A stretch of 64,000 nucleotides of DNA. It comes from Kappaphycus alvarezii (taxonomy: Eukaryota > Rhodophyta > Florideophyceae > Gigartinales > Solieriaceae). Where the stretch lies: positions 1-64,000 of the forward strand of contig NADL03000135.1 in NCBI GenBank assembly GCA_002205965.3, read 5' to 3'. Shown here in pieces: positions 1-64,000 of this stretch; positions within the stretch are counted from its first letter, which is position 1; each line of letters begins with the position of its first letter. Below the pieces are notes generated by a model. It was given only the letters and a program-made list of their open reading frames with translations. It ran no database searches and was not told where the DNA came from. Position numbers and translations under genes: made by a program.

Positions 1-1095
1 TTTGAACGGTAATGGGATTATCTTAGCGCTTTGGTGTACATAGGACCATGTTATTCTCTTAATTAGTGCATTGTACTCACTACCCTTAGCCTCGGCCCTT
101 TGGGGAATATTACAGGCTCCAACAAAGGTTTGTGGTTCATATGCCGTCTTTAGAATTTCCTTTCCGTCAGGGTAAACCATTTCCGCAGCCTGTTGGTGCA
201 CTGAAGTTATAAATTAGGTTAGTTTATCTTGCCCGGATTCCATTTAATCTACGTTTGCGACCTCAATCTCATGTTGTCTTGCAAGACCGTCGAGTAAGAA
301 AGAAGCACCTGGGAGCTTTCTGTTCGAAATCGTAGTCAAATAGGCCCTCCTGGCGACTCTGGCTGACTTGGACCCTGAGATATACACCCTTATCTGCCTA
401 TTGTCTGACTCCATACCGACGAAGTGGCCGAATTTAGAACGAAGTTTCAGCTTTCTGGCTTGCTACGAGTGGGAACAGTAAATGAGCTCGAACCCTGGCT
501 GCCCCAATGTCAGCAGTGACGGAAAGTCTATCTCTATACTATGATCCCATAGCTGGATCGGAACATGGCCGTTAAAAGCCTTGTAGCCGAAAGTCTGTTG
601 CGTAGCCAGTTTGCATGTTTTAAAGCTTCGCCCCATAAATTCTGGTGTGAGATTGCTGTCATGGAGTGAGACCCTAGCCCTTGTCCAATGCTCTTGAAAG
701 AGAGTTTCAGCGGTACCATTGCTCCCAGGTGTCCGTGAGGGTGAGGGCTTGACTTCAAGCCCTGATGAATTCAGAAAAGAAATCATTTCTTTGCTCATAT
801 GTTCGCCAGCTGGATCGAAGCGATTTCTCCGTAATTTGTAGTTCGCGGTCGAGACGTGAGTTTCGGCCTTTTTTTTATAGTCTCGAACAATTATGGGAGG
901 CTCAGATCTGATTTTGGTCATCAATACATGGGATTTGGCTGTGTGCGTTTGATGTGAGGTTCCTGCTGCGGCCTGTATGGTCTCTTTGGCAATTTCGTTT
1001 TGGGAATTAAATGGTGTGCGACTATGGAAGAAGTAGTGTGTTGCACCAGAGTCCATAAATGCGGTCTCAGTTTTATGTTCCCCCAATGTAGCCAC
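1..1095 (-). pseudogene. Ty1/copia pol remnant: protease fused to integrase catalytic half
   Basis: The open stretch 1095-463 (210 codons, no ATG start) begins with the aspartic protease signature DSGATHYF (residues 15-22). It then jumps directly into the second half of a copia integrase: RFDPAGEH supplies the second catalytic Asp (residue 94) and GSNGTAE the catalytic Glu (residue 130), with exact D-x35-E spacing. The zinc-binding HHCC region and the first catalytic Asp, present in copia-B at 46.9-47.2 kb, are missing, so there is an internal deletion. Below 463 the same frame family continues in broken form (matching copia-B 47.64-47.93 kb) to the window edge. The family role is polyprotein processing and cDNA integration; this copy cannot do either. 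Confidence 0.85.
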
Positions 1096-1119
1096 CTGAC
1101 TGCGGTATTTGCCCTTTGC

Positions 1120-2207
1120 CGTATTGGCTCGGAGACGAGGTTCTCCATCTAAGCTTGACTGTGGTTGGAACTAAGGCTGGTTTCGGTGACCCAAAGCCTG
1201 ATCCGTCTTCGTGTGAGCAATGGCAGTGTTTGCTGAAGGCATTACTGGACGATTTGGTGATCCCCAATGGTATTGGCTATGTTTTGGGTTCTATGTGCGG
1301 TCAGCTTGTGGGGAGCGGCGCTTTCCTGTAGGCCCACGCCGGAGTTTCCGAATGCGACCGTTCCGCTCATCTTGGAGGCGTGTTCCGCACAGGTATATGA
1401 AATGGTCAGGGTTTCCACAGTAGTGGCAGATTTCTAGAGGTCTAGTTTACCCGACAAGGCTCTCACCGCGACCTTTTCCACGATAATATCCGCCTCTAAG
1501 CGTATGAAGAAACCCTTACGCATCCTCTAACGGAATCTTGAGTTGTGTAGGCCATGTTTTCTTCAATGTATTCCCGCCTTCGAGGAGCGCTGTGCGGGTT
1601 TGTGGGGTTCAATATTCGAGCGAGTCAATCTGGAACAACGTTCAGGAAATATTCAAATGATGCGTTAGTGACCGTGCAAGCCATGGAGAGGGCCACAGAA
1701 GACGGAGTAAGCGACCTAATAAGCTTTGAGGTCTTTTCCCGCTCTGATAGTTCTTCGTCATTTATTGCCAGTACTCCGCAGATGCCATTAAACTGGGAAA
1801 CGTGTCTGTGCCAATCTTCATTTTTGTCGAGTACCAGCGTGTCCAGTCTATTTCGGATGTTTTGTATGTCTTGCTGGTTAGAAGCTGTATAGACTCGCTT
1901 CAGCTCATTTCAAAGATCCAAGGCCGTTTTGAGTCATCATCAGTGATAGTTTTGACCCGATCTTGACCTGAGCCATAGCAGAAGGTCCGAGGCCTAGAGT
2001 CATGAAACTTTTCGCCTTTTCAGAGCGTTTTATCTATTCATTTATCTCTGCTTGAAAACGTGAGGATGTTTCACCAAGCATTATGATCATCACGTGATCC
2101 TCTACTCTCGGAATGGCCCTTATTCGCCTCTCCTGCATGATGTAGTCGGAGGGCTTTTCGAGAGTCTCGATTCTTAAAAGGTCTCGAGAATCTTTAGAGG
2201 GATCCAT
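1120..2207 (-). pseudogene. Ty1/copia gag remnant
   Basis: The ATG at 2207-2205 opens a reading frame beginning MDPSKDSRDLLRIETLEKPS, closely matching copia-B gag at 45350 (MDPSKDSRNLFRIEHPEKLS). The frame then decays through stops and indels. Near 1440-1340 the strand encodes a CCHC-like stretch equivalent to the copia-B zinc knuckle (CYCGKPGLFIHIC). Gag would form the virus-like particle core in an intact element. Here no complete ORF remains. Confidence 0.75.
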
Positions 2208-2221
2208 CTTGATGCACCAAA

Positions 2222-2611
2222 TGTTTTAGACGAATCAGGGAGGTGGCTTCCGTGCTTACGGCAGTTGCTAGACTATGACAGTTGCGAGGCTTCCACGGCT
2301 GTGATTCTTTTGCTTAGGCTGCTTGCTGCTACTAGTCTACTTATCTACTATCCTCTTTCTATCTTTTCTTCTTCTCCTTCTTGTGTTTTTTCTTTTTGAA
2401 CTCTAACTAGAGGGTGTCGGAACCCAGGCCCCTGGTGAGACTCTCCAGGTGAGTTGCGTTTCCTTGAGTTGAATAACTCTTCCCTGTGCGAACTCAGGTG
2501 GAGCGTAGCTCACCGACACTAACGTGAACGATCGCTTGGAGTACAGACTATCGGCCCCTGGTTAGACACTCCAGGTGTGATGCGAAATTCAGCCACCACT
2601 ACCTACCTGCA
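2222..2611 (-). repeat. copia-A 5' LTR
   Basis: On the minus strand this block aligns along its whole length with plus-strand 44944-45335. It is followed by a primer-site-like TTTGGTGCATC and then the gag ATG. It begins TG and ends CA on the plus strand (tgttttag...acctgca). The outer (2611) edge is approximate because homology with copia-B weakens gradually over about 15 bp. Shared internal words such as GTGTCTAACCAGGGGCC help identify the family. Confidence 0.7.
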
Positions 2612-3113
2612 CGCAAAAAGAGCCCGGTAATGGAAGGGTAAGGTCGGGGGACTGTTGAGGGGCGAGGCCGGGGGCGGTAGGGGCCGAGGAGGACGGAAGC
2701 GCGCTGGGGCGCTTGTTGCGGGCGGAGCCGGGAGAGGTGGGGGCGGGGTTGTACGGGGCAGAGGTGATGGGGTAAGCGGGGCTCATAACGGGTGGGCGGG
2801 CGGGATTGGCGGGTGCCTTGGGTGGGACGGAGGTCTTGGGTTGGGGGGGTGAGGGGCGGGTGAGGGCGGCGCGATGGGCGTCGAGGACGTCGCGGGCGTG
2901 GTGACGAGGCACCGTGGCGAGGGCCGTGCGGACGTAGGGGAGGACCCATGAGCGAAGGGTCGTGCCAAGCAAGCGGTTGGCCTCGCGGTTGAGACGTTTG
3001 GACACGCCCTGGGCAGCGAAATCGACCAGGGATGCGGCAACGGTAGCAATCGGCGACTGGGTGATCTGCAGGTCAGGGAAGAAGCAGCGGAGGTGGGGCA
3101 AAATGGAGAACAT
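2612..3113 (-). pseudogene. GC-rich proline/serine-rich ORF, unknown, cut by copia-A
   Basis: An ATG at 3113 opens a frame that reads into the copia-A LTR (nominal stop near 2589). The first ~95 residues look like a folded, mildly helical segment (VDFAAQGVSKRLNREANRLL). The rest is low-complexity Pro/Ser/Ala. Base composition is far more GC-rich than the flanks and resembles the LINE block at 34.7-36.4 kb, so it may be the amino-terminal part of such an element, but I see no diagnostic motif. The true C-terminus is lost. The overlapping ORFs in other frames arise from the same GC bias. Confidence 0.4.
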
Positions 3114-3168
3114 TGAAGTCCGGGCGGCGTCTGGGAAGTATACATGCGTTCATTTCCCGACGTGGGGA

Positions 3169-3472
3169 ATGAGGATAATGGGGAAAGGGGGAAAGGTTTG
3201 GGTGTTTTACTCTTGGAAGATATATCCGATCTATCCCATGGTTTTCCAGACAACCGCAATCGACTCAAAAAGGGTATACCGACACAGTAATGGGGAAGGA
3301 ACTACGCTCCCTACAATGCTGCCTTCAGGCCAGCCATCAAGCAGGCCGCATTGGACATGACGGCTGCTGCGGCGTGCCTTTGCATCAAACCCACCGAACC
3401 TTTCCGTACGTCTCCAGTGCCCTATGGGGAAAGGTTTGGGTGTTTTACTCTTGGAAGATATATGAGGATAAT
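3169..3472 (-). mobile_element. Short LINE insertion with composite 3' ends and 11-bp TSD
   Basis: The direct repeat ATGAGGATAAT occurs at 3169-3179 and again at 3462-3472, flanking a 282-bp insert (3180-3461). On the minus strand the insert ends in the family 3' terminus ACCCAAACCTTTCCCC next to 3180. A second, 37-bp piece of the same 3' end lies at its 5' side (3426-3461), so the unit is a head-to-tail composite. The longer unit matches 60578-60790 and its terminal 90 bp match 56700-56791. There is no poly(A). A variable 5' end, a fixed 3' end and a TSD of this size indicate target-primed reverse transcription. Confidence 0.75.
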
Positions 3473-3496
3473 TGCATTTACCTACGTTTCACGCAG

Positions 3497-3504
3497 TATA
3501 TAAA
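3497..3504 (+). promoter_or_regulatory. TATA box upstream of zinc-finger gene
   Basis: TATATAAA is followed by GGACACTCGAGTCCCCTCTGTG, and is conserved in copy 2 as TATAAAGG at 57623. A more diverged relative of the same upstream block lies at 44255-44470. The distance to the ATG at 4814 is long (1.3 kb), so either the leader is long or contains introns, or transcription starts nearer the gene. Confidence 0.45.
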
Positions 3505-4813
3505 GGACACTCGAGTCCCCTCTGTGCGACACGAGATAACAACCTACCCCTTCTCCAAACTACTGCACCGATCTCACGGTCTCGAGCGTCCTCTCTCACT
3601 CTCTTCTGCTGTTCAGGTCTCTCTTCTTCCAGTTACGAAGACCTCTAGGCACTTTTCGTGTCGAGAAATGCATGCGTAATCGTTGTCGTCCAAAGATGCG
3701 GCAATCACTCCGACCAGATCCACAGTCGTCTCGTTCTAAGCGATGATTGGAGTACAAGCAACGAGAGAGACGGAACCGGAACAATACTCTCCGTTCACGT
3801 TCTACAGTATTGCTTCAGGAAAATTGAGAAATGATTACGGCATGACGGCGTAAGGTTGCTTTTGCACATTTGCTGGAGACGCCAGGTTGTGGCAGTTTCA
3901 CCAACTCCTTTATTGAGACGAGCATACCCCCAGATCATTACGTGTCGAAGTTCACATGTCGACGAAGACCGTAGTCGAATATCCTCAAAGTTGACTGTCT
4001 GGTGTGCGTAACCAGTTGCCTTCTGTAATGGGTCTTCTGGGGGTGCGGCAGTTGGTTTGCTGGACGAAATCGTTGTCGTCTTGGTTGGTGAAACTCATTG
4101 CCCCTATTCAAAGGCCACGACATTTCTTGAGCTGTGTGTTTGCTGTCGCAGTCCCTTAGCTCTGCGTAATGATGAGCAAGAACGGCTGTGCTTCCGCATT
4201 AATTGCCCGCTTTGATATTGAATCACAAATTACATCTCGGAGCTTCTCGGTCACTGTGCTGGTACCGAAAGCTGACTGCGGTAATCTATGTCTTCAACGG
4301 GGTGTACGCGACGTATTGTCATAGTCATTGTCGATGGATTTGCCATGTAACCACCGTCTTTGAAGCAATGCGTTTACTGGATTGAGGGGCGGGCAGCTGC
4401 TTCGGAATGCAGTTCCTTTGCTTGAAGCTGTGAGCATCCAAAGAAGCGTATTAATAGCAATCTGCCCCGTCATACTGCTCCCTCAACTGACTCAGCTCTG
4501 AACATCCGCTTGTGATTCTCCAACTTCGACTGTTTCACGCATCACCTCTCATCGATATTCTTCAGTCAGCATTTTCCATCGACTTCGAAACAGACATTTA
4601 CTCAAGCATCAAAAAAGGAGTTTGTCAAATAGTCTCTCTATCTTCTCCAGGATTCAACGCACCGCAGGCATCACTCTCTCCGCGGCAAACAGTTCTCCCT
4701 GACGTTCTTCAAACGCCCTTCCATCCGGGAAAAAATTGCATCGTTTTCTGTGCTCCGCGCTTGCTGTAACCACAGTCTGGACCTGGTTTACCTACACTAG
4801 CGCTTGCCTCGCC

Positions 4814-6439
4814 ATGGACAATATTCATAGTGACTTTGACATTGAAATTGAAGCGATACATCAAGAAGGCCATGAAGCCAATGTTGCAGAACAAGAAAAC
4901 ATCATTGGGCTCACGATTAATCACAATGCCGATGATTACCCGGAACTGAACCTGTTTGAGAGGCTGCCTTCGATTGACTTCACACACGCTCCTACCCCTG
5001 ATGTTCTGGCAAGAGATGTGCTCAGCGGCCATCACCAAACCGCTGATCCATCCTATTTCAGCTTGATGGAGCCGCTAGCTGATATTGATCCTGAAGAAAT
5101 CAGGAAACAGCTAATAGTTCCCGGTGAGCTTGAAGAAGATATTCTTTGCAGTGAAGCCCCTCGTCCACAAGATGATGTTTGGATGAATGCAAACTGCGCA
5201 TTACACGATAACACAGCTGAGAAATACAAGCTACTAGATATTCCCGCACCTTTCTGCCAAGAAGGCAAAAATTTTGATACCGGGGGCCCTTTTGTTGAAC
5301 TGGCTTCGACACAACCATCTGAGGTGGGCAAATTCGTAGGAGACCGAAGAGATTGTAACCATGCTTTAGATGTCAGAACTGGATCACCCTCAAAATGGCC
5401 TCCAATGTCTCAAATGCATCACCACCAGCGATTGTTGCACCAACAGCACCTGCTGACAAACACGCCCGCTATAATTGCAAAAGGCGACCGACCTGGTGTC
5501 TGCGCGGAACCGCATCTGCACCAGATCAGCATGCCAGCGATCGATGTCCCTCAACCGGAGTTCAATGACGCAGTTGCGGTTTCCAGCCCTGCTCCCACGA
5601 ATGATGTGTTGGGGTCCATCGGGTGCAACAAGGGCAATCCGAAAACGTCAAGCCAAGTCATTTCCTCTCCGCAGTGTTCCTCTGGTGCAGAAAAGATGAT
5701 CAAGAAGACGAGGCGTGAGCCAAAGACAAAAAACCGTTACACAAAAGGCGCCTCTTCCTCGCACTATTGCCATATCTGTGGACGGAAATCCAAAATTGAA
5801 TTTGGTCGCTGTCAAAACGTTAACCTTGGACTTTGCAGAAAGGTAATCTGCGAGAAATGTCTTCTATTGTATGAACCGGAAAGCCTCAAGAGGGCCCTTA
5901 GCAACAACGGAACTTGGACATGCACCCATTGCCGCAATGAATGCCCTGACGTAGCGCGTTGCAAGCAGTATGCAAAGATCAACCAAAAGCGCAGGGAAAA
6001 GAAAGCTAGGGAGAGAGCCGGAAGACCTGTTGCCCAGGCGAACGCCACCTCTACGATAGTCGCGACTCCAGTAGCCTCGTGGTCTGCGACAAATCCGACC
6101 GTCCCATACCTTCCGGGCACAGTAAACGAGGCTTTGTCAGCATCATCGTTTGCTACGACCCCAGTAACCGACGCCAACTCGACTGCTAACAATTCACTTG
6201 GTGCTGGGTTGTCAAGAACTCCATCCGCTAATTCAGAAACTAATTACATTCGCAACTTGGCGCTAAGCTCTTTCGCCCCCCCCACGATTCCAAACCAGTC
6301 TGCACGTTTGATCCATCTGATGGGAGGACCTCACACCATGTATGCTAGAGTTCATGACAAGGCATTCGAGGGAAGCGCCTGTTGCGATGGGGCATCAACT
6401 CACTCAAGAGGCGCGGCCAAAGAACCCCAAGGGAGGTAG
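4814..6439 (+). CDS. CDCA7/R1-type (4CXXC) zinc-finger protein
   Basis: 541-codon ORF. The ATG at 4814 has an excellent Kozak context (CTCGCCATGGA); the frame is open upstream to a TTG at 4736 but without another ATG, so I start here. Residues 1-300 are acidic and low in obvious domains. Residues 319-383 hold a cysteine cluster: C319-x2-C322-x10-C333, C341, C346-x2-C349, W368-x-C370-x2-C373-x3-C377 and C383. The C-x2-C-x10-C and W-x-C-x2-C-x3-C spacing matches the zf-4CXXC_R1 domain of CDCA7-family chromatin proteins. A basic stretch (KINQKRREKKARERAGRP) follows and may be a nuclear signal. The C-terminal 150 residues are Ser/Thr/Asn-rich. The family binds DNA and partners HELLS-type remodellers; that role is inferred. 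A TE-encoded function cannot be excluded because the locus is repeated. Confidence 0.65.
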   Translation: MDNIHSDFDIEIEAIHQEGHEANVAEQENIIGLTINHNADDYPELNLFERLPSIDFTHAPTPDVLARDVLSGHHQTADPSYFSLMEPLADIDPEEIRKQLIVPGELEEDILCSEAPRPQDDVWMNANCALHDNTAEKYKLLDIPAPFCQEGKNFDTGGPFVELASTQPSEVGKFVGDRRDCNHALDVRTGSPSKWPPMSQMHHHQRLLHQQHLLTNTPAIIAKGDRPGVCAEPHLHQISMPAIDVPQPEFNDAVAVSSPAPTNDVLGSIGCNKGNPKTSSQVISSPQCSSGAEKMIKKTRREPKTKNRYTKGASSSHYCHICGRKSKIEFGRCQNVNLGLCRKVICEKCLLLYEPESLKRALSNNGTWTCTHCRNECPDVARCKQYAKINQKRREKKARERAGRPVAQANATSTIVATPVASWSATNPTVPYLPGTVNEALSASSFATTPVTDANSTANNSLGAGLSRTPSANSETNYIRNLALSSFAPPTIPNQSARLIHLMGGPHTMYARVHDKAFEGSACCDGASTHSRGAAKEPQGR

Positions 6440-6512
6440 TTGTAAGTCGCAGTTGAGGCTCAGAATGTGGTCTCAACATCCACACGATGACTACGCACAG
6501 GATTGCAGATTG

Positions 6513-7222
6513 TCTGGGGGTTGCATTTTGACTGAATTGCTTCCCGTCGCGGTTCCTCCCCTCAACAGAAACTGCGCTACTTCGTTACCCGTTTTGAGTT
6601 TAGTCTTCAAGTAATGCAGGTGCGACCAGTTTCCACTGGTCTCCCGCATTCGTCGTTAATTTCTGAATACCCTCTACACGCTTCTGTGCAATATTGTACA
6701 ACTCCTAAAGATTTACCACCACTGAATGAGGATTAACAAAGATGGAGTGCAGAAGTGCGCGGGAATATTTTCGTAAAAGTTTTTTAAAATAGGATTCATA
6801 AGAAGTAACTTTATGGCATCAGTAAAACGGGTGTCCACTGCAGGTGTTGGTATAAAAACGGTCCTTTCTGTAGGAGAATGGTACTCTCGACAAACTTTTG
6901 TATTCTCCTTCCCCATGAGTTTTCAAAAACAACTCTTCCCAGAAATTCTCTTTTACGAACAAAATCCTGAAACAAAATTTCCCCATGAATCCAGTTTCAC
7001 TGTGCAACTCTTTTTCTATTTTGTCTTTGAGCATTTTGGACCTCCTTTTTCAAAATAGGAACCTTTCGACTTGTGATTCGCTTCGTCCTCCAAATTCAGT
7101 TGCGATATTTTATCAAACATATTTCTAGTTATTGTCCTAATCAAATGCAAATTAAAAGCTGTGGCATTGCCTAACACTTTTTATTTGGTCCAAGGCCGTG
7201 AAAATTTCCGAATACGTTGATC
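6513..7222. other. Intergenic, no gene seen
   Basis: Moderately AT-rich sequence after the end of the large repeat. Short ORFs on both strands at 6713-7058 overlap each other antisense and lack a family signature. I treat them as chance. Confidence 0.5.
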
Positions 7223-7230
7223 TATTTAAA
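7223..7230 (+). promoter_or_regulatory. TATA-like box upstream of acidic ORF
   Basis: TATTTAAA lies about 150 bp before the ATG at 7383, with a C/T-rich stretch between them (7255-7360), a layout common in small eukaryotic promoters. It is a single weak motif, so confidence is low. Confidence 0.25.
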
Positions 7231-7382
7231 GTCCGAAATCGACGCCGTTGAGGCAACCCCCCAGCCATCAACTACCCCATCGGCTCACCCCTTTTTTTGC
7301 CCTCAGCGTGACCAACCTCCGCTCTTCCCTCACCATCGCCAAGTCATCCCGTGGCCGCCGTCTCTTCAACGCTCTGGCCACG

Positions 7383-7658
7383 ATGGCAAATAGTCCAACA
7401 GACTACGATGACTATTCTAGAAGTATCGACGCGAAACGCGTTCGGGAGTGGGTCTGCCGTAACTGCTTCGACCAGGCAGAAGAGGCAGAGGAGGAGGAAG
7501 AGGAGGAAGAGGAGGAAGGAGAAAGGGACTGGGTGGACCCGTGGGAGCCGCTAGTTTACGACGGTGGCGGAGCTGCTGTGGAGAACGAAGGGGAGACTGA
7601 GGGAGTAATCGTGATCGCTGACTCTTCTGACATAGATGAAGAGGAGGATGAAGAGTAG
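7383..7658 (+). CDS. Small acidic protein, unknown
   Basis: 91 residues from an ATG in strong context (CCACGATGG). Residues 1-27 include VREWVCRNCF, the only Cys pair (C-x2-C). Residues 33-45 are a near-pure Glu run encoded by a GAGGAA repeat (about 7480-7520). The tail is acidic and ends DSSDIDEEEDEE. An upstream extension without ATG is possible. The stop is TAG, and the next ORF (7686-7892) is in the same frame after one further TAG, so the two could be one protein by readthrough, or one gene broken by two nonsense changes. I recognise no family. Confidence 0.4.
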   Translation: MANSPTDYDDYSRSIDAKRVREWVCRNCFDQAEEAEEEEEEEEEEGERDWVDPWEPLVYDGGGAAVENEGETEGVIVIADSSDIDEEEDEE

Positions 7659-7685
7659 GAAAAGTAGAATGAGGTGGAGGTAGAC

Positions 7686-7892
7686 ATGGAAAGCTATGGA
7701 ATTGTGGGGAGGGGACCGGAGAGTATGTACCAGGTGGTCCCGACTCTGGAACCGGATGTGGGGATCTTCAGTGGTATAGATATTTACCAGGAGGCAATGG
7801 AGAATTTTAAGCCGTTCGCGGATATTTGCGGGGACTGCTTGGGTGAAATAGATATTTTGCGGGAACTGTTTGGCTCTGATCTAGAGGAATAA
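7686..7892 (+). CDS. Small acidic protein, unknown, in frame with preceding ORF
   Basis: 68 residues from ATG 7686 (ACATGGAA). Composition is acidic throughout, with a CGDC pair near residue 53 and an acidic end (FGSDLEE). It follows the 7383-7658 ORF by 27 bases in the same frame; the intervening codons (EK, then NEVEVD) are as acidic as both ORFs, which argues that the two were once a single reading frame. It stops 13 bp before an LTR fragment of the gypsy-2 family begins. No family recognised. Confidence 0.35.
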   Translation: MESYGIVGRGPESMYQVVPTLEPDVGIFSGIDIYQEAMENFKPFADICGDCLGEIDILRELFGSDLEE

Positions 7893-7904
7893 GATATTAA
7901 GGAA

Positions 7905-8341
7905 TGAATCTAGATATTTATCCTGATAGTATCTTCTGTTCGTCTTTCTCGTTCACACGATTCCATTTGATGCATTTTATGGTTCTTAGTATGTTTCTAT
8001 GGGACTTTAGGATTAAACAAAAAGTCTAAAGAAGCTGATTAAACTGCTTTCTCTTGTGGAGGTCAAGCAAGTTGGAAGACAACTTCAAGTCAAGTCCCGA
8101 GTGACAGGAAGTTGAGCGTCAACTTCAGACCCAAGAAAAAAAATTTCCTACGCTGGTCGCAGAGCGTCAGTGGTAGAATATGCCCCTTCTATACTTTCTT
8201 GTAGCCCTTTCAACTGTCTTTCTTATCCACTCCTTTTTGTTAGTTCAAATATACCACGGTAGCACTTTTGTCGCTTGCAACACCTCCTTCTTGGGATAAT
8301 TTGTTCTGAGTATCTCTTCTTCCGACGATTTACCCCTGTCA
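7905..8341 (+). repeat. Truncated LTR of gypsy-2 family
   Basis: Aligns with the 3' ~440 bp of the gypsy-2 LTRs (from about 48953 and 55716), through the shared GTTCACACGATT, TAGCACTTTTGTCGC and the terminus TTTACCCCTGTCA. The 5' part of the LTR is missing. It is more diverged than the two gypsy-2 LTRs are from each other, so it is an older relic. An antisense ORF (RRRCCKRQKCYRG) is shared with the intact LTRs. Confidence 0.85.
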
Positions 8342-8374
8342 GCAGGATACGACTATATTGCAAGCTATATAAAC

Positions 8375-8535
8375 GGGGGGCAAAGGTGGGGTGAATTAAC
8401 ATTTGGAAGACGTGGTCGGTTGTGGCTCGCAATATCCTACAGGGTACCCCGTAATACCTCTGAAATTACCCTGAAAAGAAGGCTCAATCCACCCCAGCAG
8501 ACAGGGTGCGTTCGTTATTACGACCGCGAGATTCA
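8375..8535 (-). repeat. 5'-truncated LINE 3' end (copy X)
   Basis: On the minus strand it aligns with the 3' tail of the LINE at 8740-8885: shared words include GTCTGCTGGG, AGAGGTATT and AACCGACCAC. It ends near 8375 with an ACCCCACC...CCCCCC tail. This is a second insertion of the same or a related LINE, 365 bp from the first, in the same orientation. No clear TSD was found. Confidence 0.55.
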
Positions 8536-8739
8536 TAAACGTGGTGTTCATAGCCCACAAAGGCTCTAAAAAGCCATTTTCCTGTCACTAGTTTACATTA
8601 AAGTCTTTGTCAGTTGCACGGTAATGCATACTACAGTGCTGCCGTTGTACTGCATACATGTAACGGTCATCGGTGGCCCGCTTGCTCGCTCCCCGATGAG
8701 ATCATTGAGAAGTTTAGCAGCGTTGACATAGCATTCCGT

Positions 8740-9609
8740 GAGGAAAAGATGGGGTAATCTAATATTTGAAAGATGTGGTCGGTTTTAACCCAGAATATTC
8801 TACAGAGTGACCAGCAATACCTCTTAAATTTCTGTACAAAGCCGGCTGTAGGCCGCCCAGCAGACAAGCTGCGTCGATATTACAGCTACTGCACCTTGCC
8901 TCTGAGTAAGTACCGCTTGGACCTTACCATATGCCTCTATCGCCCTAACGGCCAAGTCCCGCGCGACATCGGTTAGCACCCTATAAGCGTCAAGGTACCA
9001 ACCTCCGAGAGTATATATAGGGATAAGCACAAGCTTACTTCTCACGGAGGTTGCAATACAAGAATTATATCTTCTATGCTTCGAAGAGACGACCGCGTTT
9101 AGGGAGGCGAGCAGATTAAACGTTTGTGCCCTCCTGTGGGAAGGCGACAGCCGGTTGACGAACCTCTAGTCAAATAAATACATACACACACTATTTACCA
9201 TCGCCCGGATGTCTGGCCTCGTGCGGTTGACCCCGTCCCGCGGTTCGACGGCGGGGTGAAGGGCCGCTTCTTGTAGGTCTTGCGCAAATAGGGCCATTTG
9301 AGGGCCATGGCGTCGAGCTCGGTGTCCGCCATGTCTGCAGTGAAATAGTTGATCCCGGAAACAGTCGAGAGTTTCGGGGAAGTTTCGTGTCGGGCACGGG
9401 ACGTCTGAATGGAACGTAGAGACTTGGAAAAAGTATTGGAAACACACCGCGAATTCACGGGTGTCAATGCTGGTTTTGAGGCTGCGGCTCGGGGCGCAGT
9501 ACACCCATTCCATGGCGCCCGGGAAGGCCGAAGAGACGCGGAATGCCTGCGTTCTTTGATCACCGGGGGAAATTCTTTCTTCCCTTGTCGCATAGATTTC
9601 CTGCGCTAG
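8740..9609 (-). pseudogene. LINE 3' portion: RT C-terminal region and 3' UTR (restriction-like endonuclease type)
   Basis: Minus-strand frames around 9513-9166 encode EWVYCAPSRSLKTSIDTREF, then a Cys-poor form of the D-x-L-x-H-C ... RRH segment, then TRPDIRAM. The plus-strand LINE at 61.5-61.9 kb has the equivalent EWVHCPPTTGLKTAIDNRHF and GDHLIHCRYG...RH. Further down (9045-8830) GGWYLDAYRVL...VLTQRQGAVAVIST resembles the closing segment of these proteins. The CCHC-RH-RPD order is the pattern of the restriction-like endonuclease in R2/NeSL-type non-LTR elements. Frameshifts separate the segments. The 3' UTR ends near 8740 with AACCGACCACATCTTTCA and an ACCCC-type tail instead of poly(A). Confidence 0.65.
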
Positions 9610-10097
9610 TTTCTTTTTTGATGATTTATAATGTAAGCAAAAGGCACTAAATGGTAGAATACTTGTCTGCAGACGAGATTGCAGTCCGTTGTTTCGCTGA
9701 AGTGTTCAGCTCCGGCCCTTATCAATAAGAGCAATTCGTTTATTTCATATTATCCTACCTCCTGTACCTCTACTCCTGTATAGGAATACCTACGCTGTCG
9801 ATAAATAGCCTGTATGTATAAAGTTACGATGGCGCACGTAACAAATATGAATCCAGCGAAATAACTTTGGCACACCCAGAAAATCAACTTAATCTTCTAA
9901 TAATTCAAAAATATGGCTCTTTCTTTAAAACCAAGGCCATATTTGAATTTAAAATTCAATTAAAAATACATAGAAAAACGTGGTTTGGAAAATATTACAT
10001 ACAATTTGTCAAAGTGGGCTTGCTTGGGCTACCAGGGAGGGTGAAATATCATTGGCACCAACCGAGATTGCCCAGAAATAGTGTGCCTGATAATGCT
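9610..10097. other. AT-rich intergenic, no gene seen
   Basis: The open frame at 9867-10124 has no ATG start and runs into the antisense end of the Tc1 transposase, so I regard it as chance. Confidence 0.5.
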
Positions 10098-11575
10098 TTA
10101 ATAGTGTGCTGTTCCTCCCATTAGCTCCAATGTCTCCAAAATACCCCTGTACATTGATCTGAGTAATGAGTAAATGAGTGAATTTGGGATTTCATTCGAA
10201 CCATTCACTAACTCAATCCAAAGCGCAACAAGGGTATCGTGCTGCCTATTGGTGGCATAGATCTTGTGCAAAATGAGCCCGAAGAGATTTTCTATGGGAT
10301 TAAGATCTGGATATCAGGCGGGCTAGGTCAGTTATCGAACTGACTGATCGTTGAATCACTCCTTTGCTTCATTGCTCATGTGAATTGGAGCATTATCCTG
10401 CTGATAGATAAAAGTGGCCGGCATTTCGTCATCCGAAAATTTTATTATACAGTCCTCCATGAATTTTAAATGCTCCTTCGTCGCCTGATTTCCTACCTTT
10501 CTTCGCAATGTTTTCTTCCCAAATGAAGAAACTGCACCCCACACCATCACTCCGCCACCACCAGGTTGACGTCTAGATATAATCTTTTCTTCAACTCGCA
10601 GATCCCTACTGTAGAAATTATATTCATATGGGCCTTCTTAAAAGGATCACTTTTCATCAGAAAATAGAACCCGGTTCCATTGCTCCATGCCCCACTGTAC
10701 ATGACTTCTAGCAAATATCAGCCTCCTGTTTCGATGATCTTCAGTCGGCGGAGGACACTTCTTGACTTTTCGCAAGGCTGAATCTTCGTCTTTACTTAAT
10801 ATTTTTTGTAGAAAACGCTTGGATGTCCAGTTAAAGACTTTTTATCAATTACGAAGCCGTTTTATCTCCCTTCTCGGCTTCTCTGGTTGAATGCTGCAGA
10901 AAGTTTTGGTATTTGTCCACCTTTGCTTTTTGCTAAACCTGTTAGGTTCCTTTAAAAAGCCGTATACTGTAGTATGACAGACCAAACGGTGTTACACGTG
11001 TAGCACGCAACGAGGTTACTGGTGCAAGTATACTGTAAGCCCCACAAGCCGAGCTTACAATTTATGACACAACTACTGACCGTTGTGCTCGATAGGTTGG
11101 CTTCCGTTTATTGCAGCAAGAACAAGAGTTTATTTCTTCTGTCTGATGGCTGATGATTCTTGTCTTGGACTTGCTCCGCTATCCGGTATGCAAGCCCTCG
11201 TGTAGACTTTTTCTGGCCCTTCTGTATTTTATTTGAAAATGCAGTGCAGTGTAGAGCTAACCCACCATAAAAATGAAGTTTAGTGGCTATAATAGCACTT
11301 TGCACTCAATTAATATCGTAAAATATCTGTTCACACCTGCTGAGCTGTAGCAGATGCTGCATTGACACCAGCACGAGATCCTTTGCATATCACATACCAT
11401 CTCTCGACTTCAGTCCACCCTTCTTGCAATTTCAGCGGTACTCAACACTTCGTGGTGCAATGCTGCAATTTGGCCTTGCTCAAATTTTGTTTGACGCTTT
11501 CCTGTTTCTATTTTTGGCTGTCTTTGCTTTACAATAGGTCGAGAAGTTGTCAGTAGCGTGACCATGGGCACTGTT
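10098..11575 (-). pseudogene. Tc1/mariner transposase, broken
   Basis: An ATG at 11575 (CCCATGG context) begins a helix-turn-helix segment (FEQGQIAALHHEV then STAEIARRVD) typical of Tc1 N-termini. A second HTH-like stretch (VCHTTVYGFLKEPNRF) lies at about 10975. The catalytic region follows: GGGGVMVWGAVSSFGKK, QQDNAPIH (second Asp) and PDLNPIENLFG (the Glu, as in DD34E enzymes). The protein end LLRSMYRGILETLELMGG stops at TAA 10100-10098. Tc1 enzymes cut and paste DNA at TA sites. Here a TGA replaces the expected Trp after NEAKE, further stops and frameshifts occur, and about 350 extra bp separate the two N-terminal pieces (11300-10990). I could not define the terminal inverted repeats. Confidence 0.8.
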
Positions 11576-11986
11576 TTTGGCGAGAATTGCAGCTGGAGCG
11601 AAATTTATGTATGTATGTTTTTTCCCTCCGCTGATAGCTCCCGCTGCGTACTTTTTACAATATCTATGTCTTTGTACTAAAAATCACTTTTTTGATGTAT
11701 CACAGGCTTCGAAGTTCAATATGGCCTATATTTTAAAGAAAAGGCATTAATTTTTGAGTTATTGGAAGATTAATGCGATTTTCGGGGTGTCGAAAAGCTA
11801 TTTCTCTGAGTGTAGTAAACATGAAAATCCGAATTTTTGTGCTACTTTTCAGCGCTGACTGAATGTTTCACATCATCTTCTATTCCACTATTGAATCGAG
11901 TCGCTGAGAATTTTGAAGATCTATTGTTGCATTCGAATACCTACAAATGACTTTGAAATCCTTCTCTCTTTTCAAGGATACTTCAG
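11576..11986. other. AT-rich intergenic, no gene seen
   Basis: No ORF with a usable start or family motif on either strand. Confidence 0.5.
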
Positions 11987-12208
11987 ATGACATTATCAGA
12001 TGACATTATCAAGAAGATGATCACGTATTCATTCTCAAATGAACAGGAAGTATTGATCTTCAATACCGTAAACCCGGCTGCGGAATTCTCTGTTTTGGCG
12101 GCTGCAACGAAAAGCTCACCTATTGATATATCTGTCATTCCTATGGACTTCGAAGATATCACGGAATATCTCATGAATCAGTTTCCGCCGTCGGTTCAGT
12201 CTTCATAG
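11987..12208 (+). CDS. Small hypothetical ORF
   Basis: 73 residues from an ATG (MTLSDDIIKKMITYSF...), acidic/hydrophobic with no recognised motif. Its first codons lie in a tandem duplication of CAGATGACATTAT (11985-12010). Codon usage is less AT-biased than the surroundings, which is the only hint that it is real. The opposite strand is open over the same interval. Confidence 0.2.
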   Translation: MTLSDDIIKKMITYSFSNEQEVLIFNTVNPAAEFSVLAAATKSSPIDISVIPMDFEDITEYLMNQFPPSVQSS

Positions 12209-12328
12209 GGTTTTTTTCATATACAGGTGCTTTACATTTACGTCCTGTAACCTGTCGCGATTTTTTTTCGCGGAGATACAGATTCCGTCCACGAATAAGG
12301 TATACGCTAAAGATTTGGAAAAGCAAAA

Positions 12329-12553
12329 ATGTATTTTCTTTTACTGGGGCTCGATTCTCTTGTCTATATCATCCTGGACTACGCTAAGAGTGTCGTAGAC
12401 AAGTTTAACATACAGAGTGGCCCCTTCAAAACTTTACTGAGTCGGAATACTTATGATCCTGAACTTAAGGCTACGCAGGGTGCAGATCATGTATTCATAA
12501 GTCAATATATCAATATCATAACCAAAGTAATAATCAAGTCCCCTTGGCTATGA
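12329..12553 (+). CDS. Small hypothetical ORF
   Basis: 74 residues from an ATG preceded by a purine-rich stretch (AAAGCAAAAATG). The first 16 residues are hydrophobic (YFLLLGLDSLVYIIL), so it could be a signal or membrane segment, but a chance ORF in AT-rich DNA would look the same. No family recognised. Confidence 0.18.
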   Translation: MYFLLLGLDSLVYIILDYAKSVVDKFNIQSGPFKTLLSRNTYDPELKATQGADHVFISQYINIITKVIIKSPWL

Positions 12554-15500
12554 GAGTTCCTATTCATCCCTCGACAGGATTGGAGCAAGCACCTCGTTCT
12601 TGCTTTAGTAACCGGTACTGGAATCGAAATAAATTCCCATAATGTGAATATAAATGTCCCGGTCCTTCCTGGTGAAGAAAGGCATGAAGCCTCCGCGAAG
12701 ACAAAAGGTGTCCAGCGGATGTTCAAAGACTGAAAATTTCAGGGTATTTAAGCCAGGGTATAGCTGAGGCCGTTATTTTGTGTATAATTTGCACTCGACA
12801 ATACCACCATTCGCCAAATAAGAAGACAAACTACTTCGTTCCTACTATAGATGGTGTTGCCTTCAAGTTATAATTTGAGAACTGTCGAGACGAAATAAAA
12901 TACGAACCACCGACATCGAGGTCTTTTATGCGAGATAGAAATATATTGTATATTTCATAACATCTACACAAAATAATATTTCAAATCAATGAAAATGTAC
13001 CCAAATGCCCACTGGATTTCCAAACGCACGCCTATAAGGCCTATTTTGTAAATAAATTCATCATCGCGATTCAGATTTAGTCGAATATCCCGATACAGAA
13101 AATCGTCTCGTAGGTTTACTTGTTTAACAAATTCGTGACTATTCTCCGTGAAGAATCGATCTAGAACCTTCTACAATTACGGCTAAATACTGTTGGGATG
13201 AGGAGCACAAAGGCAAATCTTGGGTTCGTTGGCTACCTCCCAGACTGATTGATGGTGGCCTCGACCCGGGTTTATGTACGCAATTGGGATTGAGTTCCCT
13301 AGAGAAGTAGAAAGTCGTACCCTAGTCCGGGTCATTCTAGACTAACATTACTTAAATGTAATGAAAGCTCTCCGTTGCCTTCCTCAGTAACCTGGTTACT
13401 TAGATATTAACTGTCGTATTGACTCCAGTAGCCCCAAAATGTCCTCAGGGCAAACAGGTGGAAATAGTTCTTTCTAAAAGGTAAAATGCAGAGAAAAGAA
13501 CTATAATGCAAAAGCAGGTAGTGAAGAGTGCTTTCAAGGGTAAGTACGTAGAGTCTACGTCACAAATACACATGTCATTTATTTTTTCGAGGAAAGTGAT
13601 GAGATCCTAACCAATATGATCCGCTATGGTCGCAAACCCAGACGCTTCATGCGTCTGAATAAAATACACGGACTGTAACAGCGGAATGGAAACCGTGGGC
13701 GTAACCGCTTTTTTGAAGATTATCGTCGACGTAATGAATTCAACAAATGTGGAGCCCCCGAACCGGAAACAGATTTATTTTGCGCTCCTTGAGCTATGAA
13801 AGCTCATACTCGACGCAGGATCAATTATGGAGAATCTTATACACATATTTTAGCAGAATTAATCAAAAGTGAGGAGTTCTAATCTTAAAATATGGACAAA
13901 AAGGTCGAAGCGATACGTGGTCTTCCGAAACAAACGATGAAATCACTGAAATTCATTCCTACTTCGTCGACTTAGACTGTCTCTACGTAGTTAATGTGAA
14001 TATTGAAGATCATGTCCGGTCTAAACCGCGAAACATGACACCCTAATCAGCCACATTAGCTCTGCAATGGAAGATTACACCCACAAGACCTCGTATTTTC
14101 GTTTAGCGACGGATATTACAGGCAAGTTCTGGCCTCCTTAATAGCAGCGATAATTTATACCCCTAGCATAGAATTTTTGTAGAGAATATATATGTTGCAA
14201 ATATGTAAAAGAAATTCTCTCCAAACGGCTGGGTAGGTTTTCTCTGGGATATTTTGGCCCAGAAGTCTTTGGTGGTCGCAGAGAAATAAGTTGTATGCCT
14301 TTTTCTACTGGCACACGAATGAATAAGATATTCCAGTCTGTCAAAAATTTCAGGTTCTTAATGCCTTTTCTACCAACCTTGGTCGAGTTTCCTTTCCACT
14401 CGTGACTTCTCACAGCATTGCAACAAGTTGTTTCGATTTCTACATTGTGAAAGAAGATATGCCCCCCCCACTACGGGAAATTAATTAGATCTATAGCTTG
14501 TAAAAAGTCTACATTTACTGCTTGCAAATCCATGATGGAATAAACCTAAGAGTTTAATTACTTTTCATTATTAAAATTAGTCACTATAATGTTAAAACGC
14601 CATGGAAATGGCTTATAAAATTTAACTTATATTTTTAAAAGTCACCCGTGATAAGTATATTGATCATGAATCAAAACATTCTGTGTCCATACATATAAAT
14701 ATAAAAGTGAGAATCTAAAACTTCTTTTGATTGCTCAGATACTGCAAATATCACAACGATGATTCTATACTTGCTTTCATATTGTTTTTCAACCATTTAA
14801 GTAATTTTTTGAATCCTACAGAAACGTCCCAAATCCAGAAGTTATGCAGTATAATCATTGAAATTATGATCCTGCACTTTCGGAACTACGAACGGAACCA
14901 ATAACCTTTATTCAATACGTCAATGAATATTACACATACTTTGTTGAACGTATCATCAGAAAAATTTGAAATTGCAGTCTTTCTACTCCAAGAAGTCATT
15001 ATTTGCATGTTAATATCCATTTACTAAAACTGATTAAAGTAATAAATTACTGTTTTCGTAGTAGAGGTGTCGAACTTTGGGTTATACAATAAAGAGATTC
15101 TTCGCGTCTAAAATATGGCTATCACCATTACGGAAAGACAGGATGTGCCCTGCTTGAGCTCGAATGATAGGTATAGACAATCATATTAGGAGCATGATTC
15201 GTTGCGGGATAAAAATATCCTACTGGTACCAATATCAGCAATATCAGACGTCCACTAACGTCAATGGGACTTGACTGTTTATTTTATCAAAAACAAAAGA
15301 GCGGATTGACGGATATATCAAAATCATGTCTAGTACAAACTAAATCTTGTGCATATTATTATCACAAAAGGTCTAAAAAAGCACAATTACTAGCTCTGGA
15401 ACCGTACTCTAGCTCTACCATACCCTGGAAGTGGTGCCTTATAGAATAGAGGTGTACATGTAATATCCATAATTATATGCAATGGTAAATGTCTATAGAT

Positions 15501-15584
15501 TTTGTGGCCTGGATAAACCAACCCGAACATAGCTATTAATATAATGACTACTCTATGGATAGAGTGGAATGAAATGGTCATAAT
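12554..15584. other. AT-rich region without supported genes
   Basis: Scattered ORFs up to 98 codons occur on both strands without motifs. Around 13610-13870 the plus strand encodes a basic stretch followed by NKCGAPEPETDLFC that could be a decayed Gag knuckle, but the His is absent and I do not call it. Confidence 0.5.
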
Positions 15585-15700
15585 CGGGGAAGGTTTGGTA
15601 ATTACAATATACGAAAGATGTGAAAGGTTGTAAACACGCCGGCGAAAGAGCCCAAAGTGGGACAAGTCTTCATGAAAGGGTACCATGTGGAGGATTACAA
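15585..15700 (-). repeat. 5'-truncated LINE 3' end
   Basis: The minus strand reads GCCGGCGTGTTTACAACC, then CACATCTTTCGTATATTG and TACCAAACCTTCCCC. This matches the shared tail at 27935-28002 and 42600-42668 (GCGGCGTGGATATAACC, CACATCTTCCATGCATT, TAACCCAAACC). It is a short relic without coding. Confidence 0.5.
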
Positions 15701-16214
15701 TAAAAATAGCTCACAGCAAAAATGATTTTGTATTTTCCTGTCCCGGCTAATGAACATGCGGAATCAGATCAGTAGATCACCATGTTGGATGTATACGCCT
15801 CTGAATCAGTCTAAAGCTTTTCCGAATGTCATGGGAATATCCTCTTACAAAATACAGGTTCCTCCGAAACCCAGCCAGAAACGCCCAACCCCCTCTCCTC
15901 GGCCGCTCTCCGTTTCCTCTCTATATACTTCGCAAACGTATCAAGATGCAGGGATTTTCTAAGGCGAATGATAGGGTAAAAATGGCGTCAAAGGAAAATT
16001 GAACCACCCAATAATCTAGATGAGAGTTTTTGTAGGTCGCTGAAGTGGTACAGTAGACGTTAACGGAAAAGGACGAGAGTTAAAAGTGAAAGAAGGGTCA
16101 ATGAACTGGTAATAAATATTAAAAGAACAGGCTCTTCCAACTCACTTAAGGGTTAGAGAGCTTATAAAACTTTTTTAATTCGAAATTGACTCCCAACTCC
16201 TCGAAAGTGCATAC

Positions 16215-17000
16215 ATTACTTCGGCTCGAGACTCAGATATAACCCTAGGAAAGAAGGAACAATCAAGCTATCGTGCAACTATCGGAGAACTTCTACGTGT
16301 GGCAGTCTGTACGCGGCCTGACATTTCGTTCGCCGTAAATGCACTTGCAATCCAAGTTCACAGCCTGACAGTGAGTCACGCCTTACTGATGAAACGACTG
16401 CTCCGTTATTTTTCAGGTACAAATTGATTGTGTGTAAGGATTCCGCGATGCAGAATTCATGTGGAAGAAATTAAGAAGCACTTGGAAATACATGAAATGG
16501 TGGAATCAGATTGGGCAGGAGATAAGGGGTTCAGGAAATTAACAGGAGAAGTTTTAGTTATGTTCAACGATTCAACTTTCGCGTGGAAAACCCAGAGGCA
16601 ATCGATCGTTGCTTTGTTATCAGCCGAAGCTGAATAAGTTGCTCTCTCACCTTGCGTAAAGGAGTTGCTATGGATACGACATCTATTCTGGGGAATGTTC
16701 CATTAAAATCAGATGGAATTGACTCTGAGTATTCCGCAGACGACTGTTCTCATCGATAATAAAGGTGCCATTTCGATTGCCGAGGACCAGGTTTCTGCAA
16801 AGAGAAAGCATATTGGTGTTAGCTAGCACCATCTAAGACAACAGAATGAATGAAGCGGTCAAGATTACGCACATTGAGACCACCGAAGAAGTTGCTTCTA
16901 TTGGTAGAAGTCGTCGTTTTCTGGTCTAAAATTATTGGTGAATTCATTACGTCAAAGGTGCAAAAGACTGACGCATAAATTTCGCTTGATAAACCACTAC
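16215..17000 (+). pseudogene. Ty1/copia RNase H fragment
   Basis: Three-frame reading gives SSYRATIGELLRVAVCTRPDISFAVN, then MKRLLRYFSGTN, ESDWAGDKG, KTQRQSIVALLSAEAE, a stop where the family has Tyr, VALSPCVKELLWIRHL, LIDNKGAISIAEDQVSAKRKHIGV and VKITHIETTEEVA. This is the standard order of the copia RT tail and RNase H, including the E...DNKGA...KHI catalytic-region markers. Many stops and frameshifts are present. No LTR is seen on either side. It is not closely similar to copia-A/B and is probably another family. Confidence 0.8.
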
Positions 17001-17391
17001 CATCTACATGCGATGTCAACTTCCAGTAACGAGTAATTACATATTCGCAGACAATCCCTCTTCCTTTCCATTTCCCCATGCGAGATTGGGTCATGGGCCC
17101 TCAATTCGCAGATGCGACCAGTTAATGTGCCCTTCGAGGAATCAACTACGTTACTTGTACCTTGAAGAATGAAAATCTACAAATTAGTCGGATCATACAG
17201 CGAACAACCGTTATACTAATGCCATAACTTTCTTCCAATTTTATTGCAAAAAATAATATACTCTACATGTGACTGAAATTTTCTGATCTTTTAGTGACTG
17301 CTTGCAACTAGTGCTACCATAGCCTAGTCAAATACTTGTGGCACTCCTATGAAAAGCCCCAGTTCGAATTGAACCGAATCGAGTTGGGAAA

Positions 17392-17441
17392 TCTACCATA
17401 TCTTTCAAATATTAAAGCACCCCACATTCCCCCCCATTAAA
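17392..17441 (+). repeat. LINE 3' tail fragment
   Basis: CCATATCTTTCAAATATTAAAG followed by CACCCCACATTCCCCCCC matches the tail of the 8740-8885 LINE (ACATCTTTCAAATATTAGATTACCCCATC). The next ~140 bp are unusually GC-rich for this area. Confidence 0.45.
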
Positions 17442-17571
17442 AATTGGAACGCATTGTAGAGTAAAGCAAAGCTAGCGCGGAGGAAGGGTTTTGGAGGCCA
17501 ATATTGTACGGCGCTAGACACCATACATTTCTGGACCGCGCAGGGGCAAGCCGGGTCCGGCTGACGGGACC

Positions 17572-17706
17572 ATGAATTACTTTACTGTACTTCGGCTACC
17601 CTACTTCAACGAGAAAGAGATCCTAGCATCCGTTAGAAATTGGATAGCAGTCCCAAAAGATTACCACTCAGGTGTAGCTTTGGAATGCACTGATTGGAAG
17701 GAATGA
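17572..17706 (+). CDS. 44-residue ORF with protein-like composition, unknown
   Basis: ATG (GGGACCATGA) to TGA. The sequence includes LRLPYFNEKEIL and NWIAVPKDYHSG, with balanced residue use and no homopolymer bias, unlike the AT-driven ORFs nearby. The frame stays open upstream to about 17516 through a GC-rich stretch (GPRRGKPGPADGT). It lies just 3' of a LINE tail. It may be an exon or a fragment of a lost gene. Nothing is recognised. Confidence 0.2.
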   Translation: MNYFTVLRLPYFNEKEILASVRNWIAVPKDYHSGVALECTDWKE

Positions 17707-20700
17707 GACCGCAGAAGGTCAACAAATACTGAGGTGAGAATGTCGATTAGGACATGCCTTGAGACACGAGACAGACCTAAAAAAACAGACTCTTATTACT
17801 AGAGACACCGATTTCGAATCGGTTGCATCTCGAGACTCAATTTATGGAGGAACTGTCAAGCTTCCCCACACAGAGATTTTTTAGAAAAACAGGGGCAAAG
17901 CGGACCTTTTAATGTAAAACGTGATTTGAGGACAGATACTAGCTGGTCCAACCGTAGGAACTATTACTGAGAGCTTTCGTTAGTGAGACGTATTTTGCGA
18001 TGATTTTTCATAACAGCCGTGTACGTAATCCTTTCAATCAAATCGAAATCCTACGAATCAGGGGAAAGCTATTGATAATCAGCGAATGCTATGCGCTCTA
18101 TTGATAGCATGGAAGTGGAGAATTGTGGTCCTCTCTTCTTGCCGATCAAGGGGATGGTCTGGTTGTGTGATAGGTTTTTTATTGGTCTCAATGACTGTTT
18201 ACTGATTTGTTTGTGGTATTTTATAATGGTTTGATTTTCGATAAAACGGTAGAAGCAGTTAAATGAAGAATGTGCAAATATTTCCAGTACTTCTGATTTT
18301 GCGCTCAACTCTCGTACAATGTAAAATAATAACATTGGAGCAACCAAATTTCGGAACTGAAACGTAAGGGTTCAAAAAGCAGAAAATCTTGAAACGGGAA
18401 AAGTAAAATAAGATTTTGCAGTGAGTTTAATTTATAGAGAAAGAACTGGGAGTCAATTGTTAAATATAAAAGGCCGATTCGTCGGCCGGAAGGGTTAAAA
18501 AATTCAACAGGGGAATAAAATATAGGGAGACAACGAGTATTTGCATCTTGATAACACATGGATTCTGGACTTCAGGGTTTTTTCTGGGCATAAAGCATTA
18601 AATGGGCTGAAAACTATTATATTAGCGGGAGTCAAAGAGTGATGTTAAAAAATTTCGTGCTCTTGGTGCGTTTTATTTCGGTAGTATATAGTGTAATGGT
18701 GGGCAGTAAATACTAAAAAACAATTTGATGAAAGCGTTTCAAGTGCAGCTTTTTACACTTGATTGACCCAAACAAAACCAGAAAATTACGGATCCATTTC
18801 AGTTCACCTTTCTGCAAAGGATGGGACATTTTATGAAAAGCAGTCGAGTCTCTTTAGAGACCTTATTATGGGGGTATGGGGTAAACGCGGAAACGTATAA
18901 TTGGGAAGCATTAATGGACTGATATCGATAATTCTCTAGGCACGGGATCTTTTTGAGGAAAATTTTATATTTTAATCAATATCTAAAGACAAATTGCTTT
19001 GGATAAGGCATCAAATTTACTGAATTCTCTTCTTACACTAAATGTAAAGTAGTATGGATAATATTTAACGAATCTTAGCAACAAAGCTCACACTAGTAGC
19101 ATGGAATTCGGAAGCATACAAAATGTTGACCGATACAGTCAGGATCATCGGTAGAATAGATACGGAATGCCATGAAAGGATCAGATCTTGTCGAGTAAAA
19201 TCGGAGGATGAGGCAGCAAGGATATTAAACACAACAATTTTAACTTGACTCAGAGGCAAAAAATTAAAAGAGAGAGACTGAATCTGTTAGAGGTCCACTT
19301 AGTCCCTGGGAGAAATTTTAAAAAAAATATGAAAGCGCCAAGTGGCACTTTATTGTTCAATATTTCTGTTCTCTGTAAGTATAAATGTGAAAAAATTAAT
19401 TTTATCAGGTTATTGTTGAAATGATCGATGGTGGATGTAATTGCTCACCGCTGTCCATTAAGCTACGGATAGCGTCTAATATATACATGGGCCTCATTTC
19501 CCCGACGATTAACAATGAAAATTTAGTCTAATTTCAACAGGGAAAAATTCTGCATTCTGCAGAACATTATATGATTGAAACAGGAAATTGAAAAACTCAG
19601 GAGAATAAAGTATTTTAACACTCAAATCAAATAAAAAGATTTCATAAAAATTCATATTTATGAATCACTTGTGATTATGTAAACCTTCTTTTGAAATTGT
19701 TTCCCCAAGTTTAAAAAAATAAAATTTTTCCTTTATATAATCGCGAACAAAAATTTTAGAAATGGGATTTTAAGATTTTGTCTGCCAATGTATACCAAAA
19801 ATTCACTCAAACGTGCCTATTTAGATCAAATCTTGTGTTTTTGCGCCAGCAGTAAAAAGAAAATACGTTAAAGATCGATAATCTTCTTAGAGATAGTTTG
19901 ATTCCAGAAAATCAACATAGAAAATCACTTTCTAATTAACGCAAAGAAGTTATCAATATTTAACCCATATACATTATCTGCGAAATACTAGCAGTCACTA
20001 GGTCTCCTGAATAGATTTAAAAAGCTCTGAAGAGATGAAAATGACGTTACTTTATTCCCAAAGAGTCGAGAGAAATAAAAAAAGTAGTTAATCAATGAAC
20101 TTCTCGTAGAAGAGCTCAATGAAGTATACGTCAAGGCGTTAGAGGCAGACTTTGGAAAGATTAAGATCAACTTTCTTAACAATTACTTGAAACTAGGCCC
20201 TTTTTAATCAGAAAAAGAGGAAATAAGGACGATAGTGAATAAATATGAGGAGGAAAGTACTGAACATGAATATAGGCAAAAATGGTTTAGAGTTTGGCCT
20301 TGGCTTGGAGTTTTCCAGCTGTTATAAGGTTTTTTATGAACACGTCAAGGGATATTGATTGAAAGCAATATATCTGAAAGGATTTATTGGAGGTATTGAG
20401 TTATAATTATGTATTCTTTTAAGCCGTATACGATATATTCATAGTTCAAGGCGGGAGATTCGTTCCGGACTGTAATATGGACTTTTTAGATTCGATTAAT
20501 ATTACGTTCTCCAAAGAACCCTCATTTCAAAAAACCTCCTCAAAAGTTATTTGGCATTTAATTTATTACTTGTCATATGCTCCTTTTCAAGAATCGAAGG
20601 GCAGTCGAAAACTTTATATAGAGCGAGAGAAATGCTTTGAAGTAAGAAGCAATGAAAGATTAGTAGAAGGTGCCAAGCGGGGAATCAATTTAAAAAAAAA

Positions 20701-23700
20701 TTACATGGCAATATAAAGACTCATGAAAATATCATTAAGTCCGAGCAGTCCAAAGTAATGAGGACAGAATCGATATTGCCAGTCTATTTTAGTTTAAATC
20801 AGGCCCTCCACATTATAAATTATTCCCGCCACAATGTTAGTCGGTTTGAAATTTGAACGCTCATAATGAAGTTGAGAGTGATCGTGAAGTTTGCTTTCAC
20901 TATTCAACTATCTCCAATTTTATCTTTTATGTTTACTGGAACTCATGAAGGACCAACCAAATGATAACTCTTTAGATAGAAGTTTTACAGCAAGTCAATT
21001 TTTAAACAAAGCAAAAGAAGCTTATAAATATTGGAGTTTCTTCACGTGGCTTTTGGGATCGAGTACGCATGAGATTCTTTCCAGACATAAAAAATGATTC
21101 ATCGCCACTGAAATCAAGGCTCTCTCTACGGTCATTTAAATTATTTCTTCTGCCAGAGAAAATCTTGGGTTTCATTGCTAGTACCAATGAGGGTACATGC
21201 CTGGCAGATTTATGGGATCAAAACATATTACTGTGGGCATGAAAGATATCCTTGATTCATTCTGAAACATCCACCAGTGATTTGCACCCATATTTAATAG
21301 ATGAAGAATATTTTTGAGGAGCTGCATTAAATAGTGTGATTAACAATCTTGCATTACAATAATGATGAATTCAGGGGGCTTTCTTTAGTTTTGTTGGCTC
21401 CTACTGGTATTGAATAACTATGTTTTATACATAACTCAAAATTTTTTCACATGAAAACGAGATTATCCGCGAATATTTCCTCCATTTCTTCTGTTAAAAA
21501 TGATACTTCTGGAATTATATTCTAGTCTTAGGAATTCCCTCATTACTTACTCAGAGTAATCTGGATTAATTCATAAAAATTTATTTAAAATCACACAGGT
21601 GTAAATCTAAAATACGTAAACGAAAACTCTAAAAGATATTATTTTGAAGAAATACACATTAAATAAAGAACTAATACATGGAAAAACTAGTCGACGCCCT
21701 CCGTCCTTAGGTAGGAAGAGAAAATATTACTTTGAAGACCTAGACTAATGTAAAAGCGGATATTCCTAGAAACGAAGAGCTGAGTATCAAGATTTAACTA
21801 AGATGGGATAAATATGTATTAATATATCACATTGTTTCTGGTCATTTCGATTCTTCATCAATTGATATTGCTGAGAAGAATGTTCAGATTAAAGGTTAAT
21901 GTGTGACGGTCTATGGAATTTACACTAGATCAAAAATATCTTGCTCTGAACCAAAGGTAGAGAACAGAATATATAACATAAGATCGTATCTTGGAAGTCT
22001 ATGAAGTGTAAACTGTCGTTGAAGGTATCTATACAGCACTCAACTATGTCCTACAACGATTTTCCCATGAGCATTTACCTTTTATCTTCCTTCAGCAGAA
22101 TTAAAAGTACATATATATATTTCTCATGCCTTGCCAGGAACAAAAAAAGCCCTGGGAAGTCTAATCTAAACTGATATATAAGAATACAGAAATGCAATGT
22201 AAGTATGGATAATGTGTAGGAGCAGCCGTGTAAATTATAGCAAAAAGCTAATAGTATGGATACGTTCAGTACGGAGATCAATAATGGATCATTTGCACAT
22301 TCATTTCAAGAAGAGAATAAAGTTTAAAAAGCTATAATATTCAATATTATGGCCATTGAAATTGGGAAGAATCTATTTTATACGACATGAAACAGTTGCT
22401 GCCACAATAGACATGATACGCGACACGAGTCAGCCCATAAGCAGTTTAAAAGGTTTTTCTGAGCCTAATTGTTTTTTTGTTGTATTTCCTTCTATGATTA
22501 CGCGATTACTGGTGTTTCTCGGACCATTATCCTCAAAAGATGAAGAAATTTATGTAAGCTACTCTCAAGTAAAAAAACCTATTTCTATCACTCTTTTGCT
22601 AATATATACCTTAAAAATTACTGAAGCTTGATTAAACAGGCTTTTTTATACATTTATTGCTTGTTAAGGTTCAAGAACTCCTTCCCACAATAAAAACCGC
22701 GATTTTACTATCAATTTGCAACATTTTTTCCTTTTAGTACTTGCAATTGAGTTCTTGAGCCGGTTTTGGAAAGAGATGAAGTTAGTAAGCACCTTTTTGC
22801 TAAAATAATATGTTTCTAGAGTGTTTTTTTAAGCGAATAGTTACGGGACCGAAAATGTTTTCAAAATCGCTAAAATCACTGTAAATATTGTTATAAGAAT
22901 ATTTTTGTTCTCATATGAGTAAAACATGTGTATTATATGGGGAAGGTAGTATCGCAGATAAATGTCATGAATAAGTGGCGGTTTGCCTGCGCTCGGGAGT
23001 TAAGGAAGTCAATTTATCCATTGGTGATGAACTTTGCGGGAAGTAAGCTGATAAATCAATCAAACAATTTCCACGGGTATTTCTAGATATATCATATATA
23101 TAAAGAGACTTTGCGGTAGAAATTTCTGATATGACTTATTTTCGGTCTATTTATAAATGCAGAAATCAATTATTTATTAGTTTTGTAAACATTTCGGATG
23201 AAACTTGAAATTAAAGAGAGATTATGTCTTATCAATGGAGTAAGGTGAAGAAAAGGCCAACGCTTGTATTGTTTTTAACAATAAAAATGCAACTATTCGT
23301 CAAAAAGCTGGCTTCGTATGACTTTCTAAGAAAATATTTATGGAATCTAAGATAAAAGTAATACTACAGTATATTAATAAAAGAATATAAAAAAAAACGT
23401 AAAGTAAATAATAGAAGAATGTCAAGTAAATATTTTATTGTATTTTTCAGAAATGTTTAAGTTTTGGAGCTCAGAAGCAGTCAGAAAGATCATTCTACCC
23501 GCCTCCATAAACTATAATAGAACTTTTTTGTACTACAAACCAGCCAATATTATATGCAGAACCCAATTGAAAATCAATATATACTCAAGAGATTGTATCC
23601 ATTTGGGCAAATCTCTGAATTTGAGACGCGGATAATTGACTAAACCGCTTTCTTGGGGAATTTGTTTTTCCAAAAAATGTAAACTGTAACTTTAACTTCT

Positions 23701-26700
23701 AAAAGAGAAGGTTTCAAGTAGAGAAGCTGAATAGAGAGTTTTACATGTTTTCTGCATCCAATAGATTCATCTAGGGTACTTCTAACCGGTTATTATATCT
23801 AGAATGATACCAATTTATATGAAGAGTTCACACAATAAAAAGTTTTTCACCTTGTACAAGAAAAAAAGAAAAGTCGTGTGTTGTCACTAAAGCGTGGTAA
23901 TGTAGTTGGCACTAAGCTCGATAAAAAGAGCTATCCTTAGTTTCTTTTTACTAAAAGTTCTTTCGAGAATGGCTCATTCGAGAAATTCGAAGCGACGGAA
24001 GCAGCTAATCCGAGAACAGTCCCCTTCAAAAATATAGCAACCGTATATAGAAATTCAGCTACAATTTACTCTTTAAAAATCAACCTGGGCTGGAAACAAA
24101 TAAATTAACCTTAGCTGGTACAAAAAATTGTATTGATCCGGCTCCTGTGCATGGAAGTCACTAGCGAGGAGAAGGTGATTTCATGCGAAAAAATAGAGGG
24201 TAGATCAATCAATTGAAGAGGGGACTATATTTTTCTGGGTCTTTTATCTGTCGAAACGACGCCTAAACACTTAAAGCGAAATAAATACCGCTAAGCCATT
24301 GAATCAGCAAGATGCAACCAACAAAGTTATTAATGACGAGATTCGCTTTCATATCACCTTTGGCGATAGTTTGATTTCTTGATAGAAAAATAGTTAATAT
24401 TTGCGTGGTTTTTGACTCATCGCTAGAGTAGAATTAGCAACCCCCAGCTCTACATAGAAAATATCCCAAAGATTTGACGAAAAATGGCAAAATTCGAAAC
24501 CTAGGAAGCCTTGAACGTGGATCGCTTTGATCTTTTCCATTAGGTGGATCCAGATAGTATTAATTATTTGCAAAAACAAGAAAGAAGAGAAGTTGTAAAA
24601 AGAAAATCAAGAAGCTGGTTTTGTCGAAACTGAAATGAGTGCGTGAAATTCAGACTATTTTTTGTTTTTAATTTTTGAATAATCGCCATCTTAGAGGGGT
24701 ACAATGTTAGTAACACGTTTTCTACTGCTATTTAAACGACGAAGCTACGACAAGGAGAGATGTTTCAGAGTAGATATACTGTCTTCAAATGTTTGTTAAA
24801 GAAAACGTTTGCAATACCTTATTTCTTCTGGAGAACTGTAACGAAAATGGAATTGTAGAAAATATTAAGATTCTGAGGCTTGTGAAAGCCTTATTTCGAT
24901 TAACATACACTTTGTGTAAAAAGCCGTGGGCATGCTGAAATCATGAGGGATTTCAAGGTTAGGTATCAAAAAATTTTCAACTTGAGCTGAATTTGCTTTC
25001 AATCTGTGATAATGTTGTAAAAAGTTTCAAGGTTTACATTTCAATAGTATGGAAACAATGAGAGAGAAGTGTTGCGAGTGCACAAAAACTTCTATTAAAA
25101 GGGTGGATTTGTAACGATACTTTGTCTTCTAAAGTAACTTATTAAATTAGGTCTTATAATATGCTTTTCAGCTTAAACGGATAGAGGGAGGCACTTCTTG
25201 AGCGAATAAATAATGTCGTATCAGCTTCATATCGCATAACTATAGGTCAACTTCCAGGATCTGTTAGATTAGAACAAATGAGCGCAGAAATTTGCAGAAG
25301 AGAAGAATTTGGTATCACAGTAAAAGGGTGAAAATCCAATGTTCACAAAATGAACGGGATTTCTTGTTTTTCTCCTCACAGAGTAACCAGTTGAGAACCA
25401 TTTCAGCCTTAAATATAGTACGGTAAGGTATCATTATTGACTTGGAGGATAATTTCTCAGGCAGATACGGTCTATACAGTCTTTCTATTCTATTCTAGAG
25501 ACAAGATACCCAAGAGAATACCATAGAAAAATTGTTCAAGAAAATATAGCCAGATAATTATCGATAATTGGTGCAGTCACAGAATTTTGATAAAAATACC
25601 CTGATGAGGCTTTAAGAGTAATCGGAAATTAAAAAGTGTACAACAATAGAGAGTAAATTCCATCCATGGATGGATTTTCATCTCTATGGAGGCACTTGTA
25701 CAGTTTTGTATTACACAGGTCGAACCTTACTGTTTCATGTGATATTTTACAGGACTTACAGCTTTACACGAATTTATTGCATCTACTATAGGCTTAAACC
25801 ACCACTAACCTCATGATCAGGGCTAGAAAAATGTGCTATTATCATGACTTTCCTTACAATTATTGAAAAAACGTTTGAAACCATCGGTACACATAGAATA
25901 GTTAGCGGAAACTTGTACATGGAGACATTTCACCACTGATTTACCAATCAAAAGTGACCTGGATATTGCACGCCACATGGACCAAATTCCGTCTTACATT
26001 TTCTCAGAGTTTGTCACTCGCGCTGACTAAAAGTTCAAAAGGCGTCATTTGCGTTAATACCAGAGTTGTTTTTAAAAAAATTATATACGCTATCTTTCGA
26101 ATATATTTACCTTAGAAAATTACTGCAGCTATCCGTAGTTATAACTATACATTCAACCGTGGCTTGGGGCGGCCTTACTTACAGAACCAGCCTCAAACCA
26201 AGTTCCAGGCAACGTTCAACCCAGGTATACTCGAGTGCGCTTAACACCACTCACTCAAGCTTTGGGGAAAAGTTTTCCCAAGCGGCCTCCAAGAAATTTT
26301 TATTGGTTGAAATAAACAAAAAAGCTTGTAAATCTAGCAAAAAAGTCTTACATTACACGACAGATGTTCTCCAAATTCTTAATACTGTTGATTAAAATAG
26401 TTTCAACATTGATCAGTTTCTGCTTTAAACCATCTTTTACTCGTATTATGTGATCCTAAGCATTGATTTATCGTTTTCTGATTTCCAGCTGATTTAAAAT
26501 TAGTATCCACATGATCGCATCTACACGAATCATAAATATTTTTTTATATTTATTAGTAAATTTTCCTTTCTTGTAATTAATATAATTTTACTATGCCCTA
26601 TATTTCTTGAAAAAATGTCGTAAAAGTTTATTTATTTTCTATTTAACGACTAAATTGAATATCCAATAAAATATGTTTATCATAAGTATTTTTAACTACC

Positions 26701-29451
26701 AGTAAAGGTTTAAGTATATTCCTTAATTACTATAAATATTTGCAAGTACTGCATCTCTCGAGATTCATGTGACCAAAACTTCTCAGAGGCTGTAATATAA
26801 GCATTTTTTGCGGACATAGCTCTATCTTGAAAGATATAATATGAGTGTTAATTGAAAGAAATTAATAAATTAAGAATACATCAACCCCAGAAATAGTATA
26901 GATCTAAAGCAAAAACGATCCAGAGAGGTGAACGTAGCAATCCAATACCACTATAGCCAAGATGAGAAGGCATTTATGTTACATTGTTATATATATATCG
27001 CAGAAATGGGCCAAATTACTATATTTTTAAGCTTTGCATAATCATAGCTGAAGTTGAATAAGGAGACTCCATTTGCATTTAAGAGAAGTAAGAGTTGTGA
27101 CTAGGACACGATAAACAGAATGATTTTTATCTCTCTGCCTGTTTTTGTTGACGACTTATTTAAATCACAGCGCCGCGCACCAAAGAATTAGACCGATATG
27201 TATTTAACAGACGTTGTTTCAAAATCAAAATTCATATCCTAAAACTGCACTAATTTGTCAGAGAAGTTCGAAGGCCAGTAATTATAAAACGATTCTCGTA
27301 AAATATGATCGATTCTGGTTATTTTCAGTTCCTATGACCACACTAGATGGATTGAAAAAATAGAACGAATGGAGAAAATGTAATAAGTAAAGCTACTAAA
27401 CCGGAAGATCGATGAAATTATGGAAATCAGCGTCTATTTCAGATCCAAACTCATGTTAAATAGGTTTCCATGTCAAACATATTGCGCAGCATGAATTTTA
27501 CTAAGTCTGTCGTTTAGTACATGGAAGTCAACGTGCAAAACGAATTTCACTTAGTCCATGACTCCCCATGACACTTCTGACCAGCAATAAGACCTTTCAG
27601 TACATCAATCAAACATTTATTCTTTCCTTCCACCAAATTTAGGACTTCTGGAAATGTTTTGAAGTGACTTCGCGAATTTAAAAAGTGTCTGTCATTTTTT
27701 CGTCTTGGTTTTTAGGAGTTAATGGTCTAGCCTAAGTCTCACCATGCAATATTAACGTCATTTTTAAAGAACAGAGATTAATCTGAAGTTGTATGTCTCA
27801 ACGGATCAGAAACGAACGACAGACACCTTATGTGAAAACTGCTTACATGATTTAGCACTTGGCATTGAGTCGGCCCTGTAAGGAAGGTCATGTACTGCAT
27901 TGTTTCCCATCAGCGACGACTTATCCCGCATAACGCATTAGCGGCGTGGATATAACCGACCACATCTTCCATGCATTAAAATAACCCAAACCCCCCCTTT
28001 TCAATGACCGTCGATATTTATGGCTAGATAAATCATCTTAGAGAAATAATTTGTTTTTTCATGCGTATCACATTGAACAAAGATCTTAGGAAGGTTCATC
28101 TTCAAAAGAGAGGACAGAACCAATTAAAGTCGAATTCCGAAAAACTGCATAGAAAATTAAATAAATATAATTATGTGATGCGGGAACAGGGTGTGCGCCT
28201 TCCAGTATATTTAATAAAAATAAAAAAGAGCTTCACGGTAAACTACAAAGCTAATGACAATCGATCCTGTACTCCAATTTATTCAGCGAAGACTTGGTAG
28301 CCCGAAGACGCCACAGATATAAAAATGATTTGTATTTACAGCAGTTGTTAAACTCTACCAAAACATTTACTGATCATAAATTGTTACTGTAAGAAAATTG
28401 GAAATTTTGCTCCTCTCCGGCTGAATAAAACCATAATAAATACAGCTATATACTGCAAAAACCAAATATTAGGTCTCTGAAATGCTACTAATCTTTTTAG
28501 AAGTCACCTTACGGTTGAAATATATATATGTGGCTGGGCGAAGTATTTACCATCAATCCAATCGGAGCAACCTTGGTCGTTTATCGCCGCATAGTCACTC
28601 GGATATCCAGAAAAAAAAATAGAAACTTTAAGAACGTTAAAAAATATTGAAAAGGCCAACAAGTCCCTGAACTACGAAAGTAGAACAGGGAGGCAGTCAA
28701 GAATCAAGAAAAACAACATTAAGTGCCAATATTGAGATCCAGGCTGAACAGAAACGAGCTTAACTACCCTCAAAAGTCACGTTAGAGAGGACTTAGGAAT
28801 CCGGCAAAAATTCTGTGGAAACAGTGAGCTTATTTTTGTTCAGAAGAATATGAAATGGCGCTTATTTCATTCCTAAACAATTACTTAGAATAGGCTACCT
28901 TATATGATACGTAATGCACAATTAATTTATTACGTGTGATATTCTCGGATGAAGACAGTTATTTGTTGATCGCTACGGTTGTTTTGCGTCGTAATGCAAT
29001 GTGGCTAACACTGGAGAGCTTTTATTTTCGAAGTGTTAGGGGAAAAAGCCGCAGGGTAATATTTCAGAGATCTTTTCCTTACATTTGGAAAGTTATTTAA
29101 ATTACTTTATAATAGGAGAAAAATTTCTAGAATTAATGTCAAGCTAATGGAGGATAGTTCAAAATTTTTTTTCTTTTATCACTCTAAAAGAATTCCGGAT
29201 TCTCAAAGATACTTTCTTTCAAGTGTATAGTAATACTCTAGAAGCTTTTTTACAAACGGAAATAATGATATGCTAATTTGGGCCCCTTGTGCCGCATCTG
29301 TAATATATCGCGCTTCCAAAAAAACGCAGGTTTTAGCCTTCATATTCAAACTTCATTCTCTTTTGGTTGTTTTACAGTAGGCTATTCAAGACTTTGGATG
29401 TTGCAACTGCATATTTCTGTAGTGACGTAAAGATCTCCCTACAGCCAGACA
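17707..29451. other. Long AT-rich gene-poor region
   Basis: Nearly 12 kb with no ORF that has a recognisable family, and only chance-length ORFs (up to about 110 codons, most without ATG). Dinucleotide AT runs occur at about 22108, 23096, 26990 and 28520. One LINE tail copy is at 27935-28002. It may be old, mutated repeats or spacer; I see no structure that decides. Confidence 0.6.
27935..28002 (+). repeat. LINE 3' tail fragment
   Basis: GCGGCGTGGATATAACCGAC, ACATCTTCCATGCATTAAAA and TAACCCAAACC followed by a C/T run share order and spacing with 42600-42668 and with the minus-strand copies at 8375, 8740 and 15585. Confidence 0.55.
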
Positions 29452-29456
29452 GAAAT
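29452..29456. repeat. Left TSD of gypsy-1 (GAAAT)
   Basis: GAAAT immediately precedes the left LTR and recurs at 38261-38265 immediately after the right LTR, a perfect 5-bp duplication as made by Ty3/gypsy integrases. Confidence 0.9.
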
Positions 29457-29973
29457 TGTGGGGTGTTAAGCGCACACGAGCAGATCAAGGTAGAACTGTG
29501 GTTGAAACTTTGGTTGAGGCTGGCTAGGTAAAGCCGGCCGCTCCAAACTAGAGTTTAAATAGAACTGAAGATAGCTACAAACTAAAGGAAAATGCAGTCT
29601 AACAGTAGCGAATTCAAAGGTATTCCCGTAAAACAGCCCTGACGGTATCGTAAGTAGCGCTTTCAGAATTGTATCGGCAAGAGTGACATACTCTGACAAG
29701 ATGTAAGAAGTACATTGGTCCAGATGGAATGGGATAGCAAGGCGACTTTTGATTGGTAAAGCAATGATGTAATATCCCAGTGTGCAACTCGCCCGTAACT
29801 ATTCCAAGTGTACCAATGGGGTCAAACGCTGTGTTCAGAACTGTAAGGAAAGTGTAATGACAGCAAAGTGCCTAGTAGCCCTGGCTGCAAGGTTACCAGT
29901 GGTTTGAATCTACAGTACAGTATATGCAGTGAATTCGTGTAAAGCTGTAAGGTCTGTGAAGTGAAATACAACA
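29457..29973 (-). repeat. gypsy-1 3' LTR
   Basis: 517 bp. On the minus strand it starts TGTTGTATTTCACTTCACAG and ends CTTAACACCCCACA, with TG...CA ends. It is near-identical to 37744-38260. A TATTTAAA on the minus strand near 29555 is a possible TATA element. Confidence 0.93.
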
Positions 29974-29990
29974 TCACTCCCCCTTACAGA
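29974..29990 (-). other. gypsy-1 polypurine tract
   Basis: The minus strand reads AAGGGGGAGTGA directly before the 3' LTR, the expected plus-strand primer position. Confidence 0.7.
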
Positions 29991-29999
29991 GAAGAATCG

Positions 30000-31411
30000 C
30001 CCCGATTCTTGAGGTTCTGCTTGTACTTATTCAAAAGTTCTTGTGAATTCTTGAGGTATGATTCGGGAAGCCACGAGTTCTCATGATCTCCGTACCCTTT
30101 CCATTTGACAAGGAATTTATTTTTTCCACGTTCTTTATATGAGCGAGTATAGACTCAACTTCGTATTCCTCATGTCCATCTTGAAATTGGAGTGGTGGCG
30201 GTGGTGGAATTTGTCGGTTGAATTCATCTTCAAAGAACGGTTTCAAGAGGCTAGCGTGGAACGCATTATGTATTCCTCTGTCGATCATCGGTTGAGATAA
30301 CTGCAGACGGTAAGTTACACCGTTAATGTCCTCTGTTATTTCAAAGGGACCACAATACTTTGGGTTCAGTTTGCGTGATCCAGCCGCATCTTCAAGTGAT
30401 AAGTTCTTTGTTGATAGCCAAACCTTATCACCAATCTTGAACGTAGACGGCCTTCTTTTCTTGTTTACATATTTTGCGGTGGACTCATTGGATTTTCGGA
30501 TCTGATTCTGGGCTTTCCTTAATGCTTCTTGCATATGTTTTAAAACCTGCTGCCGCTGGATTGTCTGACGCTAAAACATCTAAGGGTACTGTTCGTGGTT
30601 GAATTCCGTAATTGAGGAAAAATGGTGAGAAAGTTGTGGTGACATTCACAGAGGAGTTGTAAGCAACTTCAAAGTCTACCAGGAAATTATCCCAATCTGA
30701 TTTGTCGAAGCTAACGAAAGCACGGATCATTTCCTCTATTTTCCTGTTCATTATCTCCGATTGTCCATCAGTTTGTGGGTGGTATGCAGAGGAGGGGGAT
30801 ATCTTTGTTCCTAGTAGAGCAAAAAGTTTTGTCCAAAACTTGCTCATGAAGATGGGATCTCGGTCACATATGATATTCTCTGGTAATCCATGATTTCGGT
30901 ATACGTGATTCTTGAACAGCAGTGCTGTTTCAGGAGCATCTGTGTTTGGTTTCGTTGGTATTATTCTGATCATCTTAGAAAGTCTGTCAACGACTGTTAA
31001 CACGCCGTTGTTTCCATTTCTCGACTTTGGGAGAGGTGTGATGAAATCCATGGTTATGTGGGTCCATTTGGTTTTCGGTGGTTCTAGTGGTTGTAAAAGA
31101 CCTGCGGGTTTCTGATTGGTTGCTTTGGTTCTCTGGCATTGGCAGGAACGTATGTATCGGATTACATCCGATCTTAAATTTTTCCAATAAAACTTTGGTG
31201 ATATTCTGTTGATAGTTTTGCTTATTCCTAGGTGTCCCGTGTTGGGAGTGCAATGATAGTCATGCAGGAGCTTGACTCTGAAATTTCCTTCTGGTACACA
31301 GATCTTCTTGTTTTTAAGTAGAAGCATCCCTCGACGCTCAAAGGGAGCTTTAGGATCTTGGTAATGGGTTCTGAGGTTCTCATCCCTACCATAATCTTCT
31401 ACCAACCCCAC
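30000..31411 (-). pseudogene. gypsy-1 integrase and C-terminal chromodomain
   Basis: 31411-30485 encodes the HHCC zinc domain (HDYHCTPNTGHLG ... SCQCQRTK) and the DDE core: THITMDFITPLP (first Asp), ICDRDPIFMSKFW (second) and PQTDGQSEIMNR (Glu). A frame change near 30530 leads to the C-terminal segment 30534-30031, with FKIGDKVWLSTKNL and KLNPKYCGPFEI (GPY/F-like) and then the chromodomain start EEYEVESILAH. A shift in an A-run near 30125 throws the rest (KFLVKWKGYG, ENSWLPES) into another frame. Chromodomains target integration to chromatin marks in this family. The chromodomain frame is broken here, so the copy is probably defective unless the A-run is an assembly error. Confidence 0.9.
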
Positions 31412-32731
31412 TAACTCAGTGTTTGTGAATGATATGGTCGAAATGTTATTGGATTCTGAGGATGTCTTGGTAATAACTTCTTGAAGTAATGAATTGTTTC
31501 GTGATCAGGTGACGGCACATCTTGTGGTTGCCTCGATAGTGCGTCCGCCACTACATTTGATTTTCCTGAGATGGGTATTATCTTGAAGTCGAAATTAACT
31601 AATCTTTCCAGCCATCTCACTTGTCTCGGGGACAAGTTTTCTTGGGTTTCTAGGTATCTTAGGGGATAGTGGTCCGAGTGAATGGTGAATGAATTACCAT
31701 AAAGGTATGATCTCCACCACTTGAGGGAATCTACAATGGCCAAAAGTTCCCTTTCATGGGCCGCATAGTTTTGTTCCGCATCATTAAGAGTCCTGGATGC
31801 AAACGCGACCGGCCTTTTAGAACCTAATTCTTCCTGTTCCAGCACTGCACCAATTGCATACTGTGATGCATCTGTGGTTACGTAGATAGGCAGTGTGGCG
31901 TCGAAATTTCTGAGAACCGGTGCGCTACAAAGTGTTTGCTTGAGTACTTTGAAGGCATCATCTTGAGTGTGGCTCCATTGGAAATTCACGTTTTTCGTCA
32001 ATTCTGTGAGAGTTTTGCAAGAATTGAACAGCCTTTTATGAATCTCCGGTAATAATTGACAAAACCAAGAAAAGACTGTACTTGTTGCTTATTCTTTGGT
32101 ATCGGCCATTCCATGACTGCACTTATCTTGTTTGGATCAACAGAAATACCACTTTGAGAAATGATGTGTCCTAGGTACTCGACTTCTGTAACTCCGAAGA
32201 CACATTTAGATAATTTGCCAAACAATTTTTCTTTTCTGAGGATTTCGAGTACAGTTCGAATATGATCCAAGTGATCCTTCCATGTCTTACTGTAGATGAG
32301 ATATCATCCAGATAGACGATCACAAATAAGTCGAGCTGATCCTTGAAAATGTCATTCATTAGGTTCATGAAAGTTGCTGGCGCATTAGTGAGTCCAAACG
32401 GCAGAACAAGAAATTCAAAGTGCCCGTATCGTGTTCTGAAGGCGGTAAATGGAATCGAATCTTCGTGTAGTCTAATCTGGTGATACCCAGATCTAAGATC
32501 AATTTTGCTGAAGAACTTTGCTCCTTTAAGCTGGTCGAAAATGTCGTCAATTCGTGGTAAGGGATAGCTGTTTTTTACAGTAAGCCGGTTTAAGGCTCTG
32601 TAATCGACACACATCCGTATAACATCATCCTTCTTGCTCACGAATAGAATAGGAGCTCCCCAGGGGCTCTTACTAGGTCTTATAAACTCAGCTTCTAGTA
32701 GTTCGTCCAACTGTTTTCGGAGTTCTGACAT
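31411..32731 (-). pseudogene. gypsy-1 reverse transcriptase and RNase H
   Basis: 32731-32171 holds the RT fingers and palm: [72 protein letters not shown] and the catalytic VYLDD. Immediately after VYLDDIS the frame shifts. 32270-31998 continues with [14 protein letters not shown] and SFLGFVNYYRRFI, then shifts again. 32001-31411 is RNase H (YVTTDASQYAIGAVLEQ, SRTLNDAEQNYAAHERELLA, IHSDHYPL) ending in SNVVADALSRQ. All catalytic residues are visible, but at least two frameshifts separate the domains. Confidence 0.92.
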
Positions 32732-32851
32732 TTCTTTGTCAGAAAGTCTATAGAGACCTTTCTTTGTGGTTCTGCTCCTTCCTTTAATTCTATTTCAAAG
32801 TCTTGTTTCCTTCTCGGTGGCAAACCTCTTGGGAGTTTCTCTGGAAACACG

Positions 32852-33496
32852 TCAGCAAATGTTTCCAAAACCTTCTGTATGTCTCGAGGGTATACTGGTG
32901 CTCTTGTTCACTAGAATGTAACGGTCTAAGTAAAACTGCAAATAACTCTTTTTCTCATCGAAATCACTAACTATGGTATTGAAAGATACAAAAGGACTCA
33001 CTACGGCATCATCAGCAATAAATATGAATGAATTTCCCTTATGTTCGATTTTCACCTCATTATTAAAACAATTGATTTTTGCCCCATGCGAGGCGCACCA
33101 TTCTTTCCCAAGAATTGCATCATAACGCTTCAATGGACTTACTGCAAAGTACAGAGGTTCAGTATAGGCAGTTATATGTACAATGACAGCATTTACCAAT
33201 TCTTGAAGTATCTGGTCCGCACCGTTGGCCATTTCAGCAAGCTCTCTGGAATCTCGGGTCTTTATTTGATGTTTCTTGCAAAACGATTCACTCAAGAAGT
33301 TGATCTCACCACCAGGGTCTATGAGGATTTTTGCTGGTCCACCAGCAATTGTACCCTTGACAATGAGAAGGCCCTTGTGATTTCTCTCGAATGCAGGGGA
33401 GAATGTTTCAATGAACGTTGCATTCGATCTGATGGTGGACACAATGGACCTTTTTGTTTGATTCAATGATAACTCCCGAGTTTCTTTGTCTAACAC
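32852..33496 (-). pseudogene. gypsy-1 aspartic protease region
   Basis: The 214-codon frame has LLIVKGTIAGGPAKILIDPG, the protease active-site position, but with D-P-G in place of the usual D-S/T-G. YDAILGKEWCASHGAKI follows, the flap/ILG region normally found about 80 residues later. It lies between gag and RT as expected. The Pro at the active site may be inactivating. It starts without a clear ATG and was presumably part of a gag-pol frame. Confidence 0.75.
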
Positions 33497-33541
33497 AAGG
33501 TTTCTAATGGTTCTTCAATGACTGGAACTGACTGGGGACCT

Positions 33542-34485
33542 TCAATCAGTTCCTCCGGGCTTTTGGGCAGTTCTTGGCCATGTGTCCTTTCTGTCTGCAC
33601 CTGAGACAGAGACCTTCGCGCATACATCTTTCACGTTCTTCTTTGTCAAGCTTCTGTAAATTGGGAGTGTTTCTTTTAGCCCCGGTATCACTTCTACGTT
33701 CCCAATTTCCATTGGTACAGGACTGCTGGTTCCAGCAAAAGAGCTTCCATTTCCATTCCTTCCTCCAGAAGACTTTGGTAGGTTACCGGGTCCAGAACGC
33801 CGATAGGCCGACTCTACTCGCTCAGCATCCTTCATTAGATCGGAGAGGTTGACGTATTCTTTGGTGCACAACGCCTTCCAGATATAGGGCTTCAAACCGC
33901 GAGAGTAACGATCTATCTGGTCTTTAACTCCAATATCGGGGATGTCGAGTATAATTTTGTTGAAGTCTTCGTTGAAGGTAGGAACATCTTTGACTTGTTT
34001 CCAGCGGGCGAGTTTGTCTCGAGCGATCTTCTCTTTGTTCAGCGTTTCAAAACGCTGGATCAAAGCAACCTTCAGGGACTGCCAGGAATTTATTCCTTTC
34101 CCTTCTTCTGTCTTGAAGTGGACCATCCACCATTCATGGGCATTTCCAGCCAAGTAGCTGAGTGCTATGTGTAGGGGTCCATTGCCATCATTTCCCCGAG
34201 GTAGTTGTCCATTTGAACGCACCAGCTAGCAATTGATCCTTTCCCAGTGAATGTAGTTGGCTTGTTTTTCTTTGGGCCAGCCTGACTGTCCACTAGGGCA
34301 TTATTTGACGAGCTGGCCTGGTTTCGGGCGTTTACGAGTTCAGATTCTAAGGAGGATACCTTTTGCGCTGCAATAGAAAGCTCTGATCTGTGTGCCGCAA
34401 TTTGGTTATTGGCGTGCTCAAGATTCTGCTGCAACTGAAGCACCATTTGCGTAAGGGACTCTAGGGTGACTTGCGGCTGATCCAT
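33542..34485 (-). pseudogene. gypsy-1 Gag
   Basis: The ATG at 34485 begins MDQPQVTLESLTQMVLQLQQ, a predicted coiled coil (heptad Leu/Gln to about residue 80). A frame change near 34200 leads into a Retrotrans_gag-type capsid segment (ALSYLAGNAHEWWMVHF ... SWQSLKVALIQRF ... YSRGLKPYIWKAL). A CCHC knuckle CLRCRQKGHMAKNC is encoded at about 33610-33570 after another shift. The role is particle assembly and RNA packaging. The shifts prevent a full-length product. Confidence 0.88.
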
Positions 34486-34734
34486 AGCGATTAGGTTCAC
34501 AAAGCAGTAACAGTGGTCCTGGTATCTGAGAAGTTTCCGATTACACGTGCACACGTGGTATACGTGTACACGATTTCTGTAACACTGAAGTAACAGAGAG
34601 TCTCCTAGATGGTTCTTGGGCTAACTACCCACGAGGCGAAGCCTCCAGCAAAATGCCAAGAGAAAAGAAGAAACTTTACTTCATTGAGTATCTATCGTGT
34701 ACACTGCAGGACTGACTATACGGCTAAGAACTAA

Positions 34735-36441
34735 CCGGATGTTCCACGTCAGGCACGTGCAGTGGGGCTCGCGATAGAATCGCCATTGCAACAGAAGACC
34801 ACAGTGTGCAACTAATGCGCTGATAAATACGTCTGCGGATCACTGCTGTGGTTGTGTTGAGCTTCTCTGCGATGCGGGATGAAGTCTTCGAGAACAGAAT
34901 GGAGGCGGGGATGGGCACCAGGGAATCGAAAGCCAGGGGCTGAAACTTGAGTTCGGTTCCTGGAGGGTGTTGTGCGAAGGAGGGGGGATGCGGCGTACCA
35001 GTTTGCGCTCCAGGTCTTTGACTCTGTCTCGGTGGGCAATGTCGGCGGCGCCGCCGGCCATTTGTGTGGCCCTTGTGCGCACGCCTTGTTTGAACGGCGA
35101 GACAACGGTTAGGTCGCAGGCTATGGGGCGGACCTGTTGGCCTGTGGGCAGGGGGGGGCGTTGTATCAGAATGTCCGCAGGGCGGATATTCGTTCCCGGG
35201 ACAAGGAGCGGGACTTCGTACTGGCAGTCCAGGCCCGCAGCGCGAGCAACGTGGTAGGCGAAAACGTTGCGTAGCGAGTTGTGGCGGTGCGGGCGGCCGA
35301 AACCGGCAGGGCAAAGGTCCGCCGCGTGGTCTCCAAGTGCGTCCATAGTTTGGTTGCAGTGGGCGCAGGTGAGCGGGCGGGAGTCGTCATATACGGGGAG
35401 GCCGAGGTGCCGGCGGATCATGGTCTGCCAGTGCGCCGAGGACACCACAGTAGCGGTTGTGGGGTGAGCGATGAGAAAAGCGGCGGCGGGGCTTTTCCGG
35501 AACGCCAGGCCACGAATCCGATGTCGAACTTCTTGAGTGCTGTGCTGAGCCGGGTTGGGGTGTGTCACCCATGAGTCATCACGCCAGTGGACCCTTGCCT
35601 GTGCCTCCTGCTGCACACCATTTAAGATGGTTTGGAGGTTGGATGGTTTGGCAGCAAGCAGGCTTGGGTCAAATGGGCCAATGTCGACGGAGTACGGGCG
35701 CCCAGGGATACATTGCAGGAAGTCATGGATTCGCGGCAAGGCTTGTCGGACCAGGAACGCCCTGTCACCCCGGTATCGGTGACCAGAGACGGCGGCAGAA
35801 CGTTGCGTGGTGTACGATGCCGACCTCTCACGTGCCGGAACCGCGTCGATGATACTAGCTGCGACCGAGCTGTGTAGAAACGGGGAGATGAGGGTGAAAC
35901 CCTGACCTCCGTGTCGAATCGGTAGCGTGACTTGGTCCCATGCAGCGTCTGTGAGCGCGATCCCGTGTAGCTCCGAGTAAGACGACCTCTGCAGGGCGTC
36001 AAAGGCTTGTGCAGCGGGGGCCGAGTGTTGTGGGTCGGCGAGCCGGAGCGCGTGGGTGACGAGGCATGCCGACGCGCACAGCCGGTGCATGTGGAAACGG
36101 GCGCGGGGGTCACGAACGTGAGTCAGCAGTCAGAGGGTGCGGTGGCACCCCTCGACCTTGCCCCGTAGGTATGCATCGGTGAAGGCCCGGTTGCCCATCG
36201 GCGCTCCTAGGAGCTCGAAGCCGTCGCGCGAGCACTCGGACAGAGGAAACTCGCGGAGGAATTCCGTGCGGTCCGGTAGGAGCGTGTTTGGCCGGTGAAT
36301 GCGCGTCTTCCTCGCGTTGACGTAGAGGCCGACAGCCGGACCCTCAGCCTGCAGGAGGCGGAGAGCACGGCGCAGACCCTGGAAAGTCCCGATGAGGGTC
36401 CCGTCGTCTGCGTACCATTGATTCAGATTCAGATTCAACAA
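34735..36441 (-). pseudogene. GC-rich LINE fragment: RT palm to restriction-like endonuclease
   Basis: From 36441 the frame enters the RT at QWYADDGTLIG (YADD at 36414-36403) and runs to 34840 with a single in-frame TGA near 36130. Residues after about 36090 form the long C-terminal region. A C-x2-C-x8-H-x4-C cluster (CAHC ... GDHAADLC), then RHNSL, then RPADILI and CDLTVV match the CCHC, RHN and RPD...D order of restriction-like endonuclease LINEs, with an extra Ala in RPD. The fragment is 5'-truncated inside RT. A GATTCA triplet repeat (36421-36438) sits at the break. Base composition is very GC-rich, unlike the host gypsy-1. It lies in the leader of gypsy-1 and does not share the short-tail family's 3' end. 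Confidence 0.75.
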
Positions 36442-36502
36442 TGATTTTTGAAAAAATTGTGATTTATAACCTGATTGGCTCTCCTTGCACCTTCAAATTT
36501 CA

Positions 36503-36575
36503 GTCCTGGTGCCCTAGTGGTTAAGTGTAAGCAGCTCTTGATGAAGTGGTCGCGGGTTCAAATCCGCCAGGAGCA
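36503..36575 (+). tRNA. tRNA-like sequence or tRNA pseudogene with Pol III A and B boxes
   Basis: 73 bp with an A-box-like GTGCCCTAGTGG and the B box GGGTTCAAATCC. The ends TCCTGG (36504) and CCAGGA (36567) pair as an acceptor stem. The D stem is partial, the T stem is only 4 bp with an 8-base loop (one C missing from the usual CCCGC), and I find no proper anticodon stem, so no isotype is assigned. A one-base deletion in a tRNA gene or the head of a SINE are both possible. Confidence 0.35.
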
Positions 36576-36828
36576 CTTACAAAAAGTTCCTTCTTTGACG
36601 TAAGGGTTGACGTCAGTCACGTCGGGTGCGTTATAGTAGCCCTTCTTCCGATTCTTGCTTTGCGGTGATTGTCCTGTCTAGGTCCTGATGGCGATACGGA
36701 CTTGCAATTGTAAGTCCTACTACAAGGATCTGGGGGCAGCAGAGGAAAGCTTGCAATCACAGCGGAAGGGTGAGCACAACACACAAAGTCGATTGAGAAA
36801 TGAACTTATTGCTCTATTTTCCTTTTTG

Positions 36829-37590
36829 TTACTCAAAAACAAGCAATTTTAATGGAAAATAAAGATACCAATTGTGACCCCTGACTGTGAGTCGATGCTG
36901 AGCCCCGTTCTGATGGCGGACAAGATCTTGTTCACTGAACAACTCAATTCGGCAGTCCTTGCCTTGTACTCCTTCTGCTTGTACGCGGATGTGACGACGG
37001 GGGAAGGAGTGCTCGAAGTACTGAACGCGACCGGAGCAGGTCACTTGACAATGACGACAATGGAACGGAGAGGATTTCGGGTTCTTGTTCATCCGCGGCC
37101 TTTTCGAGGGCCTAGCCTTGCGGATTCGATGGTTTACCACCCTTTGGATCGACACAGAGGCGGCGTCCGGCAGTACTTGAAGCCTTCTCGGAGGAGCCCT
37201 TGAGCTTGTCGGTGGCCTTGACGGGTTCGAGACGGTCGGACGCGACGGCTTCCTCGGACCGGCTAAGGATCGAAGACTGGTCGATGTGGGTAGGGTGAAC
37301 GAGCGAAAAGGGGTGCAAGGCTCTTCGACCGTAACAAGGGGAGATGCCACTGACAGTGCTCGGGGTAAGACAAGATCTTGGCAAGCCGGCGTCGGTGTCT
37401 TGGGCTCCTCGGGGCTGAGTAAGGCGATGGGGGTTCTCGGAGTCGACGGAGGAAGCGGGGTCTTGGTATCTTCTTCCTCGCCAATCGGTAGTATTGGCGA
37501 GGTGAGCGGGGAACGAAAGTCGGCGAGGTCTTCTGAGTCGTACTCTGACGGCGATGGAGGGCGGCCCTTTGACTTCCTGTTGTACGACAC
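36829..37590 (-). pseudogene. Proline/serine-rich ORF with C2H2 (JAZ/U1-type) zinc fingers
   Basis: 253 open codons with no ATG at the front (first codon GTG, TAA three codons before it); the only internal Met is at residue 167. Residues 10-170 are Pro/Ser/Thr-rich with repeated KTP, TP and SP motifs. Residues 178-200 form a finger C178-x2-C181-x12-H194-x5-H200, the U1/JAZ spacing. A second unit has C-x12-H-x5-H (RHQNGAQH) but lacks its first Cys. The ORF sits between the gypsy-1 5' LTR and the LINE fragment, on the same strand as both. N-terminal zinc fingers are known in R2-type LINEs, so it could be the front of that LINE, a captured gene exon or a gypsy-1 leader ORF. Confidence 0.45.
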
Positions 37591-37724
37591 TGTGGGTTAC
37601 CGCGTAAGGGTCAGAGTGAAAAACACAATGTTAGTCTCTGTTTGCAATCGGGCAGCTGAGATAAATCTAGTAGAGATTTTATCCCAACTGGCGGATTGGA
37701 AAAACGCACAATAAGGCACAACTT

Positions 37725-37743
37725 ACTTGCGATGCTACCACGA
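37725..37743 (-). other. gypsy-1 primer binding site
   Basis: The minus strand reads TGGTAGCATCGCAAG three bases after the LTR end, the usual TGG start of a tRNA primer site. The matching tRNA is not in this window. Confidence 0.6.
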
Positions 37744-38260
37744 TGTGGGGTGTTAAGCGCACACGAGCAGATCAAGGTAGAACTGTGGTTGAAACTTTGG
37801 TTGAGACTGGCTGGGTAAAGCCGGCCGCTCCAAACCAGGGTTTAAATAGAACTGAAGATAGCTACAAACTAAAGGAAAATGCAGTCTAACAGTAGCGAAT
37901 TCAAAGGTATTCCCGTAAAACAGCCCTGACGGTATCGTAAGTAGCGCTTTCAGAATTGTATCGGCAAGAGTGACATACTCTGACAAGATGTAAGAAGTAC
38001 ATTGGTCCAGATGGAATGGGATAGCAAGGCGACTTTTGATTGGTAAAGCAATGATGTAATATGCCAGTGTGCAACTCTCCCGTAACTATTCCAAGTGTAC
38101 CAATGGGGTCAAACGCTGTGTTCAGAACTGTAAGGAAAGTCTAATGACAGCAAAGTGCCTAGTAGCCCTGGCTGCAAGGTTACCAGTGGTTTGAATCTAA
38201 AGTACAGTATATGCAGTGAATTCGTGTAAAGCTGTAAGGTCTGTGAAGTGAAATAAAACA
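37744..38260 (-). repeat. gypsy-1 5' LTR
   Basis: 517 bp, the same length as 29457-29973, with only scattered substitutions (about nine). It is followed by the TSD copy GAAAT at 38261-38265. Confidence 0.93.
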
Positions 38261-38265
38261 GAAAT

Positions 38266-41200
38266 CATATTGAAGTCTTTCGGAGCTTTAAACACGCTTA
38301 GCAATCACCACAGAGAACGTGTGTCACACGATACTCGCATAGCAGACTTCGTATGAGGAAAATTGGATAAAAGAAATCCCCCAAAATAATCTTCTTACGA
38401 AAAACTAAACCAGTACATTAGAGTGAACAACGAAAATAAAGCATTTCAAAAATTAATAGTCTTAGTTAGCAGTTCACGTGGAACAACTGAGGTGCTTCCA
38501 TCAGCACAAAAGTCGCTTATGACAATCTAGTATCGAAAATAAGTTGTCCCATTTCAACTGAGAGTGCCCTATCACGACTAAAAAGTTGATAAGGAACCCA
38601 GGAAGGAGTTTATGGCTCTAGACTCCGCGAAGATATGTGTCAAACGATATCAGACAAACACAGTTAAATATCTTGATTCGTGTTTCAGCAAGTAGCTCGT
38701 TACAAAGAAGAATTGTATCGAGCTAAACTCAGATTAAGAAGTACATCGTCAAACTTCGCTTATCTGAATCCTTTCCGTGATATGGAATGTTACAGAAACT
38801 GTCAGTATTCCAAGTTTTTAGCTACTCTTCTTTCACTACACTTATTTCTCGAATAATATGTCACAGAAAGAAATATCTACGAGTTCGACGTAATTAAAAA
38901 CATTTTGTGTCGAGCTCAGTAGATTTCCAACACCTATTCGTCTCGCAGAAATGAAAAAATAGCTAGAATTGTTTAGCTCACGCTTAAGAAAGGTTCTAGG
39001 AAACAAATGAGAACTTCTTTAAAGAACATGGCCATTTACAGAATGGAAAATGATCTAATCAGTTGGAGACTCGATTTATCCGCCCCCGCATTAATTTATG
39101 TAGGCTGCAGTCTTTTCAGATGCGTTGGATATACAGATTCAAAAAAAATTAAAATATTGATATCAGAAGGTCACAGCAGCCTGTTAAAAACCTGCAATTC
39201 AAAAACTACCTCTGAAAGAAGATTTGCGAGTCTTAAGTTCAGAAATGAAAGACACCAAAAGCCTACCAAATAGGTATTGATTCCATAGAATGATCTCTTT
39301 CAGTATTTTAAAAAAGTGCGAAAACTGGGTGTTTAGTTTAGCGAAAAGTTACATATTTTCCCCCCACACGTTGTCAAAGTCCAATAAAAGTCACTAAAAC
39401 ACCGCTATACTAGAAGTAAATACTTTCAGTTCTGATCATGTGGTATTAAAAACACAGAAAAAGTTTTTGATCTCATTAAAAATGGGTAGATCCAGAAATT
39501 TATGACCCTATCCAACGACGCTTTTCGTACACAGAGCGGTAAATTATCTCTACCCCCAGCTTTCGAGGAAAACATTTAAGTCGATTATGCATTATTGTTA
39601 ATGAATGTTTCCAGGAAGTAGATTCATGGGCTGTTGAAAGGAGAGGATATATAAAATACCGAAGAAACAAATTTCGTCATCAAATAGGATAACTGAGAGA
39701 CTTTCAGGTTTCAAGGGGATCTAGAGGTTTTGAATGTGGATTAGTCTATTACAATGGGAGGTATGAAAATGATAGCCGGGATAAGTGACAGAAAGCTGTC
39801 GTCCTTGGAGAACTCATTTATGCTTTTAGAAAACAAGAACTGTCATTATCCCATTCGTAACGTTGATGACAATGAATCAGGCTCTCCCATATAACTGGAT
39901 CAAAAAAATGGACTGAAATAAGTGTTATTGACAAATTTCTGAGGAGAAAATTAGAGAATATATATGATTAAAGGGAAAAAGAACACTTCATGAAAAAGTT
40001 TATAGGCCACAAAATTACAAATGACCTACGAATTGGGCTTGGTGCATTCAACTCAGGGTACTCTTTCCACCGAAAATGCTAGCTACCCGCCTCAGCCTAC
40101 CAATTCCTTGTAATCATAAAGAAAAATCTGCTTAGAGCAATTCCTTGGAAGTTCATAAAATGGAGATGATGAAAAAATTTAAACAAAAAATGTATGGTAC
40201 GAGTTCTGAGAACCTGTAGTGCAAAAACAATCGCCTTTTAAAATAATTGGCTGCTCCAGCAGTCCCAGAGGTCAATAAGAAGAGATTTTATTGAATGTCT
40301 TACCTAATTTCGTAAGGAAATAACAAAGTGTGGATCACTTAAACAAGTAAATAGTATTTAAGATGTCAAAAAATACTGTTTCCGAATTTATAGGAAATTA
40401 TCCAAAGAAAAAAGGCAAACTTAATCTGGTAAGAACCGAAATAGTAAAATTAAACCTCTTAGAAGACATACTACCTAGTGTTCTTAAATTTATTTGTGGA
40501 ACAGTTACTAACGCTATTTCAAACTTGGCCTCAATTACTGGCAATGATTCAGAAAAATTACTCTCAGAAAAGAGTACCTAATTAGTGTCCATAACTCAAA
40601 TTTTATTTATTGGGAGTGAGTTTTGAAGGTGAGACTGTACGTATGGTACAGTACTGTTACAGCGAACATCGCGCTATGATTATGGAAAAGTTCATTTAAA
40701 CTAGTTGCAAAGCTTTACGCATGAAAAAGAGACCGATGGAAGACTTAGGGAATGGTTAAAAATTCTGAAAAAATATATTTATTTTAAATTCTCTGATCAG
40801 TCAAGAATTATTTACAAAATGCTTTTCTTCACCTAGAAATAATTATAGATTCAGCATATAATTTGTGGGGAGTGCGAGAATTTGGGTTTAAATAATCATA
40901 AATGTATTTGGGATAATAAGTATTATCCACATGCAATTCGGCCCTTTCGACGGAATCGACCAACTGCCATCATTCTCAGGGATATTAGGTTTTCATAGAT
41001 GCAGAATGGCCTAAACGAAACCTCAGCTTCTAATAATATGATAACCGGGGCCATTGAGTTGATAATTAAACACTCATAAACTGTCGTGAGTAATTTGCGA
41101 GAATATACCTCACAATATGGTATAAAATAGATTTGTAGTAAGAATTACAATTTAGGAGAAATAAGTTATTGTGAACTCATTCAATAGACCCAGCTAACCG

Positions 41201-42229
41201 GTGATGATGAAAAGTTGCTTCGAAATGACTTAAAATTGATATTTCTAAGTTTTTGGTACCTTAAATACAAAAACGTTATGCTGCGATGAGCTATTGCATG
41301 TTAAAGTAACCTTTTGTCTCACTGATGAGCACATAAAGCATTTAACGAGAAAAAAATGAGGGAATGGCAGTTTGTAGAATGGAAAATATTTTTCTTCCCT
41401 GAAGAGAAAAAAATAATTGAGGCGACTTTGAGGCGTCTCGTACTATGGGTTTCCAATTAACAACGAATAAATACTTATGCTAAGAGGAAAATAGATTGTA
41501 AACTTTTATTCATGTTAGAATGATTTCTAGTCTATAGCTCAAGGAACTTGGTCTTTTAAACTGACGGCAGGACTCAGAGTAGTATCTCAAAACCCTGTGC
41601 GATATTTAATTGGCTTACAATGCGACGAATCATGAGGCACTTGGATTCATCAGCAAGAAAATTGCTCAGTTTATGTTTCAAGATTTATTTTACAACAATT
41701 ATAAGAAAATAGTGTGCATTTTTTAGAACGGGCGGCTCACGTGATCGATTCATACAACGTAGAAAATCTGTAAGTCGGCGTAATTAGTTTTTTAAAGAGA
41801 GAAGGAAGTCATTTTATCTGTTCACACCAAATTGGAGGGCTTCATAGTCTATTTTTCGTCGTTGATACCGAAGAAAGCTCTGCAAAAATTCTTCATGTCT
41901 ATAAAAAATCCACTTCATACCTGTCTCACTATAGTAGAAAGCCGGAATTCCGTATCAGGATGAAGTAAAAGTGACATAAAGGCACGATCTTTGATCTGAA
42001 CCTACGTTTTAGTTCCTCTGAGAACCAATTATTATAACTATGCTTTCAAGTCACTACTAAAGGGTTATATTTCTACTGATGTAATAACTCTGTTGACGTC
42101 TCTGCTGACAACTGATGGCTATGTCAGTGTGTAAATTTTACTGGCTTACAGGTATTACTGTATTTTACTGTTCAACCTACATCTTGGCGGTTAAATTTAT
42201 GCACCGTACGGGGTACTAAGTTTGAGCTG
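38266..42229. other. AT-rich region without supported genes
   Basis: About 4 kb after gypsy-1. The longest ORFs (39007-39273; 40363-40581 with an ATG and a Lys-rich start) have no family motif and fit chance in this composition. Confidence 0.5.
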
Positions 42230-42380
42230 ATATTTTTAGATCAGCTCAAGCACGTCCAGGGCTAGCCTCGCACCATATTCCCAATGACCTCTAGAAACTT
42301 CCTCTGATCGTCCAGTAGCACCAGTAGACTGGTCTTGAAGTCTACATAAACCCCGATCTCCCTCCGTGTATGTCTCAGTA
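42230..42380 (-). other. GC-richer island, two open minus-strand frames
   Basis: It stands out from the AT-rich surroundings. One frame reads VYVDFKTSLLVLLDDQRKF, the other includes RGHWEYGARLALDVLELI. Both look protein-like but neither has a start or a family. A small hairpin (GAGCTGAT...ATCAGCTC, 42222-42245) is at its left side. Confidence 0.25.
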
Positions 42381-42405
42381 AAATACCATGCTACTTTGCC
42401 TTTTC

Positions 42406-42535
42406 CGAACTCTCTTCTTTGGTTGCTCTCTCCATTCTCTCCCTCTCTCTCGATCTCAATCGCTCTCTCCTGCTAGCTCCTTCTCCCCTCTTCATTTCTT
42501 TCTCATCCGATCGTGCTCTCTCCCCACACTTCATC
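42406..42535 (+). repeat. Polypyrimidine (CT-rich) tract
   Basis: Repeated CTCTCTC-type runs over about 130 bp on the plus strand, directly upstream of a LINE tail copy. The ORF over this stretch is low complexity and not credible as a gene. Confidence 0.6.
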
Positions 42536-42599
42536 CATTAGTTCGCATCCTAACCTTGTTGAGCACCAGCTGCATTTATAATTATGGCGTGCATTGTAC

Positions 42600-42668
42600 G
42601 CAAATACAGCGGCGTGGAAACAACTCAATACATCTTTCATGCATTGAAATAACCCAAATTACACCCTG
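42600..42668 (+). repeat. LINE 3' tail fragment
   Basis: GCGGCGTGGAAACAACTC, ACATCTTTCATGCATTGAAA and TAACCCAAATTACACCC share order with 27935-28002. Confidence 0.5.
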
Positions 42669-43129
42669 TAAGTAGAGCAATCTTTCATTTTTCATCGCTC
42701 AAAACCAGTTATTCATAAATTGAGCACTTTGTATTTCTTTTTTTAGAATAATTTTCGCACAACTAGGAATTTCTTCTACAGAGATTTGAACCAATACGTT
42801 TTTACGTTCATAATCCAATGAGGTGTACAGTACTGGCGCAGTTTAACTAGCTCTTTCTGGCCTTGCGATTTGGAGAGGTACTGTACGAGAAGTACATACA
42901 GTATACGGTAAGGTACGATAGTATTTTGTCGAAATTCGTGGACATCATGGCAGTACAATGTGCGCAAAAACTTGAACCATTAATTACTGCACTGATACAA
43001 TACGGGTGATAGCATGGGAATAAGTTGGCGATTTCACTACTGTTGGGACTGTTATTCAATCAAAATATTTTTTTTGTACTGTTTGGAGGGATTTTGAAAA
43101 TTTGAGATGTCTAGGTAAACCCGATTCTG
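42669..43129. other. Intergenic, no gene seen
   Basis: Short overlapping minus-strand ORFs (42776-43059) only. Repeated GTAC-type words (gtactgtac, gtacatacagtatac) give local palindromes without a clear element. Confidence 0.4.
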
Positions 43130-43665
43130 AAGCTACAGCCTGATTTGGGGGGCATCAACAACCATTTCAACCTTCGACTACCTGATGTGCGGCCAGAAAC
43201 CCACATATGGTATATCGACAAAGGTTTGTCTGTGCTGCGAGTCCTTCCAATCCGACTGAAATTCAAAATTTCTATTATATTTGCCTTGCTATCCGATTAC
43301 AAGCGGGGATACAACATTCTGTTTTAATCTGATACTTCAGAATAGCGCCCAGAGCAGGTACACAATGCCTTCAGGTACCAAGTCTTACGCATCAACGTCC
43401 ACCATTTATATAATCGGGCAATGGCAGAGGTGAGGTGACCGCGATTCTTCTGGCATCCCACGATCATCGAATAGAAAAGGCCAGTGAGCAGTTCATCAAG
43501 CCTCGTCGTGGGAACACGTCTGCAATTGGAGAAAATCGACGCAGTGGCCTCACCGATCCCCCGAAATGCGAGTCGCCGTTCCGAGAGGTTTCATCGCGAG
43601 TATTAGAACCATACCCTCCGAAACTGAAGCTTACTACGCCAGCCGGAAACAAAGGAAAATAGTTA
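43130..43665. other. More GC-balanced island with uncertain ORFs
   Basis: A plus-strand open frame 43435-43662 (75 codons, no ATG) contains IGENRRSGLTDPPKCESPF and ends PPKLKLTTPAGNKGK. The antisense frame is open too. Composition suggests former coding sequence, possibly a decayed element, but nothing is recognised. Confidence 0.2.
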
Positions 43666-44254
43666 GATTCGTATAAAAAAAGAAGTTAGAACGGCAGGAA
43701 TAAGAAACAAGGGCCTCCAACTACTCAGAAATCTCAGAGTTATCCGAGCAGGCTTCTTATTATTTCGTTGGGATAACTGGTTCATTTATCTAGAGAGGTG
43801 ATTTCATAAAAAAAGCGTCAAAGTTTCACGAAATGTGAACCCTTTCGAGTCGAACATTTTCAAGACTCCACAGATAGATACTAATGGAAGTAAAGTTTCT
43901 CTCTTCTTACTGTAAAGTGTGTTTAGAATCGCCCTATTTACGATGAAATAAAGCGACTATCTTGCAGTGGACAACAGAAAAAATATTTGATGAGCTATAC
44001 AGTGAACTATTTGAAAATGAGACTTGCTATCAAATGACAGGAATCAGAGACCCTCAAACCAAGTGTCTAGGACAGGTAATTGCAGTAATGGAACATTAAA
44101 CCGTCCTGAATCAGGCCAATAGTATTTTTCAGTGACTTCTCATTTACAGTATGGTATTCTAGTACTTTCAGGACCCCAAAAAATAACTTTTGAGCGAATA
44201 CAGTAGCCCTCTAGACCCCTGACTAGTTGCTTATCAAGTTTGTCGCAATATATC
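43666..44254. other. AT-rich intergenic, no gene seen
   Basis: No ORF of note and no repeat found. Confidence 0.5.
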
Positions 44255-44470
44255 TATCCCAGTACAAAGCGAAAGAGTGAAATCCTGAGTTGAATTATTA
44301 TCCTTGGTTGCAATAAATTATCAAAATACTGTACTGAATCATCGTGAGTCAATGTGCATTACTTTCTTTATGAGGCTACAATATCCTAATGCAATTACCT
44401 CCCCTTTGTGGGACTCGAGAGGACAATACCTTCTCCAAACATTTACTCAGTAGCTTCGTTGTGATCTCTA
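44255..44470 (+). repeat. Diverged third copy of the upstream block of the R1 zinc-finger repeat
   Basis: It shares AGTACAAAGCGAAAGA, ATACTGTACTGAAT, GGACTCGAGAGGACA and CCTTCTCCAAAC in the same order with 57455-57725 (copy 2). The TATA box itself is not kept. No zinc-finger coding region follows; copia-B begins 470 bp downstream. Confidence 0.6.
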
Positions 44471-44522
44471 CAAGCAATCTACCCCCCTCAGTGAACACCT
44501 TCACCCGTATATTCTACCTTCC

Positions 44523-44721
44523 AGTCGACAGACTTTAAACAAAAGTCCAAGGACTATAAACTAAAAGTAAACAGGCTAAAAATAAGAGTTCCTTGGACTT
44601 TAATCTTCCCTGCCCGGAACGACTATAAAATCTAATGCCAAGGCGGGCACAAAAACAGTTGTGGGTTTTTCTTTGCCTGAGAGCTGGAGTGCCGAGCAAG
44701 AGGGAGCAAAGTCGACAGACT
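44523..44721. mobile_element. Possible short insertion flanked by 12-bp direct repeats
   Basis: AGTCGACAGACT occurs at 44523-44534 and 44710-44721, flanking 175 bp. Inside is a perfect 12-bp inverted repeat, AAAGTCCAAGGA (44542-44553) with TCCTTGGACTTT (44590-44601). It could be a SINE, a MITE or a LINE fragment; no similarity to the other repeats here was seen. Confidence 0.35.
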
Positions 44722-44943
44722 AAAACAAGTCCTAAGCAACGGAGTTAACTTGAAGTAATTTGACCTCGCTGACGTGCTGCCACCACCGGTCGAGCTTGCC
44801 CAGTGGATAATGGTGTTGATCGAAAGATCTGGTGGAAAGCGAATGGGCGATCTAACAAGGTGTTGTACGAAATATTAGCGTAGAAGCACTGAGCAACTTC
44901 TAGTAACAGGCCATAGAGATCATTTGCACCTGTCTCCATTTTG

Positions 44944-45335
44944 TGTGGAGATAAGTAGTGGTGGCTGAAACTCGCACCACACCCGGAGTGTCTAACCAGG
45001 GGCCGATATTCTATACTCTAAGCGATCATTCACGTTAATGTTGGTGCGCTACGTTCCACTTGAGTTCACGCTGGGAAGATTTAGTCAACTCAAGAAAACG
45101 CGACTTATCCGAAGGGTATCACCGGGGGTCTGGGTTTCGACACCCCCTAGTTAGAATTCAAAGAGAGAATATAGAGAAGAATGGGAAAAAGAAAAGAGAG
45201 GACGAAGATAGTGAGAAAGTACATTAGTTGCGCAAGTAGCCTAAGCAAATGAATCACAGCCGTGAAATCGTAGAAACTGCCATAGCCTAGTTACTACCGT
45301 AAGCACAAAAGCCAGCTCCCTGTTTCGTGTAAAAC
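44944..45335 (+). repeat. copia-B 5' LTR
   Basis: Collinear with the reverse complement of 2222-2611, followed by a primer-site region and the gag ATG at 45350. Both edges are approximate. Confidence 0.65.
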
Positions 45336-45349
45336 GTTAGTGGATCAAA

Positions 45350-46175
45350 ATGGATCCCTCTAAAGATTCTCGAAACCTTTTTCGAATCGAGCATCCTGAA
45401 AAGCTCTCCGACAACATCATGTGGGCGAGGCGATTAAGGGCCATTCAGAGAGCAGACGATCACGCGATGATCAAAATGCTCGGGGAACCATCATCAAACA
45501 CTCAAACAGCAAGAGATGAATGGTCCAACGCTCTGTAAAGGCGAAAAGTTTCATTTCTTTGGGCCTTGGAGCTTGCGCCATGGATCAGATCAGAATTATC
45601 ACTAATGATTACTCAAAACCGCCCTGGAGCTTTGGAATGAGCTAAACCGAATCTATATAGCCCCTAACGAGCAAAACATTCAAAAAATTTTAAATAGGTT
45701 GGAAACGGTGGTATTGGACGAAAACAAGATTGATACAGAAAAGTTTCCAAGTTCAATGGTATCTGCGTAGAACTCGCAATAAATGAAGAAGAACTACGAA
45801 AGCGTGAAGAGGCCTCAAAGCTTACTAGGTCGCTTCCCCCGTCTATTGCAGCCCTTTTTATGGTCTAAATGATCGCTGCAGAATCATTTGAAGATGTCGC
45901 GGAAGCCGTTCAAAGGTAACGCGCTCGAAGATTGAACCCGAACAACGCGAAAAAAGCTCTTCAAAGGCTGGACTATAATCAAGCCAGTATGGCCCACACA
46001 ACTATATTTTCCGTTACCGGACGCGGAAGGGGTTTTTCACACGCTACAGGCCAGTTTTTTCATGTAAGAGGTCGCGGTGGACGCTTTTTCGGGCAAACTA
46101 GACCACCGGGAAACTGCTACTGTGGAAAACCTGGACTTTTCATACACATATGTCGAAAAAGCCTCGAGGATGTGT
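45350..46175 (+). pseudogene. copia-B gag remnant
   Basis: ATG 45350 begins MDPSKDSRNLFRIEHPEKLS, stopped after 62 codons by TAA. Downstream pieces in several frames include ELRKREEASKL and, at 45932-46177, an Arg/Gly-rich stretch (TGRGRGFSHATG, HVRGRGGRFFG) followed by a CCHC-like CYCGKPGLFIHIC, in which the family His position is Leu. The Gag role is particle formation; this copy cannot make it. Confidence 0.8.
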
Positions 46176-46429
46176 GAAACTGTCGCATTTGGAACCCCGA
46201 TGTGGACGTAGAGGAGAGCGCCACTTCCCACAAGGTGACCGCATATGGAACCCACAAAATAACCAAGACCATTGGGAATCACCAAATCGTCCATTAATGC
46301 CTTCAGAAAATGCTACCGTTGCTCTAACGACAACGGATCAGGCTTTAGGTCACCTAAAACAGCCTCAGTGCCAACCACAGTCAAGTTTCGACGGAGAACC
46401 TCGTTTCCAAGCCAATATGCCAAGGGTAA

Positions 46430-47916
46430 ATTCAGAAGTCAAGTGAATAAATTGGGAGGACACAAAACTGAGACCGCGTTCATAAAATCTGCTGCAACAC
46501 AATATTTATTTCATAGTCGCTCGACATTGCAGTCCTGCAACCTAATTGCCAAAGAGACCATACAGGCGGCAGCCGGATCCTTACGTCTCTTCGGTAAGGG
46601 ACTGAAGTTGTTACCACTTGATGGGGGATCATATGCTAGAGCCTACCATTCACCACATTGCGAGTCGAACATCCTGCAACTTAACTTGCTCCGGAACACT
46701 TCAACGTGATATTCTCAGAATCCCTGTTCCAATGTAATGGATGCTTTCTCTTTAAATGCGGCTTCTTGGACAGTACAGATATCGTCTGGTTTATCCAGGG
46801 CGTTGAAGGACTCTACCCATGAGAGTTTGGAAACAATACGGAGCAAGTTTACAGCGCTATAAATTAATTACCAGAAATTGAGATCATGAGATGGCACCGT
46901 AAGACCGGACACATTTTGGCAGACGAGCACATCCAGTTATCTAGCCAAAGATCCGATGTTCCATCCTTCGATTGCTCGCAGATCGACATCATCGAATGCA
47001 TTACCTGCCTCACAGGAAGGAAGATAAAATCTTCCATCAAACCGGCGCCAATCAAGACACTAAAGCCACTGAAATAAATCAAAATGGATGTGTCGGGCCC
47101 CTTCGGCAGCTCTCTGGGAAGAAATAAGTACGCTCTTCACTTTCTCGAACGGTGCACAGCAAAATCCGATTTAGTGACGATCGAAATCAGATCTGAGCTC
47201 CCAATAATAGTTAGAGACTACAAAAAAAATGACCGAACTTCACTATTTGACTGCAAACTACAAATTACGGAGAATTCGCTTTGATCTATCTGGCGAACAT
47301 ATAAGCAAATAAATTATTTCTTTTCTCAATCCATCAAGGAATGAAGTCAAACCTTCACCTCCCCAGGCACCTGAGAGCGATAATACCGCTGAACGTCTCT
47401 CTAAAGGGCATTGGGCAAGGGATATGGTCTTACTATAACTCAGCGATCTCCCCCAAAATTGTATGGGGCGAAGCTGTAAAATATTCAAACTGGCTACGGA
47501 ACAGACTTCCAACTACAGTGCTTAATGGCTTTATTCTGATCCAGGTATGGGATCCGAGCATAGCAATAGAATTCTCGTCACTGCTGACATTTGGGCAACC
47601 AAGGTTCGCGTTCATTTACTATTCCAACTCAGAGCGTGTCAAAAAGCTGAAACTTCGTTCTGAATTCGGCCACGTCGTTGTTATGGCGTCAAACAATAGG
47701 CTGGTAAGTTTGTATAACTTAGGTTCCAGGTCCGTCAGAGTGATAAGGAGAGCTGATATCACTACCATTTCGAACAGAAAGCTCCCAGGTGTTTCTTCAA
47801 TACTTGACGTTCTTGTAAGACAACATAAGATTGAAGTCGCCAACAGAGGCTACATGGAATGTGAACAAGATAATCTAATCCAATGTATGACTGCAGTGCA
47901 CCAACAGACTCCGTAA
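46430..47916 (+). pseudogene. copia-B protease and integrase remnant
   Basis: The protease region reads AFIKSAATQYLFHS, where copia-A has AFMDSGATHYFFHS, so the catalytic Asp is replaced by Lys. Integrase follows with the zinc domain WHRKTGHI ... CITCLTGRK (46886-47077) and the first catalytic region MDVSGPFGSSLGRNKYALHF (47084). A stop-riddled core follows, then the integrase C-terminal part 47341-47916 (KLKLRSEFGHVVVM, RADITTISNRKLPG). Several frames are used, with stops in each. Confidence 0.85.
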
Positions 47917-48154
47917 ATGGCTTACCTTGACGGAATGGAAAGTCTAAAGACAGCAAATGAACCATGAGCCTTTGGTAATGGGTCAGGGCTCTAGGCAGGG
48001 AGTGAAATGCACGAATTAATAGAAGAAATGGTCCTATGTACCCCGAAACACTGAGATAGTCCCATCACAGTTCAAATGGAAATTCAAGGCTAAGCATTTC
48101 GACTCTATGGGGAACTAGCATATAACAGAAGCACGTTATAATGTAAGACGGGAT

Positions 48155-48668
48155 CACCAACGAGCGTTCGTGGACTTTGACACGGAAAGCAGCTACGCTC
48201 CCGTCGCATCCTTTGAGACCTTACATTTCCTGTTCTTCATAGCTGCTAACAATAAACTGATACTGGAAGGAGGCGATATTTCGAATGCGTATTTACACGG
48301 AACACTTGACGTACCGATACACATGGAACAGCCCATAAATTCCTCCCTTCAGCTGGATAGATCCGGGAACATAAGAAAATTGGAGAAGTGTTTGTATGGT
48401 GCGTAATAGGCAGTTCATATGTACTGTTCATTTGTCCATGAGAAACTCATCAATTGGGAAATGAAAACATCCACCTACGACAGTCGACTATTGTTTTTAC
48501 GTGTCGACGCAGACTTCACTGTTTTAGCAATCTCGGTGGATGATATGGCCTTTGCAACGAATTCCAAAGTTCTACTACATAACTTAAAAGACTTTTTGTC
48601 CTCAACTTTTGACATCAAATTCTTTGGTGAGCTTGAATACACGAGCTATTGTATCCCTTCATGGGATA
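48155..48668 (+). pseudogene. copia-B reverse transcriptase, 5' part
   Basis: 48170-48406 encodes SSYAPVASFETLHFLFFIAA, the DISNAYLHGTLD segment (normally DV.AFL.G.L) and LEKCLYGA. 48419-48668 continues with VLAISVDDMAFATNSKVLLH (the Y-V-D-D box, Tyr replaced by Ser) and IKFFGELEYT. The frame ends at the gypsy-2 insertion, at the duplicated GGATA (48664-48668). Confidence 0.85.
48664..48668. repeat. Left TSD of gypsy-2 (GGATA)
   Basis: GGATA directly precedes the 5' LTR and is repeated at 56146-56150 directly after the 3' LTR. Confidence 0.9.
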
Positions 48669-49388
48669 TGATGTGCGCAAATTCGCACACGAAAAAATCT
48701 AGATGAGGACCATAATTGTATACAGTATTGGAACTGGGAAGATATTTTTACAGTTTTTGAATTTGCAAGATATTTTTAATTTGGGTGAGTGTGGCAAATT
48801 CATCGGTTGATTTTTTATTTTAGGACACGCTGTCATAGTGGATGTCAGTACAGTTCTAGGTTGTGGGTGATACTACGAGTGACTCTGAAAGGTCTATATA
48901 ATGGCCACATCAATTCCCACCCCTGGCTGATGGGTGGCTGGCATGGGTATGGCACCTAGATATTTACCTTGAGGAAATATCTTCTAATGGTCTCTCTGGT
49001 TCACACGATTCCCGTGAATGCGTTTTATGGTTATTAGTATGTTTGATTGAGACTTTAGGATTAGCCGAAAAGTCTATATAAGCCGCGTAAACTGCTTCCA
49101 TTAGTGGAGGTGAAGCAAGTTGGCAGACAACTTCAGGTCAAGCTCCGAGTAGTAGGAAGTTGAGAGTCAACTTCAGACCCAAGAAAAATTTTTCCTAAGC
49201 TGGTCGCAGAGCATCAGTGGTAGACGCTGCCCCTTTTATACTTGCTTGTAGCCCTCTCAACTCTCTCCCATATACACTGCTTTTTATTTGTTCAACTATA
49301 CCACGGTAGCACTTTTGTCGCTCGCAACACCTCCGTCTTGGGGTAGTTGGTTCTAAGTATCTCTTCTCCCGACGATTTACCCCTATCA
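48669..49388 (+). repeat. gypsy-2 5' LTR
   Basis: 720 bp. The 5' end holds a near-perfect palindrome (TGTGCG-CAAATT-CGCACA, 48673-48690). TATATAA at 49075-49081 is the likely promoter TATA box; a second TATATAA lies at about 48896. An antisense ORF rich in Arg/Cys (RRRCCERQKCYRG) is also present in the 3' LTR and in the 7.9-8.3 kb relic. Confidence 0.93.
49075..49081 (+). promoter_or_regulatory. gypsy-2 LTR TATA box
   Basis: TATATAA inside AAAGTCTATATAAGCCG, conserved in the 3' LTR (about 55833), about 310 bp before the LTR end. The corresponding site in the 7.9 kb relic is mutated. Confidence 0.45.
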
Positions 49389-49408
49389 TTTGGTACTCTT
49401 GTGGAGGG
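49389..49408 (+). other. gypsy-2 primer binding site (probable)
   Basis: TTTGGTACTCTTGTGG follows the LTR by at most two bases and carries the TGG expected to pair with a tRNA CCA end. The tRNA was not identified. Confidence 0.45.
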
Positions 49409-49477
49409 GGTTGCACCCGAGGTATTCGAGTTGAGCAGTCTTAGGGAACCATTCGAGGGGATTTCTTTTCTGTAATC

Positions 49478-50445
49478 ATGGATCTCAACGCTGCTCGTAT
49501 AACGTTCACAGGGGGCAAGAATGAAGACGTTGAGGAGTTTCTCTATACATATGTCAACGTTGTGATGCGTGAGAAGAGCGATGAAGAGAAGGCCGAAAGT
49601 ATCTTCGCCTATCTTCATGGTGACGCAAAGCACAAATATAAGGCCAAGTTTATCAACGGGTGGTCTCTTAACGGGAATGGGCGTAACTTCGGTGAGGTAT
49701 GTGAGTGGCTTGTGAAAGAATATGCTAAGGAGGTAGAACCAGATGAGATGATTCGTACCGCCATAGAGGCCCGGCTCAACTTCGACGATTTGTTAAGCTC
49801 ATTGGTGTACTTGTGTGATCTTTATGAAAAGGCTGGGTTCAACGCCCAAGCCAAGTACGGAATGCTGCGTAAGGCGGCTATGGGGGATAAGCGGCTCTCC
49901 GATTTCCTCCTCATCAAAGGCCCTCACACTTTTAATGAACTGAGGGGTACCATAGTAGAATTTGTCAAAAATTCGGAGACGTTTCAGTCACTAGTGAACC
50001 GAGGGAAACCCGTACATCTATGCCGATCGTACATCCTGAAAAGAATTATCAAAGGCCAGCGACTAGCGCAGCAGCATTGGAATCAGTCAGGAGCGATGTC
50101 AAAAACTTGGAAGAAAGGTTGGAAACCCGATTCGATAATCGACTTGACATGATAACCTCGCAGTTGGAAAGCCTTACTCTTACCATTAAGAAGAACCAGT
50201 CTGGGCCCCCCAAGGCCGCAGAAGTCTGTTCCTACTGTCACAAGCCTGGACACTTTGCAAATAGGTGTCCTGATAATCCACATAGAAACACTCGTTGTGG
50301 AAAGTGCGGTCGATATGGGCATCATGAAAGTAACTGCTGGTCTAAAGACAACAGAAGAGCAAATTTATCGGACGCAAGGAGTGAGTCAGGACCAGAGATG
50401 AAAATCTTACAAAACAGAAGGATCAAAGTTGACGGATGCCGGTAA
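49478..50445 (+). pseudogene. gypsy-2 Gag with two zinc knuckles
   Basis: ATG 49478 (ATCATGG) begins MDLNAARITFTGGKNEDVEE. The capsid-like segment runs to about residue 180, after which the frame shifts near 50030-50090. The continuing frame 50020-50445 has a coiled-coil segment (NLEERLETRFDNRLDMITSQ) and two CCHC knuckles, CSYCHKPGHFANRC and CGKCGRYGHHESNC. It is the nucleocapsid/capsid precursor of the element. Apart from the one shift it is well preserved. Confidence 0.9.
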
Positions 50446-51246
50446 CGTATCCATCGCTGAAGAAATCAGTCAAGTCAATGTGACAAAAAGGGATGGGGAA
50501 GGGAACATTTTATCGAAGAAACCTAGGCTAGATTATGGAATGCTGGAGCATATCCCAGCACCTGTACCTCCTCGAACCAAGAGGTCTGATCAAGTTGTTC
50601 CAGGAGTGGGAGTCACTCCGGCCAAGAAGACGAAAAAGAGTAAGAAATTTAAGAGTATCCAAGGACGTACTAGAATATGTGAAGAAGTACAATTTGGTGG
50701 CTGAGCTTGCATCGCCCCAACTGGGATAACGTTTGGTCAACTTTTGAGGGGCGACGCAGAGGATGCGAGAAAGAACTCAAAAAAATTATCAGGTCTAATA
50801 AGTCCGCTAAGGGTAAGAAACTGTTTCTTCAATCGGCCTCGACAGCACCAAGACGTCTTAAACTAGTACCAGTCAAAGTATTGGGAATGCAAACCCAAGC
50901 TCTTTTCGATTCGGGCGCTGTTCCAAACCTTATTTCAGAAACTTTGGTGACAGATCTAGGTCTTGAAATTATTCCAACTACTCGAAGAATAACTGTGGCG
51001 GATGGAACCGTCTCAAAATGCATGGGCACTGTTGACAAGGTTTCCGTGTTCTTTGGGGACTCTAAAGTTGATGTAGACTTTCTTGTCATGCCTGATCTCC
51101 CTTTCGATGCAATCATTGGCTGCCCTACCATGGAAAGACTAGGGACCTGCATTGACTTGGGCAACCAAATCGTTTCAGTTAATGTTGACGGCAGAACCGT
51201 GAAGATGCCCCTGGATTTCGACAAAAGCACACATCCGAAGATTTAA
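50429..51246 (+). pseudogene. gypsy-2 pol start and aspartic protease
   Basis: The frame 50429-50704 overlaps the gag end by 17 bases in a different frame and is Lys-rich (AKKTKKSKKFKS). It then passes, after one further shift, into 50707-51246 with TQALFDSGAVPNLISETLV (catalytic DSGA) and FDAIIGCPTMERLG (the flap/G-C-P segment). The 17-base overlap could be the site of programmed frameshifting, as many Ty3 elements use, but the second shift at 50704 looks like damage. Confidence 0.85.
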
Positions 51247-51347
51247 AGAAACGGACAGTGAAGATTTCACTTCTAGCTATGACAGCGAAGATTCGAACCA
51301 ACTAACACTTTCGGAAGTGGAGAAGGGTACGCTCGGGGGTACTGAAC

Positions 51348-51645
51348 ATGGCACGGGACGATTATGATTCTGGGTTTGAAACAGATGAAGACTGGAATTC
51401 TAGGGTAGGTTTGACACCTGAATGTGTTTCTTTTTGCGATAATATCGAATCAAAGGACGGAATTCGGAGCATGAAAGAAGATTACAATTGCAAGGAAAAC
51501 AGGAATATATCGAATTCCATATCTGAAGATGTGAGCACGCCGGAAGAGGTCCTTCAAAATTTGAGGGAGATCAAGAAGAAAAAGGGCGCCAAATGGCAGA
51601 AATCCAAGGAAAAGTGCAGCACCTTCCCGCCCCCGCCTCACTGAA
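51348..51645 (+). pseudogene. gypsy-2 acidic spacer between protease and RT
   Basis: ATG 51348 begins MARDDYDSGFETDEDWNSRV. It is an acidic, Ser-rich linker with a Lys-rich end (REIKKKKGAKWQKSKEK). It is likely the natural spacer of the pol polyprotein, separated by shifts on both sides. No domain is recognised. Confidence 0.5.
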
Positions 51646-51681
51646 AATATCCGACATGTTAACATCTTCCGAAGTAATTGC

Positions 51682-53095
51682 ATGGAGTGTTCAGATTTAA
51701 GACAAGCAAGTGTACCGGTCACTCACTCATTTGAACTTACCGATACTCAACCAATTTACCACAGGCCTAGACGTCAACCGCCAAAATATGACCAATTTAT
51801 CTCAGAGAATGTTACAAGTATGCTGGAAAATGATATTATTCGGCCAGTTTCATCCCCATGGTCATTTCCAGTTGTGGTCGCACCAAAGAAGGATGGAAAG
51901 CTGCGTTTTTGCGTCGATTACCGACAACTGAACCAGAGAATGATACCCGATCGATTTCCGATTCCGAACATGGAGGAGATCCTCGAGGACTTGAAGGACG
52001 GGAGATACTTCACCTCAATTGATCTTTACACTGGTTATTGGCAGATTCCATTGGATGAAAAATGTAAGGAAAAAACAACTTTTACCAGCAAAGCCGGTAC
52101 ATTCAGGTTCGAAGTGATGCCTTTTGGTCTCATGAATGCCCAGCTACATTCCAAAGAATGATGAACGAGGTTTTGAAAGGACTTCCATTTGCAAGAGTTA
52201 TATCGATGATGTGTATATTCTCAAAACCTTGGATCAGCACATATCGCATGTCAAGACAGTGTGGAGAGGATATCGTACAGCCTGAAAATTAAGTTAAGCA
52301 AATGCTTCTTTGCGAAAACGTCTATCCAATTACTCGGTCATATCGTCGATCAAGAGGGAATTAAGTGGATCCAGAGAAAACGAAAAAAATCAAGTTGGCA
52401 CCAAGGCCCGCTTCAAAGACGGAGGTTCGAAGCTTCCTAGGACTGGCCTCATATTACAGAAGATTTATCAAAGATTTCGCCAAGACTGCAGCACCGTTAC
52501 ATGCCAGCACTACGAAGAACGGAAAATTTTACTGGAACAAGGAAATGCAGAACTGCATTTGAGGAGCTTAAAGATAAGCTATGTGTCCCCCCAGTGCTCA
52601 TGTACCCAGATTTCAAGAGACCATTCGTTGTGGAGACAGATGCCTCAGAACGGTCTTTGGGTGCTGTTTTGTCCCAAAAAGATGAAAACGGAAGACTACA
52701 CCCTGTTCAATTCGCAAGTCGCACTCTGAATGATGCGGAAAGAGATACTCAGTCTGCGAGAAAGAAGCGCTAGCTGTCGTCTTCGCACTGAAAAAGTTTC
52801 GCGTTACCTTTTATCACTCGAGAAATTTGTCTTGATAACTGATCACCAGGCACTTAAGACAGCATTCCAAAAGAAAGATGTACATCACCGCTTGGCCCGA
52901 TGGCTCGACATTTTCGCAGAATATCGGTTTGAAATTGTGTATAGGCCCGGACGCAATAATCAGCCTGCCGATTACCTATCCCGCTTGAGGGATCCACTGA
53001 TTCCAAATGAAAAAGCTTCCGGAGACATCGTCGGAGTTGCCGAGTTCAAGTGCCGAACGATAACGAGTACGAAGCTAATATTCACGGACTATTAA
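51682..53095 (+). pseudogene. gypsy-2 reverse transcriptase and RNase H
   Basis: 51682-52161 carries IIRPVSSPWSFPVVVAPKKD, FCVDYRQLNQRMIPDRFPIP, FTSIDLYTGYWQIPL and VMPFGLMNA. A shift there precedes a segment encoding the YIDD box (about 52200). 52365-52562 has SFLGLASYYRRFIKDFAKTA. 52501-52773 has FVVETDASERSLGAVLSQKD and FASRTLNDAER (RNase H). 52730-53095 has KFVLITDHQALKTAF, RLARWLDIFAEYRFEIVYRP and PADYLSRL. At least three frameshifts occur, and all family motifs remain recognisable. Confidence 0.92.
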
Positions 53096-54301
53096 ATTCC
53101 TGATGGACTAGAAATGAGAAAGGTTGATCTTGAACACAGAAATTGGGTACGCAGGAATCAAAAGGCTTTTACATTGTGGAATGGGAAACTCTTCCGACAC
53201 ACTAAAGCCGGTCCCGACTAGTGGCCCCTTTGAAAGAAAGAATGAAGATCTTGAGGACTTTCATGATGAGTAGGGCATTGGGATCTCGAAACAACCAAAA
53301 AATTCGTACTGAGAGATTCTGGTGGCCCGTATCCATAAGGACGTCTATAATTTCGTGAAAAGCTGCGACAACTGTCAAAAATTCACTCCAATACGAAGTA
53401 TAAGACAACTCTAAGTTTCCAGTTTCCGGTCTCTTTGAAACCTTCTCAATTGACTTTGCGGCCTGTTCAAAGAAACCTCTTCCGGAAACAAATATCTCCT
53501 TATAGGGGTGGAACATCTTACTGGATGGCCAATAGCAGTTGCAGTTGAGGAGGCAATGCTGAGGTGGTACTGAGATTCATCGAAAAAGAAATAATTGAAC
53601 CGTTTGGTCTTCCAAAAAGGATCATCTCGGATAACGCCCTTTGTTTTACTGCAACTTCACTGCTTCGTTTTTGGAAGAGAAAGGGATTCAGCTGAAGACC
53701 GTTCTCGCATACGCTCCTATGTCCAACGGGAAAGCGGAGAGGATGGTTGGAACCATCAAACGAGCAATATCGAAAACTATGTCGGAGAATGAAATCCAGT
53801 GGGAAGATGCCTTACCAAAAGTGTTATAACGGCTATCGTCGAAGAAGAGGAAGAAATGGACGCTCACCATTCGAGCTAATGTACGGAAGGGCTCCTAGAA
53901 TGTTACAGAGAGACATGGAAACAAATATTATCGATGAAGAGAGTAGGGAAGTTGAACTACTGCCACTGAAGGCTGGAGATCACGCCGCGGCTAACAAGAC
54001 AAGAAATAAGGATGCAGAACCTGCAGTCAGAACCTTTTCAGTTGGCTCTAAAGTACTTGTAGTACATGGAAAAGCAATGCAGCAGGCTGTGAAGTGGCCG
54101 GCCTTCCAAACCAAGTACTCGAACCCTTGCATCGTCACGGAGGAAAGACACCCGCACTATCAGCTCTGTTCAAGCTCAGGGAAGAGATCAAGGAGGGCCA
54201 TCCATGCACGTCGTCTGGTCCCTTACCATCAGAGGCCTGAAGAATTCCTTCTCACACAGGACTATGCGCAACCACGGGGCATACTCATCTTTAACTATAG
54301 A
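53096..54301 (+). pseudogene. gypsy-2 integrase
   Basis: The zinc domain survives in fragments (GHWDLETTKK; VKSCDNCQKFTP in another frame, about 53345-53395). The core has FSIDFAA (first Asp, about 53450), SDNALCFTA (second, about 53628) and MSNGKAERMVGTIKRA (Glu, 53720-53765). From 53747 a long open frame takes over with SPFELMYGRAPRML, GSKVLVVHGKAM and FQTKYSNPCIVTEERHPHYQ (GPY/F-like), ending ARRLVPYHQRPEEF. This frame continues without a stop into the duplicated-domain region. The zinc domain and first half of the core are heavily damaged. Confidence 0.88.
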
Positions 54302-55399
54302 ATGATTCCTATGGGAGGAAAAAGGGCCTGGGAATGGATCATCTCGATTACGCGGGACTACTACGAACTCCACGTAATCATCCATTTCTACATTAATATA
54401 TGCCTATGTTTTCGTACGTTGAACGGACCATTGCTACCTGAAGAAGATTTCCGACTATTAATAAGAGTTCTATTTTCATTCCAAAACGGAAGGTTCACGG
54501 AAGCAGGTCCAGAGTTTGTGGAGGTAATATATCATTACTCTATAGGAAGATATGGAATGGTAGCTGCTGGAGACTTGTCGCAAACGTATCTGAATATTAT
54601 CCGTCCAATTTACGTATTTCTCAAGAACAACCAAGACGTGCGACTGAGAGGTTACGCCTTACCCCCGGATATGGAATACAGGCTGGTCCCGTATCCTCTA
54701 TGGGAACCTTACGTTTCTCCGCCACAAATTGGGAACGTTGGAGGCGGCGAGGATCCTCCTGAAGCAGTGATGATGACCAGAGGAGGACCTTCAGGAGACA
54801 ACAACCCGCCCAGAAGAGGTTCCGGTCGTCCCCCGAGAGGACCTCGTGCAGGTCCCAGTACGTCAGGAGCTGGTCGCGGCCATTCATCGGGACCGTCCAC
54901 CACAACTTCATCTCTAGCTCTCCTTCACAACCATGCACAGCATACAGTCGGAAGAAGAAGATTATCTTTTTGGCTGCGCAATATCTCCGAGGATGCGAAC
55001 GATGCGCAGGTCATTTCTTATTTCATGATAAGCATCTGTTTATGTTTTAGGGCGCTACATGGACCGCACTTATCTTACGAAGATTCGTTCTTGATGATGC
55101 GCGTCTTCTTTTCTTATCGGCATCCATTCCTCCGGCATCTTCCAGAAGAGTTTGCATATCACATATATTTTTTCACTCTTGGAAGATTCGGAAGAGTCAC
55201 GGAAGAAGAATGTATTCAACCCCACCTCGATGTTATCAAACCAATATATGAGGCTATGCTACAAAGTGAGGTACCAGTAATGCGAACCTACTTTTTAGAG
55301 CATCATATTGGTAATCAGTTGCATCCGTACCCGTTTGAGAGACCATACATTTTATCAATAAGACAGCGAACACTAACGGAAGCAGAAGAAGAGCAGTGA
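54302..55399 (+). CDS. gypsy-2 third coding region: two tandem copies of an unknown domain
   Basis: In frame with the integrase C-terminus but probably a separate unit: ATGs at 54302 and 54311 (CCTATGGGA) lie after a pyrimidine/CAG stretch that could be a splice acceptor. About 365 residues to TGA 55397-55399. Repeat 1 (about 54344-54717) and repeat 2 (about 54964-55365) share, in order, ICLCFR-x-L-x-GP, ED then RVxFS, GR(Y/F)G, I-(R/K)-PIY and PYPxxxPY, with about equal spacing. The linker is Gly/Pro/Arg/Ser-rich (PPRRGSGRPPRGPRAG). There is no signal peptide or clear transmembrane helix; ICLCF is the centre of a short hydrophobic patch in each unit. The position is that of env-like or extra ORFs in LTR elements. 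I recognise no family. It is the longest intact frame in the element. Confidence 0.7.
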   Translation: MIPMGGKRAWEWIISITRDYYELHVIIHFYINICLCFRTLNGPLLPEEDFRLLIRVLFSFQNGRFTEAGPEFVEVIYHYSIGRYGMVAAGDLSQTYLNIIRPIYVFLKNNQDVRLRGYALPPDMEYRLVPYPLWEPYVSPPQIGNVGGGEDPPEAVMMTRGGPSGDNNPPRRGSGRPPRGPRAGPSTSGAGRGHSSGPSTTTSSLALLHNHAQHTVGRRRLSFWLRNISEDANDAQVISYFMISICLCFRALHGPHLSYEDSFLMMRVFFSYRHPFLRHLPEEFAYHIYFFTLGRFGRVTEEECIQPHLDVIKPIYEAMLQSEVPVMRTYFLEHHIGNQLHPYPFERPYILSIRQRTLTEAEEEQ

Positions 55400-55432
55400 C
55401 GAGTCGGGACGTTCGTCTTGAGCGAGAGGGCG

Positions 55433-56145
55433 TGATGTGCGCAAATTCGCACACGAAAAAATCTAGATGAGGACCATGATTGTATACAGTATCGGAATTG
55501 GGAAGATATTTTTACAGTTTTTGAATTTGCAAGATATTTTTAATTTGGGTGAGTGTGGCAAATTCATCGGTTGATTTTTTATTTTAGGACACGCTGTCAT
55601 AGTAGATGTCAGTACAGTTCCAGGTTGTGGGTGATACTACAGTGCTCTGAAAGGTCTATATAATGGCCACATCAATTCCCACCCCTGGCCGATGGGTGGC
55701 TGGCATGGGTATGGCACCTAGATATTTACCTTGAGGAAATATCTTCTAATAGTCTCTCTGGTTCACACGATTACCGTGAATACATTTTATGGTTATTAGT
55801 ATGTTTGTTGAGACTTTTGGGTAGCCAAAAGTCTATATAAGCCGAGTAAACTGCTTCCTTTAGTGGAGGTGAAGCAAGTTGGCAGACAACTTCAAGCAAG
55901 TCCGAGTAGTAGGAAGTTGAGAGTCAACTTCAGACCCAAGAAAAATTTTTCCTAAGCTGGTCGCAGAGCATCAGTGGTAGACGCTGCCCCTTTTATACTT
56001 GCTTGTAGCCCTCTCAACTCTCTCCCATATACACTGCTTTTTATTTGTTCAACTATACCACGGTAGCACTTTTGTCGCTCGCAACACCTCCGTCTTGGGG
56101 TAGTTGGTTCTAAGTATCTCTTCTCCCGACGATTTACCCCTATCA
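55433..56145 (+). repeat. gypsy-2 3' LTR
   Basis: 713 bp, collinear with 48669-49388 with small indels near the middle (about 55820 and 55890). A purine run (AGCGAGAGGGCG) just before 55433 is the likely polypurine tract. Confidence 0.92.
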
Positions 56146-56150
56146 GGATA

Positions 56151-57060
56151 GACAATAGCTCGCTCTCCAACGCAAATTCGGATCAACTAAGATTTCTATT
56201 CCAGTAATATATTACGAGAATATAATGCACCAATTAAATGCTGTTTTTTCGCCACTTCCTATAAATGCCCGAATGCTAGTACCGGCAAAGCACGAGGAAT
56301 TGACACTATCAGGAAACTGCCATGATGTCTATTGTGACATTATCGGCAGTTTACTTTATTTGCCGTCTTTACTGAACCAGAATTATCATTTATTGTGTTT
56401 GCCTTGGCCCTGCAGGTGCATTCCCGGACGGGACGCCACATGAAGCCAGTGAAGAGACTTCTTCGATACATAAACGGTACTAATCACTTTGGACTGCAGT
56501 ACAATCGCGCATTACGGATCAAAGCAGACTCAATTGGTGCTTTCTCTGACGCTGACTGGCGCGAATGCATAAATACCATGCTATCGACCACCGAATTCAT
56601 GGTCGACATCAACTGGTCTCCAATATTTTCGAAGTCAAAGTGACAGACTTTTATCGCCAACTCGTCTGTAGAATCTGAATACGAAACACTCACAGCATGT
56701 ATACCCTTTTTAAGTCGATTGCGGTTGTCTGGAAAACCATGGGATAGGTCGGAAATATCTTCCAACAGTAAAACACCCAAACGTTTTTCCCCTCACAGCA
56801 TGCGACTAAGAGCTTTCCTGGATAAGGAAACTCTTTTGGGAAGTGTGCCATCAAACCTTTTGGCCTGAGGAACGATTTTCTGCCCGCACGTAATCAAAAC
56901 GGACAGGACAGTGACTATCTAAGTGGCAGGTCATGTGACGCCTAAGAACAAGCAGATTGACCTTAGGGTAGCCTAGGTGAAGGATCTTCTTTGTGATGGC
57001 GTAGTCAAGTTGGATCATACCCTTCCAATCAGAACAAACAGTATTCACTAACATAGTCAA
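56151..57060 (+). pseudogene. copia-B RT end and RNase H, 3' of gypsy-2
   Basis: After the GGATA copy the copia-B frames resume: DIIGSLLYLPSL, MKPVKRLLRYINGTNHFGLQ, IGAFSDADWRECI and FIANSSVESEYETLTAC, the normal RT-tail and RNase H order. A TGA replaces the codon after SKSK. A 92-bp LINE piece with an 11-bp TSD interrupts at 56689. After it MRLRAFLDKE continues the RNase H. No 3' LTR could be found; the sequence loses similarity beyond about 57060. Confidence 0.85.
56689..56802 (+). mobile_element. 92-bp 5'-truncated LINE insertion in copia-B RNase H
   Basis: CTCACAGCATG at 56689-56699 and 56792-56802 flanks 56700-56791. The insert matches the terminal part of the 3180-3461 insertion (GATTGCGGTTGTCTGGAAAA, TATCTTCCAACAG, ACACCCAAACG). 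It ends ...TTTTTCCC without poly(A). Confidence 0.8.
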
Positions 57061-57454
57061 TAACTAGAGAAGCATTGAGCCAGATGATTTATTTGTGGCA
57101 TTTGGATAGTTATTGAATTTCGTAGTATATCTAATGAGTTAAGTTAGAATCTTTTATGAATTGGCGAAACTGAAAGTAGCATAATATGTGGAAGAACATT
57201 CAAGAACAAATAACAGCATCAGCAGAATGAAAACCTAATAGCAACAGGAGAAAGTAAAACTACAGCAGCAGAAGCTGGAAAAGAAAGCAAAGCAGCAGCA
57301 GCAGACACACTTTTACTTTGAAAAGATGGTTTGAAAAATTCAAATATGAAAACGCCCATGATGCGAAAGGCAGCAGAAGCAGCTGGGCACCGCAACCGGA
57401 ACGGACGATTCGTCCTTCCGAGGGGGCGTGTCACAATATACTGGACTGTAATTA
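57061..57454. other. Unassigned, with CAG-rich stretch
   Basis: Imperfect CAG/CAGCAG repeats (57206-57310, again near 57372). A small open frame overlaps it on both strands with low-complexity products. This is possibly the lost 3' part of copia-B. Confidence 0.4.
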
Positions 57455-57622
57455 TCACAGTACAAAGCGAAAGAACAAATCCTCTCTTGAGTTGCATTAT
57501 TATCCTCGCATTTAATTATCAGGATACTGTACTGAATTATCGAGAGTCATTGTCCATTACTGTACTCTCCTTCTAAAGCTACAGTACATATGCTATTGCA
57601 TTTACATATGTCTCACGCAGCA

Positions 57623-57628
57623 TATAAA
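57623..57628 (+). promoter_or_regulatory. TATA box of copy 2
   Basis: TATAAA within CATATAAAGGACACTCGAG, conserved with copy 1 (3497). Confidence 0.4.
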
Positions 57629-60469
57629 GGACACTCGAGTCCCCTCTGTGGGACAGTCCCCAGTAGATACTGAATGCATGAAACTTCTTTCTTCACTCAA
57701 GAGAACAACTTACCCCTTCTCCAAACTTCAACAAAGTTCTCAAGGTCTCGAGCGTCCTCTCTCACTCTCTTCTTTTGTTCAGATCTCTCTTCTTTCAGAT
57801 ACGAAGACTTCTAGGCACTTCTCGTGTCGAGAAATGCATGCTTTATCTTTGTCTTCCAAAGATGCGGCAATCACTCCGACCAGATTCACAGTCGTTTCGT
57901 TCTAAGTGATGATTGGAGTACAAGCAACGAGGGAGACGTAACCGGAACGATACGCTCCGTTCACTCTCTACAGTATTGCTTCAGGAAAATTGAGAAATGA
58001 TTACGGCATGACGGCGTAAGGTTGCTTTTGCACATTTGCTGAAGACGGCAGGTTGTAGCAGTTTCACCAACTCCTTTATTGAAACGAGAATACCCCTAGA
58101 TCATTACGTGTCGAAGTTCACATGTCGGCGAAGACCGTAGTCGAATATCCGCAAAGTTGACTGTCTGGTGTGCGTAACCAGTTGCCTTCTGTAATGGGTC
58201 TTCTGGGTGGTGCGGTATTTGGTTTGCTGGACGAAATCGTTGTCGTCTTTGTTGGTGAATTCATTGCCCCTATTCAAAGGCCACGACATTTCTTGAGCTG
58301 TGTGTTTGCTGTCGGGGTCCCTTACCTCTGCGTAATGATGAGCAAGAACTGCTGTGTTTCCGCATTAATTGCTCGCTTTGATATTGAATCACAAATTACA
58401 TCTCGGAGCTTCTCGGTCTCTGCGCTGGTACCGAAAGCTGACCGCAGTATTCTATGTCTCCAACGTGGTGTACGCGATGTATTGTGAAAGTAATTGTCGA
58501 TGGATATGCCATATACCACCGTCTTTGAAGCAATGCGTTTACTGGATTGAGGGGCGGGCAGCTGCTTCGGAATGCAGTTCCTTTGCTTGAAGCTGAGCAC
58601 CCAAAGAAGCGTATTAATAGAAATCTGTTCCGTCACACTGCTCCCTCAACTGACTCAGCTCTGAACATCCGCTTGTGATTCTCCAACTTGGACTGTTTCA
58701 CGCATCACCTCTCATCGATATTCTTCAGTCAGAATTTTCCATCGACTTCGAAACAGGTATTGACCCAAGCATCAAGAAAGGAGTTCGTCACGTAGTCTAT
58801 CTCTCATCTCAAGGATTCACCGCACCCCAGGGATCACTCTCTCCGCGACAAACAGTCCTCCCTGACGTTCTTCAAAAGCGCTTCCATCCGGGAAAAATTA
58901 CGTCGTTTTCTGTGCTCCGCGCTTGCTGTAACCACAGTCTGGACCTGCTTTGCCTCCACCGGCGCTTGCCTCGCCTGGGCAATATTCAGATTGAATTTGA
59001 TATTCAAATTGAAGCGATGCATCAAGAAGGCCACGAAGTCAATGTTGCAGAACAAGAAAAAACATCATCGGTCTCGCGATTAATCAAAATGCCCGGTGAT
59101 TACCCGGAACTGAACCTGTTTGAGAGGCTGCCTTCGATTGACTTCACACACGCTCCTACCCCTGATGTTCTGGCAAGAGAAGTGCTCAGCGGCCATCACC
59201 AAATCGCTGATCCATCCTATTTCAGCCTGATGGAGCCGCTAGCTGATATTGATCCTGAAGAAATCAGGAAACAACTAATAGTTCCCGGTGAGCTTGAAGA
59301 AGATATTCTTTGCAGTGAAGCCCCTCGTCCAGAAGACGATGTTTGGATGAATGCAAGCTGCGCACAAAACGATAACTTAGCTGAGAAAGACAAGCTACTA
59401 GATATTCCCGCACCTTTCTGCCAAGAAGGCAAAAATTTTGATACCGGGGGCCCTTTCGTTGAACTGGCTTCGACATAACCATCTGAGGTGGGCAAATTCG
59501 TACGAGACCGAAGAGGTTGTAACCATGCTTTAGATGTCAGACCTGGATCACCCTCAAAATGGCCTCCAATGTCTCAAATGCATCACCACCAGCGATTGTT
59601 GTACCAACAGCACCTGCTGACAAACATGCCCGCTATAATTGCAAAAGGCGACCGACCTGGTGTCTGCGCGGAACCGCATCTGCACCAGATCAGCATGCCA
59701 GCGATCGATGTCCCTCAACCGGAGTTCAATGACGCAGTTGGGTTTTCCAGCCCTGCTCCCACGAATGATGTGTTGGGGTTTATCGGGTGCAACAAGGGCA
59801 ATCCGAGAACGTCAAGCCAAGTCATTTCCTCTCCTCGGTGTTCCTCTGGTGCAGAAAAGATGATCAAGAAGACGAGGCGTGAGCCAAAGACAAAAAACTG
59901 CTGTACAAAAGGCGCCTCTTCCTCACACTTTTACCATATCTGTGGAGGGAAATCCAAAATTGAATTTGGTCGCTGTCAAAACGTTAACCTTGGACTTTGC
60001 AGAAAGGTAATCTGCGAGAAATGTCTTCTATTGTATGAACCGGAAAGCCTCAAGAGGGCCCTTAGCAACAACGGAACTTGGACATGCACCCATTGCCGCA
60101 ATGAATGCCCTGACGTAGCGCGTTGCAAGCAGTATGCAAAGATCAACCAAAAGCGCAGGGAAAAGAAAGCTAGGGAGAGAGCCGGAAGACCTGTTGCCCA
60201 GGCGAACGCCACCTCTACGATAGTCGCGACTCCAGTAGCCTCGTGGTCTGCGACAAATCCGACCGTCCATACCTTCGGGCACAGTAAACGAGGCTTTGTC
60301 AGCATCATCGTTTGTTACGACCCCAGTAACTGACGCCAACTCAACTGCTAACAATTCACTTGGTGCTAGGTTGTAAAGAACTCCATCCGCTAATTCCGAA
60401 CCTAATTACATTCGCAACTTGGCTCTAAGCTGTTCCTGTCCCCCCCACGATTCCAAACTAGTCGGCACT

Positions 60470-60520
60470 TTTGGACCATCAACCAGTAAACCACCCAAAC
60501 CTTTCCCTGTTTGAACCATC
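60470..60520 (+). mobile_element. 29-bp LINE 3' end insertion with 11-bp TSD
   Basis: TTTGGACCATC (60470-60480) and TTTGAACCATC (60510-60520) flank CAGTAAACCACCCAAACC plus CTTTCCCTG, the family 3' end. Copy 1 of the large repeat has a single TTTGATCCATC at the equivalent place (6308), an empty-site control. Confidence 0.7.
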
Positions 60521-60564
60521 TGATTGGAGGACCTCACACAATGTATGCTAGAGTTCGTGACAAG

Positions 60565-60821
60565 GCATTTGGGGGAAACGTGGCTGTGAGGGCAAAGGTT
60601 CGGGGGGTTTTGATGCAAAGGCACGCTGCAGCAGCCGTCATGTCCAATGCGGCCTGCTTGATGGCTGGCCTGCAGGTAGCATTTTAGGAAGCGTAGTTCC
60701 TTCCCCATTACGCTGTAGGTATACCCTTTTTGAGTCGATTGCGGTTGTCTGGAAAACCATGGTATAGGTCGGAAATATCTTCCAACAGTAAAACACTTTA
60801 TACATCATGCCTTTGGGGGAA
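60565..60821 (+). mobile_element. 231-bp LINE insertion with 13-bp TSD
   Basis: GCATTTGGGGGAA (60565-60577) and GCCTTTGGGGGAA (60809-60821) flank 60578-60808. Copy 1 of the large repeat lacks the insert (GCATTCGAGGGAA near 6361). The insert matches the 3180-3461 unit from GGTTTGATGCAAAGGC through GTAAAACAC. Its extreme 3' end differs (TTTATACATCAT instead of CCAAACCTTTCCC). Confidence 0.75.
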
Positions 60822-61039
60822 GCGCTTGTTGCGATGGGGCATCAAATCAAGAGAGGCGCGGCCAAAGAACCCCAAAAGAGGTAGTTGTAAGTCGCAGTTA
60901 AGGCTCAGAATGTGGTCCCAATATCCCTACGATGACTATGCACAGGATTGCAGGTTCAAGGGTTTACGCAGCCATATTAGAGAGTTTACGCAAAACCAGA
61001 AGTCTGCAAAAACCCAGAAATATGTAGTATGATAAATTA

Positions 61040-61959
61040 CAGAATAGTGTTTCTGAAATTTATTCCTGAAATTTAAAATGCTATAAAGGAACCCTTTATG
61101 CAGGCCGCCACGGAACTTCAGGATACACAGGTCTCCTTCCAGATTTTAAGAAACTGCTTAGGGGTATGTAAGTTGGGCTATCTCCTTCGGGTCGTGCCGC
61201 CATCGTGCACCATCGAAGGAGCCACCTATTTCGAGCAGCTGATGGAACAGTCAATGAGGACTTTGACAAGAGGCGTCCTCGACAGTGCAGTCTTTCGGGA
61301 GCTACAAATCCCGCCCAAACAATTTGAGGACAAAAAGCCTACACTAGCTAGGAATCGGCCTTACATCAGCCAAAGACATCGCCGCAGCCGCCTTCCTCGC
61401 GTCTAGCTCACATACAAACAAGCTAGGTGAGCGATGCCTGCCGTCTGCAGTGAGCGACTTGGCAACTTACGCGGAGGCCAAGATGGCATTCACTCAATGG
61501 AACTCATCTTGCCGCCCGGTCGACAGGCTCCCATTCAGTCGTTTTTGCTCTAACCCTCCATCGCAAAAGACACTGGCTGACGTAGTCCATGCTACAATAT
61601 ATGAAGAGCTTCCGGTGGGTACTTGCTGTACACAGGCCTTTAGGGCCTCAATGACTCTCCCAGGTGCCAAGGAATGGGTCCATTGCCCTCCCACAACAGG
61701 CTTGAAGACCGCAATAGACAACCGACATTTCTCAGTGTGGTTCAAATACTATTGCCAAGCCCCGCTCTTCGAGCCAGGAACCCCTTGTCCAAGAGTCGGA
61801 TGCCCGGAAACAGTGGACGTCCACGGCGACCACTTGATCCACTGCAGGTACGGAGCGCAACGGATCGTTCGCCACGATGACCAGGTCAGTGAAACAAAGA
61901 GGGAGGCAGCCGGGGCGCTGCTAAAGGAACAGTAGAGGCGGTGGTAAAGGGTTTCAGAG
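61040..61959 (+). pseudogene. LINE 3' portion (restriction-like endonuclease type), cut by gypsy-3
   Basis: 61098-61406 gives VSFQILRNCLGVCKLGYLLR and a DxxxFxxLM-type segment of the RT C-terminal region. The frame shifts near 61330 (the alternative frame has GLTSAKDIAAAAFLASS), then 61450-61935 continues with LADVVHATIYEELP, AKEWVHCPPTTGLKTAIDNR and the C-P-x-C ... GDHLIHCRYG ... RHD cluster. This is the CCHC/RH pattern before the RPD endonuclease motif, which lies beyond the gypsy-3 insertion at 61960. It is homologous to the minus-strand LINE at 8740-9609. Confidence 0.7.
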
Positions 61960-62316
61960 TGTTGGGGGCAAAGGTTGTTTGGAGTGTACCTGGATTCCCA
62001 CAAGAATCCAGATGAGCCCCCCTTTTTATAGACAGTACGGTAGCTCTACTTTAGAAGTTCTATACTTTATTAGCTCAGTAGAACTTACTAGAAAATAGAG
62101 GTGTAACTATAGAATTGTACTATCTAGAATATAACTACGTAAGTAAAACGATGACGTGGGACTCCACGTCAAATAAAAACATTGAAGGAAAATCAAATTT
62201 CTAAAATCATTCAAGACGGTACAGTTTCTCCGTTACACCACTGTGTAATAGAGAACTGGAATAGCGACAGCGACCAAGTCTCTATTACACAGTGGTGTAA
62301 CAGGTACATTGTTACA
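61960..62316 (-). repeat. gypsy-3 3' LTR
   Basis: 357 bp with TG...CA ends (plus strand TGTTGGGGG ... TTGTTACA). On the minus strand TATAAAAAG at 62031-62023 is the probable TATA box. A TGGATTC/GAATCCA hairpin (61991-62010) follows it. A perfect 22-bp inverted repeat lies at 62232-62253 and 62280-62301. Confidence 0.75.
62232..62301. repeat. Perfect 22-bp inverted repeat in gypsy-3 LTR
   Basis: The arm 62232-62253 (GTTACACCACTG...) is the exact reverse complement of 62280-62301, with a 26-base loop. A third, shorter relative (TGTAACAATGTACCTGTTACA) forms the LTR end at 62296-62316. Such long perfect arms are rare in LTRs. Confidence 0.9.
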
Positions 62317-62336
62317 CTATTACCTCCCCCGGACTT
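62317..62336 (-). other. gypsy-3 polypurine tract
   Basis: The minus strand reads AGTCCGGGGGAGGTAATAG immediately before the LTR. Confidence 0.7.
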
Positions 62337-62348
62337 TTGACGTCCTCG

Positions 62349-63047
62349 TCAATGATACAGCGGGAGTATATTATGTTTCGGAATATACTCTTGGAAAGCT
62401 TCCATTACTACAGCAGATTCATCTTCCGTAACATCAACAAAGTCCCTTATTGGTTGCCACTCCGCATCATGACGTGGCACACCACGCATCAAAACCAATA
62501 ACTTGAAACCGCGTCCAACCTTTTTGTGATTCAAGATAACGTCAACTTCCTGTTCTGGTCCATCAGGCAGCTCAAGCGGTGCAGGTGCAAGAGTAATGGG
62601 CAAAGCAATGTCATCGGGCTTCTCCAAATGTGGTGTGGTGTGAATGATATGAATGACTGGATGGATTCTAAAATGAGCAGGGAGATACAGTCGAACAGAA
62701 TTCTTACCAATTATCTCCTTAACCACAAATGGTCCATATCTGCGCGCACCAAGCTTTTTAGAATCCTGGGATCTAGAATAAACATCCGTAAACAACGAAC
62801 GATTGATCCATTGCTTTGAACCGACTTTATAATCTGGAACCTTGTATCGCCTTGAAGCATATGCAGATTGCCGAGCTTTTGCCACTTTGTAGGCAAATTG
62901 CGCATCCTCAAGAGAAACCTTGAGCTTGGCACGAAAGTCGTCCAAACTTTGAAGAGGTATGCTGCTGCTAGCCAAGAAGCCCAATGGCGATTTAGGTGTC
63001 CATTCTAAGTCCAGCTCAAATGGTGACATACCCAGATCATCGCTCAC
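62349..63047 (-). pseudogene. gypsy-3 integrase C-terminus and chromodomain
   Basis: 232 codons: GMSPFELDLEWTPKSPLGF, a helical segment, YKVGSKQWINRSLF, ARRYGPFVVKEIIGKNSVRL (GPY/F module), HPVIHIIHTTPHLEKP, and then a chromodomain-like end EVDVILNHKKVGRGFKLLVL followed by EWQPIRDFVD. In a typical chromodomain the core would be YLVKWKG; here LLVLMRG, so histone-mark binding may be altered. It is separated from the integrase core by a frame change near 63060-63090, so the product is not continuous as sequenced. Confidence 0.85.
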
Positions 63048-63089
63048 AGCCGGGTTGTACGCAAATTCTGCGGAAGGAAGCAGTTCATC

Positions 63090-63889
63090 CTAGTCATCCT
63101 GATGACACGAGCAATAGCAACGGAGATAGTTTTCGATCATTCTATTCATAGTCTCGGAAGCAACATCTGTTTGTGGGTGTCTACTTGTAGACATTCTTAA
63201 TTTCACCCCACAAAGACTCATCAGTGTCTTCCAAAACTTTGAAATGAACTTTTTGTCCCAATTTGAAGTCACATCATCCGGAAACCCGTGGTTCTTGAAG
63301 ATTTTCGCGAAGAAGTCTCGATCCGTGTCCTCAGCAGTCTCTGATGTTTAGATTTCAGAAAATGGACTCGACGAGTAAATCGATCAACCCAAATCGTGAT
63401 CGCATCATGACCGCTCCTCTTCAGGGGTAGCTTCACAGTTAAATCTGTAGCTAATGATCCCCATCTGCGGTCAGGCAATTCCAGTGACATTGGATCAGTC
63501 AACTTTTTTTTATTAGAGTCCTTATACTTCTGACACGTGAGACATCCTTCACAATACTTTCGAACATCCCGGCTCTTATGTTTCCAATGGAAGTTATCCA
63601 ATCTGGACAGTGTCTTTGCAAATTTAAAATGTCCACCAACTTTCGAGTCGTGAGCAATTTGCAAAATATCCGAAACTGACCTTCTTGGTACGCACAACTT
63701 TCCATTGTAAAACAGCCTCGAACCATCTTTTCGGAACATCGGCAGAATTCTTTCAAGTTTCTGCTTCTGAACCGTATCCTCAGGCCACTCTCCTTCCATG
63801 GCTTTTACGACTGGACCAAAGAACTGGTCGTCATCATACCGAGGAATGATCTGATCAACATCAAGGTAGGGAACTTCAACGTCATTCAC
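63090..63889 (-). pseudogene. gypsy-3 integrase core
   Basis: 63889-63269 holds an N-terminal linker, the zinc domain HDSKVGGHFKFAKTL ... CEGCLTCQKYK (HHCC) and SLATDLTVKLPLKRSG, the first catalytic Asp. A shift near 63330 breaks the middle of the core. 63272-63090 resumes with TSNWDKKFISKFWKTL and HPQTDVASETMNRMIENYLR, containing the catalytic Glu. The remainder of pol continues right of 63889 and is not readable as one frame in this window. Confidence 0.87.
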
Positions 63890-64000
63890 TGAGACGTCAC
63901 GATCTCCTCTCTCACGTGCGGAGCTCGGATAATGCGTCTCCTAAGACGTGAATTCTTCCAGGCTTCAGTGTGATGGGAAAGATTCCGAAGTTACCGAGAG

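Follow-up and report, generated by a model that had tools for sequence, protein, structure and literature searches.

A two-unit extension of Pol downstream of the integrase in a putative Ty3/gypsy-type retrotransposon of Kappaphycus alvarezii

Modules downstream of the integrase

Modules placed after the integrase decide the landing site of some retrotransposons, as chromodomains and the Ty3 tail do, and to our knowledge few types of such module are known. A doubled and constrained module without relatives in the libraries searched, present in a single genome in at least 112 near-identical copies besides thousands of unscored candidates, lends itself well to testing for a new tether or accessory function and marks an algal element lineage. 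As far as the accessible text of the reports describes them, the chromodomain of chromoviruses and the integrase tail of Ty3 occupy the same slot as the protein region described here (referred to as the tail), C-terminal to the integrase C-terminal domain and in the same frame (PMC8632968, PMC3605345). In Ty3, the domain that immediately follows the C-terminal domain of the integrase is described as contacting TFIIIB and the target DNA (PMC8632968). The tail of the present element is doubled and has about 365 residues, compared with 66 in Ty3 (PMC8632968), and it is without a chromodomain match and predicted, at low confidence, to be helical, whereas the chromodomain is a small beta barrel (PMC8632968, PMC3605345).

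The closest case in the open-licence literature searched, judging from the accessible part of its report, is Gypsy_Ds1 of the ostracod Darwinula stevensoni, likewise a Ty3/gypsy Pol with an atypical post-integrase extension, of 250 residues in that element (PMC7998251). For that extension, too, ordinary searches gave no homologs in the text available, and the authors weigh a remnant of env or the binding of integrase to other proteins (PMC7998251). Gypsy_Ds1 differs in its remote similarity to a coiled-coil spike by HHpred (PMC7998251), and the tail differs from it, by the description given there, in its two homologous units and linker, its many copies in three families and its having been tested for selection. 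The extra ORFs of PMC5408684 likewise lie before the 3' LTR, are found in most copies of a family and are often of unknown function; as described in the accessible text, they are stand-alone and, in rotifers, typically come from spliced messages, whereas the frame described here is continuous with the integrase. No description of a doubled post-integrase tail was found in the titles and opening parts of abstracts of the open-licence literature.

Organization of the element and its tail

The window is the whole stretch of DNA analysed, 64,000 nucleotides in length, to which all positions refer, and its copy of the element is the reference member of family A (Table 1). The LTR pair and the target site duplication, together with the domain order (protease, reverse transcriptase and RNase H in the window; RNase H followed by integrase in another copy, L006), indicate an LTR retrotransposon of the Ty3/gypsy type. 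The element is young and present in high copy number. Both gag and pol, including the reverse transcriptase, are broken in the window copy, and the frame containing the tail stays open. For the gag region, all Pfam rows were weak or at chance level, including a zinc finger below the cut-off. Judged by eye from the open frames, the element looks as if it is nested in an older element of the copia type.

Table 1 Positions of the features of the element in the window.
Feature	Position	Strand	Remarks
Target site duplication, left	48664..48668	.	GGATA, identical to the five bases after the 3' LTR
5' LTR (TG...CA)	48669..49388	+	96.9% identical to the 3' LTR over 720 columns
gag region, broken frame	49445..50445	+	Open frames 49445-50152 and 49939-50445
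CCHC-type knuckles in the gag region	near 50230-50340	+	Judged by eye
Aspartic protease	50683..51246	+	PF13650, E 5e-12
Reverse transcriptase (part)	51565..52161	+	PF00078, E 3e-13
RNase H (part)	52730..53095	+	PF17917, E 1e-8
Open frame: C-terminal part of integrase, unit 1 and unit 2	53696..55399	+	Stop codon 55397-55399
Unit 1	54293..54715	+	Alignment with unit 2
Hydrophobic stretch of unit 1, 15 residues	54368..54412	+	Kyte-Doolittle 1.95 over 15 residues, 1.28 over 19 residues
Linker	54716..54928	+	About half Gly/Pro/Ser, four RG
Unit 2	54929..55396	+	Alignment with unit 1
Hydrophobic stretch of unit 2, 15 residues	55004..55048	+	Kyte-Doolittle 1.96 over 15 residues, 1.44 over 19 residues
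Spacer from stop codon to 3' LTR, 33 nt	55400..55432	+	Purine-rich toward its end
3' LTR	55433..56145	+	LTR self-comparison
Target site duplication, right	56146..56150	.	GGATA

The tail had initially been annotated as a third coding region of the element, at 54302-55399. The open frame, of 567 codons and the longest in the window copy, instead starts within the integrase, and the chance of so many stop-free codons at one given place is about 1e-15 with the base composition of the window. In L006, an unaltered copy, RNase H (E 3e-5, just under the Pfam cut-off), the H2C2 zinc finger (Integrase_H2C2, PF17921, E 1e-18), the integrase core (PF00665, E 5e-9) and both units are contained in one open frame. 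Because the integrase through both units is read in one frame in this copy, the tail is a C-terminal extension of Pol, with its end 33 nt short of the 3' LTR. In the more distant family B described below, unit 1 comes directly after integrase residue 200-201, in frame and with no insertion, at 8 of the 10 loci, while L009 and L015 have a frameshift at this join. Continuity of the frame with the integrase is thus seen in the window, in L006 and at these eight loci, and the homology between the units begins 5' of the ATG at 54302, with unit 2 aligning from 54293. A separate third ORF starting at this ATG was therefore rejected.

The tail consists of unit 1, a linker and unit 2. BLASTP aligned the units (54302-54751 against 54929-55396) without gaps, with 49 of 135 residues identical (36%), 92.8 bits and an E-value of 1e-29. 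Their local alignment score of 236 lies far above those of 2000 shuffles (mean 29.8, SD 4.9, maximum 58; z 42), in agreement with the initial annotation, which had proposed two homologous units at this place and named an alignment no better than shuffled sequence as grounds for abandoning them. The motifs it had listed (ICLCFR-x-L-x-GP, RVxFS, GR(Y/F)G, I-x-PIY and PYPxxxPY) line up between both units, and the Gly/Pro/Ser-rich linker that it had placed between them is present and Arg-rich as well. Its unit length of roughly 110 residues was too short, the units having about 135-140 residues. Identities between the units at codon positions 1, 2 and 3 are 47, 63 and 39%, respectively, as expected of two coding copies long under protein constraint. 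Taken on its sequence, the tail appears to be an anciently duplicated module whose units, each of about 140 residues, are joined by a flexible Gly/Pro/Ser/Arg linker.

Copies, older families and constraint

The genome searched comprises 336 Mb in 884 contigs. Phycobiliprotein-like genes in it (3 matches among 4 candidates, two of which resemble apcB but stay under the NCBIfam cut-offs) indicate that the host is probably a red alga or one of its relatives. With the whole tail as query, the best 112 of 5687 candidates were scored, and all 112 were 99-100% identical and stop-free, with 364-365 residues covered and open frames of up to 1373 codons. For a sample picked independently of the tail, 606 bases of integrase DNA were used as query and the best 40 of 1766 candidates were scored; one of these was the window itself, and 37 of the remaining 39 copies were examined. 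The tail was present at more than 90% identity in 36 of the 37, and the possibility that other copies lack it, raised at the outset, was not borne out. The divergent copy L093 was excluded from the substitution counts.

As assembled, the tail is uninterrupted in 2 of the 37 integrase-picked copies and interrupted in the other 35. The initial description of this region as the longest intact frame of an otherwise frameshifted element holds for the window copy but not for the family, and with only 2 of 37 copies intact there, the intact frame in the window is a matter of luck. Special protection of the tail from indels had been suggested by L001-L008, which were chosen for their intactness, and was rejected on the integrase-picked copies. 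The indels in the latter amount to 178 deletion and 58 insertion events; homopolymer sequencing error is a possible cause in view of the excess of deletions, but only 43 of the 178 deletions lie at runs of at least 3 (background 20%). Open-frame lengths recur in family A (for example 206, 211, 318, 333, 481, 588, 649 and 758), which points to shared breaks, either inherited by still-multiplying sub-families or arising from recurrent assembly errors. Over 930 nt of the integrase (53372-54301), the window copy is 9-15 indels apart from 17 other copies and L001 is likewise 12-18 indels apart, while most other pairs differ by fewer. At L020 (the same place as L055), unit 2 and an LTR are directly followed by the 5' interior of the element, perhaps as two elements with one LTR in common.

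Of three database proteins found by profile searches, P0001, P0002 and P0003, the first two led to older relatives. With P0002 as query, ten loci (L009-L017 and L019) were found and designated family B, and tblastn showed that all ten retain the arrangement of integrase C-terminus, unit 1 and unit 2. Their unit 2 is 58-66% identical to that of the window and their unit 1 43-59% in the better pieces, with 31% in L009; the copies are decayed, with stops in most. P0001 corresponds to a locus of this same genome (100%, L106) and therefore gives no evidence of wider distribution. This locus has integrase, unit 1 (41-43%), remnants of the linker and unit 2 (64%) in order; it is decayed, its frame is shifted at the join of integrase and unit 1, and it represents a third family, C. 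The in-frame fusion of the tail to the integrase is found in the two families in which it is readable (A and B). Unit 2 of the window is 64% identical to P0001 and 56% to P0002 compared with 36% to its own unit 1, and its identities to P0001, P0002, L012 and L041 range over 55-66%. Since the units are closer to their counterparts than to each other, the duplication appears to predate the divergence of families A, B and C, clearly for unit 2 and less so for the decayed unit 1 of family C and of L009.

For the codon comparison of families A and B, tblastn stretches of at least 42% identity were used. Below this value lie cross matches between the two units as well as genuine matches that are poorer or frame-shifted, and a few pieces of L011 come from other copies. 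Pooled pN/pS values were 0.34 for unit 1, 0.28 for unit 2 and 0.35 for the integrase C-terminus, with a filter that lowers pN equally for the three and with pS (0.76-0.88) near saturation. The constraint on the tail between families thus appears to resemble that on the integrase. Within family A, substitutions in the integrase-picked copies were counted against the window copy without placement on a tree; an earlier count on loci mostly picked by protein similarity was dropped for that bias. The 106 distinct substitutions comprise 56 silent, 47 replacing and 3 stop changes, and the silent share exceeds the 28% expected both overall (p 7e-8) and among the 27 substitutions found in more than one copy (18 silent, p 6e-5). 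Silent changes made up 30 of 61 distinct (p 0.0003) and 12 of 14 shared substitutions (p 1e-5) in unit 2, 13 of 21 (p 0.001) and 3 of 5 (p 0.16) in unit 1, and 12 of 23 (p 0.02) and 3 of 8 (p 0.46) in the linker. These counts indicate purifying selection within the family, with strong evidence for unit 2, fair evidence for unit 1 and weak evidence for the linker. An old duplication under constraint, as first proposed, is supported by the closeness of the units to their counterparts in families B and C, with the pN/pS of 0.28-0.34 and with the excess of silent changes. That the tail is a mere passenger, a captured host domain without function for the element, would fit the mostly interrupted copies in the assembly; nevertheless, the same order in three diverged families and the purifying selection between and within families strongly disfavour this explanation, and we consider it very improbable.

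Relatives, predicted structure and candidate functions

A search of 5.8 billion proteins with the whole tail gave no match at E 0.01 among 1540 candidates; the candidates were limited to 0.55-1.75 times the query length, so that a full-length Pol with the tail falls outside the range. Profile searches of the same collection, under the same length limits, found P0001 and P0002 and then P0003, whose source label "lgn" we take to denote assemblies of public reads. In this assembly P0002 is matched at 68% at best, and within the length range searched, the known occurrence of the tail is this genome, P0002 and P0003. There was no significant match to the tail in viral contigs, none in PHROGs (chance-level rows for P0001 and P0002 only) and none in the PDB with single sequences. 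In Pfam at E up to 1, no chromodomain row appeared for the frame, the units or L006 and no envelope family for the frame or the units, while six homologous members gave nothing significant (DUF6080 at E 0.096 in one). The first reading had recognized no integrase-tail, chromodomain, RNase H or envelope family here and would have yielded to a profile search that assigned a known one; Pfam, PHROGs and the PDB assigned none. We accordingly regard the tail as a Pol extension whose domain family has no representative in the libraries searched.

AlphaFold2 models, made from four sequences each, had a mean pLDDT of 55 for unit 1 and 45 for unit 2. Both contain a first helix, a long helix over the hydrophobic stretch and four more helices (one very short) in similar places, and these low-confidence models tentatively suggest that the units are probably mostly helical. 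In PDB profile searches, fission yeast Sap1 was the top hit of three overlapping profiles, with best E-values of 0.94, 0.5 and 0.39, and the alignment spans the region of the three main predicted helices. The tail might accordingly belong, in diverged form, to a known helical DNA-binding family (Sap1 or Myb-like) or have another known fold hidden from profiles. We regard this as quite unlikely, because the Sap1 hits are below significance and come from profiles that share sequences, the unit-1 profile gives AP-2 mu instead (E 0.1, not significant) so that the profiles of the two units disagree, and Pfam finds neither protein. Other weak PDB rows, to endothelin-converting enzyme and antichymotrypsin, were not significant either. 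Foldseek and VIA-align, run with the weak unit-1 model only, gave nothing notable, with no Foldseek match below E 2.9.

The 15-residue hydrophobic stretch of both units is also present in P0001 and P0002, and the Kyte-Doolittle values over 19 residues range from 1.28 to 2.15 across the four. An envelope-like or membrane protein, in which the stretch of each unit could be embedded in the membrane, would account for this conservation. The usual cut-off for a membrane helix is 1.6, however, and both units of the window (1.28 and 1.44) fall under it as borderline cases; the frame fused to the integrase, read without splicing, offers no ORF start for a signal peptide, and Pfam gives no envelope match. 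A membrane role is therefore improbable.

The role that we tentatively favour, as possible rather than probable, is that of a Pol extension which attaches to a host partner, to chromatin or to nucleic acid in nuclear entry or integration. The tail would be made together with the integrase and would either stay on it or be cut off by the protease; it may then bind its partner during nuclear entry or integration and so play the part of the chromodomain that chromoviruses have in this position. With two linked units, a single integrase subunit or adjacent ones could hold on to two sites. A tether or integration cofactor appears likeliest because the element has kept the fusion instead of a separate ORF, and because target factors are bound, as described in the accessible text, by chromodomains and by the Ty3 tail in the same slot (PMC8632968).

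The main rival fits the anatomy equally well: the tail could be cut from Pol by the protease of the element and act as a separate accessory protein in RNA export, particle assembly, counter-silencing or the like, and not in integration. Cleavage is the usual fate of the parts of Pol, and the position in the polyprotein, the linker-rich design, the lack of a family match and a unit 2 at least as constrained as the integrase C-terminus all agree with such a product. On the other side stands the lack of any stop codon from integrase to unit 1 in the window, in L006 and at 8 of the 10 family B joins, and we hold release of this kind to be somewhat unlikely.

Targets of the favoured tether were sought in the 3' flanks; of 49 loci, 31 had a clean LTR end, and these gave 25 distinct flanks. 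The 25 flanks have no common target, with a weak base preference at the site, which counts against a strict sequence target but is compatible with a chromatin partner. One flank is the interior of the element itself, two share 54 bases, and five besides that of the window match repeats found in the window. A more far-reaching form of the tether, which we judge unlikely, is that an undescribed duplicated domain family has taken the place of the chromodomain as the tether carried by the integrase in an algal Ty3/gypsy lineage and directs the intasome to a novel chromatin or DNA partner. If true, this partner would be one used by no known retrotransposon.

The window holds further repeats. The right-hand 60% of the family LTR recurs at 7910-8341 with 84% identity, and self-comparison of the window matched no further part of the element beside it. 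A unit of about 3 kb is repeated at 3471-6377 and 57595-60580 (91% identity), and one copy carries a 578-codon ORF matching zf-4CXXC_R1 (E 2e-5), presumably the family of CDCA7; it is possibly a captured or duplicated chromatin gene. On the minus strand, a second gypsy-type integrase end at 62349-63089 matches SH3_Tf2-1 and has, by eye, a chromodomain-like tail, and the genome may thus also have elements with the usual module at this place.
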